46,073 nt of DNA. Source: Oscillospiraceae bacterium (GTDB taxonomy: Bacteria; Bacillota; Clostridia; Oscillospirales; Ruminococcaceae). Position numbers and translations under genes: made by a program. The stretch is taken from NCBI GenBank assembly GCA_017483465.1, contig JAFUWN010000042.1:1-46073 (forward strand), written 5' to 3'. Shown one piece after another: positions 1 through 46,073 of this stretch (the first letter of the stretch is position 1; each line of letters opens with the position of its first letter). Below the pieces are notes generated by a model, which worked only from the letters and a program-made list of their open reading frames with translations, made no database searches and had not been told where the DNA came from.

Positions 1-135
1 AACCGTCCCACGGTGTTACGTCAGTTTGCCTTATGGCATTCTAAAGAGGTAGGAGATTTTAAAAAATCGTTTTCACTACCGGATAGTGACAAGCCCCCAC
101 TTCTTAGCGAACGAAGTGAGCGTAAGTGGGGGTAG
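1..135 (+). CDS. 3' end of an open frame of unknown identity, possibly transposon-encoded (partial)
   Basis: Frame 1 is open from the window edge to a TAG at 133-135, giving 44 residues rich in Lys and Ser. The last residues are encoded by the hairpin of the presumed transposon end. I do not recognise the sequence. It could be the C-terminus of a TnpB or IscB type protein read into the transposon end, or simply a chance open frame. It runs opposite to uvrC and overlaps its last codons. Confidence 0.25.
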   Translation, partial: NRPTVLRQFALWHSKEVGDFKKSFSLPDSDKPPLLSERSERKWG

Positions 136-139
136 TTGA
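1..139 (+). mobile_element. Probable IS200/IS605-like transposon end (partial)
   Basis: A strong hairpin lies at 94-132. Its arms CCCCCACTT (94-102) and AAGTGGGGG (124-132) are perfectly complementary, and pairing continues inward imperfectly. It is followed by TTGAC at 136-140. A subterminal hairpin next to a short TTGAC-like pentamer is typical of ends of single-strand transposons that carry tnpB or iscB, so I read this as the right end of such an element running in from the left edge. The body lies outside the window, so the family is inferred. The junction falls inside the 3' end of uvrC. Confidence 0.4.
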
Positions 140-1954
140 CTCATGATTTTCCCCGTGCAGATAAGCATATAAATTTTCAGCTGTTTTCTGAGAAATTCCG
201 GCTTTCTGCAATTCCGGAACATCCGCACTCCAGAGAGAATCCCTGGTCTTGAAATACAGCATTAATTTCTGAGCCGTTTTCTGACCGATTCCCTGCACCT
301 GAAGCAGATCAGAAGCGAAGCTCTGTTTTTTATGCTTCCGGTGCAGATAAGCGACTGCATAGCGGTGTACTTCATCCTGAATTCTGGTAATCAGCTGGAA
401 CGCCTCTCCGGAGACCTGGATTTCCCTGTCTCCTGCGGCGATTGCACGGGTTCTGTGTTTCGAGTCTTTCACCATGCCGAACAAAGCGGTTTCCGGACAT
501 AATTCAGCGATTACAGGAGCGGCGGCATTGACATGCCCTTTACCGCCGTCAAGCAGAATCAAATCCGGAACTCTGGAAAAATACGGATCAGAATCATCAT
601 GCAGATGAGAAAATCTTCTTTTCAGCACTTCCTGCATACAGGCATAGTCATTCTGTGTCTGATTTTCTTTCATGCTGAAACGCTTATAAGCTTTTTTGAG
701 AGGTCTGCCGTTTTCAAATACGACCATGCCGGCAACCATGGTATCTGAGGCAAAATTGGAAATATCATAAGATTCAATATATTTCGGAATTTTCGACATG
801 CCTAATAATTTTCCGAGCGATTCGACTGCGAGCAGTTCTTTTCCGGTGCGGTTCTCCTGAATTGCCAGAGATTCGGCGGCATTTTGTCTGGCCATGTTCA
901 GCAATTCCAGACCGCTCCCCTTTTTAGGAATATATAATTTTATTTTATGTCCGGCTTTTTCAGAAAGCATTTTCTGAAGCAGATTCATATCAGAAACTTC
1001 CTGAGAAAGCAGAATCCTGTCCGGAATTTCAGATCTTTCATGATAAAATCTGAAAACAAACGAATCAAAACTGTTTTCCTCGGCCTGTTCATGAATCTCA
1101 TAGTTAATTTTATCCTGCAACCGGCCGTTTCTGTAGAGCAAGACAGAAATACAGATTTTGTCCTGCTGATCGGCAAGAGCGATAATATCGGCATTCCGGA
1201 ACTCATGATCTAAAATTTTCTGAGAAGCGGCAGCTTTTTGCACCGCCCTGATTCTGTCACGGAGCTGAGCGGCTTTCTCAAATTCGAGATTTTCGGCAGC
1301 TTTCTGCATTTCGGTCTGCATTCTTTCAACAGAAGACTGACTGCCGTTTTTGAGATACTGCACCGCCTGCCGGATTCTCTCCTGATAGTCTTCCTGGGAG
1401 ATTTCTCCCCGGCAGATACCGGCACAACGCTTGATATCATAATTCAGACAAGGCCTTTTTTTCCGGAAACTCTGCGGAAATTTCCTGTTACAGTCCGGCA
1501 GTCCGAAGACCGTATTGACTTCTTCGACAGCGGATTTTGCTGTGAAACTGCTGGTATAGACACCGATATAATTTCCGTCCGGAGTTTTTTGTTTTTCGAC
1601 TGTAATTCTGGGATACGGCTCATCAGAAATTTTAATATAGCAATAGCCTTTATCATCTTTTAATAAAATATTATAATGCGGCTGGTGCTGTTTGATCAGA
1701 CTGCATTCGAGCAGTAAGGCTTCATATTCAGAATCCGTGACAATAAAATCATAATCCCATACATGCGAGACCATTTTTTCGACTTTCGGCAGATGACTGG
1801 CTTCTTTCCGGAAATAACTGCTGACTCTTCTGTGCAGATTTTTCGCCTTGCCGATATAAATAATCTGATTCTGCTGATCTTTCATCAGATATACCCCGGG
1901 TGCAGAAGTCAGTTTTGCCGTTTTTTCTCTGAGATAAGGCAATCTGTCATTCAT
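104..1954 (-). CDS. uvrC: UvrABC excinuclease subunit C
   Basis: The dual-incision nuclease of nucleotide excision repair, which cuts the damaged strand on both sides of a UvrB-bound lesion. The 616 residues show, in order: an N-terminal GIY-YIG domain (SAPGVYLMKD then IIYIGKAKNLHRRVSSYF), a UVR motif around residues 210-240 (LEFEKAAQLRDRIRAVQ) that contacts UvrB, the RNase H-like domain (YDISNFASDTMVAGMVVFENG) and a C-terminal helix-hairpin-helix (LLQVQGIGQKTAQKLM). Length is normal for UvrC. The start follows a purine-rich AAAAGGGGG site. The last dozen residues (about ESTTPTYAHFVR) and the stop codon come from a transposon-end hairpin, so the native tail has been replaced. uvrA and uvrB lie about 17-25 kb away in this window. 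Confidence 0.97.
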   Translation of the reverse strand: MNDRLPYLREKTAKLTSAPGVYLMKDQQNQIIYIGKAKNLHRRVSSYFRKEASHLPKVEKMVSHVWDYDFIVTDSEYEALLLECSLIKQHQPHYNILLKDDKGYCYIKISDEPYPRITVEKQKTPDGNYIGVYTSSFTAKSAVEEVNTVFGLPDCNRKFPQSFRKKRPCLNYDIKRCAGICRGEISQEDYQERIRQAVQYLKNGSQSSVERMQTEMQKAAENLEFEKAAQLRDRIRAVQKAAASQKILDHEFRNADIIALADQQDKICISVLLYRNGRLQDKINYEIHEQAEENSFDSFVFRFYHERSEIPDRILLSQEVSDMNLLQKMLSEKAGHKIKLYIPKKGSGLELLNMARQNAAESLAIQENRTGKELLAVESLGKLLGMSKIPKYIESYDISNFASDTMVAGMVVFENGRPLKKAYKRFSMKENQTQNDYACMQEVLKRRFSHLHDDSDPYFSRVPDLILLDGGKGHVNAAAPVIAELCPETALFGMVKDSKHRTRAIAAGDREIQVSGEAFQLITRIQDEVHRYAVAYLHRKHKKQSFASDLLQVQGIGQKTAQKLMLYFKTRDSLWSADVPELQKAGISQKTAENLYAYLHGENHESTTPTYAHFVR

Positions 1955-1986
1955 AGAAAAACCCCCTTTTCTGAACTCCCATTTAA

Positions 1987-2127
1987 GAAAATTATTCAGA
2001 CTGCGTTTGTCAATAGACCAGCGACAGGGTTACAAAGAGGCGGCTTTTAAGCCTCTTTGTTCCTGTTGCTATTGACAGGGACAATAGTTTTCTATATTAT
2101 ATATAGCCATCTGTCCCTCTGTAGCAA
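1987..2127 (+). repeat. Structured interspersed repeat, copy A
   Basis: Matches 45964-46073 at 108 of 110 positions (1987-2096) and is a divergent relative of 2163-2289. It has two nested dyads. The first is a long imperfect hairpin at 2008-2077: outer arms TGTCAATAG and CTATTGACA, middle arms GCGACAGG (2021-2028) and CCTGTTGC (2062-2069), inner arms ACAAAGAGGC and GCCTCTTTGT. The second joins AGGGACA (2077-2083) to TGTCCCT (2112-2118) around CTATAT-TAT-ATATAG. A promoter-like sequence lies between the two. It sits immediately upstream of uvrC, in the 404 bp gene-free spacer 1955-2358. Confidence 0.9.
2072..2100 (+). promoter_or_regulatory. Predicted promoter inside repeat copy A
   Basis: TTGACA at 2072-2077, a 17 bp spacer and TATTAT at 2095-2100 on the plus strand match a housekeeping sigma promoter with one mismatch. 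It points away from uvrC, towards repeat copy B. The -10 lies inside the CTATAT/ATATAG palindrome and between the arms of the second dyad, so a protein or a structure could mask it. No coding sequence follows. Confidence 0.5.
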
Positions 2128-2162
2128 ATTACTACTAACTGTTTTTTGATTCTGAATCCGGA

Positions 2163-2289
2163 TTTGTCAAAACAGATCAGACAGATTTACAAAGAGGCGG
2201 CTTTCAAGCCTCTTTGTATCTGTCCTGTTGACTTGCGACAATATTTCTATATATTATATAGCCGCCTGTCGCAATTTCTGTCGCAATAT
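2163..2289 (+). repeat. Structured interspersed repeat, copy B (divergent)
   Basis: Same layout as copy A: TTTGTCAA, the shared core ACAAAGAGGCGGCTTT with its GCCTCTTTGT partner, then GTTGAC and a TATATTATATAG segment. The arms differ but still pair. GACAGAT (2180-2186) pairs with ATCTGTC (2218-2224), replacing the GG/CC of copy A by AT/AT. TTGCGACA (2233-2240) pairs with TGTCGCAA (2267-2274), where copy A has AGGGACA/TGTCCCT. A second TGTCGCAA follows at 2279-2286. These compensated changes point to selection on the paired structure. Confidence 0.8.
2228..2257 (+). promoter_or_regulatory. Predicted promoter inside repeat copy B
   Basis: TTGACT at 2228-2233, an 18 bp spacer and TATTAT at 2252-2257 on the plus strand. 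It is at the equivalent place to the promoter of copy A and again lies within the second dyad. Transcription would start near 2264 and run into the hairpin at 2316-2342. Confidence 0.4.
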
Positions 2290-2355
2290 GATTTCTGAAA
2301 GTGACTTTCTGAAAACTGCCCCTTTGCATGGCATTGGGGCAGAGATTTATTTTTA
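2264..2355 (+). ncRNA. Candidate short RNA from repeat copy B
   Basis: A transcript from the promoter at 2228-2257 would run about 90 nt to the GC stem at 2316-2342 and the following ATTTATTTTT. It would contain the two TGTCGCAA repeats at its 5' end and no credible reading frame with a ribosome binding site. This is a prediction from promoter and terminator spacing only. The same hairpin may serve solely as terminator for the purine operon on the other strand. Confidence 0.2.
2316..2342 (-). terminator. Terminator-like hairpin after the purine cluster
   Basis: Perfect arms CTGCCCC (2316-2322) and GGGGCAG (2336-2342), with a short TGC/GCA inner stem. On the minus strand the stem is followed by TTTTC; on the plus strand by AGATTTATTTTT. 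It lies 16 bp beyond the stop of the last minus-strand gene of the purine cluster and could act in both directions. Confidence 0.55.
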
Positions 2356-2358
2356 TGA

Positions 2359-2979
2359 TTATTCATCAAAGAACGAACTTTTATATTTATATTCTTTCGC
2401 CTTATCGCCGTGACAGTCAATCATAATTCTCTCCTGCGATAACAGAAATCTCATAATCGAGAAAAATATCACATAAGCGACTGCATTCGCAAGCAGAGAA
2501 ACATACACATGCAGTCCGAACACAATACCGAACATACCGGATAAAATAATCACTTCTGAAATAATAATCGCAATTTCGAGAGAAGTATTTTTCGGTTCCA
2601 GTGACAGATACGTAAAGCAGATCACCGCTGAAAAAATCGAATGCGATAAATTCAAAGCTGTCGAGGCAGCGTTATAAAAACTGATTTTATCGGCATTGAA
2701 ATCCATAATCATAATCACGACTTCTGCAATAATATAAATCAGCATAGCGGTTTTCATCACATATCTGTGCCGGACGATTTTATGAAAATTCCACAGCGAG
2801 AACAGCATAAATATAAAACCGCCGGTTTCGACTGTATAGGCTGTTATTTCCAGAGCGACAATCTCCAGATTATTTTTCTTGATTGACCAGTAATACACCC
2901 ATGCTAACAGAGCGAATAAAATAAATAAAATATTGGCATACTGCCCGAAAATAAAGCAGCGTTTCAGTTTCGGATGCAT
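2359..2979 (-). CDS. Six-helix membrane protein of unknown function (orf206)
   Basis: A 206-residue hydrophobic protein with about six predicted membrane segments (for example YANILFILFALLAWVYYW and AMLIYIIAEVVIMIMDF) and a charged C-terminal tail ending KSSFFDE. No motif that I recognise. It begins 7 bp after the purD stop with a GGGG-rich site upstream, so it is probably the last gene of the purine cluster. A transporter or sensor role is possible, but nothing in the sequence shows it. Confidence 0.75.
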   Translation of the reverse strand: MHPKLKRCFIFGQYANILFILFALLAWVYYWSIKKNNLEIVALEITAYTVETGGFIFMLFSLWNFHKIVRHRYVMKTAMLIYIIAEVVIMIMDFNADKISFYNAASTALNLSHSIFSAVICFTYLSLEPKNTSLEIAIIISEVIILSGMFGIVFGLHVYVSLLANAVAYVIFFSIMRFLLSQERIMIDCHGDKAKEYKYKSSFFDE

Positions 2980-2985
2980 ATTGCA

Positions 2986-4269
2986 TTACCCCTGTTTTGC
3001 CTGCAAAGCACGTTTTCCGATGTCACGGCGATAATGCATTTTTTCAAAGCTGATTTGTTCCGCACTCTGATAGGCCTGTTTCAGGGCATTTTCAAGGGTA
3101 TCAGCAGCAGCAGTCACACCGAGCACACGGCCGCCGGCAGTCAGGAATTTCTGATCTGTATATTTAGTTCCGGCATGATAGACAAATGCACCCTGCACCT
3201 GACCTTTTTCATCAAGGCCGGAAATTTCCTTGCCGTTCTCGTATCTGACCGGATAGCCGCCGCTTGCCAGAACCACACAAGCCGCTGCTTCCTGTTTCCA
3301 TTCAACAGAAAGCTGATCCAGAGTTCCGTCATAGACAGCCTGCATAATATCAATCAGATCTGTATCTAACAGAGGCAGAACCACTTGTGTTTCCGGATCA
3401 CCGAAACGGCAGTTATATTCAATCACTTTCGGGCCGTCCGGAGTCAACATCAGACCGAAATATAAACAGCCCGTAAAGGCTCTGCCCTCTTTCTGCATGG
3501 CCTCGATCGTAGGCTTGAAAATCTTCTCCATGCATTCAGAAGCGATTTCTTTTGTATAATACGGATTCGGAGCGACTGTGCCCATACCGCCGGTATTCAA
3601 GCCCTGATCATTATCCAAAGCTCTTTTATGATCCATAGAAGAAATCATCGGAACGACAGTTTTTCCGTCTGTGAAAGACAATACCGAAACTTCAGGGCCT
3701 GTGAGAAATTCTTCAATTACGATATGCGAACTGCTTTCACCGAATTTCTTGTCATCAATCATAGATTTAACAGCTTCGACAGCTTCTTCTTCGTTCTGAG
3801 CCAGAATCACGCCTTTTCCGAGAGCCAGGCCATCGGCCTTAATGACAGTCGGATAAGAATTCTGTTTTTTGATATATGCAATTGCTTCCTGACTGTTATC
3901 AAAAACTTCATAAGCCCCTGTAGGAATCTGATATTTCTTCATGAGATTCTTAGAGAAAATCTTACTGCCCTCGATGATTGCGGCATTTGCTTTCGGGCCG
4001 AACGTCTTGAAACCGGCTTTCTGCATTTGATCGACCATACCCATCACAAGCGGATCATCCGGAGCGACAAACACCCAGTCCGGCTGAATTTCCTTTGCCA
4101 GTTTCAGCATACCGTCTATATCCGTTGCCTTGACATCAAAGCATGTTGCATATCTGGAAATACCGCCGTTTCCGGGAGCACAGAACAGTTCCGGCTTTTT
4201 CCCGCTTCCGGCGAGTTTCATAATAATGGCATGTTCACGGCCGCCTCCGCCGACAACTAAAATCTTCAT
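2986..4269 (-). CDS. purD: Phosphoribosylamine-glycine ligase
   Basis: Step 2 of de novo purine synthesis: joins glycine to phosphoribosylamine with ATP to give GAR. 427 residues, standard for PurD. N-terminal fold starts MKILVVGGGGREHAI, then the ATP-grasp domain (PTVIKADGLALGKGVILA, EEFLTGPEVSVLSFTDG) and the metal and nucleotide site in VIEYNCRFGDPETQV. The start at 4269 is chosen because AAGGAG lies 8 nt upstream; an ATG two codons earlier is too close to that site. It lies between unknown membrane-protein genes. Confidence 0.97.
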   Translation of the reverse strand: MKILVVGGGGREHAIIMKLAGSGKKPELFCAPGNGGISRYATCFDVKATDIDGMLKLAKEIQPDWVFVAPDDPLVMGMVDQMQKAGFKTFGPKANAAIIEGSKIFSKNLMKKYQIPTGAYEVFDNSQEAIAYIKKQNSYPTVIKADGLALGKGVILAQNEEEAVEAVKSMIDDKKFGESSSHIVIEEFLTGPEVSVLSFTDGKTVVPMISSMDHKRALDNDQGLNTGGMGTVAPNPYYTKEIASECMEKIFKPTIEAMQKEGRAFTGCLYFGLMLTPDGPKVIEYNCRFGDPETQVVLPLLDTDLIDIMQAVYDGTLDQLSVEWKQEAAACVVLASGGYPVRYENGKEISGLDEKGQVQGAFVYHAGTKYTDQKFLTAGGRVLGVTAAADTLENALKQAYQSAEQISFEKMHYRRDIGKRALQAKQG

Positions 4270-4271
4270 AA

Positions 4272-4769
4272 TCAAGACTCCTTATGTTTTAAAATATATA
4301 ATTCCACTGCTGCTGCACAGCAGACCAGTACAATTGCTGCCGTCTGTACAGGAAGCAGATTCAGAACCTGCTGATACTGCATTTTTATGCTGAATGCTCC
4401 GAGAACATCTGCACTATAAATCCTGACTGCTATTTGCGTTGTGACCAGATTCATCACCCAGTTAAGAACAATTCCGATATAATACAGCACAGCCGGAAGC
4501 ACCAGATCACTGACAGCCTGATTTTCAGAAATTTCTTTCTGCAAACCGCTTCTCAGACAAGACCATGCAAACGGAAGCATACAGCAACATCCGACAGCCA
4601 TTACTATTGGAAGGCTCAGCGGAATTTCTGTATTCATCATTCTGTATGCACCGGAAACAGGCAGAACACAGGCAAGAAAAATCAAAATAATATTCACTGC
4701 AATCCAGCCTGCTTCCAGATAAAAGGCAATCCAGGCTAATTTTTTAGTCATTTCAGGTTTTTGTATCAT
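4272..4769 (-). CDS. Four-helix membrane protein of unknown function (orf165)
   Basis: 165 residues, mostly hydrophobic, with about four membrane segments (AWIAFYLEAGWIAVNIILIF, LPIVMAVGCCCMLPFAW, LPAVLYYIGIVLNWVMNLV, TAAIVLVCCAAAVELYIL). Cysteine doublets and a triplet occur inside two helices. No family recognised. The start at 4769 is preferred over the ATG three codons earlier because GGAG lies 10 nt upstream of it. It is packed between orf216 and purD with 2-15 bp gaps, so it is cotranscribed with purine genes. Confidence 0.7.
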   Translation of the reverse strand: MIQKPEMTKKLAWIAFYLEAGWIAVNIILIFLACVLPVSGAYRMMNTEIPLSLPIVMAVGCCCMLPFAWSCLRSGLQKEISENQAVSDLVLPAVLYYIGIVLNWVMNLVTTQIAVRIYSADVLGAFSIKMQYQQVLNLLPVQTAAIVLVCCAAAVELYILKHKES

Positions 4770-4783
4770 GCTTTGCATTCTCC

Positions 4784-5434
4784 TTAATAGCCGTATTTTT
4801 CATCATGATATTCCTGGTTCAGGCGGAGTGCTCCCAGCCACAGACAGGTCTGTGCTATCGTATTGACAATTTCGGCCATCCAGTGCATAACAGAAGCCGA
4901 CTCTTCAAATTTCGTTGCCAGAAAGACCTGAATCATATCGAATGTATACGCACCGATAAAAAACACAGCCATTAATTTATTTTTCTTCCGGAAACCAATT
5001 GAAGCCAGACTGCCGTAAAATACCGTTGTTCCCAGAAATGTCAGAATAATAAACGGCATTTTACTCGCCGTCACCGGCACAGCGGCATAATTTCTGTAAT
5101 CTGTGGGTATATGATTATGACTGGCCTGCTCTTTCTTATCCTCTATGGCAAATCCTGCCGTACCGAGTGCCAGCAATACAAATCCTGCGGACTGTATGGG
5201 GAAGAACGAATCCGATAAAATCGCATAATCACAGATTTCCAGTACATATAAAAATTTCCATATGGCTTTCATCATACCGGCAAGGAATACCATAACGCTC
5301 CCTGCCGAAAACAAGCTGTACTGTCTCCGTGACATTCTGGGATAAAATGCTCTCATCAGCTCGATACAGCCGAGAAAGAACAACACCACGGGGACAGTAT
5401 CCAGCAAAGCCATCGGCACATTCCATTCATCCAT
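4784..5434 (-). CDS. Polytopic membrane protein of unknown function (orf216)
   Basis: 216 residues with about six membrane segments (LDTVPVVLFFLGCIELM, LFSAGSVMVFLAGMMKAIW, AGFVLLALGTAGFAI, FIILTFLGTTVFYGSLA and others) and a soluble KKEQASHNHIPTDYRNY loop. No family recognised. It starts 8 bp after the stop of the AICAR transformylase gene without a good ribosome binding site, suggesting translational coupling. Its hydrophobic pattern resembles orf206 in the same cluster, but I see no clear sequence match between them. Confidence 0.7.
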   Translation of the reverse strand: MDEWNVPMALLDTVPVVLFFLGCIELMRAFYPRMSRRQYSLFSAGSVMVFLAGMMKAIWKFLYVLEICDYAILSDSFFPIQSAGFVLLALGTAGFAIEDKKEQASHNHIPTDYRNYAAVPVTASKMPFIILTFLGTTVFYGSLASIGFRKKNKLMAVFFIGAYTFDMIQVFLATKFEESASVMHWMAEIVNTIAQTCLWLGALRLNQEYHDEKYGY

Positions 5435-5442
5435 AAATCAAA

Positions 5443-6624
5443 TCAATGATGGAATAATCTGATTCCTGTGAATGCCATTGCAATATGATATTTATTGCAG
5501 ACTTCGATTACATTGTCATCACGGATAGAACCGCCGGGTTCTGCGATATAGGCAACACCGCTCTTTTTGGCACGTTCGATATTATCGCCGAACGGGAAGA
5601 ACGCATCCGAACCGAGACAAACATCTGTATTTTTCGCAAGCCAGGCTTTTTTCTCCTCGACAGTGAAAACAGCAGGCTTTGTCCTGAAGATTTTCTGCCA
5701 TTCGCCTTCTCTGAGCACATCTTCATATTCCTCGCCGATATAGACATCAATCGCATTATCTCTGTCGGCACGGCGGATGTTATCTACAAATTCCAGTCCC
5801 AGAACCTGCGGAGACTGACGAAGCCACCAGTTATCGGCTTTCTGTCCGGCGAGTCTGGTACAATGGATTCTGGACTGCTGACCTGCTCCGATACCGATTG
5901 CCTGACCATCTTTCACATAGCAGACAGAATTAGACTGCGTATATTTCAGAGTAATCAGAGAAATCATGAGATCATCCAGCTTATCAGCCGGAATCGTTTT
6001 ATTTTCCGTCACGATATTGGATAACAATTCTTTATTGATATCCAGTTCATTTCTGCCCTGCTCGAATGTGATACCATACACCTGCTTATGCTCGACCGGA
6101 GCGGGTTTATAATTTTCATCCATCTGAAGAATGCAGTAAGTGCCTTTTCTTTTGGATTTGAGAATTTCCAGAGCTTCGTCATCATAAGCCGGAGCGATCA
6201 CACCGTCAGAGACTTCACGCTGAATCATCTTAGCTGTGCAGACATCGACTTTATCAGATAATGCGATAAAATCGCCGTAAGAAGACATTCTGTCGGCACC
6301 TCTTGCACGGGCATAGGCACTTGCTAAGGGAGTCAGTTCACCGAGATCATCGACCCAGTAGATTTTCTTGAGTGTCTCGCTGAGCGGTCTGCCGATTGCC
6401 GCACCTGCCGGAGAGACATGCTTGAAAGAAGTTGCCGCACAAACGCCGGTAGCCTTTTTGAGTTCAGAAACCAGCTGCCAGCCGTTGAGAGCGTCCAGTA
6501 AATTAATATAGCCCGGCTTGCCGTTCAGGACAGTAATCGGAAGTGCAGAGCCGTCCTCCATGAAAACTTTAGAGGGTTTCTGATTCGGATTGCAGCCGTA
6601 TTTTAAAAGCATTTCATTTGCCAT
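5443..6624 (-). CDS. purH: AICAR transformylase, stand-alone form
   Basis: Formylates AICAR with 10-formyl-THF to FAICAR, the step before ring closure to IMP. At 393 residues it contains only the AICARFT domain: it lacks the N-terminal IMP cyclohydrolase domain that usual PurH (about 510 residues) has. Conserved stretches include KYGCNPNQKP, LNGKPGYINLLDALNGWQLV, TSFKHVSPAGAA, YTQSNSVCYVKDGQAIGIGAGQQSR and SDAFFPFGDNIERA. The start has GGAGG 8 nt upstream. The missing cyclohydrolase is supplied by the PurO-type gene at 7045-7764. The symbol purH is used for the transformylase half only. Confidence 0.93.
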   Translation of the reverse strand: MANEMLLKYGCNPNQKPSKVFMEDGSALPITVLNGKPGYINLLDALNGWQLVSELKKATGVCAATSFKHVSPAGAAIGRPLSETLKKIYWVDDLGELTPLASAYARARGADRMSSYGDFIALSDKVDVCTAKMIQREVSDGVIAPAYDDEALEILKSKRKGTYCILQMDENYKPAPVEHKQVYGITFEQGRNELDINKELLSNIVTENKTIPADKLDDLMISLITLKYTQSNSVCYVKDGQAIGIGAGQQSRIHCTRLAGQKADNWWLRQSPQVLGLEFVDNIRRADRDNAIDVYIGEEYEDVLREGEWQKIFRTKPAVFTVEEKKAWLAKNTDVCLGSDAFFPFGDNIERAKKSGVAYIAEPGGSIRDDNVIEVCNKYHIAMAFTGIRLFHH

Positions 6625-7048
6625 TGAGATTTCCTCCTTGATTGATTTTTAATTGCAGGGTTTCTCCCTGTTCGGTTTTGAATATGACAAGATTGTCTGA
6701 AATTTCGGCATTTATTATAACATGATTCCTGATAAAATCAAAATATTCCTGCCAGATTTCCGAGCCGTACGGAATCAGGTTCACCGGATTCGGTTCATAA
6801 TGCGAAGACTGAAACGCAATACAGGGATTCTCCCAGATTTCACGATAAAATGCCGAATCCGGTTCCTGATAATGATCTATATAATCAAGATACTGTTCAT
6901 GTGAAATTTCACGCAGTTCAATCCAGTCGGTGCTTCCGGTATGATTGATATAAATATATTGATTCTGATCTGTAATGCCGATACCGTCACCCATACCGCA
7001 GAATGTCTGAATATAATACACATTCTGCCGTTCCGGAAATTCCATCAT
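6614..7048 (-). CDS. Uncharacterised acidic protein (orf144)
   Basis: 144 residues, soluble, rich in Asp, Glu, Tyr and Ile, with no signal peptide and no motif I recognise. It overlaps the IMP cyclohydrolase stop by an ATGA junction and overlaps the transformylase start by 11 bp, so it is tightly coupled between the two enzymes that make IMP. That position invites a role near those enzymes, but its style (acidic, single-domain) also resembles the other small unknown proteins in the his operon. Confidence 0.65.
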   Translation of the reverse strand: MMEFPERQNVYYIQTFCGMGDGIGITDQNQYIYINHTGSTDWIELREISHEQYLDYIDHYQEPDSAFYREIWENPCIAFQSSHYEPNPVNLIPYGSEIWQEYFDFIRNHVIINAEISDNLVIFKTEQGETLQLKINQGGNLNGK

Positions 7049-7764
7049 GCTTTGGTATATTGATTCACAATCTTTGTTTCCGCCTCGCCTGTTTCGATAT
7101 TGATATAACGCACAAACAGAGAGACTTTGTTATCTTCATTCAGAGCGTTCCAGAGCTTGTCAGTAAAATCAGCAATATTATCCTGAATTGCGATCTTCTT
7201 AGGCTCGCCCTCGAAGCTCGGCAGAGGATTGCCGTCACTCATATACGTATGAATAAAATGACCGATTCCGTTTTCAGGGCTGTTATAAGAATACGTGAAT
7301 CTCTCGATACTGTCCGGATTGCCGTCCGCAGACTTGATAATCGACATAGCATAATTATACTTGCCCTCGCCGATATGCATAATACCGGAAATTCTGGGAG
7401 TATAATTCGGAGCGTCATCTTCATATTCACGGGTTCTGAGAGCCTGTTCAAACGTCTGCTGTTTGTCCATGAGTTCATAAATCGTATCCGTCTGATCGCC
7501 GTTTGTGACGATTGTCTTATTACCCAGCACTCTGACCGGAGCATAAATAATCAAATGCGGATCAGAAAGCTTGGACGGGTCAGCGGCTTCTGTCTTGATA
7601 CCGTCTTCTGTTGCCGTAAAGACTCTGTTTCTGGAGTTCACGCTTCTGCCCATGATGAAATAGGCTGTTACAGCGGATTTGCCGTCGGCAGTTCTGCCGA
7701 TGATGATACCTCTGCCCGGATAGGCATTGTTTGCTAATTCTTCATAAATATTCAGAGTTTTCAT
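7045..7764 (-). CDS. purO: IMP cyclohydrolase, PurO-like
   Basis: Closes FAICAR to IMP, the last step of the pathway. The 239 residues start MKTLNIYEELANNAYPGRG and contain GRTADGKSAVTAYFIMGRS, RNRVF, VLGNKTIVTNGDQTDTIYE and PRISGIMHIGEGKYNYAMSI, the pattern of the PurO family first described in archaea and also found in many clostridia. It is unrelated to the MGS-like cyclohydrolase domain of bifunctional PurH. AAGGAG lies 8 nt before the ATG. It lies 3 bp after the purN stop and overlaps orf144 by 4 bp. Together with the stand-alone transformylase it replaces PurH. Confidence 0.88.
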   Translation of the reverse strand: MKTLNIYEELANNAYPGRGIIIGRTADGKSAVTAYFIMGRSVNSRNRVFTATEDGIKTEAADPSKLSDPHLIIYAPVRVLGNKTIVTNGDQTDTIYELMDKQQTFEQALRTREYEDDAPNYTPRISGIMHIGEGKYNYAMSIIKSADGNPDSIERFTYSYNSPENGIGHFIHTYMSDGNPLPSFEGEPKKIAIQDNIADFTDKLWNALNEDNKVSLFVRYINIETGEAETKIVNQYTKA

Positions 7765-7767
7765 AAA

Positions 7768-8403
7768 TTACGCTCCTTTATAATCAATATAGGCATGATT
7801 GCCGATCACAGTCAGTCTGTCTTCGCAGAACAGGCTGACAGCCTGCGGAAGAATTTTCCATTCTGCCTGTTCCATGACACGTTTCTGCAATACCGGAGGG
7901 GTATCGCCATCCTGAATCTCGACAGCTTTTTGCAGAATGATCGCACCGCCGTCACAGATTTCATTCACGAAATGCACGGTTGCCCCTGTCAGCTTGACAC
8001 CCTTTTCGAGTGCCTTTTCATGGACATGCAGACCATAGAATCCGTCACCGCAGAAAGACGGAATCAAAGACGGATGGACGTTAATAATCTTATTTTCATA
8101 AGCCTGAATCAGAGTTTTATCTAAAATAATCATAAATCCGGCAAGAACAATCAGATCAGCTTTTTCGGCTTCCAGCAGTTTCAGCAGATCTTTTGTATAG
8201 GCCTGATTATCCGGATATTCTTTCCGGTTCAGAATTTCTGATCTGATTCCGTGCTTTTTGGCTCGTTCCAGAGCATAGGCCTCGGGATTGGAAGAAATGA
8301 CACAAGTAATTTTTCCGTTTTTGATTTCTCCCTGTTCCTGAGCGTTGATCAGAGCCTGTAAATTTGTTCCGCCGCCGGAAACCAGTACAATAATATTTTT
8401 CAA
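7768..8403 (-). CDS. purN: Phosphoribosylglycinamide formyltransferase
   Basis: Formylates GAR with 10-formyl-THF to FGAR. 211 residues with the Rossmann start KNIIVLVSGGGTNLQALI, the folate and catalytic region IIVLAGFMIILDKTLI then NKIINVHPSLIPSF (catalytic Asn and His), and GATVHFVNEICDGGAII with the catalytic Asp. I place the start at a TTG at 8401-8403: AAAGGAG lies 8 nt upstream and coincides with the stop codon of the preceding gene, while the upstream ATG has no such site and gives an atypical N-terminal tail. Confidence 0.94.
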   Translation of the reverse strand: MKNIIVLVSGGGTNLQALINAQEQGEIKNGKITCVISSNPEAYALERAKKHGIRSEILNRKEYPDNQAYTKDLLKLLEAEKADLIVLAGFMIILDKTLIQAYENKIINVHPSLIPSFCGDGFYGLHVHEKALEKGVKLTGATVHFVNEICDGGAIILQKAVEIQDGDTPPVLQKRVMEQAEWKILPQAVSLFCEDRLTVIGNHAYIDYKGA

Positions 8404-8416
8404 GAAAATTTCTCCT

Positions 8417-8929
8417 TTATGCCAGTATCTCTGCAATCGAATAAAATATCATGATAATTACAGAGATAACGGCTGTGATAATATAATCTTTGTACATCTC
8501 CTCTTTTTCATCGGGAAACCAGAACAGCTCCGGACTGGAAGGCAGATAACAAATCTGAATTTTCTCACCGATTTCATATCTGCGTTTTCTGAGGTGCATA
8601 CAGTAACGGGAAGTAATCACTTCACTGTCGGTTTCATACTGCAAAACCGGAGCATAAACAGTATATTCCGGTACAGGCATTCCCTGCACGACAGGCTTTC
8701 CTTTTTCATGCTTATAATGATAATCCAGCAGAACAGCTTCTGTAAGAACACCCTTTTCGATGAACTTTTTATAATAAAAATACTGTATCAGACACCAGAT
8801 GACAGCACAGATACAGATGAAAAAATGCACTGTTTCTTCGCTGACCTCCAGTCCCCAGATAATTCCGAAAAACATAATCAGAATGCCGACAGCAACATCC
8901 GGCAGATATCTCTGCGGAAAGTCTTTCAT
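8417..8929 (-). CDS. Membrane protein, DUF3592-like (orf170)
   Basis: 170 residues: two adjacent N-terminal hydrophobic segments ([34 protein letters not shown]), a soluble middle of about 80 residues ([29 protein letters not shown]) and a C-terminal membrane helix. The layout and the APVLQY then GE.I.I.Y.P pattern resemble DUF3592 proteins, whose function is unknown. It overlaps purM by an ATGA junction and is followed directly by purN, so it is translated with the purine genes. Confidence 0.7.
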
Positions 8930-9963
8930 TCCAGAATTACGCCTTCTTCGGATTCTTTCAGTTCCCCGAGAAGATAGGCCTCTGCACCGGCTTCATTCAG
9001 GATTCTGACAGCATTGTCCGCCTCTTCCTGAGCGACACTCAGAATCATACCCACGCCCATATTGAACGTATTGAACATATCACGTTCCGGAATATGGCCG
9101 GTTCTTGCGATCAGTTCAAAAATCGGCAGAATCTGCACATCAGATTTCTTAATATAAGCCGAAATGCCTTTCGGCAGAGAACGGGGAATATTCTCATAGA
9201 ATCCGCCGCCTGTGATATGAGAAACCGACTTGACTGTCACGCTCTTCATAAGCTCCAGAACCGGCTTGACATAAATCTTAGTCGGCGTCAGGAGCGTTTC
9301 ACCGAGTGTTGCACCCAGATCATCAAAATGCATGGACAGATTGCTTGCATTCACATCAAATACTTTTCTGACCAGAGAAAAGCCGTTGGAATGCACACCG
9401 GAAGACTTCAGGGCAATCAGCACATCTCCGGCTTTCTGGGATTCGATATTGACGATTTTTTTCTTATCTACCACACCGACAGAGAAGCCTGCTAAATCAT
9501 ACTCATCCACAGGATAGAAACCGGGCATTTCTGCCGTTTCACCGCCGACTAAAGCACAGCCTGCCTGTACACAGCCGTCAGCCACGCCGGAAACAATCTG
9601 AGCGATCTTCTCCGGATAATTCTTGCCGACTGCAATATAATCCAGGAAAAACTGAGGCTTTGCACCGCAGCAGATAATATCATTCACACACATTGCCACA
9701 CAGTCGATTCCGACAGTGTCATGCTTGTCCAGTAAAAATGCAATTTTCAGCTTTGTGCCGACACCGTCTGTACCGGAGACAAAAACAGGCTTTTCCATTC
9801 CGGTCAGATCGGGTTCAAATAATCCGCCGAAGCCGCCGATTCCGGACAGTACACCTGTAATATTCGTTCTTGCGATATGCTCTTTCATGAGACGGACTGC
9901 CTCATAACCGGCTGTGACATCCACACCGGCTTTTTTATAACTTTCAGAAAAACTATTGCTCAT
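8926..9963 (-). CDS. purM: Phosphoribosylformylglycinamidine cyclo-ligase
   Basis: AIR synthetase, which closes the imidazole ring of FGAM using ATP. 345 residues, normal length. Motifs: [16 protein letters not shown] at the N-terminus, [80 protein letters not shown] and [14 protein letters not shown]. Its start overlaps the purF stop (ATGA) with AGGAG about 7 nt upstream, and its stop overlaps orf170 in the same way. This ties expression of PurF, PurM and orf170 together. Confidence 0.97.
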
Positions 9964-11390
9964 GATTTTTCTCCTATTTTATTTTCAAATTTATTCTTCG
10001 GCATTTCTGAGGGAACTGCAACCGGATAATCACCTGTAAAACAGCCGGTACAGAATCCGCATTTTGCCTCCTGAGCGATCTGTTTTACCCCCTCAACACT
10101 CAGATATCCAAGTGAATCCGCACCGATCTGCCGGCAGATTTCCGGTATGCTCATACGGCAGGCGATCAGATGTTCCCTGCTGTCGATATCGACACCGAAA
10201 TAACACGGACTGACGAACGGCGGACAGGAAACCCGGAAATGAATTTCCTTTGCTCCGGCATCACGCAGAAGCTTCACAATTCTGGCCGAAGTCGTACCTC
10301 TGACAATACTGTCATCAATCAGAACGACCCGTTTTCCGGCAACTGTCTCCCGGACGGCATTTAATTTCAGATTAACAGAACTTGTCCTCTGCTGCTGACT
10401 CGGCTGAATAAACGTTCTGCCGATATAACGATTTTTGATAAAGCCTACACCATAGGGAATCCCGGAAGCATGAGAAAATCCGAGAGCGGCATCCAGACCG
10501 CTGTCCGGAACGCCGATGACAACATCAGCTTCAACGGGATGTTCTTTCCAGAGAAATTCTCCTGCCCGGAGTCTTGCTCTGTGAACGCTACAGCCTTCCA
10601 GAACAGAATCCGGCCTTGCAAAATACACATACTCGAACACACACATAGAAGATTTTTTTCCGCAATGTGTCCGGATAGAACGGATTCCCTCCGGTTCGGC
10701 GACGATAATTTCACCGGGGAGCAGATCACGTTCAAATTCCGCACCGACTGCATCAAGAGCACAGGTTTCTGAAGCGAATACCACACCGCCGTCCGGAAAG
10801 CTGCCCATCACCAGCGGCCGGAAGCCGTTCGGATCACGGGCGGCAATCAGTTTCTGAGCGGACATGATCACCAGTGAATAGGCACCTTTGAGATCATACA
10901 TGGCATGTTCGACGGCACGTTCGATCGAATCTTTTTTTAACCTGTGTTCTGTCAGACAATAAGAAATCACTTCTGTATCGTTGGTAGACTGAAAAATAGC
11001 ACCCTTGAGTTCATAGCGTTCTCTGAGCATATGTGCATTGACCAGATTTCCGTTATGTGCAATTGCAAGAGGGCCTTTCACATGGCGGACAACCAGCGGC
11101 TGAGCATTGACTCTGTTATTGCTTCCGGTTGTGGAATATCTCACATGTCCGATCGAGATTGTTCCCTGTCCCAGCTTGTCAATCACAGACTGGTCAAACA
11201 CTTCCTGCACCAGTCCGGTATCTTTATGATGTGAAAAAACGCCCTGATCATTCACAACAATCCCGCAGCTTTCCTGCCCTCTGTGCTGGAGAGCGAACAG
11301 CCCCGCATAAGTCACCGGTGCAATTTCAGAAGCCTGTTTCAGATAGACTCCGAATACACCGCATTCTTCATGGATTCCCGTATGCTGCAA
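9960..11390 (-). CDS. purF: Amidophosphoribosyltransferase (active form)
   Basis: First committed step of purine synthesis: PRPP plus glutamine to phosphoribosylamine. 476 residues. A short propeptide ends before the catalytic Cys10 (EECGVFGVY), as in Bacillus-type PurF. The glutaminase domain shows GHVRYSTTG and AHNGNLVN; the PRPP loop is [14 protein letters not shown] near residues 356-368. Cysteines at [12 protein letters not shown] and the C-terminal CGFCTGC fit the Fe-S cluster of the Bacillus type. The only start that preserves the propeptide is a TTG at 11388-11390, 6 bp after the preceding gene. The paralogue upstream lacks the catalytic Cys. Confidence 0.95.
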
Positions 11391-11396
11391 AGTCCA

Positions 11397-12821
11397 TCAT
11401 TCCTTTCCGTTCCAGCAGTAAGTACAAAGATGACATTCCGGCCTGTTAATCGCTCTGATCGTTCCCGGCAGGGACTGGAATTCGAGAGAAGTCAGTTTCA
11501 GTCTGCGGCAGATTTCATCACGGAGTTTTCTGCCTCGTTCGGTTTCAGAATCGCTGTATTCGGCAAGATATTTAATCCCCTCGGCACCCTCGAAAGAATC
11601 AATCACCTGACGGGCGATCAGTTCCATTTCGGAAGTACTTCTGGAGAAATTCAGATATTTACAGCCGTACATAATCGGCGGACAGGCCGAACGCATATGC
11701 ACTTCCTTTGCACCGTTCTCATAGAGAAATTCGACTGTTTCACGCATTTGTGTGCCTCTGACGATACTGTCATCGACAAACAGCAGTTTCTTGCCTTCGA
11801 TCAGCTCATGCACCGGAATCAGCTTCATCTTAGCGACCTGATTTCTCAGTTTCTGACTGGTCGGCATGAAACTTCTCGGCCATGTGGGCGTATATTTGAT
11901 AAACGGTCTTGCGAACGGAATTCCGCTCCTGTTGGCATAGCCGATTGCATGGGGCGTTCCGGAATCCGGTACGCCGCAGACATAGTCCACATCCGGAAGC
12001 CTGCCGGCTTTGATGTCATTTTCTGCCATGATTTCACCGTTTCTGGTTCGCATGACTTCGACATTGACACCTTCATAGACCGCATTCGGATAGCCGTAAT
12101 ATGTCCACATGAAAGAACAGATTTTCAGATCTTCCTCATTGCCGGGCGAGAGCGTTTCACAGCTTTTTGCTGTAATTCTGACGATTTCTCCGGCTTTCAG
12201 TTCTTTATGCGTATAATACCCCAGTTTCTGAAATGCGAACGATTCCAGCGACAGGCAATAGCCGTCTTCCCGTTTGCCGATGATAATCGGCAGTCTGCCG
12301 AATTTGTCACGGGCGGCAATAATACCGTCTTCTGTGAGAATAATCAGCGACATTGTGCCGACAATTTTTTCCTGTGCGCATCTGATACCGTCAGTAAAAT
12401 TATTTTTCTGTGAAATCAGTGCTCCGATCAGGTCGCCGGAATTGATATTGCCGCTGCTCATGGATTCAAAACTTGCACAGCCGTTTTCTAGTAACTCGTC
12501 TACCAATTCTTTGGTATTCTGAATAATGCCGATACTGCAGACTGCAAACAGGCCTAATTTAGAACGCATTAAGATCGGCTGGGGGTCGGTATCGCTGATA
12601 CAGCCGATACAGAGACTGCCGTGCATGGAATTAATATCGCCCTCGAACTTTGTCCGGAACGGAGAATTTTCAATACTGTGAATACTTCTCTGGAAGCCGT
12701 GGGTTTTGCAATAGGCAGTCATTCCGCCCCGGCGGGTGCCGAGGTGGGAATGATAATCCGTTCCGAAAAAGACATCTGTAATGCAATCATTTTCCGATGC
12801 TGCTCCGAAAAATCCGCCCAT
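11397..12821 (-). CDS. PurF paralogue lacking the glutaminase cysteine
   Basis: 474 residues, homologous over the full length to PurF: glutaminase-like N-domain, PRPP loop [14 protein letters not shown] near residues 346-359, CPPIMYGC and a C-terminal CHLCTYC like the Fe-S ligands. However it begins MGGFFGAASEND: Gly stands where the catalytic Cys should be, and the GHVRYSTTG motif is not kept (HLGTRRGGM instead). The start is firm, with GGAG 6 nt upstream and purC ending 1 bp away, so no missed Cys-containing start exists nearby. It may use ammonia, regulate the true PurF, or do another phosphoribosyl transfer. It is often annotated simply as amidophosphoribosyltransferase. Confidence 0.9.
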   Translation of the reverse strand: MGGFFGAASENDCITDVFFGTDYHSHLGTRRGGMTAYCKTHGFQRSIHSIENSPFRTKFEGDINSMHGSLCIGCISDTDPQPILMRSKLGLFAVCSIGIIQNTKELVDELLENGCASFESMSSGNINSGDLIGALISQKNNFTDGIRCAQEKIVGTMSLIILTEDGIIAARDKFGRLPIIIGKREDGYCLSLESFAFQKLGYYTHKELKAGEIVRITAKSCETLSPGNEEDLKICSFMWTYYGYPNAVYEGVNVEVMRTRNGEIMAENDIKAGRLPDVDYVCGVPDSGTPHAIGYANRSGIPFARPFIKYTPTWPRSFMPTSQKLRNQVAKMKLIPVHELIEGKKLLFVDDSIVRGTQMRETVEFLYENGAKEVHMRSACPPIMYGCKYLNFSRSTSEMELIARQVIDSFEGAEGIKYLAEYSDSETERGRKLRDEICRRLKLTSLEFQSLPGTIRAINRPECHLCTYCWNGKE

Positions 12822-12822
12822 A

Positions 12823-13542
12823 TTATTCTCCCATCAGTCGTTTCATGATTTCCTGATAAGCTTCTTCGACACCGCCCATATCTCTGCGGAATCTGTCTTT
12901 ATCAAGCTTTTCATGCGTAGTGCTGTCCCAGAAACGGCAGGTATCCGGAGAGATTTCATCCGCAAGCAGAATTTCACCATGGAAACGGCCGAATTCGATC
13001 TTGAAATCAATCAGATCAATATTTAATTTCTTGAAGAATTCCAGCATGAATGCATTGACCTTGAATGCATATTCTGCGACTTTGGCGAGTTCTTCCTTGG
13101 TAGCCAGACCCAGAGCCAGAGCATAATAATCATTGATAAACGGATCGCCTAAATCATCATTCTTGTAAGAAAATTCCAGAATCGGAGTCAGCAGCTGTTT
13201 TCCCTCTTCCACGCCCATTCTCTTGGAGAAAGAACCGGCAGCTACGTTTCTGATAATGACTTCCAGGGGCAGAATTTCCACTTTCTTCACGATAGTTTCA
13301 CGATCGGAAATTTCTTCTACCAGATGTGTAGGGATTCCGGCCTGTTCCTGAAGCAGTTTGAACATGTAGTTTGTCATCTTGTTATTGATGACACCCTTGC
13401 CGGAGATAGTACCTTTCTTTTCGCCGTTGAATGCTGTTGCATCATCTTTATAGTCTACAATTACCAGATCAGGGTCATTGGTTGCATATACTTTCTTAGC
13501 CTTGCCTTCGTAGAGCTGTTCGCCTTTGATCATATTTTCCAT
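12823..13542 (-). CDS. purC: SAICAR synthase
   Basis: Joins aspartate to CAIR with ATP to make SAICAR. 239 residues, the usual bacterial size. Motifs: [12 protein letters not shown] at the N-terminus, [45 protein letters not shown] and [14 protein letters not shown]. The start at 13542 has GGAGG 8 nt upstream. The stop is 1 bp from the start of the PurF paralogue. The product needs PurB, which is not in the window. Confidence 0.97.
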
Positions 13543-13566
13543 TTCAAAAACCTCCAAAAAAATAGA

Positions 13567-14067
13567 TTATAATTCTTCTGCCATTTTCTGAACGGCAACA
13601 TCTTTCTTTCTGACACCCTCGGCCATATCGGATTTCATTTTCTGTAAATCCTCGGCAAGTGCAGGGTCAGAGAGTGCAAGAATCTGAGCCGCTAAAATTG
13701 CCGCATTTGCTGCACCGTCAATGCCGACTGTCGCAACCGGAATGCCGGGGGGCATCTGAACGGTGGATAACAGTGCATCCATCCCGTCGAGGGCACTGGA
13801 CTTGATCGGAATGCCGATCACCGGCAGAATCGTATGTGCTGCCAGTACACCTGCAAGATGTGCGGCTTTGCCGGCAGCGGCGATAATCACGCCAAAGCCG
13901 TTTTCGGCGGCATGTTTTGCGAAGTCAGCGGCTTCTTCGGGTGTCCGGTGAGCGGACATGACATGCACTTCATACGGAATCTCAAAATCCTTGAGTTTTT
14001 TGACCGCATTCTGTACAATCGGGAAATCGCTGTCGCTTCCCATGATAATTGCTGCTTTTTTTGACAT
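13567..14067 (-). CDS. purE: N5-CAIR mutase (class I PurE)
   Basis: Moves the carboxyl group of N5-CAIR to give CAIR. 166 residues beginning MSKKAAIIMGSDSDFPIV, with the class I signature GSDSD, the AHRTPE motif (HVMSAHRTPEEAADFA) and PVIGIPIKSSALDGMDALLS. The start at 14067 has GAGG 6 nt upstream; an open frame runs further up but is not PurE-like. First gene of the compact purine cluster. The partner purK is not here. Confidence 0.96.
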   Translation of the reverse strand: MSKKAAIIMGSDSDFPIVQNAVKKLKDFEIPYEVHVMSAHRTPEEAADFAKHAAENGFGVIIAAAGKAAHLAGVLAAHTILPVIGIPIKSSALDGMDALLSTVQMPPGIPVATVGIDGAANAAILAAQILALSDPALAEDLQKMKSDMAEGVRKKDVAVQKMAEEL

Positions 14068-14106
14068 AGAATGCCTCGTTTCTCCGTGCATAAGATTAAA
14101 AATGCG

Positions 14107-14139
14107 ATTGCAGTACTGCACGGTTTTTCTGACTGCAAT
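14107..14139. promoter_or_regulatory. Dyad in the leader of the purine cluster
   Basis: ATTGCAGT (14107-14114) and ACTGCAAT (14132-14139) form a perfect 8 bp inverted repeat. Within it TGCAGTACTGCA (14109-14120) is a perfect 12 bp palindrome. It lies in the 79 bp gap between the unknown gene at 14147 and purE, about 40 bp before the purE ATG. It could be an operator or an RNA hairpin controlling purE. It does not match the CCGAAC PurBox of Bacillus and has no U-run. Confidence 0.35.
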
Positions 14140-14146
14140 ACTAAAT

Positions 14147-15109
14147 TTATTCCACAGCGGCAATATCTGCTGCTGTCAGAATCATTTGATTCTCCGGACT
14201 TCTCCGGAAAAACAGATGTATTTCCATCTGTTTTGGTTCTGTCCCGGAATTCACATGATACCTTGTCCGGAACGTGAAATCATAAGCCCCGCTTTCACGG
14301 CGATAGAATGCAAAATGATCTGCCTTGTCAAACACGGCATGTTCCGGAACTATATTTTTCACCAGTGTACTGAAATATTCATTGACAGAAATTTCACCGA
14401 GATTCCGGAAATTATTTTCCCGGAGCATTTGGATATAATTTTCTGCACAGCTGTTGATCCGTGACAGATTGTCAGCCGTCAGTTCTGACAAATAGAACTG
14501 ATTGCTGATTTTCCATTCCAGATTCAGATTTTCCGCAATATTACAGGAAAATTTCGCACTCCGGAGCAGAGGGGGCGTTTCTTCCGCATCATAGATAAAT
14601 ATTTTTTTCTCATTCTGCACGGTGATCAGGCTGTCATGATATTCGGCAGAAAGAAAACTTTCCTGAAACACAGGCTGATAATTCCGGTCAAGAATAATTT
14701 TTCTGCCGTCCTGTGCGACTGCGGCGATATGAAACCCATTCCCGAGCGTTTCCACAGAACTGAAAACAAACGGCAGAATCACATTTTCTTCATAATCAAT
14801 ACCGCCGATCAGTATTTTCTGATCTATCCGGCCGGAAACCAGTACCAGAGAATTTGTCACATCCAGAATATCAATCCAATCCGGCTCGATCAGTATACTG
14901 AGATCTGCCCCGAGCAGACCGCAGCCGCCGTCTGCACTGTGAAACACCTGCAATTCCCCGAAACTGCGGACGATAGATTCCACACGGCTGTCACGGGTGC
15001 TGTTCTCTGTATTTTTTGTGACATCGAAATAAAATCTTGTCAGGAACACACAGAGAATAATCACGATAATAAACAGCATGGAAATCAGGAATTTTGTCTG
15101 ACTGTTCAC
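14147..15109 (-). CDS. Membrane-anchored extracytoplasmic protein of unknown function
   Basis: 320 residues. The N-terminus is a clear signal anchor (FLISMLFIIVIILCVFLTRFYF, about residues 7-28) with little positive charge after it; the rest is soluble, beta-rich in its first half (short strands such as LVLVSGRIDQKILIGG, repeated V/I patterns, propeller-like in feel) and helical later. No motif I recognise. It follows the glycosyltransferase by 3 bp and is probably cotranscribed with it, so a cell-envelope role is a reasonable guess. Confidence 0.75.
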   Translation of the reverse strand: MNSQTKFLISMLFIIVIILCVFLTRFYFDVTKNTENSTRDSRVESIVRSFGELQVFHSADGGCGLLGADLSILIEPDWIDILDVTNSLVLVSGRIDQKILIGGIDYEENVILPFVFSSVETLGNGFHIAAVAQDGRKIILDRNYQPVFQESFLSAEYHDSLITVQNEKKIFIYDAEETPPLLRSAKFSCNIAENLNLEWKISNQFYLSELTADNLSRINSCAENYIQMLRENNFRNLGEISVNEYFSTLVKNIVPEHAVFDKADHFAFYRRESGAYDFTFRTRYHVNSGTEPKQMEIHLFFRRSPENQMILTAADIAAVE

Positions 15110-15112
15110 AGA

Positions 15113-16090
15113 TCAGTTCTCCTGCATTTTATCCTGATTTCTGGAACGGTAAATTTCTTCATTTTCACGCATCAGATAAATCGGTCTGTGTTTGGATTCC
15201 ATATAGGCTTTTGCCAGGTACTGTGCGGAAATTCCGGTACAGAACATTTGCAGACCGCCGATCAGGAACAGGGCACACATCATACCGGTCTGTGACCGCA
15301 TCATATCTTCCTGCACGGCCTGTACAATCCAGACGATAAATAAAACAAATCCGATCACACAAGCTAAAATTCCCAGAATGCAGGCAATCATCAGCGGAGC
15401 TGTAGAAAAGGCCATAATTCCTTCGAGCGAATACCGGAACAGTCCCCAGAATGACCAGGATGTCGAACCGGCGACACGCTCTACATTCTCATATTCGATA
15501 TATCTGGTTTTAAATCCGACCCAGCTGAAAATGCCTTTGGAGAATCTGTTATACTCATGCATTTCCAGAATGGCATTGACCATCTGCCGGGACATGAACC
15601 GGAAATCCTGAGCACCGTCTACAATTTCAGTCTGAGAAATTTTATTCATGATTTTATAGAACAATCTCGCAAAAGCCGAGCGGATTTTAGATTCTCCCTT
15701 ACGGCTGACTCTTCTGGTAGTCGCACAGTCATATTCACCGTCTTTGACAAAATTATACATTTTGGGCAAAAATGCGGGCGGATGCTGCAAATCGGCATCC
15801 ATGACGACAACATAATCCCCTTTTGCGTTCTCCAGTCCGGCGAACATGCCGGCTTCCTTGCCGAAATTTCTTGAAAACGAAATATATCTGACACGCATAT
15901 CTTTCAGAGCCATTTCCCTGAGCAGAATCAGTGTCTTATCTCTGGAGCCGTCATCAATAAACACCAGTTCAAACGTCAGTTCAGAATGTTCATTCTGCAT
16001 CTGCTGCATAATTTTCTGGATTTCTTCATAAAATAACGGGAGTGATTCTTCTTCATTATAACATGGAACAACAATAGAAACTAATTTCAT
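15113..16090 (-). CDS. Polyprenyl-phosphate glycosyltransferase, GtrB/DPM1 type
   Basis: Family GT2 enzyme that transfers a sugar from a nucleotide donor to a lipid carrier at the inner membrane face. 325 residues: MKLVSIVVPCYNEEESLP at the N-terminus, ELVFIDDGSRDKT, YVVVMDADLQHPP (the DxD site), then KGIFSWVGFKTRYIEYENVERVAGSTSW typical of the GtrB group, and two C-terminal membrane helices (IACILGILACVIGFVLFIVWI and MCALFLIGGLQMFCTGISAQYLA). Start at 16090 with AGGAGG 7 nt upstream. It has its own promoter at 16151-16179. Sugar and acceptor cannot be read from the sequence. Confidence 0.9.
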   Translation of the reverse strand: MKLVSIVVPCYNEEESLPLFYEEIQKIMQQMQNEHSELTFELVFIDDGSRDKTLILLREMALKDMRVRYISFSRNFGKEAGMFAGLENAKGDYVVVMDADLQHPPAFLPKMYNFVKDGEYDCATTRRVSRKGESKIRSAFARLFYKIMNKISQTEIVDGAQDFRFMSRQMVNAILEMHEYNRFSKGIFSWVGFKTRYIEYENVERVAGSTSWSFWGLFRYSLEGIMAFSTAPLMIACILGILACVIGFVLFIVWIVQAVQEDMMRSQTGMMCALFLIGGLQMFCTGISAQYLAKAYMESKHRPIYLMRENEEIYRSRNQDKMQEN

Positions 16091-16150
16091 TCGTCTGCCT
16101 CCTGACATTGACACTTCCGGAACAGATTTCCGGAACATGATACCATGTTT

Positions 16151-16179
16151 ATTTTATCACAAATCTGAATATTTGTCAA
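16151..16179 (-). promoter_or_regulatory. Promoter for the glycosyltransferase transcript
   Basis: On the minus strand TTGACA (16174-16179), a 17 bp spacer, then TAAAAT (16151-16156). About 60 bp upstream of the glycosyltransferase start and just after the terminator of the preceding operon. It may also drive the purine cluster by readthrough, since no terminator is seen between 15109 and 14067. Confidence 0.8.
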
Positions 16180-16220
16180 GAAAGTTTGAGATAATCCGGA
16201 CTTTATTTTCTGAATTTCTG

Positions 16221-16260
16221 AAAAAAAATATCGTCTGCCGGAAAACAGACGATTTTTTTT
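16221..16260 (-). terminator. Rho-independent terminator after mrp
   Basis: Perfect 8 bp stem ATCGTCTG (16230-16237) / CAGACGAT (16246-16253), loop CCGGAAAA, flanked by a run of A on one side and T on the other, so it can work in both directions. It ends the radC-uvrB-uvrA-cls-mrp run 3 bp beyond the mrp stop. Confidence 0.9.
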
Positions 16261-16263
16261 ATT

Positions 16264-17100
16264 TTATTCACCCAGCAGATGAGCAACAGCAGAATCAATT
16301 TCAGTACATTCATGCAGCTCGATCACGCCCAGATCACAGCATTTTGCCAGTGACGGGTCAAACGGCAGCTGTGCCAGCAGCGGAATATGATATTTCTCAG
16401 CGATTTCCGCCGTATGGCTTTCACCGTAGATCATGATTTTCTTTCCGCAGTCTGGACAGACAGCATAACTCATATTTTCAACAAGACCCAGAACCGGAAT
16501 ATTCATCATTTCTGCCATTCTGACGGCTTTCTGCACGATCATGGATACTAAATCCTGCGGAGAAGTCACAATGACAATGCCGTCAACAGGAATACTCTGG
16601 AATACAGTCAGAGGCACATCACCTGTTCCGGGGGGCATATCCACAAACATATAGTCCACATCATCCCAGATGACATCTGTCCAGAACTGCTTGACAACCC
16701 CTGCAATGACAGGGCCTCTCCAGACAACAGGGTCAGTATCATGCTCCAGCATGAGATTGACAGACATAATATCAATTCCCATTTTAGACCGTGCCGGAAT
16801 CATGCCGAGTTCGTTTCCGAGAACTTTATCATGCACGCCGAAGGCTTTCGGAATCGAAGGGCCTGTAATATCGGCATCGAGGATTGCCGCATGTTTGCCG
16901 GCTCTCTGCATACCGACTGCCAGCATGGAAGATACCAGAGATTTTCCGACACCGCCCTTGCCGCTGACGACGGCAATCACTTTCTTGATTTTGCTTAATT
17001 CGTTTGGCTTTTCGTGCAAATCCTGCGGAGCAGTCCGCTCACCGCAGGCACTGCCGCAGGTACTGCAATCGTGTGTACAATTCTGATTTTCTGTGCTCAT
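16264..17100 (-). CDS. mrp: Mrp/NBP35-family Fe-S carrier ATPase
   Basis: P-loop ATPase that carries or assembles Fe-S clusters in the cytosol. 278 residues: an N-terminal cysteine cluster (CTHDCSTCGSAC), deviant Walker A VVSGKGGVGKSLVSSMLA near residue 45, MGIDIMSVNLMLE, DYMFVDMPPGTGDVPLT and the C-terminal CPDC motif that binds the bridging cluster. Starts 58 bp after cls without a terminator between them. PurF and IspG in this window are likely Fe-S client proteins, but no link is shown by the sequence. Confidence 0.93.
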   Translation of the reverse strand: MSTENQNCTHDCSTCGSACGERTAPQDLHEKPNELSKIKKVIAVVSGKGGVGKSLVSSMLAVGMQRAGKHAAILDADITGPSIPKAFGVHDKVLGNELGMIPARSKMGIDIMSVNLMLEHDTDPVVWRGPVIAGVVKQFWTDVIWDDVDYMFVDMPPGTGDVPLTVFQSIPVDGIVIVTSPQDLVSMIVQKAVRMAEMMNIPVLGLVENMSYAVCPDCGKKIMIYGESHTAEIAEKYHIPLLAQLPFDPSLAKCCDLGVIELHECTEIDSAVAHLLGE

Positions 17101-17158
17101 AATTTAAAACAACTCCTTTAAAAATTAAAATTAAAATTTAAAATACTATTTTATATCA

Positions 17159-18691
17159 TCACATCAGAGGGGCAAACAATCTCAGAATTCCGCTGACAAG
17201 CCGTTTTCCGAGCGGTCTTTTCTGACAGTCCTCCAATGTAATTTCCGTACAGTTTTCGAGAGATTTTATAAAATCTTTCTTAATCTCCAGAACCGTGCGG
17301 CTCTGATAGAATACCGCCGCACATTCAAAATGCAGATACAGACTTCTGTAATCCATATTGATTGTTCCGGAAACAGCAATTCTGTCATCGGAACTGAAAT
17401 TCTTAGCATGGACAAAGCCGGGAATATATTCATAAATCCGGACATGTTCGGCCAGTAATTCCTGATAATAGCTCCATGCGATAGAATACACATACCATTT
17501 ATCCGGAATATGCGGCATTATCAGCCGGACATCCACACCCTTTTTGGCGGCCAGCCCCAGAGCGGTGATCAGTTCATGATCCAGAACCAGATAGGGAGTC
17601 ATGATATAGACATATTCCTGAGCATTATTGATAATATCAAGATAGACATTTCTGCCGACATATTCGCCGTCAGTCGGTGAATCGCTGTAAGGCTGGACAA
17701 AGCCGTCATGATTGGCCGGAAAGCTTTCAGACATCCGGTATTTTTCGAGTTCACCGTTATCGGTTTCTTCCAGGTGCCATAATTGCAGAAACATGACTGT
17801 AAAACTCCATGCGGCTTCTCCACGGCACATGACACCGCCGTCCTTCCAGTGGCCGAACCGGACTTTTTTATTAATATATTCATCAGCAATATTAATTCCG
17901 CCTGTGAATGCCGTATGCCCGTCGATTACCAGAATTTTCCGGTGATCTCTGTTATTCTGCGAAGATGTCAGAAACGGCTTGAATCCGTTGAAAACTCTGC
18001 ACTGAATATGATATTCACTCAGTTTCTGAAAATACTGCATGGGCATGATGAATTGTGTTCCGAAGCCGTCATACATGATTCTGACATCAATGCCCTGAGC
18101 GGCTTTTTCTTTGAGAAGTTCCAGCAATTCCTCCCACATGATGCCCTTATCAATAATAAAAAATTCAAGAAAAATATATCTTTTTGCTTTCTGAATTTCT
18201 TTTTTCATGGCCTCGAACATCTGCTCGCCAAGCGGAAAATATTCCGATTCATAATTTCTGTACACCGGATAGCCGCCGTAATTTGCCAGATACTCCGCAA
18301 GATGAGCATTGACAGAGCTTTTTTCTTCCATCTGCTGAATGATCTGTTTTTTCTGCGGCAGATATTTTTTAGTCTCGACTACCCGCCTTGCATAATTTTT
18401 CTTGAACATTCTGTGTCCGACATCGGTCTTGACGAGCAGATAAGCCAGGCCGGTATATAACGGAAAGAACAGCATCAGCAGCAGCCAAGGCATTTTATAA
18501 GACGGATTTTCAGACGTATTGCTGATATAGACCGCAAGCACAACATTTAAAGCCAGTAATCCGGCATAGACCTCAACATAATGCTGACTTAAAAACATGA
18601 TTGTCAGCACCAGAAAAGCCGCCTGAATCAGAAGCATTAAAATAAAAAGTGTATTTCGATTAAATAAAATTCGTATCAGCTTACGGAACAT
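17159..18691 (-). CDS. cls: Cardiolipin synthase
   Basis: Makes cardiolipin from two phosphatidylglycerols at the membrane. 510 residues: two to three N-terminal membrane helices (LFILMLLIQAAFLVLTIMFL and so on), then two phospholipase D HKD motifs, HRKILVIDGHTAFTGGINIA and HAKNFSSDDRIAVSGTINMD. In both, His, Lys and Asp are present. The C-terminal FGHWKDGGVMCRGEAAWS stretch is typical of Firmicute Cls. It begins 1 bp after the uvrA stop with AGGTGA upstream, so it is cotranscribed with repair genes, an arrangement with no obvious functional sense. Confidence 0.93.
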   Translation of the reverse strand: MFRKLIRILFNRNTLFILMLLIQAAFLVLTIMFLSQHYVEVYAGLLALNVVLAVYISNTSENPSYKMPWLLLMLFFPLYTGLAYLLVKTDVGHRMFKKNYARRVVETKKYLPQKKQIIQQMEEKSSVNAHLAEYLANYGGYPVYRNYESEYFPLGEQMFEAMKKEIQKAKRYIFLEFFIIDKGIMWEELLELLKEKAAQGIDVRIMYDGFGTQFIMPMQYFQKLSEYHIQCRVFNGFKPFLTSSQNNRDHRKILVIDGHTAFTGGINIADEYINKKVRFGHWKDGGVMCRGEAAWSFTVMFLQLWHLEETDNGELEKYRMSESFPANHDGFVQPYSDSPTDGEYVGRNVYLDIINNAQEYVYIMTPYLVLDHELITALGLAAKKGVDVRLIMPHIPDKWYVYSIAWSYYQELLAEHVRIYEYIPGFVHAKNFSSDDRIAVSGTINMDYRSLYLHFECAAVFYQSRTVLEIKKDFIKSLENCTEITLEDCQKRPLGKRLVSGILRLFAPLM

Positions 18692-18692
18692 G

Positions 18693-21530
18693 CTAATTCA
18701 CCTGTTTCTGTTCCAGATAGGACTTGAGATATTTTCCTGTATAAGATTCTGTAACTTGTATGACTTCCTCCGGTGTGCCCTGTGCGACGATCTGTCCGCC
18801 GCCGTCACCACCGTCAGGCCCCAGATCAATAATTTCATCAGCCGTCTTGATCACATGCATATTATGCTCGATCACAATCACAGTATTGCCGGCATCGACA
18901 AGCTTTTGCAGCACTTCAATTAATTTATGCACATCAGCCGTATGCAGGCCGGTCGTAGGTTCATCCAGAATATACACAGTCTTTCCGGTTGCTTTTTTAG
19001 ACAGCTCTGTGGATAACTTGACTCTCTGAGCCTCTCCGCCGGAGAGCGTTGTTGCCGGCTGACCAATCTTGATATAGCCGAGTCCGACTTCCTGCAATGT
19101 CTGGAGTTTTCTGGCAATTTTCGGAATATGCTCGAAAAATAAAACACCCTCATCAACCGTCATTTCGAGTATATCATAGATCGACTTGCCTTTGTAATGC
19201 ACTTCGAGTGTTTCCCTGTTATAGCGTCTGCCTTTGCAGACCTCGCACGGGACATAAATATCCGGCAGAAAATGCATTTCGATTTTCAGAATGCCGTCAC
19301 CCTCACAGGCTTCACAGCGGCCGCCCTTGACATTGAAAGAAAATCTTGCCGGGCCGTAGCCATGAGCTTTGGCCTCATTGGTCTGAGCAAATAAATTTCT
19401 GATGTCTGTGAATACTCCCGTATAAGTGGCCGGATTGGAACGAGGTGTTCTGCCGATCGGAGACTGATCAATACAGATCACTTTATCTAAATTTTCGATA
19501 CCCTCGATTTTTTTACATTTTCCGCCCTTGATTTTCGCTCTGTTGAGTTTAGCGGCCAAATGCTTATATAAAATCTCGTTAATCAGCGAAGATTTTCCCG
19601 AACCCGATACCCCTGTTACACAAATAAACTCTCCTAACGGAAATTTTACGGTCAGATTCTGTAAATTATGCTCCTGTGCTCCGATAATTTTCAAAAATTT
19701 TCCGTTTCCTGATCTTCTTGTTTCCGGAACCGGAATGCTTTTCTTTCCGCTCAGATACTGCCCTGTGACAGAATCTTCACAGGCAAGCAATTTATCCGGC
19801 GTGCCTGAAAATATCACATTTCCGCCGTGAATGCCTGCTCCCTTGCCGATATCAATCACATAATCGGCTTCTAAGATCGTATCGTCATCATGCTCGACAA
19901 CAATCAGCGTATTGCCAATATCTCTCAAATGCTTCATAGTCTGAATCAGCATGGCATTATCACGCTGATGCAGTCCGATACTAGGTTCATCCAGAATATA
20001 TAATACACCCATCAGAGAAGAGCCGATCTGTGTCGCTAAGCGGATTCGCTGACTTTCTCCGCCGGAAAGCGTTCCGGAAGCTCTCGATAATGTCAGATAT
20101 TCCAGACCGACACTTGATAAAAATCCTAATCTGTCAGCAATTTCCTTGATGATTCTTTCAGCAATAAAATTCTCATGTTCGGTAAGTTTCAGATTTTTGA
20201 GAAACTCCAGAGACTGTCTGACTGACATCTGTGTGAATTCATAGATATTCAGCCCTCCGACTGTGACAGCTAAGATTTCAGGCTTTAGTCTCGCACCTTT
20301 ACAGGCCTTGCAGGTGACCTCGCCCATATAATCTTCAAGATCAGCCTTTGCATAGACACTGTTCGTTTCCTGATAACGTCTTTCCAGATTTGTGATAACC
20401 CCCTCGAACGGTGCAGAATATTCCCCTCCGCCGAGAGAATCACTTCTTTTCAGTACTAATTTCTCTCCGTTTGTGCCATATAAAAATGCATGAGCGGCCT
20501 CCTCCGGAAGATCAGCAAAGGGCGTATCAAGAGAAATCTGATATTTCTCTGCTAAGGCCTGATAATACATCATAGCAATAGAACCCTCTTCGAGATGATT
20601 CCAGCCGGAAGCATGAATTGCTCCGCCTAAGATACTCAATTCCGGATTCGGAACGATCAGATCAGGATCAATTCTCTGGAACATCCCCAGACCGGAACAC
20701 TTTTCACATGCTCCGTAGGGATTATTAAAAGAAAACATTCTCGGAGTCAGTTCCTCCATGCTGATATTATGTTCCGGACAGGCATAATTCTGCGAAAAGC
20801 TCATCATTTCGCCGTCTACGACATCCACATGAATAATCCCTCCGGTCAGAGAAGAAGTCGTTTCGAGGCTGTCCGTCAGTCTCGACATGATAGAATCTTT
20901 GATAATCAGTCTGTCAACAACAATTTCGATCGTATGCTTGATATTTTTATCCAGCTTGATTTCTTCGGATAAATCATAAATAATATTATCAATCCGGACT
21001 CTGACATAACCGCTTTTTCTGGCTCTTTCGAGTTCTTTTGTATACTGTCCTTTCTTGCCTCTGACGATCGGAGCAAGCAGCTGAATCTTAGTCCCCTCCG
21101 GCAAGGCAAGAATCTGATCAACAATTTCATCAATCGACTGCTGAGAAATCTCCCGACCGCATACCGGACAATGCGGAATGCCAATCCGGGCGTATAACAA
21201 TCTCAGATAATCATAGATTTCCGTTACGGTTCCGACTGTCGATCTCGGATTTTTGGAAGTTGTTTTCTGATCAATCGAAATCGCCGGAGACAAGCCCTCG
21301 ATACTATCGACATCAGGCTTTTCCATCTGACCTAAGAACTGACGGGCATAGGATGACAGACTTTCGACATATCTTCTCTGGCCATCAGCATAGATTGTAT
21401 CGAATGCAAGCGAGGACTTCCCTGAACCGGATAAGCCTGTCATGACAACAAGCTGATCTCTCGGGATATTCACATCAATATTTTTCAGATTATGCACTCT
21501 TGCACCCTTGATGATAATTTCATTTTTCAT
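18693..21530 (-). CDS. uvrA: UvrABC excinuclease subunit A
   Basis: Damage-sensing ATPase of nucleotide excision repair. 945 residues, normal length. Two ABC-type halves: Walker [19 protein letters not shown] and [15 protein letters not shown], signatures [12 protein letters not shown] and [12 protein letters not shown], Walker [13 protein letters not shown] and [12 protein letters not shown]. Three Zn-binding CxxC pairs include CPVC, CEKC and the C-terminal CEACEGDG...CEVC. Part of a run with uvrB upstream. The 27 bp before its ATG include GGGG as a modest ribosome site. Confidence 0.98.
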
Positions 21531-21557
21531 AAATCCATAACCCCTTTATGATTTATT

Positions 21558-21830
21558 TTAATGATCGCATTCTAATAAGACAAGTTTACAATCTTTACAG
21601 GCATATGCATCCGGAAGATTGGTATATGCAATATTAATCTTTTCAGGTTTCGGCATGATTGAAAAGCCGATTCCCTTTTTTTCGGCATCTTTGGCATTCG
21701 GGAAAGTCACTTTTGTGAAATAACTTTTTTCAGCCCAGAACGGATAGGAAGATTTTGTTCCATAATACCCTTCACAGAACATATTGATTTTCCCTAATGT
21801 CATTTCTTTACCGCATTTCGGACAGATCAT
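21558..21830 (-). CDS. Small zinc-ribbon protein
   Basis: 90 residues starting MICPKCGKEM, with a second pair ACKDCKLVLLEC near the end, so four cysteines can form one zinc ribbon around a middle that contains FPNAKDAEKKGIGFSIMPK. Function unknown; similar small ribbons are common in clostridia. The start at 21830 overlaps the stop of the upstream gene as ATGA and has GGAGG 11 nt upstream, which is preferred over an ATG six codons earlier. Confidence 0.75.
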   Translation of the reverse strand: MICPKCGKEMTLGKINMFCEGYYGTKSSYPFWAEKSYFTKVTFPNAKDAEKKGIGFSIMPKPEKINIAYTNLPDAYACKDCKLVLLECDH

Positions 21831-22444
21831 GATAATATTTTCCTCCATTGTTCCCAGATATTGACAGCAGAATGCATATTATTTTCTTCTTCATAAGGCA
21901 GATCTTCTTCGGGAATGCTGTCTATTTTTTTCTGATAGGCTTCTGATAAGAATTTATAATGCGTATTCCAGTTTTCTCCATGAATATCTTCTTCATTATA
22001 AGCAGAACAAATCATGATATTATATAAAAATTCATCAAAATCATTGGCGATCAGAACAGGCATATCCTCATCATGCCACCAGAGGACAATTTTCGGCTCT
22101 TTGAGATTCTCTTCATAGAGAAAGCAATATACATCCACACAGCTGATCTGTGCGAACGGAATCAGTTTTATATCTTTCCTACGAATGAAATCATGTTCTT
22201 TTTCGAGATACCCGAAAAACCATTGTTCCATATGGGAAATTCTTTCCGGAATCTGATCAAATAATAAAGGCTCCAGGCCGTTCAGATTCAGGAATGCTCC
22301 GGAATCCTGTAAATAATCATCTAAATTCTGATGCAATTCTGATTCAGAGAGTTCGAGCCATTTCATCGCTCCGGAATCGTAAATCTTATGAAATTTCTCC
22401 GGAAACTGCATTTTTAGTTCCGATTCTAATTCTGACAATAACAT
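21827..22444 (-). CDS. SMI1/KNR4 (SUKH)-like protein
   Basis: 205 residues, acidic, no signal. The N-terminal pattern (LESELKMQFPEKFHKIYDSG), the middle IKLIPFAQISCVDVYCFLYEEN and the DEDMPVLIANDFDEFLYNI segment resemble SUKH-superfamily proteins, many of which are immunity proteins against contact or polymorphic toxins. No toxin gene is adjacent; it lies between a NimA-like gene and a zinc ribbon with start and stop codons overlapping both. The family assignment is from the pattern only and could be wrong. Confidence 0.55.
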   Translation of the reverse strand: MLLSELESELKMQFPEKFHKIYDSGAMKWLELSESELHQNLDDYLQDSGAFLNLNGLEPLLFDQIPERISHMEQWFFGYLEKEHDFIRRKDIKLIPFAQISCVDVYCFLYEENLKEPKIVLWWHDEDMPVLIANDFDEFLYNIMICSAYNEEDIHGENWNTHYKFLSEAYQKKIDSIPEEDLPYEEENNMHSAVNIWEQWRKILS

Positions 22445-22935
22445 CAGTCCGCACCGCCCTTGACCGGATTGATTTTCGCCGTCCAGCTGAGGACTCTGAG
22501 TCTTGCGACAGCCGTCCGGCTGACTGCATTTTTATTATATTCAAAATTTCTGGTTTCATCATAGCGATTCATAATAATATCATCAATCGCTGACTGCTTT
22601 TCCTGATCTTCAAGAAATTCGATCTGAGCCGTTCCCATGACGGATTTATATCGCATAGTGACATCTTTTTTCTCATAGATACAATCCATTTCAAGAGGAA
22701 TATCCAGTTCAAAAGAGCATTTCTGATTTTTCTGCATGAGCTGATATTTTCTTCCTGCCATTGCACCATGGATATAGAAGCAGATCTGCTGCTTCTCATC
22801 AACTGTATAGGCGAAATTCAACGGCACAATATACGGAAAATCACCGTCAGCAAGACCGATTCTGATAATATCGCATTCATCTATGATTTTTATCATAGTA
22901 TTAAAATCAGTGACTTCACGATCTTTTCTTCTCAT
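22444..22935 (-). CDS. NimA-like pyridoxamine 5'-phosphate oxidase-related flavoprotein
   Basis: 163 residues, split-barrel FMN-binding fold. Begins [19 protein letters not shown], then IIRIGLADGDFPYIVPLNFAY and ICFYIHGAMAGRKYQLMQKN with the His typical of the NimA group, and VMGTAQIEFLED. Members reduce nitroimidazoles or act on unknown flavin-dependent substrates. The start codon overlaps the uvrB stop (TGATG) with AAAGGAG upstream, so it is translated along with uvrB. Confidence 0.8.
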   Translation of the reverse strand: MRRKDREVTDFNTMIKIIDECDIIRIGLADGDFPYIVPLNFAYTVDEKQQICFYIHGAMAGRKYQLMQKNQKCSFELDIPLEMDCIYEKKDVTMRYKSVMGTAQIEFLEDQEKQSAIDDIIMNRYDETRNFEYNKNAVSRTAVARLRVLSWTAKINPVKGGAD

Positions 22936-24896
22936 CAGGATTCTCCTTTCAATTTCATGATCTCATCACGGAGAAAAGCAGCATGTTCAAATTCGAGCAT
23001 TTTAGCGGCTTCTTTCATCTGAGCGGTCAGATTCTGAATTAATTCCTGTTTTTCTTTCCTGGATAATTTCTTATGTTGCAGACTGTCAGTTACTTTCTCT
23101 TTACTGGAAATTTCTATTACATCATGAATAGCTTTCCTGATCGTTTTCGGAACAATGCCGAATTTCTGATTATATGCAATCTGCAATTCCCGTCTGCGGT
23201 TTGTTTCTCTGATGGCACGCTCCATAGAGCCTGTAACGTTATCCGCATACATGATGACTTTACCGTCAGCATTGCGGGCGGCTCGGCCGATGGTCTGAAT
23301 CAGAGAGGTTTCACTTCTTAAAAAGCCTTCTTTATCGGCATCGAGAATCGCAACAAGAGAGACTTCCGGAATATCCAGACCCTCACGGAGCAGGTTAATT
23401 CCGACTAAGACATCAAATTCACCGGCTCGCAGATCACGAATAATTTCCATTCTCTTGATCGTATCAATATCATGATGCAGATACCGGACACGAACGCCCA
23501 TGCTTTCGAGATAGCTTGTCAGATTTTCGGCCATATTTTTAGTCAGAGTTGTGACAAGTACACGTTCTTCATTCTGGGCACGGGTACGGATTTCAGAAAG
23601 CAGATCATCCATCTGACCGTCAGTCGGCCGGACACTGATTTCAGGATCAACCAAACCTGTCGGCCGGATGACCTGTTCGACAATCTGAGCAGAATGCTCA
23701 TGTTCATACTCTCCGGGAGTAGCACTGACAAACATTGCCTGATGGATATGCTGTTCAAATTCTGAAAATACCAGAGGCCTGTTATCAAATGCACTCGGAA
23801 GACGGAAGCCATAATCCACAAGAGTCTGTTTTCTGGCACGATCTCCGGCACTCATGGCTCTGACCTGCGGAATAGTCACATGACTTTCATCAATGATCAT
23901 CAGAAAATCATCCGGGAAGTGATCTAAGAGTGTATAGGGAACGCTTCCGGCAGGCCGTCCGGCTAAGATTCTGGAATAGTTCTCGATTCCGGAGCAGAAG
24001 CCGACTTCCTGAAGCATTTCAATATCATAATTTGTTCGCTGGGCGATTCTCTGTGCTTCTATCAATTTATGATTCTGATTGAAATACTCGATTCTGGAGT
24101 TTAATTCGTCCCGGATTTCAGATACTGCATTCTGAATTTTATCATGACTGACGACATAATGCGAAGCCGGAAAGACAGCATAATGCTGTAATCGGGCTTT
24201 TACAGTTCCGGTGAGGACATCAATTTCACTGATACGGTCAATTTCATCACCGAAAAATTCGACTCTGACCGCCGTATCCGTCGAAGCGGCCGGAAAGATT
24301 TCCATCACATCGCCTCTGACCCGGAATCTGTTTCTTGTAAAATCAATATCATTTCGTTCATACTGGATTCTGACAAGTTCCTGAATCAGATCAGACATAC
24401 TTTTTTCCATGCCGACCCGGACAGAAACAGTCATATTCCGGTATTCTTCCGGACTTCCCAAAGAATAGATACAAGAGACACTCGAAACGATAATCACGTC
24501 TTTGCGTTCTGCAAGAGCAGTTGTCGCCGAATGCCGGAGTTTATCAATTTCTTCATTAATAGACGAATCTTTTTCGATATAGCTGTCTGTACTGGGCACA
24601 TAGGCTTCCGGCTGATAATAATCATAATAGCTGACAAAATATTCGACAGCATTTTCAGGGAAAAATGCTTTCAGCTCCGAACAGAGCTGAGCAGCTAAAA
24701 TCTTGTTATGTGCCAGTACCAGAGTCGGTTTATTCAGATTTGCGATCACATTTGCCATTGTAAATGTCTTGCCGGAACCTGTTACCCCTAACAGTGTCTG
24801 CATATTTTTTCCGTTTTGGAAACCGTCTGTTAATAACCGGATTGCCTCCGGCTGACTGCCGGACGGTTCATAAGGTGCATACAGTTTGAAATCCAT
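22935..24896 (-). CDS. uvrB: UvrABC excinuclease subunit B
   Basis: Helicase-like damage verifier of excision repair; loads at lesions with UvrA and recruits UvrC. 653 residues: Walker [18 protein letters not shown], beta-hairpin region [21 protein letters not shown] box, [33 protein letters not shown] and [15 protein letters not shown], with a C-terminal UVR motif [17 protein letters not shown] that binds UvrC. AGGAGG lies before the start. It sits 25 bp after radC. Confidence 0.98.
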
Positions 24897-24921
24897 AAAA
24901 TCCCCTCCTGAAACTTATAAA

Positions 24922-25614
24922 TTAAAAATCATGATGTTCGGCCATAGAATAAGCTTCCCGGCCGCTTATGATAATATGATCAAAAAGAGAAACATCAATC
25001 GTAGACAGCAAATCCCGGAGCTGTCCGGTGGTGATAATATCTTCCACAGAGGGCTGTGAAAAGCCTCTTGGGTGGTTATGTGCCAGTACGACAAGCCGGC
25101 AGGAAGACCGCAGAACAACTTTTGCAAGTTTGGCAAACGTAAACTGTACCTGACCAGTTTCGCCTGCTGCGATTGTTTCACAGCGGATGATCTGCATGTC
25201 ATCTCCCAGACATGCTGCCATGAAGACTTCATCATCTGTTTCTTCCCGAAATTCATTAATGAAAAATCTTTTGCAGCTGGCAGGCGATTTCAGATGTACA
25301 TTTTTCCATTTACTTTCTGCACATCCATAAAATGTCTTGCAGAGAACAGAAAGGTGATAGGCACTCTGATCGCCTATGCCCTCAAATGTCCGAAATTCAT
25401 AATAATCTCCCTCCTGAAAAAGATTTTCCAGAGAACCGTATCTTTTCAGAAGCCTGTGAGCTGTCTCATTGGTATTTGCACGGGGAATCATCGGATATAA
25501 TACCATTTCCAGAAGTTCATGCTGACTGAATCCCTGCCCTTTGTTTTTCAGAAATCTTTGCCGCATTCTTTTCCTGTGTCCTTTATGCAGATCGCTTTTT
25601 TCATTTTTTTCCAT
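24922..25614 (-). CDS. radC: RadC-like JAB domain protein
   Basis: 230 residues. N-terminal helix-hairpin-helix region (FSQHELLEMVLYPMI, YEFRTFEGIGDQSAY) and a C-terminal JAMM/MPN domain with the metal motif HNHPRGFSQPSVED. The name is historical: its role in repair is not supported in the best studied species, and a nuclease or other activity is unproven. Usual RadC length is 220-230. First gene of the uvrB-uvrA run, divergent from the pseudouridine synthase. Confidence 0.85.
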   Translation of the reverse strand: MEKNEKSDLHKGHRKRMRQRFLKNKGQGFSQHELLEMVLYPMIPRANTNETAHRLLKRYGSLENLFQEGDYYEFRTFEGIGDQSAYHLSVLCKTFYGCAESKWKNVHLKSPASCKRFFINEFREETDDEVFMAACLGDDMQIIRCETIAAGETGQVQFTFAKLAKVVLRSSCRLVVLAHNHPRGFSQPSVEDIITTGQLRDLLSTIDVSLFDHIIISGREAYSMAEHHDF

Positions 25615-25629
25615 ATCTTCACCACACTA

Positions 25630-25658
25630 TTGATTCATATAAAAAAATATGCTATAAT
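25630..25658 (+). promoter_or_regulatory. Promoter for the pseudouridine synthase
   Basis: TTGATT (25630-25635), a 17 bp spacer, then TATAAT (25653-25658), 38 bp before the ATG at 25697. The perfect -10 and spacing make this a good housekeeping promoter. Confidence 0.75.
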
Positions 25659-25672
25659 AATTTCAGAATCAA
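25644..25672 (-). promoter_or_regulatory. Possible divergent promoter for radC-uvrB-uvrA
   Basis: On the minus strand TTGATT (25667-25672), 17 bp, TATTTT (25644-25649), 30 bp before the radC start. It overlaps the plus-strand promoter, so the two would compete. The -10 is weaker than that of the opposite promoter. No LexA/DinR-type box was recognised here. Confidence 0.35.
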
Positions 25673-25696
25673 AATCAGAAAGGAACTGAAATTAGT

Positions 25697-28684
<2,988 letters not shown>

Positions 28685-28690
28685 TTATCC

Positions 28691-28719
28691 AGTATAGCAT
28701 AAATTCTCTGAAAAGTCAA
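28691..28719 (-). promoter_or_regulatory. Promoter for ligA
   Basis: Minus strand TTGACT (28714-28719), 17 bp, TATACT (28691-28696). It is 49 bp before the ligA start and has good spacing and near-consensus boxes. Confidence 0.8.
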
Positions 28720-28824
28720 GAAGATTCTGATTTGTTATTTTAGTTTTATTATAGCACATCAGATGTTCATAATTTATATTACTAAGCAATTTGTAAATTT
28801 ATTTTTTATATAATTTAATAAATA

Positions 28825-28856
28825 AAATCCGGAAACAGTATTCTGCTTCCGGATTT
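28825..28856 (-). terminator. Terminator at the end of the his operon
   Basis: Long stem AAATCCGGAAACAG (28825-28838) / CTGCTTCCGGATTT (28843-28856) with one mismatch and a short loop. On the minus strand it is followed by TTTATTTATT. It lies about 10 bp beyond the stop of the last gene in the run. Confidence 0.85.
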
Positions 28857-28865
28857 CGCTTTTAT

Positions 28866-29654
28866 TTAAGAACCGCAGGCACATTCCGGCTGACGCTCCG
28901 GTTTGCAGGAATCATTGAGAGTCATCGGTGAAAATTCTTCTGTCGGGAAACGCATCTTATCAAATACCGCACAGGGTGTTTCTGTATCAATATTGCATTC
29001 TTTCGATGGGATTGTATAATCAAATGTCGGAACCATGACCGTCACAGGTCTGGTCAGTTCGATCACAGAGAATAAGCCTAATGTCATGATAACCGTCCGC
29101 ATTGCCGGAGGCATGGAATCCGGTTTCTGACACGGCTCGCACTGACGGCAGACTGTCCCGATTTTTGTTTCCAGAGCTAACGGCGGAACTACCTGCACAT
29201 TGGCAGTCGGCAGATTGACAACTTCACAGCATTCGTCAGTACTTCCGGTCTGACAGCCGTTACTGTAGAATGTCTGTGTATTGGATTCGCTTCCGTAGAG
29301 AATACTGCTCTTGCTTGCGTAGACTGTTCCGGTCAATAGCTGCGGCTGACCGCTTGCACAGGTATAGGCTAATAATTCCACTCTGAACGTGAATGTCAGG
29401 TCAATATTATAAAACCCTCTGTTGAACGGCACGGGTTCGATTCTCATGCAGACATCAGCGACTTTTACACATTTGCTCTTGACTAACTGGACATTACAGG
29501 GCAGTTCGCCGGAATCCAGTATCACCGGAACATTGGAAATGCAATCTCTGTCGCTGCAGCTGTCGAATACTCTGCTGACCTTGATCGGCACAGCATTTCT
29601 CATATCAGGGCGGCGGTCGAACTCCTCCGCCATCGGGGATGTATCGAGATTCAT
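28866..29654 (-). CDS. Cysteine-rich conserved protein of unknown function
   Basis: 262 residues with many cysteines (for example RVFDSCSDRDC, LVKSKCVKVADVC, DECCEVV, CRQCEPC and the C-terminal ECACGS), no signal peptide and a beta-rich composition. The SCSDRDC start is a pattern I associate with conserved clostridial proteins of unknown role, possibly linked to the spore coat; that is recollection and not shown here. AGGAGG lies 12 nt before the ATG. Follows the C39-like gene by 38 bp and precedes the operon terminator. Confidence 0.75.
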   Translation of the reverse strand: MNLDTSPMAEEFDRRPDMRNAVPIKVSRVFDSCSDRDCISNVPVILDSGELPCNVQLVKSKCVKVADVCMRIEPVPFNRGFYNIDLTFTFRVELLAYTCASGQPQLLTGTVYASKSSILYGSESNTQTFYSNGCQTGSTDECCEVVNLPTANVQVVPPLALETKIGTVCRQCEPCQKPDSMPPAMRTVIMTLGLFSVIELTRPVTVMVPTFDYTIPSKECNIDTETPCAVFDKMRFPTEEFSPMTLNDSCKPERQPECACGS

Positions 29655-29692
29655 AAAAATAACAGACCTCCTGTCTTGTCGGATAGTATATC

Positions 29693-30307
29693 CTATTCAG
29701 GAAGTCTGTATTTTGTGACTGATTTTTTCAGATACCGGACGGCATAGATTCTGTTATGATACTCCGACAGCGAAACAGGCTGATTTTCTTGACTTAACGG
29801 ATCAATACAGAGATAATTTTTCTCATCACTGCCGATAATCAGGACATAATGATAACTGCCGAGGCCATGCATTCTGACACGGACAGCCGGATAAATATGC
29901 TGTTTAAGCAAGTCAGAAATATCAGTAAATTCAAGACTGATTTCTGTGTCAGTCAGATTTTCCAGAATGCTCCATTGCAGATTGCCGTCATCATCATATC
30001 CATGATTAGCGGAAAGAAGCTGATTCAGTTCTTTCGGGGTCATTTCATAAATTTCCTGCATAGTGAGTGTACAGGCCATGCATGTCACCAGACAGCCGGA
30101 ATCAGACATTTTATAATCAGAATTTCCGAGCGAATCTTCTGCCCAGTCCGGATTTTTCTGAGAGTAATAAACAGCATTATCCGGCAGAGAAACCGCCTCT
30201 GCCGGATGGATGATCTTACTGTTCCGGAACAAGTACAGCAAAGCGATCATCATTAAAATTGCTGCCAGCAGAATGCCGGTAAAAATTTTAAACTTCCGGC
30301 TTGCCAT
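29693..30307 (-). CDS. Membrane-anchored C39-like cysteine peptidase domain protein
   Basis: 204 residues from the chosen start: a signal anchor ([22 protein letters not shown]), then a papain-like domain of the C39_2 type: [15 protein letters not shown], the catalytic Cys in [14 protein letters not shown], and His in [14 protein letters not shown] with Asp in LCIDPLS. Likely outside the membrane; substrate unknown. The start at 30307 overlaps hisI by 20 bp; an open frame continues 21 codons upstream over hisI but adds no domain. Being last but one in the his operon is odd for an exported peptidase. Confidence 0.75.
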
Positions 30308-30974
30308 AGATCTGCCTGAAGAAACAGCTGTAAGAACCGGTATGACAGGCATTACCAGTCTGTTCGACATTGACTAGGAGCGTATCGTTATCGCAGTCTG
30401 CAAAGATAGAAACGACTTTCTGTAAATGACCGCTGGTTGCACCTTTATTCCAGAGTTCCTGTCTTGATCTGCTCCAGTACCATGTATAGCCTGTTTCGAG
30501 CGTTTTTTTCAGACTCTCTTTATTCATATATGCAAGCATTAAGACCTGCTTCGTATTGACATCCACAGCGATTGCCGGAATCAGATCGCTTTTCTGAAAA
30601 TATTTATCAAGTTCTGTATCGTTCATGATTCTTTCTCCCTCATGAATATAATATTCTGCATCGGGTCTGCACTGTTCCGGAATTTTATCAAGATTGGCTT
30701 TCAGAATCGGCCAAGGCCCTCCGCCGTACTGCAATAAATTGATTGCCTCGTCAACGACATCAGGCGAAGTATCTGAAATAATCACCTGTTCGAGCAGAGT
30801 AAAAATCTGTTCTCTGTAAGGCAGATCATACCCGAACCAAGGATCGAGATATTTATCCAGACATAACAGCAGACTTAATTTTTTCTCTGTATCTGTACCG
30901 GTCAGAACTTCCGAAATCGCATCCAGACCCGATTTTACTATATTTTCCTCATTATCAGAATAAGAAATATACAT
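30288..30974 (-). CDS. hisI: Phosphoribosyl-AMP cyclohydrolase with in-frame N-terminal extension
   Basis: Opens the ring of PR-AMP in histidine synthesis, using Zn and Mg. The frame codes for 228 residues, but the enzyme is only the last 112: [21 protein letters not shown], then [29 protein letters not shown] with all metal ligands. Met117 (30626) has GAGGGAG 8 nt upstream, so separate translation from there gives a normal-length HisI. The first 116 residues form an acidic helical domain ([39 protein letters not shown]) of unknown family, similar in style to immunity proteins. It is either a fusion or two products from one frame. No HisE domain is attached. Confidence 0.9.
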
Positions 30975-30986
30975 GCTATAATAATC

Positions 30987-31346
30987 TTATCTTAATTCCG
31001 CACGGCTGAATAAATCTGCAATCAGATCAGAATCCTCACAGGCCTCTTTAAATGCAAGAGCGAAATCTGCAAGAGATTCAGCATCTTCGGAGTAGACAAC
31101 AAACAGATCAGCTTCGGAATCAAATTCAAAGCTGTCATCTTCGCCCTCGTAGATTTCTGCCAGGAAAATTTCTGCAAGAGCTTCCCAGTCATAGCCATTG
31201 CCGACAAAACCGGAATCGGCTCTTGTTGCGAACAGATCAGCAAGATAGCCGACCCCTGCTTCGAGGCTCAGGGAAGCCTGTTCTTCATCCGAAGAAAAAC
31301 GGAACGGTTCAATTTTTCTCTGAAATTTCTCACTTGTAAAATCCAT
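30987..31346 (-). CDS. Imm51-like immunity family protein
   Basis: 119 residues, very acidic. The stretch GFVGNGYDWEALAEIFLAE followed by FDSEADLFVVYSEDAESLADFALAFKEAC matches my memory of the Imm51 family, immunity proteins of polymorphic toxin systems. The start at 31346 has AGGAGG 7 nt upstream; the frame open before it is not needed. No toxin is nearby. It sits between hisF and hisI, 34 bp after one and 12 bp before the other, so it is expressed with histidine enzymes. Confidence 0.7.
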   Translation of the reverse strand: MDFTSEKFQRKIEPFRFSSDEEQASLSLEAGVGYLADLFATRADSGFVGNGYDWEALAEIFLAEIYEGEDDSFEFDSEADLFVVYSEDAESLADFALAFKEACEDSDLIADLFSRAELR

Positions 31347-31380
31347 AATATATCCTCCTTGTAATACTAAAAAATGAATA

Positions 31381-32139
31381 TCATGTTCTGACGATGATAT
31401 TTTTGCTTCTGCAGTCTGTCTTGACTTCACCGACTGTCAGTTCCTTGAAATGGAACAGCGAAGCCGCCAATGCTGCCGAACAGTCCGTTTTCTCGAATGC
31501 CTCAGCAAAATGCTCCAGTTTTCCGGCTCCGCCGCTTGCGATCACCGGAATGCTGACCGCATCCACCACTGCTTTGAGCATCGGCAGATCAAACCCCTGT
31601 TTCACTCCGTCTGTATCAATGGAATTCAGGCAGATTTCTCCGGCTCCGAGCTGTTCGATCTGTTTCACCCAGTCGAGCAGATCAAGTTCCATATCAATTC
31701 TGCCGCCGTTGATATAGACCGTCCAGTTTCCGGCTTTGGTTTTCTTGGCATCGATGCCGACACAGATACACTGACTGCCGAAAATATCTGCACCGTCACG
31801 GATTAACTGCGGATTCTGTACCGCCTGTGAATTGACAGAAACCTTATCCGCACCAGCTCTGAGCGTTTCTCTGATATCATCCACTGTTTTGATACCTCCG
31901 CCGACTGTCAGCGGAACGAAAACACGTTTTGCCGTCTCTCTGACGACATCGAGCATAACCCCTCTGCCTTCATGAGAAGCTGTAATATCATAGAATACAA
32001 TTTCATCCGCACCCTGTCTGTTATATTCGGCTGCACACTCGACAGGATCGCCGACTTCTTTGATTCCCTGAAAATTCACGCCTTTGACGACTCTGCCGTC
32101 ACGGACATCGAGACAAGGAATAATTCTCTTGGCAAGCAT
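31381..32139 (-). CDS. hisF: Imidazole glycerol phosphate synthase, cyclase subunit
   Basis: TIM-barrel partner of HisH; uses ammonia from HisH to turn PRFAR into IGP and AICAR. 252 residues. [23 protein letters not shown] with the first catalytic Asp, [62 protein letters not shown] with the second catalytic Asp and [23 protein letters not shown] made here enters purine synthesis at the transformylase encoded elsewhere in the window. Confidence 0.98.
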
Positions 32140-32159
32140 ACATTTCCCCCTTTCTGAAT

Positions 32160-32876
32160 TTAATTTCTTGTATAGTCTATGGCTTCTTTCAGATTTAAAG
32201 TACCCTGATAGAGTGACTTTCCGCAGATTGTGCCATATAACCCCATATTTGCACAGGCTTTAATATCCTCCATTGTATGCACACCTCCGCTTGCAATGAT
32301 CTGACAATCCACAGCATCATGCAGAGCTTTCAGCTGTTCCTGATTGACTCCGGAGAGTGTGCCGTCTTTGGAAATATCCGTGAAGATGATCGTTTTTACG
32401 CCCATTTTCTGCATTTCTTTTGCAAGAGCGATATACTCGACTGTAGAAGCATCAAGCCAGCCCTCGACAGCAACAAAGCCGTTTTTCGCATCGATTCCGA
32501 CTGCGATTTTTTCATGATATTCTTTCACGGCAAGTTCGACCAGCTCCGGATTTTTCAGAGCAACAGAGCCTAAAATCACTCTGGAAATGCCCTGAGACAA
32601 ATAAGATTCCACTGTATCAAGATTCCGGATTCCTCCGCCGACCTCGACTTTCAGGCTTGTATGTTTTGCAACATCAAGAAAAATTTCTGTATTGACGGGT
32701 TTGGCATCTTTTGCTCCATCCAGATCGACCATATGAATCCATTCGGCACCGGCCTGCACAAAGCTCTGAGCAGTCTGCATATAATCTTCAGCGACCTTGT
32801 GAGCCGTTCCGTAATCGCCACGGACTAATCTCACGCAGTTTCCGTCTTTAATATCAATCGCAGGTAAAATAATCAT
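32160..32876 (-). CDS. hisA: ProFAR isomerase
   Basis: Amadori isomerase of histidine synthesis, ProFAR to PRFAR. 238 residues, TIM barrel: [22 protein letters not shown] with the N-terminal catalytic Asp, [54 protein letters not shown] with the second Asp and [14 protein letters not shown]. It is HisA and not HisF by the [11 protein letters not shown] and GWLD segments. Starts 14 bp after orf100, AAAGGA upstream. Confidence 0.98.
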
Positions 32877-32890
32877 AGCTAAAAATTCCT

Positions 32891-33193
32891 TTAATATAAA
32901 TTTACTTCATCCGAGCCGTCAAAAGACGGTTCGGCATGATAATCAGTATCACAATATTCTCTGATATACTGGGCGGCTCTCTGTTCGGCATATTTTGCAT
33001 TCAGAACATTGCCGTTTTCATCGAGTTCCAGATTATTGATAAAAATCGCATAGACCTGTTCGAGCAGACTCGGACTTTCTCTGAACTCATTCCAGTAATC
33101 AATATTTTCTAACAGCGGATTGCCGGCTGTGCCGTTTGCAAGCCAGTAAGAAAATTTTCTGACCGCACTGCTGACAGAATGGCTTAACTTCAT
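32891..33193 (-). CDS. Small acidic protein, possibly DUF7677-like (orf100)
   Basis: 100 residues: MKLSHSVSSAVRKFSYWLANGTAGNPLLENIDYWNEF..., then SPSLLEQVYAIFINNLELDENGNVL and AAQYIREYCD. It resembles a family of short proteins of unknown function (DUF7677 by memory). The start at 33193 has AAAGGAGA 7 nt upstream. Cotranscribed between orf153 and hisA, 14 bp from each. Role unknown. Confidence 0.65.
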   Translation of the reverse strand: MKLSHSVSSAVRKFSYWLANGTAGNPLLENIDYWNEFRESPSLLEQVYAIFINNLELDENGNVLNAKYAEQRAAQYIREYCDTDYHAEPSFDGSDEVNLY

Positions 33194-33207
33194 GAAAGAT
33201 TCTCCTT

Positions 33208-33669
33208 TCAAAGGCCTTTGCAGACTATCTGATTTTCTTCATTGATTTTAATATGCACTCTGTGTCCTAAGAAATAATCCGGTTCGCAGTAGAATTCAAG
33301 GAAAACTGTGCATGTTTCTAAATTCTTCCAGAAATCCAATGTCACATCAATCAGGTGCAGACTGTTCCGGAACGCTTCTTCTGTCACAGGAAAATCAATT
33401 TCTGTGCCGTCTTCCATGGTAACGGAGGTCAGTTCATCCAGATCGACAGTATCATCTTCAATTCCCTGAATGAGCCAGTCTTCAGCGAGTTCCGCCATTT
33501 CGGATGCAGAATCTAAAATTTCCTGCTGATGTTCATTGATAAATTTTATTTTTTCCTCAATCGCTGAACGAAATTCAGAGGTTAATACTTCCGGTTCTTC
33601 TTCAAATTTCGAGAAACAAACGGCTGTTAAAATTTCCTTGTTCCAGATCTGATAATTTTCTTCAAACAT
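33208..33669 (-). CDS. Acidic protein, possibly DUF2262-like (orf153)
   Basis: 153 residues, soluble and strongly acidic. Its C-terminal part (FWKNLETCTVFLEFYCEPDYFLGHRVHIKINEEN) has the aromatic-acidic then GHxV/I pattern of DUF2262-type proteins, a group with unknown function that turns up near immunity genes. Assignment is tentative. It follows hisH by 9 bp and lies in the middle of the his operon. Confidence 0.65.
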   Translation of the reverse strand: MFEENYQIWNKEILTAVCFSKFEEEPEVLTSEFRSAIEEKIKFINEHQQEILDSASEMAELAEDWLIQGIEDDTVDLDELTSVTMEDGTEIDFPVTEEAFRNSLHLIDVTLDFWKNLETCTVFLEFYCEPDYFLGHRVHIKINEENQIVCKGL

Positions 33670-33678
33670 GAATACACC

Positions 33679-34281
33679 TCAAAGATTCGCAAAGTTTCTG
33701 AGAATCTGCAAGCCGACTTCTCCGCTTTTTTCCGGATGAAACTGTGCTCCGAAGATATACTTGTGATCTATCACCAGAGCCGGAACTTTTCCGCCGTATT
33801 CGACCCATGCGGAGAGATTCTTCTCATCCTGACAAGCTGCCATATACGAGTGTACAAAATAGACATAAGCTTCTTCCGGAAGATTTTTTAATAACGCACA
33901 ATCATTCTGAATTTCCAGCTTATTCCATCCCATATGCGGAATAATCAAGTTCTGAGCCGGAATTTTATCCACTGTTCCGGAAATGAGATCTAAACCGTCA
34001 CATTCTTCAAATTCATAGCTTTTTGATAATAACATCTGCATTCCCAGGCAGATTCCCAGAAACGGCTTTTTCTGAGCCTGTTCTTTCAGAACCGGAATCA
34101 GATTTTTATTCTCCAGCATTTTCACAGCACTCGGAAACGCTCCGACTCCGGGGAGAATAATTTTATCTGATTTTTCAATTGCAGAAATTTCATCTGTAAG
34201 CTGATTTTCGATTCCTAAATAATTCAGAGCATTCCTGACACTGAAAATATTTCCTGCACCATAATCAATAATTGCAATCAT
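33679..34281 (-). CDS. hisH: Imidazole glycerol phosphate synthase, glutaminase subunit
   Basis: Class I amidotransferase that supplies ammonia to HisF. 200 residues with IIDYGAGNIFSVRNAL, IILPGVGAFPSAV, the nucleophile in FLGICLGMQML, and the His-Glu pair in FGAQFHPEKSG. The start codon overlaps the hisB stop (TAATG). Separated from hisF by orf153, orf100 and hisA. Confidence 0.98.
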   Translation of the reverse strand: MIAIIDYGAGNIFSVRNALNYLGIENQLTDEISAIEKSDKIILPGVGAFPSAVKMLENKNLIPVLKEQAQKKPFLGICLGMQMLLSKSYEFEECDGLDLISGTVDKIPAQNLIIPHMGWNKLEIQNDCALLKNLPEEAYVYFVHSYMAACQDEKNLSAWVEYGGKVPALVIDHKYIFGAQFHPEKSGEVGLQILRNFANL

Positions 34282-34856
34282 TAGCCGAGTATTCCTTTCG
34301 TTGTAATGGTCTGTTCTGACGGAGCTGAGGCGATTTTCAACGCATGAGCAACAGCCTTGTAAAGAGCCTCTGTCTTATGATGATCATTCTTGCCATACAG
34401 AACATTGCAATGCAGTGTCAGTCCGGCATTGAATGCGAATGCTCTCATAAATTCTTCTGTCAGGCAGGTATCATACGCACCGATCATCGGGTTTGTGAAT
34501 TCGGCATTGAATACCAGAAACGGCCGGTTACAGATATCCAGACTACAGAATGCTAAACTTTCATCCATGGGGATATAAGCCGAACCATAGCGGACGATTC
34601 CGGATTTATTGCCTAATGCCTTAGCAAGAGCCTGTCCGAGGACAATTCCGGTATCTTCCACAGTATGATGTGCATCAACATGAATATCTCCGACAGCATG
34701 GATTTTCATAGGAATCTGACTATGCATAGACAGAGCCGTCAGCATATGATCAAAAAAGCCGATCCCTGTTGAGATTTCCGTTTTGCCGTCTTCTGGCAGA
34801 ATCGTAACAGTAATATCTGTTTCTTTCGATGTTCTTGTGACTGTAGCAGAATTCAA
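34281..34856 (-). CDS. hisB: Imidazoleglycerol-phosphate dehydratase
   Basis: Dehydrates IGP to imidazole acetol phosphate with two Mn ions. Single-domain form, 191 residues, with no phosphatase domain fused. Metal motifs DAHHTVEDTGIVLGQAL and KNDHHKTEALYKAVAHAL, plus GIGFFDHMLTALSMHS. I place the start at the TTG at 34856 because GAGGTGA lies 5 nt upstream and the protein then begins as usual; a GTG three codons earlier overlaps that site. Confidence 0.97.
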   Translation of the reverse strand: MNSATVTRTSKETDITVTILPEDGKTEISTGIGFFDHMLTALSMHSQIPMKIHAVGDIHVDAHHTVEDTGIVLGQALAKALGNKSGIVRYGSAYIPMDESLAFCSLDICNRPFLVFNAEFTNPMIGAYDTCLTEEFMRAFAFNAGLTLHCNVLYGKNDHHKTEALYKAVAHALKIASAPSEQTITTKGILG

Positions 34857-34866
34857 AATTTTCACC

Positions 34867-35412
34867 TCATTTTTTCTTAAAATAGATCATTTCAGCGGAA
34901 TATTTTTCGGGATTGTCCAAATCCAGAAACAGCGGATTATGATCCAGCTCAATCAACTGACTGAACTCCTCGAGCAAATCTTCTTCTACAGCAGAAGCCA
35001 ATGCTTCCTGGGAAGCCTCATCTTTCAGAAACCGGAACCATTGAGAAATATCTTCATCAAACATGGGTTCATCCCAGTAGGGAGTGCCGATAATTTCATG
35101 ATCGATACATGCACCGTCCGGCTGATATAGTGCAAAGTCGATAAAATCATCATCCACCAAATCCGCCGAAGCAGTATAGCTCTGAAAACATCTTGCCAGG
35201 AAACCGCCTTCTCCGGAGGGTACATTTTCAGGGAATGTAAAGGCAAACCATTTTCCCTCCGGAAACGAAAAGCAGTATTTTTCTTCTGCATTTTCAGAAT
35301 CAGAGATTTCATAGCCTTTGACATTCATAAATTTCTGAAATTCTTCGATAATTGTTTCTTTAGATTTATTTTTCTCATTGCGGATAAATACCGCACCTGC
35401 AAACATACCCAT
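34867..35412 (-). CDS. Uncharacterised acidic protein (orf181)
   Basis: 181 residues, acidic, soluble, Phe- and Trp-rich (YCFSFPEGKWFAFTFPENV, ISQWFRFLKDEA), ending YFKKK. No family recognised. It begins 27 bp after hisC and ends 10 bp before hisB, so it belongs to the his transcript. Its length and composition resemble single-domain immunity proteins, but I cannot assign it. Confidence 0.65.
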   Translation of the reverse strand: MGMFAGAVFIRNEKNKSKETIIEEFQKFMNVKGYEISDSENAEEKYCFSFPEGKWFAFTFPENVPSGEGGFLARCFQSYTASADLVDDDFIDFALYQPDGACIDHEIIGTPYWDEPMFDEDISQWFRFLKDEASQEALASAVEEDLLEEFSQLIELDHNPLFLDLDNPEKYSAEMIYFKKK

Positions 35413-35439
35413 AATCTAAAAACTCCCATCTGTCAAATA

Positions 35440-36495
35440 TTATTTTTTCATGATTTCTTCTAAAGCGGAGAATAATTTCTGCATTTCTTCGGGTGTTCCG
35501 ACTGTAATTCTCAGATACTGATCAATTCTCGGTTTATTCCAGTAGCGGACGAAAATCTTTCTTTCTTTGAGCTTATTAAAAATCAAACCCGCATCGTAAT
35601 CCGGATGACTTGCGAAAATAAAATTACTCTTGGAATCCGGGAAAACAAAGCCTGATTCTGATAATTTTTTCTTAGTCAGTTCTCTGGTTTCGATAATCTT
35701 TCCTGTCGTAGATTTGAAATACTCCTGATCTTTGAGCGTTTCTGCTCCGCATAAAAGTGTCAAGTGATTCATTGTATAAGAATTAATCGAAAATTTGACA
35801 TCATTCATATATTTAATCAATTTCTCTGAACCGACTGCAAAGCCGATTCTCATTCCGGCCATACTCCTCGATTTCGAGAACGTCTGAATCACAAGCAGAT
35901 TCTCATATTTTTCGAGTAACGGCAGACAGCTGATTCCGCCGAAATCAATATAAGCTTCATCAATCATGACAACACTGTCTGGATTGGCCTGTAAAATCTC
36001 TTCGATCAGATCAAGCGATTCGAGTACTCCGGTCGGAGCATTCGGATTCGGGAAGATAATACCGCCGTTCGGGATTTTATAATCCTCCGGATTGATTCTG
36101 AAATCTTCTGTGAGCTTTACGGTCTGATACGGAATTTTATACACATCTGCCCAGACATCATAAAAAGAATAGGTCACATCCGGAAAGAGAATATTTCTTT
36201 CTGAATTGAAGAACGTCAGAAATGCCATTGAGATGACATCATCCGAACCCACACCGACAAAAATCTGACTTGGCTTGACATGATAGGTTTCCGCTAAGGC
36301 ATTGACTAAGATTTCAGCATTCGGGTCAGGATAAAGACGCATTCTTGCAAGATCAAAATCATCTAAAATTTTCTGAACACCGGGTGCAGGCGGATAAGGA
36401 TTCTCATTCGTATTCAATTTGATAATATCCGAAACTTTCGGCTGTTCGCCAGGCGTGTAAGGCACAACCCGGCGGACATTATTTTCCCAGTTCAT
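35440..36495 (-). CDS. hisC: Histidinol-phosphate aminotransferase
   Basis: PLP enzyme of fold type I that turns imidazole acetol phosphate into histidinol phosphate. 351 residues: IIKLNTNENPYPPAP at the N-terminus, GVGSDDVISMAFLTF, IIFPNPNAPTGVLESLD, VVMIDEAYIDFGG, VIQTFSKSRSMAGMRIGFAVG with the PLP lysine, and the C-terminal RITVGTPEEMQ. The start at 36495 has GAGGAGG 9 nt upstream, inside the last codons of hisD; an open frame reaching further into hisD is not used. Confidence 0.96.
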   Translation of the reverse strand: MNWENNVRRVVPYTPGEQPKVSDIIKLNTNENPYPPAPGVQKILDDFDLARMRLYPDPNAEILVNALAETYHVKPSQIFVGVGSDDVISMAFLTFFNSERNILFPDVTYSFYDVWADVYKIPYQTVKLTEDFRINPEDYKIPNGGIIFPNPNAPTGVLESLDLIEEILQANPDSVVMIDEAYIDFGGISCLPLLEKYENLLVIQTFSKSRSMAGMRIGFAVGSEKLIKYMNDVKFSINSYTMNHLTLLCGAETLKDQEYFKSTTGKIIETRELTKKKLSESGFVFPDSKSNFIFASHPDYDAGLIFNKLKERKIFVRYWNKPRIDQYLRITVGTPEEMQKLFSALEEIMKK

Positions 36496-36496
36496 C

Positions 36497-37792
36497 TCAG
36501 TCTTCCTCCTCGAAACGAACTTTAATTGCATTTGCATGAGCTGTGAGGCCTTCACGTTCAGCGATCAGAACAATATCATCCTTGGCTTCTCTGAGGGCAT
36601 TTTCTGTATAATAAATATAACTCGAACGCTTAATAAAACTATTGACTCCCAGAGGTGAGAAAAATCTTGCTGTTCCGCTTGTCGGAAGAACGTGATTGGG
36701 GCCGGCGTAATAATCTCCGAGCGGTTCGGAAGCATACGAACCTAAGAAGACAGAACCTGCATTATCCAGCTTACCGATATATTCAAGCGGATTTTCCATG
36801 ACAACTTCTAAGTGTTCCGGAGCGATAGCATTTGCCAATTCCACAGCCTGTTCTTTTGACTGAGCGATCAGAATCGCACCGTAATTTTTCATAGATTCTT
36901 CAATAATTTCTTTTCTTTCGAGATAATTCATCTGACGAATCACTTCGGCTTCCACTTTATCGGGAAGTGTCGGATCAGTTGTAATTAAAATTGCAGAAGC
37001 AAGTTTATCATGTTCGGCCTGAGACATCAGATCAGCGGCGACAAATTTCGGATCCGCAGTTTCATCGGCCATGACAAGAATTTCGCTCGGCCCGGCGATC
37101 ATATCAATATCGACAATGCCGTATAATAATTTTTTCGCTGTAGCAACGAAAATATTTCCAGGGCCGACGATCTTATCCACTTTCGGAATCGCCTCTGTAC
37201 CGTAGGCAAGAGCGGCAATCGCCTGAGCACCGCCGGACAGGAATACTCTGTCAACTCCGCAGATCGCAGCAGCGACTAAAATATCTTTATTCGGCGTACC
37301 GTCTTTACAAGGCGGAGTCACCATGATAATTTCCTTGACTCCTGCAATCTTTGCAGGAATAGCATTCATCAGAACGCTGGACGGATAAGCAGCTGTACCG
37401 CCCGGAACATATAATCCGACACGTTCCAGACCTCTGACACGCTGACCTAAAATCACACCATCCGGCTTGGCATTGGTAAAGCCCTGCACTTTCTGACGAT
37501 TGTGGAAATCTGCAATATTTTCCTGAGCATTCAGCAGAGCCTGTACAAAATCCTGATCAGCCTCTGTGAGAGCATCGTTGATGACTTCACGGGGCACTTC
37601 ATAATACTGCGGCAGATTGCCGTCAAATTTCTTTGTATAATTCTTGACAGCCTCATCACCGCCGGTTCTGACTGTCTCGATAATTTCAGAAACAATTTCA
37701 GAAACTTTCTTATCCGTCTCGCCGGAACGTCTTTCGAGTTCTTTTAAAAATTCATATTCGGCAGAGCCGTCACATTTAATCTGCTTTATCAT
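36497..37792 (-). CDS. hisD: Histidinol dehydrogenase
   Basis: Zn enzyme that oxidises histidinol twice with NAD to histidine. 431 residues. Motifs: VPGGTAAYPSSVLMNAIPAKIAGV, VDKIVGPGNIFVATAKKLL, DMIAGPSEILVMADETADP, DLMSQAEHDKLASAIL with metal and catalytic residues, and the C-terminal AGPNHVLPTSGTARFFSPLGVNSFIKRSSYI. Overlaps hisG by 17 bp with a GGAGGAG site inside hisG. Confidence 0.98.
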   Translation of the reverse strand: MIKQIKCDGSAEYEFLKELERRSGETDKKVSEIVSEIIETVRTGGDEAVKNYTKKFDGNLPQYYEVPREVINDALTEADQDFVQALLNAQENIADFHNRQKVQGFTNAKPDGVILGQRVRGLERVGLYVPGGTAAYPSSVLMNAIPAKIAGVKEIIMVTPPCKDGTPNKDILVAAAICGVDRVFLSGGAQAIAALAYGTEAIPKVDKIVGPGNIFVATAKKLLYGIVDIDMIAGPSEILVMADETADPKFVAADLMSQAEHDKLASAILITTDPTLPDKVEAEVIRQMNYLERKEIIEESMKNYGAILIAQSKEQAVELANAIAPEHLEVVMENPLEYIGKLDNAGSVFLGSYASEPLGDYYAGPNHVLPTSGTARFFSPLGVNSFIKRSSYIYYTENALREAKDDIVLIAEREGLTAHANAIKVRFEEED

Positions 37793-38423
37793 TGATTTTC
37801 TCCTCCACTTTCTTAACTAAATCTTCAATCTCTTTCTGACGCATTTTCAGACTGACTGTATTTACAATCAGACGAGCCGAAATCTGAGCAACATCTTCGA
37901 CTACTTCCAGACCGTTTTCTTTCAGAGTCGTACCCGTCTCGACAATATCAACAATCCCATCGGCAAGGCCTAATAACGGAGCAAGCTCAACAGAGCCTTC
38001 GATTTTGATAATATCCACATCCATATGCTTCTGTTCAAAGAAAGCCTTTGTCACATTCGGATATTTAGAAGCAATCGTCTTGATGCCGAAACCGTCATAA
38101 AACGGATAATCTTTCTTAGTCGCAAGTGCGAATTTGCATTTCCCGAAGCCGAGATTCACAAGCTCAAATAACTTGCCGTTCATTTCCATGAGCGTATCTT
38201 TGCCGACAACACCCATATCACAAACGCCGTGCTCTACATAAGTAATGACATCAGCGGCCTTTGCTAAGACGACTTCCAGATTTCCGTCCGGAATCGGAAG
38301 AATCAGCTTTCTGCCTTTTTCATGGACTGCCGTACAGTCATAGCCTAAGCTTTCCAGAAGCTTGACGGTATCTTTTTCGAGTCTGCCCTTTGTCAGAGCA
38401 ATCCGGAGAGGTTTGTTATTCAT
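37776..38423 (-). CDS. hisG: ATP phosphoribosyltransferase, short form
   Basis: First step of histidine synthesis, ATP plus PRPP to PR-ATP; the control point of the pathway. 215 residues: the short form that lacks the C-terminal feedback domain and needs HisZ for activity and inhibition. Motifs LRIALTKGRLEKDTVKLL, YVEHGVCDMGVVGKDTLME, KIEGSVELAPLLGLADGIVDIVETGTTLKENGL (PRPP loop). The start at 38423 has GGAGG 9 nt upstream. Overlaps hisZ by 8 bp, fitting a complex made of both. Confidence 0.97.
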   Translation of the reverse strand: MNNKPLRIALTKGRLEKDTVKLLESLGYDCTAVHEKGRKLILPIPDGNLEVVLAKAADVITYVEHGVCDMGVVGKDTLMEMNGKLFELVNLGFGKCKFALATKKDYPFYDGFGIKTIASKYPNVTKAFFEQKHMDVDIIKIEGSVELAPLLGLADGIVDIVETGTTLKENGLEVVEDVAQISARLIVNTVSLKMRQKEIEDLVKKVEEKINDKAD

Positions 38424-39627
38424 CAATTTTTACCTCCAGTTCTTCAGTCTGTTCTGACGAAATCAGAATAATTCTTGCAATTTTCCTGTCTTTTGCGTAT
38501 TCCTGAGATAATTCAGAATCTGTAAACATCGAATGCTCTACGCATAAGCCCTGGGCACGGAGTTCAGCCGCTTTTCTGACCGCTTCGGCTTCACAGCCCT
38601 CTCCGGCAGAAATCAGCACATCCGGAGCCGCATGAACAGGCGGTTTTTTCTTGCCGATTACAGCCGCTACCGCATCGACATTGACTGCCATTCCTACAGC
38701 CGGTATATCATAGCCGAATTCTGATAATAATTTATCATATCTGCCGCCGGAGATCACTTCTTCTCCGTAGCCTTCCAGATAGCCTTTCAGAACCAAGCCT
38801 GTATAATAATCTGTTTTATTAACCAGTCCCAAGTCAATTGTGATTCTGCAATCCGGACTGATCTCACGGACAGTATGATATAATTCACGCACATTTTCCA
38901 GAATTTCCGTGATTCTGGAATCCTGAAAGATTTCATCCGCACGGTCAAAGACTTCCTCACCGCCGAACAGTGTCGGCAGTTTCTTGAGAGCGTCTGTAAT
39001 CTTATGTTCTCCCAGCTTATCCAGCATATCATTCAGAGCCGGATAGTTTTTTGATTCGATCAGTGCATGAATCTCCTCTTTCTGTGCCGGAGTCGCATTC
39101 AGACGAAGCATTAATTCTTTAAAAATTCTGATATCGCCTAATTCCAGAGAATAGCTCACATCATTTCCCACACTGGAAAGCACTTCCAGAGCAGCGGAAA
39201 TAACCTCAATATCGGCCATTCTGGAAGAAGCTCCGATGAGTTCAATACCGGTCTGATTGATTTCAGTGCTTCTGCCTTTGAGGGACGGAGCGAAATGCCA
39301 TACGGGCTGAGTATAATATAATCTCAATGGGAGCATAGCTTCTTTTAATCTTGTAGCTGTCACACGGGCGATCGGAACAGTGGAATCCGGTCTTAAAACG
39401 ATCAGACGGCCTTTATTATCGGTCAGTTTGCACAATTCCTCGGGGGGGAAATATAACGAATTCTGATGGAAGACATCAAAGAATTCAAGAGCGGGTGTGA
39501 TAACTCTGGAATAGCCCATAGATTTGAAGATACTGCGTGTTTTGGTTTCCACCTCTCTTTTGAGGGCACATTCATCAAAGAGATAGTCTTTTGTACCCTC
39601 CGGGGTGATCAGATCATACTGTCGCAT
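38416..39627 (-). CDS. hisZ: ATP phosphoribosyltransferase regulatory subunit
   Basis: Histidyl-tRNA synthetase paralogue that activates short HisG and binds histidine for feedback. 403 residues: TPEGTKDYLFDECALKREVE, VITPALEFFDVF, VLRPDSTVPIARV, LRLYYTQPVWHFAPS, QTGIELIGASSRMADIEVI and ISGGRYDKLLSEFGYDIPAVGMAV. It lacks the anticodon-binding domain length and signature of HisS. First gene of the operon, 44 bp after a clear promoter -10; no T-box or attenuator is seen in its short leader. Confidence 0.95.
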   Translation of the reverse strand: MRQYDLITPEGTKDYLFDECALKREVETKTRSIFKSMGYSRVITPALEFFDVFHQNSLYFPPEELCKLTDNKGRLIVLRPDSTVPIARVTATRLKEAMLPLRLYYTQPVWHFAPSLKGRSTEINQTGIELIGASSRMADIEVISAALEVLSSVGNDVSYSLELGDIRIFKELMLRLNATPAQKEEIHALIESKNYPALNDMLDKLGEHKITDALKKLPTLFGGEEVFDRADEIFQDSRITEILENVRELYHTVREISPDCRITIDLGLVNKTDYYTGLVLKGYLEGYGEEVISGGRYDKLLSEFGYDIPAVGMAVNVDAVAAVIGKKKPPVHAAPDVLISAGEGCEAEAVRKAAELRAQGLCVEHSMFTDSELSQEYAKDRKIARIILISSEQTEELEVKIDE

Positions 39628-39670
39628 AGTTTACCTCGATTCTTAATTTTTATTGCTTTAGCATATTAAT

Positions 39671-39699
39671 ATATTACCATAATCAAGTGTTTTTGTCAA
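39671..39699 (-). promoter_or_regulatory. Promoter of the his operon
   Basis: Minus strand TTGACA (39694-39699), 17 bp, TAATAT (39671-39676). The distance to the hisZ start leaves a leader of only about 35-40 nt, too short for a T-box or his attenuator. Control, if any, should be at initiation or through HisZ feedback. Confidence 0.85.
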
Positions 39700-39768
39700 T
39701 AGGAGACATTATATTTTTTTGATTTCGGACAGATTGACGATAACTTTCAGCAATTCAACAGAATTTTT

Positions 39769-39954
39769 TTATTTCCAATCGTCATCTTCTATCTGATGTT
39801 CGATAGCTCTTTTGATAAATGCACTGAGAGACTCGCCTTGCTCTTTAGCATGTTCTCTATATTCTTCTTTTTTTCCTTTTGGAACGAGAATTTTTATTTC
39901 ATCATAATTATTTTTAGCACATTTTTTTACTGCTTCATAATGCTTGTTATCCAC
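39769..39954 (-). CDS. Small ribbon-helix-helix-like protein
   Basis: 61 residues, start GTG with GAGGTGA upstream. The sequence NYDEIKILVPKGKKEEYREHAKEQGESLSAFIKRAIEHQI fits a ribbon-helix-helix DNA-binding fold of the Arc/MetJ type: a short strand (EIKILVPK), helix, turn GESLS, helix. Likely a dimeric repressor or antitoxin-like protein. It is divergent from the pair of small genes at 40070-40491, whose promoter lies within 60 bp of it, so it may regulate them or itself. Confidence 0.7.
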   Translation of the reverse strand: MDNKHYEAVKKCAKNNYDEIKILVPKGKKEEYREHAKEQGESLSAFIKRAIEHQIEDDDWK

Positions 39955-40005
39955 TATATCACCTCAATAAAATACTTTTATTTAGAAAAAACATATTTTT
40001 AGATA

Positions 40006-40034
40006 TTGACGATCATTCCCATGATTAATATAAT
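40006..40034 (+). promoter_or_regulatory. Promoter for the two small plus-strand genes
   Basis: TTGACG (40006-40011), 17 bp, TATAAT (40029-40034). The ATG follows at 40070, with AGAAAGGA as ribosome site about 11 nt before it. It lies between the divergent ribbon-helix-helix-like gene and the small gene pair. Confidence 0.8.
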
Positions 40035-40069
40035 TAACTTAACAACTTTCAGAAAGGACTGATCTACAT

Positions 40070-40294
40070 ATGGATTATATGGACGAATTATTTGAAACCT
40101 GGCTTCCAGGCTCGAAAGATACCCCCGAAGCAATTGCTCTTATGCGAAAAATGTCTCTCGGTAAAGAAGAAGATTATGATGAGCTTATTGCCTGTATCTG
40201 TGCGGTATCTCGTCAGGCCTTCGAGGGCGGTTTCGATTGTGCCGTTCAGCTGATGAAAAAAGGCAGGTTTGAAAAATCATGTCAGATTATATGA
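40070..40294 (+). CDS. Small DUF6809-like protein, first of a tandem pair
   Basis: 74 residues: MDYMDELFETWLPGSKDTPEAIAL, a charged middle EEDYDELIACI and a C-terminal helix QAFEGGFDCAVQLMKKG. The end matches the pattern of the next gene (AFRAGFRCATELMK), so the two are paralogues. Similar short proteins (DUF6809 from memory) are common in clostridia and their mobile elements; function unknown. Has its own promoter and overlaps the second gene by 16 bp. Confidence 0.75.
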   Translation: MDYMDELFETWLPGSKDTPEAIALMRKMSLGKEEDYDELIACICAVSRQAFEGGFDCAVQLMKKGRFEKSCQII

Positions 40295-40491
40295 ATCTCT
40301 TATTTAAAGAATGGAATAACATTGCACCGGAAAGCAAAGAACTCAATATCGCAATCGAACAGCTGTGCGATCTGGATTCTGATACGGAAATCTGCTCCGA
40401 AAAACAAGAAATTCTCCTGAATTGTGTGATTGAAGAAAAATATATTGCATTCAGAGCAGGTTTCAGATGTGCCACAGAATTGATGAAATAA
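40279..40491 (+). CDS. Small DUF6809-like protein, second of a tandem pair
   Basis: 70 residues: MSDYMNLLFKEWNNIAPESKELNIAIEQL and a C-terminal helix YIAFRAGFRCATELMK like that of the gene before it. More diverged in the middle. It starts inside the end of the first gene with only a weak AGG upstream, suggesting translational coupling. Its stop is 2 bp from the polC stop on the other strand, with no terminator between the two convergent genes. Confidence 0.7.
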   Translation: MSDYMNLLFKEWNNIAPESKELNIAIEQLCDLDSDTEICSEKQEILLNCVIEEKYIAFRAGFRCATELMK

Positions 40492-40493
40492 TA

Positions 40494-43400
40494 TCAGAAA
40501 AATCCTAACTGTGTTGTTTTCGGCAGATCGCCGAAAGCATTCATAGATTCGAGCATTTCAATCACGGTTCTTGTGGCTCCGGACTGATACTGAAATTCTT
40601 CAACGGAGAGATAATCGCCACGCTGAGCCGTTTCGTAGATTCCTCTTGCGGCATTCTCACCGACACCGGACAGAGCCGAAAACGGAATCCTGATTTTTCC
40701 GTCTTCGATCAGATATTCTGTTGCATGGGATTTTTTCAGATCAATCGGGAGAAATTCCATAGGTTTGCCGTCAATTTTTCTGGACATCATTTCATTTGTG
40801 ATCATGAGAATATCATGCAGATCGTTTTCTTTTTTAGTTCTGCCGTTGCCTTTGGCCTGCAATTCCCGGATTTTATTACGAACGGCCTCAATGCCCTGCA
40901 TAGCGAGTTCGGCATCGAAGTCACCGCCACGAACGGTAAAATAAGTTGCATAGTATTCGAGGGGCTTATAGAGCTTAAACCAGCCGATTTTCATCGCAGC
41001 GATGATATAAGCGGCCGCATGAGCCTTCGGGAACATATATTTTATACGGAGACAGCTTTGAATATACCATTCAGGAACATCATGATCACGGAGCATTTTC
41101 AGGACATCATCATCAAATAATAATTTTGCTTTCCCCTTACGGGTAAACTCCATGATCTTGAACGCCCATTTCGGCTCAACGCCTTTATAGAGCAGATACG
41201 TCATAATGCTGTCACGGGTGCCGATTACCTGTGAAATCGTACAAATTCCGTTATCAATCAAATCTTTGGCATTACCGAGCCAGACATCAGTACCGTGAGA
41301 GAGTCCGGAGATCTGTAAGAAATCGCTGAATTTAGTAGGTTTGGCATCCATAAGCATTTGAATCGTAAAGCCGGTACCCATTTCCGGAATGCCGAGGCTT
41401 CCGGTCTGACAGAAGATTTCTTCCGGAGTCACATCCAGAGCGGAGCAGTCTGTACACATCCGGATGACTTCGGGGTCATAACCGGGGATGTCATTGATTT
41501 GCAGACCGGTAAGATCTTCAAGATGTTTATAAATAGTCGGCACGACATGGCCTAACTCGTCAAGTTTCAGAATCGTATCATGAAGCGAATTAAAATCAAA
41601 ATGGGTAGTAATCACATCAGAATCAGTAGAATCCGCCGGGTGCTGAACAGGTGTGAAGTCATAAACTTCATAATTCGAGGGAATAACGACCATACCGCCG
41701 GGGTGCTGACCGGTAGTTCTCTTGACTCCGGTACAGCCGATTGCGAGGCGGTTTTCTTCAGTCGGATTGAGTGTCACGCCGATTTCTTCAAGATATTTCT
41801 TTACAAATCCATAAGCAGTTTTATCGGCAAGAGAGCCGATGGTTCCGGCCTTGAACACATTTTCACGGCCGAATAATTTTTCTGTATATCTGTGAGCACT
41901 GGACTGATATTCGTTAGAGAAATTCAGGTCAATATCCGGAGCTTTATCGCCGTCAAAGCCTAAGAACGTCTCGAACGGGATGTCATGTCCGTCATGCCAG
42001 AGTTCCTGACCGCATTTGGGGCATTTTTTAGCAGGCAGGTCGAAGCCTGAACCATAGCTGCCGTCCGTGATGAACTCGCTGTACTTGCATTCAGGATTCC
42101 TGCAGATATAATGGGGCACAAGCGGATTGACTTCCGAGATTCCGGCCATGGAAGCAACGAATGAAGAGCCGACAGAGCCTCGTGAACCGACATGATAGCC
42201 ATGTTCTTCGGAATTATAAACTAATTTCTGAGCGATCATATATAATACAGAAAATCCGTGTTTGGTAATAGAATCCAGTTCTCTGTTAAGGCGTTTTTCC
42301 ACGATTTCCGGCAGAGGAGAGCCATAAATAGATTCGGCTTTTTCGTGGGTGATTCTGATCAGATCTTCTTCCGCTCCCTCGATACTGGGCGTAAACGTGC
42401 CTTTCGGAATCGGGAATACATGTTCACAGGCATCTGCGAACATACGGGGATTTTTAATCACGACTTCTTCGGCCTTCTCTTCACCGAGATAAGAAAATTC
42501 TTTCAGCATTTCATCTGTTGACCGGAGATACAGCGGCGGCTGTTCTTCTTCATCTGCACCGCCTCTGGTAGAAGTCAGAATTTTCCGGTAGATACCGTCC
42601 TTTTCTTCCAGGAAATGCACATCACAGGTTGCCACAACAGGGATATTCAACTTTTCTCCGAGCCGGATAATTTTCCGGTTATAATCCCGGAGCTGTTCTT
42701 CATCACGGGCAATTCCTTTTTTCAGCATGAAAGCATTGTTTGCAATCGGCTGAATTTCAAGATAATCATAGAATTTTGCCAGTTTTTCGAGTTCTTCTTC
42801 CGGCTTGTTATCCACGACAGCACTGAACAGTTCTCCGGCTTCGCAGGCAGAGCCGAAAATCAGTCCTTCCCGGTGTTCTTCGAGAACGGTCTTAGGAATC
42901 TGCGGATGTCTGTAAAAACAATGCAGATGACCATGAGAGACCAGTTTATATAAATTTTTCAGGCCGACCTGATTCCGGACTAAGATAATCTGATGATAAG
43001 ACCGGAGTTTTTTCATATCAATCAGATCACATTTGGAATTAAAATCCTGAAGTGTCCGGATTTCCTTATCTTTGGCCAATCTCTGTGTCAGGGTGATATA
43101 AATTTTGGAAAGCATGAGAGCATCATCAGAAGCACGGTGATGATCGAATTTTCCGAGTTTCAAATGCTTGGCGACTAAATCCAGCTTATGCTTGCCGAGG
43201 TTCGGCAGAGCGGACTGACATAAAATCAGCGTATCAATATAGCTGTATTTAAATTCTATATCATGTCTTTTGCAGACTGAATTAATAAAATTTGTATCGA
43301 ATTCTGCATTATGAGCCGCAAGAACAGGAGAATCACCGCAGAATTCCATAAATTTCCGGACAGCTTCGGCTTCTTTGGGAGCATCGGCAACCATCTCGTT

Positions 43401-44846
43401 TGTGATTCCGGTCAGTTCTGTGATATTGGCCGGAATCGGCTGTTCCGGATTCACGAATGTGTTGAAGCTCTCGACAACCTGGAGATTTTTGAGCTTGACT
43501 GCACCGATTTCAGTCAATCTGTCATGATATTTATTCAGACCGGTAGTTTCCACGTCAAATACAATCAGTTCATCCTGAATACTTCTGTTATCCTCGCCTC
43601 TGATAATTCTCTGAGGCTCGAGATCATTGATCACATAGGCTTCACAGCCGTAGATAACTTTAAAATTCGGGTCTTTCAGAGCTTTTTCCGCATTGGCAGC
43701 ATCCGGAAAGGCCTGTACAATACCATGATCTGTGATAGCAATAGCCGGATGACCCCAGTCATGTGCTTTTTTGATTAAAGCCCCTGCTTCCGTAACGGCA
43801 TCCATTGCAGACATATTCGTATGGCAGTGCAGTTCGACTCGCTTTTCTTTGGCTGTATCCTGACGGATTTTTCTCTTGCGGATAATAATCGTATCCGGTT
43901 CGAGGACAGCTTCATGCTCAAACATATCTTCTTTCAGTTTGCCGGCGACAAGAATGCTCATGCCTTTCTTGATCTCTCCGAGCGGAAGCTTCTCGATATT
44001 TTCTTTTTTATCAAATAATTTAATCTTAACCGAACCGGAGAAATCTGTAATCTGATACGTAACAATTCTATAATCATTCTTAGTATCTCTTGTGTCTGAA
44101 GCGAATACATCGCCATAGATAACAACACGCTGATTTCTGGTCTGAAGAGCCTCCGGAATCGGAGTAATATCACTCCGGATGGGATGGCCTTTGATCAGCT
44201 TGTCTTCGCCTTTTTCGTAGTCAAACTGCCCTGTATTCAGTGTAACAGACTGCGGCTTTTCCGGAATCGGCGGAGGTGTATAGCTGTTCTGATTCTGATT
44301 CTGCACAGGCGGCGGCGGAGCGATCTCCGGCGGAGCCTGCTGAATTACCTGCTGTAACTGTGATTCTGAGACAACCGCATCACTCTGCAAATCCACTGTG
44401 ATTTGTTTGTCAAAATGTTTTTGAATAAAATTTGCAAATTTATGCGTGAAATCAAATTTATTCAGAATTTCCAGACCTGCATTATGAATTAAAATAGAAA
44501 GCAGATCATTCTGAAAATTCACATCAGCACCGTTCAGAAAGCCATTCACAACAGGCAGTTCTCTCTTGAACATCTCCACAGCAGCCGGATAGCTTTCGAG
44601 TGTGAACAATTCCGGTGCATAACGGCAGTCAATCCGGAAATTCCGTACCCGAATCGCCTTAGCAGCATTCTTTTCAAAAGCGATCAGATCAGCAGCAGGC
44701 ACAACAGACGGAAATCTTGTGACAAATACAATATCCTGCAAATTTTTTTCATCATAAAGAATCGTTTCAATCACGCCTGTCTGCAAAGAAACCGGAATTT
44801 CTTCGAGATACTGCTTCATAAATTCTAAAATAGTAGCGTTTGCCAT
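40494..44846 (-). CDS. polC: DNA polymerase III alpha subunit, PolC type
   Basis: Replicative polymerase of low-GC Gram-positives with built-in proofreading. 1450 residues. Order: N-terminal domains, a Pro/Gln-rich linker near residue 190 (APPPPVQNQNQN), an OB fold (VVIYGDVFASDTRDTKNDYRI), a PHP domain (KRVELHCHTNMSAMDAV) into which the DEDD exonuclease is inserted (LIVFDVETTGLNKYHDRLTEIG), then the C-family palm with a zinc ribbon (CRNPECKYS, KKCPKCGQEL) and APDIDLNFSNEYQ. Zinc and catalytic residues are kept. GGGG lies 8 nt before the ATG. It follows ispG by 24 bp. Confidence 0.98.
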   Translation of the reverse strand: MANATILEFMKQYLEEIPVSLQTGVIETILYDEKNLQDIVFVTRFPSVVPAADLIAFEKNAAKAIRVRNFRIDCRYAPELFTLESYPAAVEMFKRELPVVNGFLNGADVNFQNDLLSILIHNAGLEILNKFDFTHKFANFIQKHFDKQITVDLQSDAVVSESQLQQVIQQAPPEIAPPPPVQNQNQNSYTPPPIPEKPQSVTLNTGQFDYEKGEDKLIKGHPIRSDITPIPEALQTRNQRVVIYGDVFASDTRDTKNDYRIVTYQITDFSGSVKIKLFDKKENIEKLPLGEIKKGMSILVAGKLKEDMFEHEAVLEPDTIIIRKRKIRQDTAKEKRVELHCHTNMSAMDAVTEAGALIKKAHDWGHPAIAITDHGIVQAFPDAANAEKALKDPNFKVIYGCEAYVINDLEPQRIIRGEDNRSIQDELIVFDVETTGLNKYHDRLTEIGAVKLKNLQVVESFNTFVNPEQPIPANITELTGITNEMVADAPKEAEAVRKFMEFCGDSPVLAAHNAEFDTNFINSVCKRHDIEFKYSYIDTLILCQSALPNLGKHKLDLVAKHLKLGKFDHHRASDDALMLSKIYITLTQRLAKDKEIRTLQDFNSKCDLIDMKKLRSYHQIILVRNQVGLKNLYKLVSHGHLHCFYRHPQIPKTVLEEHREGLIFGSACEAGELFSAVVDNKPEEELEKLAKFYDYLEIQPIANNAFMLKKGIARDEEQLRDYNRKIIRLGEKLNIPVVATCDVHFLEEKDGIYRKILTSTRGGADEEEQPPLYLRSTDEMLKEFSYLGEEKAEEVVIKNPRMFADACEHVFPIPKGTFTPSIEGAEEDLIRITHEKAESIYGSPLPEIVEKRLNRELDSITKHGFSVLYMIAQKLVYNSEEHGYHVGSRGSVGSSFVASMAGISEVNPLVPHYICRNPECKYSEFITDGSYGSGFDLPAKKCPKCGQELWHDGHDIPFETFLGFDGDKAPDIDLNFSNEYQSSAHRYTEKLFGRENVFKAGTIGSLADKTAYGFVKKYLEEIGVTLNPTEENRLAIGCTGVKRTTGQHPGGMVVIPSNYEVYDFTPVQHPADSTDSDVITTHFDFNSLHDTILKLDELGHVVPTIYKHLEDLTGLQINDIPGYDPEVIRMCTDCSALDVTPEEIFCQTGSLGIPEMGTGFTIQMLMDAKPTKFSDFLQISGLSHGTDVWLGNAKDLIDNGICTISQVIGTRDSIMTYLLYKGVEPKWAFKIMEFTRKGKAKLLFDDDVLKMLRDHDVPEWYIQSCLRIKYMFPKAHAAAYIIAAMKIGWFKLYKPLEYYATYFTVRGGDFDAELAMQGIEAVRNKIRELQAKGNGRTKKENDLHDILMITNEMMSRKIDGKPMEFLPIDLKKSHATEYLIEDGKIRIPFSALSGVGENAARGIYETAQRGDYLSVEEFQYQSGATRTVIEMLESMNAFGDLPKTTQLGFF

Positions 44847-44870
44847 CCATAATCCCCCATTATCAAAATA

Positions 44871-45908
44871 TTATAATTTTTCCAGTTCTTCGAGCAGAGC
44901 CGGAACAATCTGATTTTCCGGCACTCTGCGGAGTGTCTCGCCATGCCGGAATAAGATACCGATTCCGTTTCCGCCGGCAACACCGATATCGGCTTCACGG
45001 GCTTCACCGGGGCCGTTGACAACACAGCCCATCACAGCAATTCTGACATCTTTATTGATAGTTTCAACCGCTTCTTCGACCTGCTTTGCAAGAGAAATCA
45101 GATCAATCTGAGTTCTGCCGCATGTCGGACAGGAGACAATCTGCACACCGCCCCGCTTGCCGATACTTTTCAGAATATCCTTAGCGGCTTTGATTTCTCT
45201 GATCGGATCGTCTGTCAGAGAAACTCTGATTGTTTCACCGATACCGTCATGCAACAGCGAACCGATACCGATTGCAGATTTAATTAAACCCATACGTTCT
45301 GTTCCGGCTTCGGTCACACCTAAATGCAGAGGATAGGGGCATTTTTCAGCCGCCAGGCGATAACTGTCGATCATGCGATTGACATCAGAAGACTTGATAG
45401 AAATCACAATATCATCAAAATCAAATTTTTCGAGCATAGCGGCATGATTCAGAGCACTTTCCACAAGAGCTTCCGGAGTCGGAGAACCGTATTTCTGTAA
45501 TAATTCTTTTTCAAGCGAACCGGAATTCACACCGATTCTGATCGGGATTTTCTTTTCCCGACAGACCTGAGCGACCTGTTTGACTCTGTCCATACTGCCG
45601 ATATTTCCCGGATTGATTCTGATCTTATCAACTCCGGCGGCGGCGGCTTCGAGGGCGATTTTATAATCAAAATGAATATCGGCCACTAACGGAATATGAA
45701 TTTTTTCTTTGATCGCCGGAATTAATTTTACGGCTTCTATATTTGGCACAGCTGTTCTGATGATTTCACATCCGGCCTGTTCGAGTTCGACTGCCTGCTG
45801 AACATTCCCTTGAATATCCTCAGCCGGAACATTCAGCATAGACTGAATATAAATATGTTCTCCGTTCAGAATACAATCTCCGACTTTAACGGGATGAATC
45901 TTTCTCAT
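44871..45908 (-). CDS. ispG: 4-hydroxy-3-methylbut-2-enyl-diphosphate synthase
   Basis: Penultimate step of the MEP isoprenoid pathway, a reductive ring opening by a 4Fe-4S enzyme. 345 residues, the short bacterial form: TIM barrel (RIGVNSGSLEKELLQKYG, HLGVTEAGTERMGLIKSAIGIGSLL, IRVSLTDDP) and the C-terminal cluster domain VSCPTCGRTQIDL and AVMGCVVNGPGEAREADIGVAGG with three Cys ligands. The start at 45908 has AAGGAGG 9 nt upstream; eight extra codons before it are not needed. It lies directly downstream of repeat copy C. Confidence 0.97.
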   Translation of the reverse strand: MRKIHPVKVGDCILNGEHIYIQSMLNVPAEDIQGNVQQAVELEQAGCEIIRTAVPNIEAVKLIPAIKEKIHIPLVADIHFDYKIALEAAAAGVDKIRINPGNIGSMDRVKQVAQVCREKKIPIRIGVNSGSLEKELLQKYGSPTPEALVESALNHAAMLEKFDFDDIVISIKSSDVNRMIDSYRLAAEKCPYPLHLGVTEAGTERMGLIKSAIGIGSLLHDGIGETIRVSLTDDPIREIKAAKDILKSIGKRGGVQIVSCPTCGRTQIDLISLAKQVEEAVETINKDVRIAVMGCVVNGPGEAREADIGVAGGNGIGILFRHGETLRRVPENQIVPALLEELEKL

Positions 45909-45963
45909 AAGTAAAAACCTCCTTTTAATCACATAAATCAGAATTTAGCAGTTTGACATGAGA

Positions 45964-46073
45964 GAAAATTTTTCAGACTGCGTTTGTCAATAGACCAGCG
46001 ACAGGGTTACAAAGAGGCGGCTTTTAAGCCTCTTTGTTCCTGTTGCTATTGACAGGGACAATATTTTTCTATA
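45964..46073 (+). repeat. Structured interspersed repeat, copy C (cut by window end)
   Basis: Aligns with 1987-2096 at 108 of 110 positions without gaps; the two changes are at 45971 and 46064. It carries the full long hairpin and the TTGACA, and ends just as the -10 segment begins. Like copy A, it sits 5' of a minus-strand gene (55 bp before the ispG start), in the same orientation, at nearly the same distance. Confidence 0.9.

Follow-up and report, generated by a model that had tools for sequence, protein, structure and literature searches.

The repeat that stands twice near the start of the window (the whole stretch of DNA analysed, 46,073 nucleotides, contig C9 of a 2.9-Mb draft genome) is very probably a phage replication origin, predicted here and descended from phage. 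This prediction rests on the covariation of a long hairpin, on the position of the unit after the stop codon of phage primase-helicase genes, and on iterons that track the winged helix of the encoded protein; a repeat of unknown kind is thereby linked to a predicted phage origin. A wider proposal, which is put forward with less than even confidence, is that chromosomes of the Ruminococcus group keep a mobile library of origins from unrelated phage initiator families in short inverted-repeat cassettes, often as tandems of unlike units, which would jointly act as a multivalent decoy immunity that starves phages of initiator.

Units A and B and their family

Units A and B lie between uvrC (gene name assigned by eye) and the next gene and together form one 330-bp insertion (1976 to 2305; all window features are given on the plus strand). 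The insertion was delimited by comparison with six close relatives (G029, G025, G018, G020, G008, and G027), in which the site upstream of uvrC is empty and uvrC and the next gene occur without the element. TTTCTGAA is single at these empty sites, exactly or with one change (it reads TTTCCGAA in two of the six), and is doubled in the window, forming an 8-bp direct repeat with its left copy at 1968 to 1975 and its right copy at 2306 to 2313. The first bases of the insertion, CTCCCATTTAAGAAAA (1976 to 1991), match by pattern the outer end of a cassette found in G008 and G035, and their start coincides exactly with the insertion point given by the empty sites. At the 3′ end of uvrC (window 92 to 134) there is a hairpin-like inverted repeat, cccccacttcttagcgaa...ttcg..gtaagtggggg, possibly a terminator.

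On the plus strand, a unit of this family consists of a long hairpin, an inverted site Y, an AT palindrome (e.g., CTATATATTATATAG), and a direct site that occurs twice (X1 and X2); Y and X1 are as a rule reverse complements of each other. The long hairpin is built from an outer stem (GTCAAT/ATTGAC), a middle stem, and a 10-bp core with a loop like GGCTTTTA. In unit A, covariation and folding place this hairpin at 2007 to 2077, with the outer stem GTCAAT/ATTGAC, the middle stem, and the core at 2032 to 2060. It is followed by Y (AGGGACA, 2077 to 2083), which pairs with X1 (TGTCCCT, 2112 to 2118) and falls into the TGTCCCT iteron class, and by the AT palindrome CTATATTATATATAG (2092 to 2106), a position strongly conserved in the family alignments. 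The hairpin is predicted to be of primase type and the palindrome to be a melting site. The second iteron has been lost in A, and GTAGCAAATTACTAC (2121 to 2135, noted by eye) is probably the leftover of a small hairpin that phage copies such as L104 carry at the stop codon of the primase gene. In unit B, folding and covariation place the long hairpin at 2164 to 2232 (core 2189 to 2217); iteron comparison gives Y (TTGCGACA, 2233 to 2240) and X1 (TGTCGCAA, 2267 to 2274), and the family alignments give the AT palindrome CTATATATTATATAG (2247 to 2261) and X2 (TGTCGCAA, 2279 to 2286). Unit A thus belongs to the TGTCCCT type and unit B to the TGTCGCAA type. No initiator gene adjoins the window copy, which itself lacks the initiator-adjacent layout. 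The dyads that the earlier note had described are present in A (GCGACAGG/CCTGTTGC and AGGGACA/TGTCCCT) and in B (ACAGAT/ATCTGT and TTGCGACA/TGTCGCAA), and its account of B leaves out the second TGTCGCAA.

The two units are not the sole copies, as that note had required for its reading. The own genome has 20 perfect matches to the 29-nt core (none for the reversed control), and a covariance model finds 21 matches there, some of them cut by contig ends. Contigs C1, C6, C9, C26, C95, C99, and C115 start or finish inside copies, so the true copy number is probably higher. In the window, a further unit found by copy search (45983 to 46073) is cut in this way, its other half being probably at the end of contig C26; the inverted-repeat end ATAAATCAGAATTTAG of this copy, identified by end-motif matches, lies at 45933 to 45948 upstream of ispG (gene assigned by eye). 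Eight separate places in the own genome match A at 98–100% identity, and the unit at C82:27650 forms its core stem from other letters (GGTGGCT/AGCCACC). The covariance model matched 14 of 150 genomes (own included), 13 of them in the genus; the weak match in G086 (E 0.007) was taken as probably due to chance. Plasmid and phage DNA collections gave no match for the repeat, and an exact-core scan of a genome-contig collection found nothing. The X types of the 17 complete own-genome units are TGTCGCA (five), TGTCCCT (four), TGCGGCA (three), TGCAACT (two), and three others once each, to which the relatives add TTGCGGTAA and more TTTCCCT.

Both A and B fold better on either strand than all 200 dinucleotide shuffles (z -5.4 to -7.3). 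Covariation was counted in 36 aligned units (35 distinct sequences), in an alignment that was fitted to the structure, so that the counts lean towards it. Pairing holds in 91.5% of cells over the 35 distinct sequences vs 75.0% after shuffling, and changes on both sides of a pair are found in 208 cells (shuffled mean 68.7) and in 23 of the 34 pairs; sliding the partner by one column lowers pairing to 33–39%. The core helix is 98.6% paired, with all 10 pairs changed on both sides, and Y–X1 is 84.4% paired. Further pair types do not rise above shuffles, 298 of 500 of which reach the observed value. The selection on pairing that the earlier note had proposed, with covariation over collected copies as its check, thus holds for the long hairpin. 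Its second dyad is better read as a set of predicted protein-binding sites, because the same letters return in direct orientation, a feature that pairing alone would not require, and because they follow the winged helix. Arms that differ without compensation, which would have weakened the proposal, do occur: 8 of 24 chromosomal units keep fewer than 6 of 7 arm pairs vs 2 of 12 phage units. Paired Y–X1 cells number 77/82 in the phage units vs 135/168 in the chromosomal ones, and paired core cells 118/119 and 235/239 (98.3%), respectively; L102 and the first L015 unit are misaligned by one column in the arm-pair count, so a few of the misses are not real.

The phage locus and the iterons behind its predicted initiator

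The primase-helicase gene is found in 10 of 38 genus genomes. Nine of these loci extend past the stop codon, and in all of them the first repeat of the unit begins 1–25 nt after it; at the tenth locus the contig ends at the stop codon. The iterons of these units flank an AT-rich region, in the order of two direct iterons, palindrome, and one inverted iteron. The unit sits between the primase-helicase gene and a RusA-like gene, the latter being found after it in at least six loci (by PHROG match in L102 and L113, by eye in the others). In G018 the RusA-like gene is followed by genes for a transcription regulator and a terminase small subunit, which marks the locus as a prophage module. Two chromosomal copies of the own genome (L012 and L014) include 3′-terminal coding sequence of the phage gene, judged by eye against the G018 locus (L113), and the chromosomal copies thus derive from phage DNA. 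Members of this phage family come mostly from Bacillota. Next to the C25 copy of the own genome lies what seems to be the remnant of a prophage. At that place (G000:C25, L009), the phage primase gene and the unit abut a truncated radical-SAM-like gene (by eye), and the same left junction is repeated at C99 (L021).

Pfam places PriCT_2 and AAA_25 above the cut-off in all three proteins searched and several HTH families, below the cut-off, at the C terminus; the PHROG family "DNA primase" covers the protein. In a PDB profile search (E up to 0.01) the sole match is RSF1010 RepA (1g8y, E 2.2e-5). An AlphaFold2 model (mean pLDDT 80.9, pTM 0.48) has a RAD51C-XRCC3 chain as its first-ranked fold match and RepA at ranks 2, 3, and 5 (three of the first seven, TM to target 0.69–0.73), the list being filled by RepA-type helicases and RecA-like proteins; the fold search did not resolve the structure of the primase domain. 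Residues 708–741 are modelled as a helix, a second helix (719–728) at the recognition position, and two strands of the wing, with block pLDDT values of 83–87 up to residue 740. In the model, the C terminus is thus a winged helix whose recognition helix would be 719–728.

Relatives of the primase-helicase were collected from viral contigs, where 112 loci were found, 80 were kept, and 79 had a stop codon; together with nine genus loci, 88 were read, and 79 were left after removal of duplicates. Within 330 nt after the stop, 70 of these 79 carry a GC-containing 6-mer at least four times, compared with 6.7% of dinucleotide-block shuffles. The repeats track the winged helix and not the remaining protein: in partial Mantel tests over the 79 loci, iteron similarity follows the HTH given the body (r 0.456, p 0.0005) and does not follow the body given the HTH (r -0.076, p 0.99). 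Some phages (viral contigs L223–L302) have a GC-bounded palindrome, e.g., ACCCCCTAAAGGGGGT, in place of the AT palindrome downstream of the primase-helicase stop, and in these the hairpin reads GTAGTCGTGCG...CGCACGACGAC.

Part of this relation can be read as a protein-DNA code in which one residue of the recognition helix is paired with one base of the iteron. Helices of the form KT[VAI]R followed by N, S, or T go with TTTCCCT in 16 of 16 loci, one of which (L268) has an in-frame stop further up, and KT[VAI]R followed by R goes with TGTCCCT in nine of ten, the tenth (L236) being tabulated as "other." The choice between R and N/S/T thus matches the second iteron base in 25 of the 26 loci of the training set and in 16 of 17 new loci. 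Smaller groups are KT[VA]ER (two loci) and RTVER (one) with TGTCGCA, DT[VA]ER with TTACCGC (two), and KTVES with TTTCGCA (one); the helix was unreadable by pattern in 27 of the 88 rows. On a tree of the protein bodies from 29 chosen rows, the R vs N/S/T state changes nine times, and in all six independent pairs on well-supported branches of these chosen rows the second base follows the residue (sign test p 0.031). The bodies of L130 (from G061, iteron TGTCGCA) and L224 (a viral contig, iteron TTTCGCA) are nearly the same (end branches 0.0055 and 0), and the two loci differ in both the code residue and the base. Bacterial genomes provided a second set, from which 18 of 80 loci were dropped; 29 of the remaining 62 fell under a rule, and 20 of these were predicted rightly (permuted mean 8.5, maximum 16 in 10,000). 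There the two main rules were right in 13/14 and 3/3 cases and RT[VA]RD in 4/5; two further rules failed in their only case (0/1 each), and the RSVRD rule failed in all five, so the code is not general.

These observations suggest an order of events. The winged helix at the C terminus of the primase-helicase would bind the iterons, the AT palindrome would melt, a RepA-like ring would be loaded, and the primase part would start at the long hairpin, as the RepB′ primase of RSF1010 is reported to start at the ssiA hairpin (PMC4434180). Origins of PICIs are described as lying directly 3′ of the initiator gene, with an AT-rich region flanked by iterons, and in PICI/SaPI elements primase and initiator are sometimes fused (PMC6092414).

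A simpler reading would see in the unit an operator only, at which the winged helix binds the repeats to regulate the RusA-like and later genes without any origin function. The location of the unit between the two genes and the overlap of the sites with a promoter-like sequence would fit such a role. However, iterons around an AT palindrome together with a hairpin, 3′ of an initiator, reproduce the layout mapped in PICIs (PMC6092414), and the protein itself carries helicase and primase-type domains, which makes an operator alone improbable. Still less credible, to the point of being nearly dismissed, is a structured regulatory RNA (a leader or sRNA) encoded by phage and host. Its stems are strong on either strand, and a promoter of the TTGACA-16/18-TATATT-like form can be seen by eye in both A and B, where it may have an extra function. 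Against an RNA stand the absence of the -35-like TTGAC from TTACCGCAA-type units, the tracking of a DNA-binding domain by direct-repeat iterons, and the occurrence of units in both orientations relative to the neighbouring genes. Rfam, moreover, gave no match at the gathering score and chance-level matches only at E up to 10, a result that speaks against the RNA reading of the earlier note and agrees with its remark that no named family could be matched.

Inverted-repeat cassettes and their cargo

The left end of the A+B insertion is that of a family of cassettes spread across the genus, whose inverted repeats are of the GATAAATC type. CTCCCATTTAAGAAAA runs on into GATAAATCAGAATTTA, the inverted-repeat end of this family, or into a near copy of it, in three places in G008 and, with one mismatch, in G035. 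With one mismatch allowed, the 16-nt end motif is present in 31 of 38 genus genomes (23 times in G008), and the reversed-pattern control gives one hit across all 38. Four own-genome copies of the unit bear the left-type end (C9:45933, C82, C95, and C115) and five the right end GATTTATC (C26, both ends of C6, C1, and C82); the window copy has the outer left end CTCCCATTTAAGAAAA only, its right side being without GATTTATC. At up to three mismatches, the left-end pattern occurs in the own genome only at copies of the unit (4/4), and the pattern search found no autonomous element with the same left end in this genome. Among nine sites compared, a flanking repeat of fixed length is clear only beside uvrC. 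Units are inserted between genes in both orientations, and upstream of ispG, G029 and G008 have cassettes with other small reading frames in place of the own-genome copy. A putative cassette enzyme would move the A+B pair. The suggestion that the dyads are DNA hairpins used in transposition is accordingly less favoured, as the hairpin sits in a predicted replication origin and mobility is tracked by the separate inverted-repeat ends.

Cassettes of the genus-wide type (GATAAATCRGAATTYA ... TRAATTCYGATTTATC) mostly hold one small gene each (L203, L207, L209–L219, L410, L423, L428, L432, and others), encoding small membrane proteins, a GNAT-like protein (by eye), and unknowns; no transposase was seen inside them. 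The same 80-residue cassette gene occurs at different sites in G008:C9 and G026:C169. Some units seem to occupy the same host site in two species, as judged by eye: between spoIIIAE- and spoIIIAF-like genes (L116, L120 in G025:C84, and L121 in G061:C206) and beside a DUF4340-like gene (L103 in G025:C112 and L106 in G061:C111). The own-genome C108 unit stands between spoIIIAA- and spoIIIAB-like genes (names by eye).

Units also occur in tandem, and adjacent units differ in iteron type in all eight tandems, five in the own genome (C9, C29, C37, C82, and C107) and three in relatives (G010:C19, whose second unit is without a hairpin of its own, G021:C24, and G025:C84). Simple duplication of one unit is ruled out by this difference. 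Unlike neighbours alone do not show selection, since random pairing would also often join unlike units (about 0.8 for each tandem, from the type counts).

The cargo of the cassettes was examined in 57 regions, 39 of which have a pair of ends. Ten of the 39 (L204, L206, L407, L411, L412, L414, L415, L416, L419, and L429) show, by eye, an AT core with iterons on either side and lack a convincing gene, and 29 are not origin-like; the same origin-like layout appears in 3 of the 18 unpaired regions (L205, L405, and L406). A 7-mer with at least three G/C repeated at least three times is found in seven of the ten origin-like cassettes, that of L415 being a mere run of C, vs one of the other 29. Their iteron types include GTGACGG, GGGAGGGTT, ACCCGTCAT, ATGCAGGGT, GGGGAGGGG, GGTGGAGG, and TTTGACA, and in L204, L406, and L412 two modules of different type stand in tandem. 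A scan of viral contigs for GTGACGG gave six matches and no clear origin; this cassette type is origin-like from its layout only.

Several of these modules resemble sequences that follow D5-type primase genes. In viral contigs L385, L386, and L388, ATGCAGGGT modules lie about 20–220 nt after such genes. Thirteen contigs contain ACCCTGCATACCCTGCAT, seven of which carry it within frames of at least 250 codons and were set aside; the iteron-AT-iteron layout is seen in five ACCCTGCATACCCTGCAT contigs (L383 and L388 alike, L385 and L390 alike, and L386) and not clearly in L384. Within the genus, Pox_D5 has 22 matches in 15 of 38 genomes. The D5-type gene of G004 is followed by ACCCGTCAT iterons, as in cassette L411, those of G012 and G033 by GGTGGAAGG/CCTCCACC, close to L405, and those of G036, G033, and G016 by a core, ATGTGAGCAT-CTCTATATGC, that is common to L407 and L419, with different iterons. 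The remaining D5-type loci of the 22 either lack sequence after the stop or show repeats that are unclear or of another kind, and gave no cassette match; the own-genome locus (C72) has no repeats matching a cassette. Since D5-type genes are followed by modules resembling those of cassettes, the same cassette type is a carrier of origin-like modules of two unrelated initiator families.

Possible roles in the host and related systems

The most likely role on the host side, though itself a tentative one, is that of a decoy: a chromosomal copy would bind the initiator of the matching phage and slow its replication, and tandems of different iteron types would cover several phages. The several iteron specificities in the own genome speak for this role, as do the unlike neighbours in all eight tandems of the family and in three tandems of D5-type cassettes. 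G008, a 91% complete genome without a hit for either initiator family, nonetheless holds at least eight origin-type loci (L204, L205, L405, L406, L407, L411, L412, and L469). Against a decoy count the loss of the second iteron in unit A and the mismatched arms of the 8 chromosomal units, which fit decay as well as re-specialisation, and the low dosage, with at most five complete units per iteron type among the 17 aligned own-genome units, compared with 20–40 copies per cell of the lambda decoy plasmid (PMC4488673). The failure of a minimal PLE replicon to interfere with its phage also speaks against this role (PMC7145576).

Two other accounts of the chromosomal copies have to be weighed. The units could be hitchhikers, i.e., a miniature inverted-repeat element with phage origins that is replicated locally by a passing phage and spreads without benefit to the host. 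The eight near-identical matches to A, the inverted-repeat ends with alternative cargo at the same site, and the insertion between genes in both orientations would all be expected of such an element, which is nevertheless somewhat doubtful, because the 29 of 39 paired cassettes without an origin-like module indicate that an origin is not needed for cassette spread, and because hitchhiking does not predict unlike iteron types in neighbouring units. The units could also be neutral debris, phage origin fragments scattered by recombination or repair and decaying without function. The iteron lost in A, the mismatched arms, and the phage remnant at C25 point this way, whereas the core hairpin still paired in 98.3% of its cells in chromosomal units, the shared ends and empty sites that mark discrete insertions, and the sharing of one cassette type by origin-like modules from two unrelated families do not, and debris is rated unlikely. 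If the decoy role is true, phage immunity would here reside in bare DNA sites, a kind of defence that searches based on genes would miss, and the old idea of phage-encoded resistance by extra origins would become testable as a natural chromosomal trait. In open-licence papers, a chromosomal phage-origin library or an origin-decoy element was not found beyond the lambda decoy and Per work.

Among known replicons, RSF1010 encodes its iteron-binding protein, RepC, separately; here, by contrast, a single protein seems to combine the primase-type, helicase, and iteron-binding domains, with no separate RepC. Common to both are the hexameric helicase domain of RepA type and the model of hairpin priming, which is borrowed from that replicon (PMC4434180). 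The arrangement of an origin 3′ of the initiator, with two iteron sets around an AT-rich region, is shared with the rep-ori of PICI/SaPI elements; compared with these, the present units are distinguished by their PriCT_2/AAA_25 phages, the long covarying hairpin, and chromosomal copies far from initiator genes (PMC6092414). The origin cassettes have in common with MITEs that they are short, multi-copy, bounded by inverted repeats, and free of a transposase inside, but their cargo varies between individual small genes and origin-like modules, the latter from two or more initiator families.

The predicted decoy role resembles that of Per and of lambda decoys, in which a phage is blocked by additional copies of its own origin (PMC6356513, PMC4488673). 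Per is a phage-encoded resistance in which a 302-bp origin of Sfi21 is reported to arrest the phage in S. thermophilus (PMC6356513). Extra copies of the lambda origin are likewise reported to arrest lambda in E. coli by competing for the initiator, and origin variants that still bind O also protect; these decoys consist of one origin on a plasmid with 20–40 copies per cell, whereas here about 20 chromosomal units of several iteron types are distributed in mobile cassettes (PMC4488673). PLE of Vibrio cholerae has its own iteron origin, and its replication is described as needed for interference with phage DNA replication, while the minimal PLE replicon is reported not to interfere with its phage (PMC7145576). 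PLE is, however, a phage parasite that encodes an initiator and other genes, and the origin cassettes described here encode no initiator (PMC7145576).
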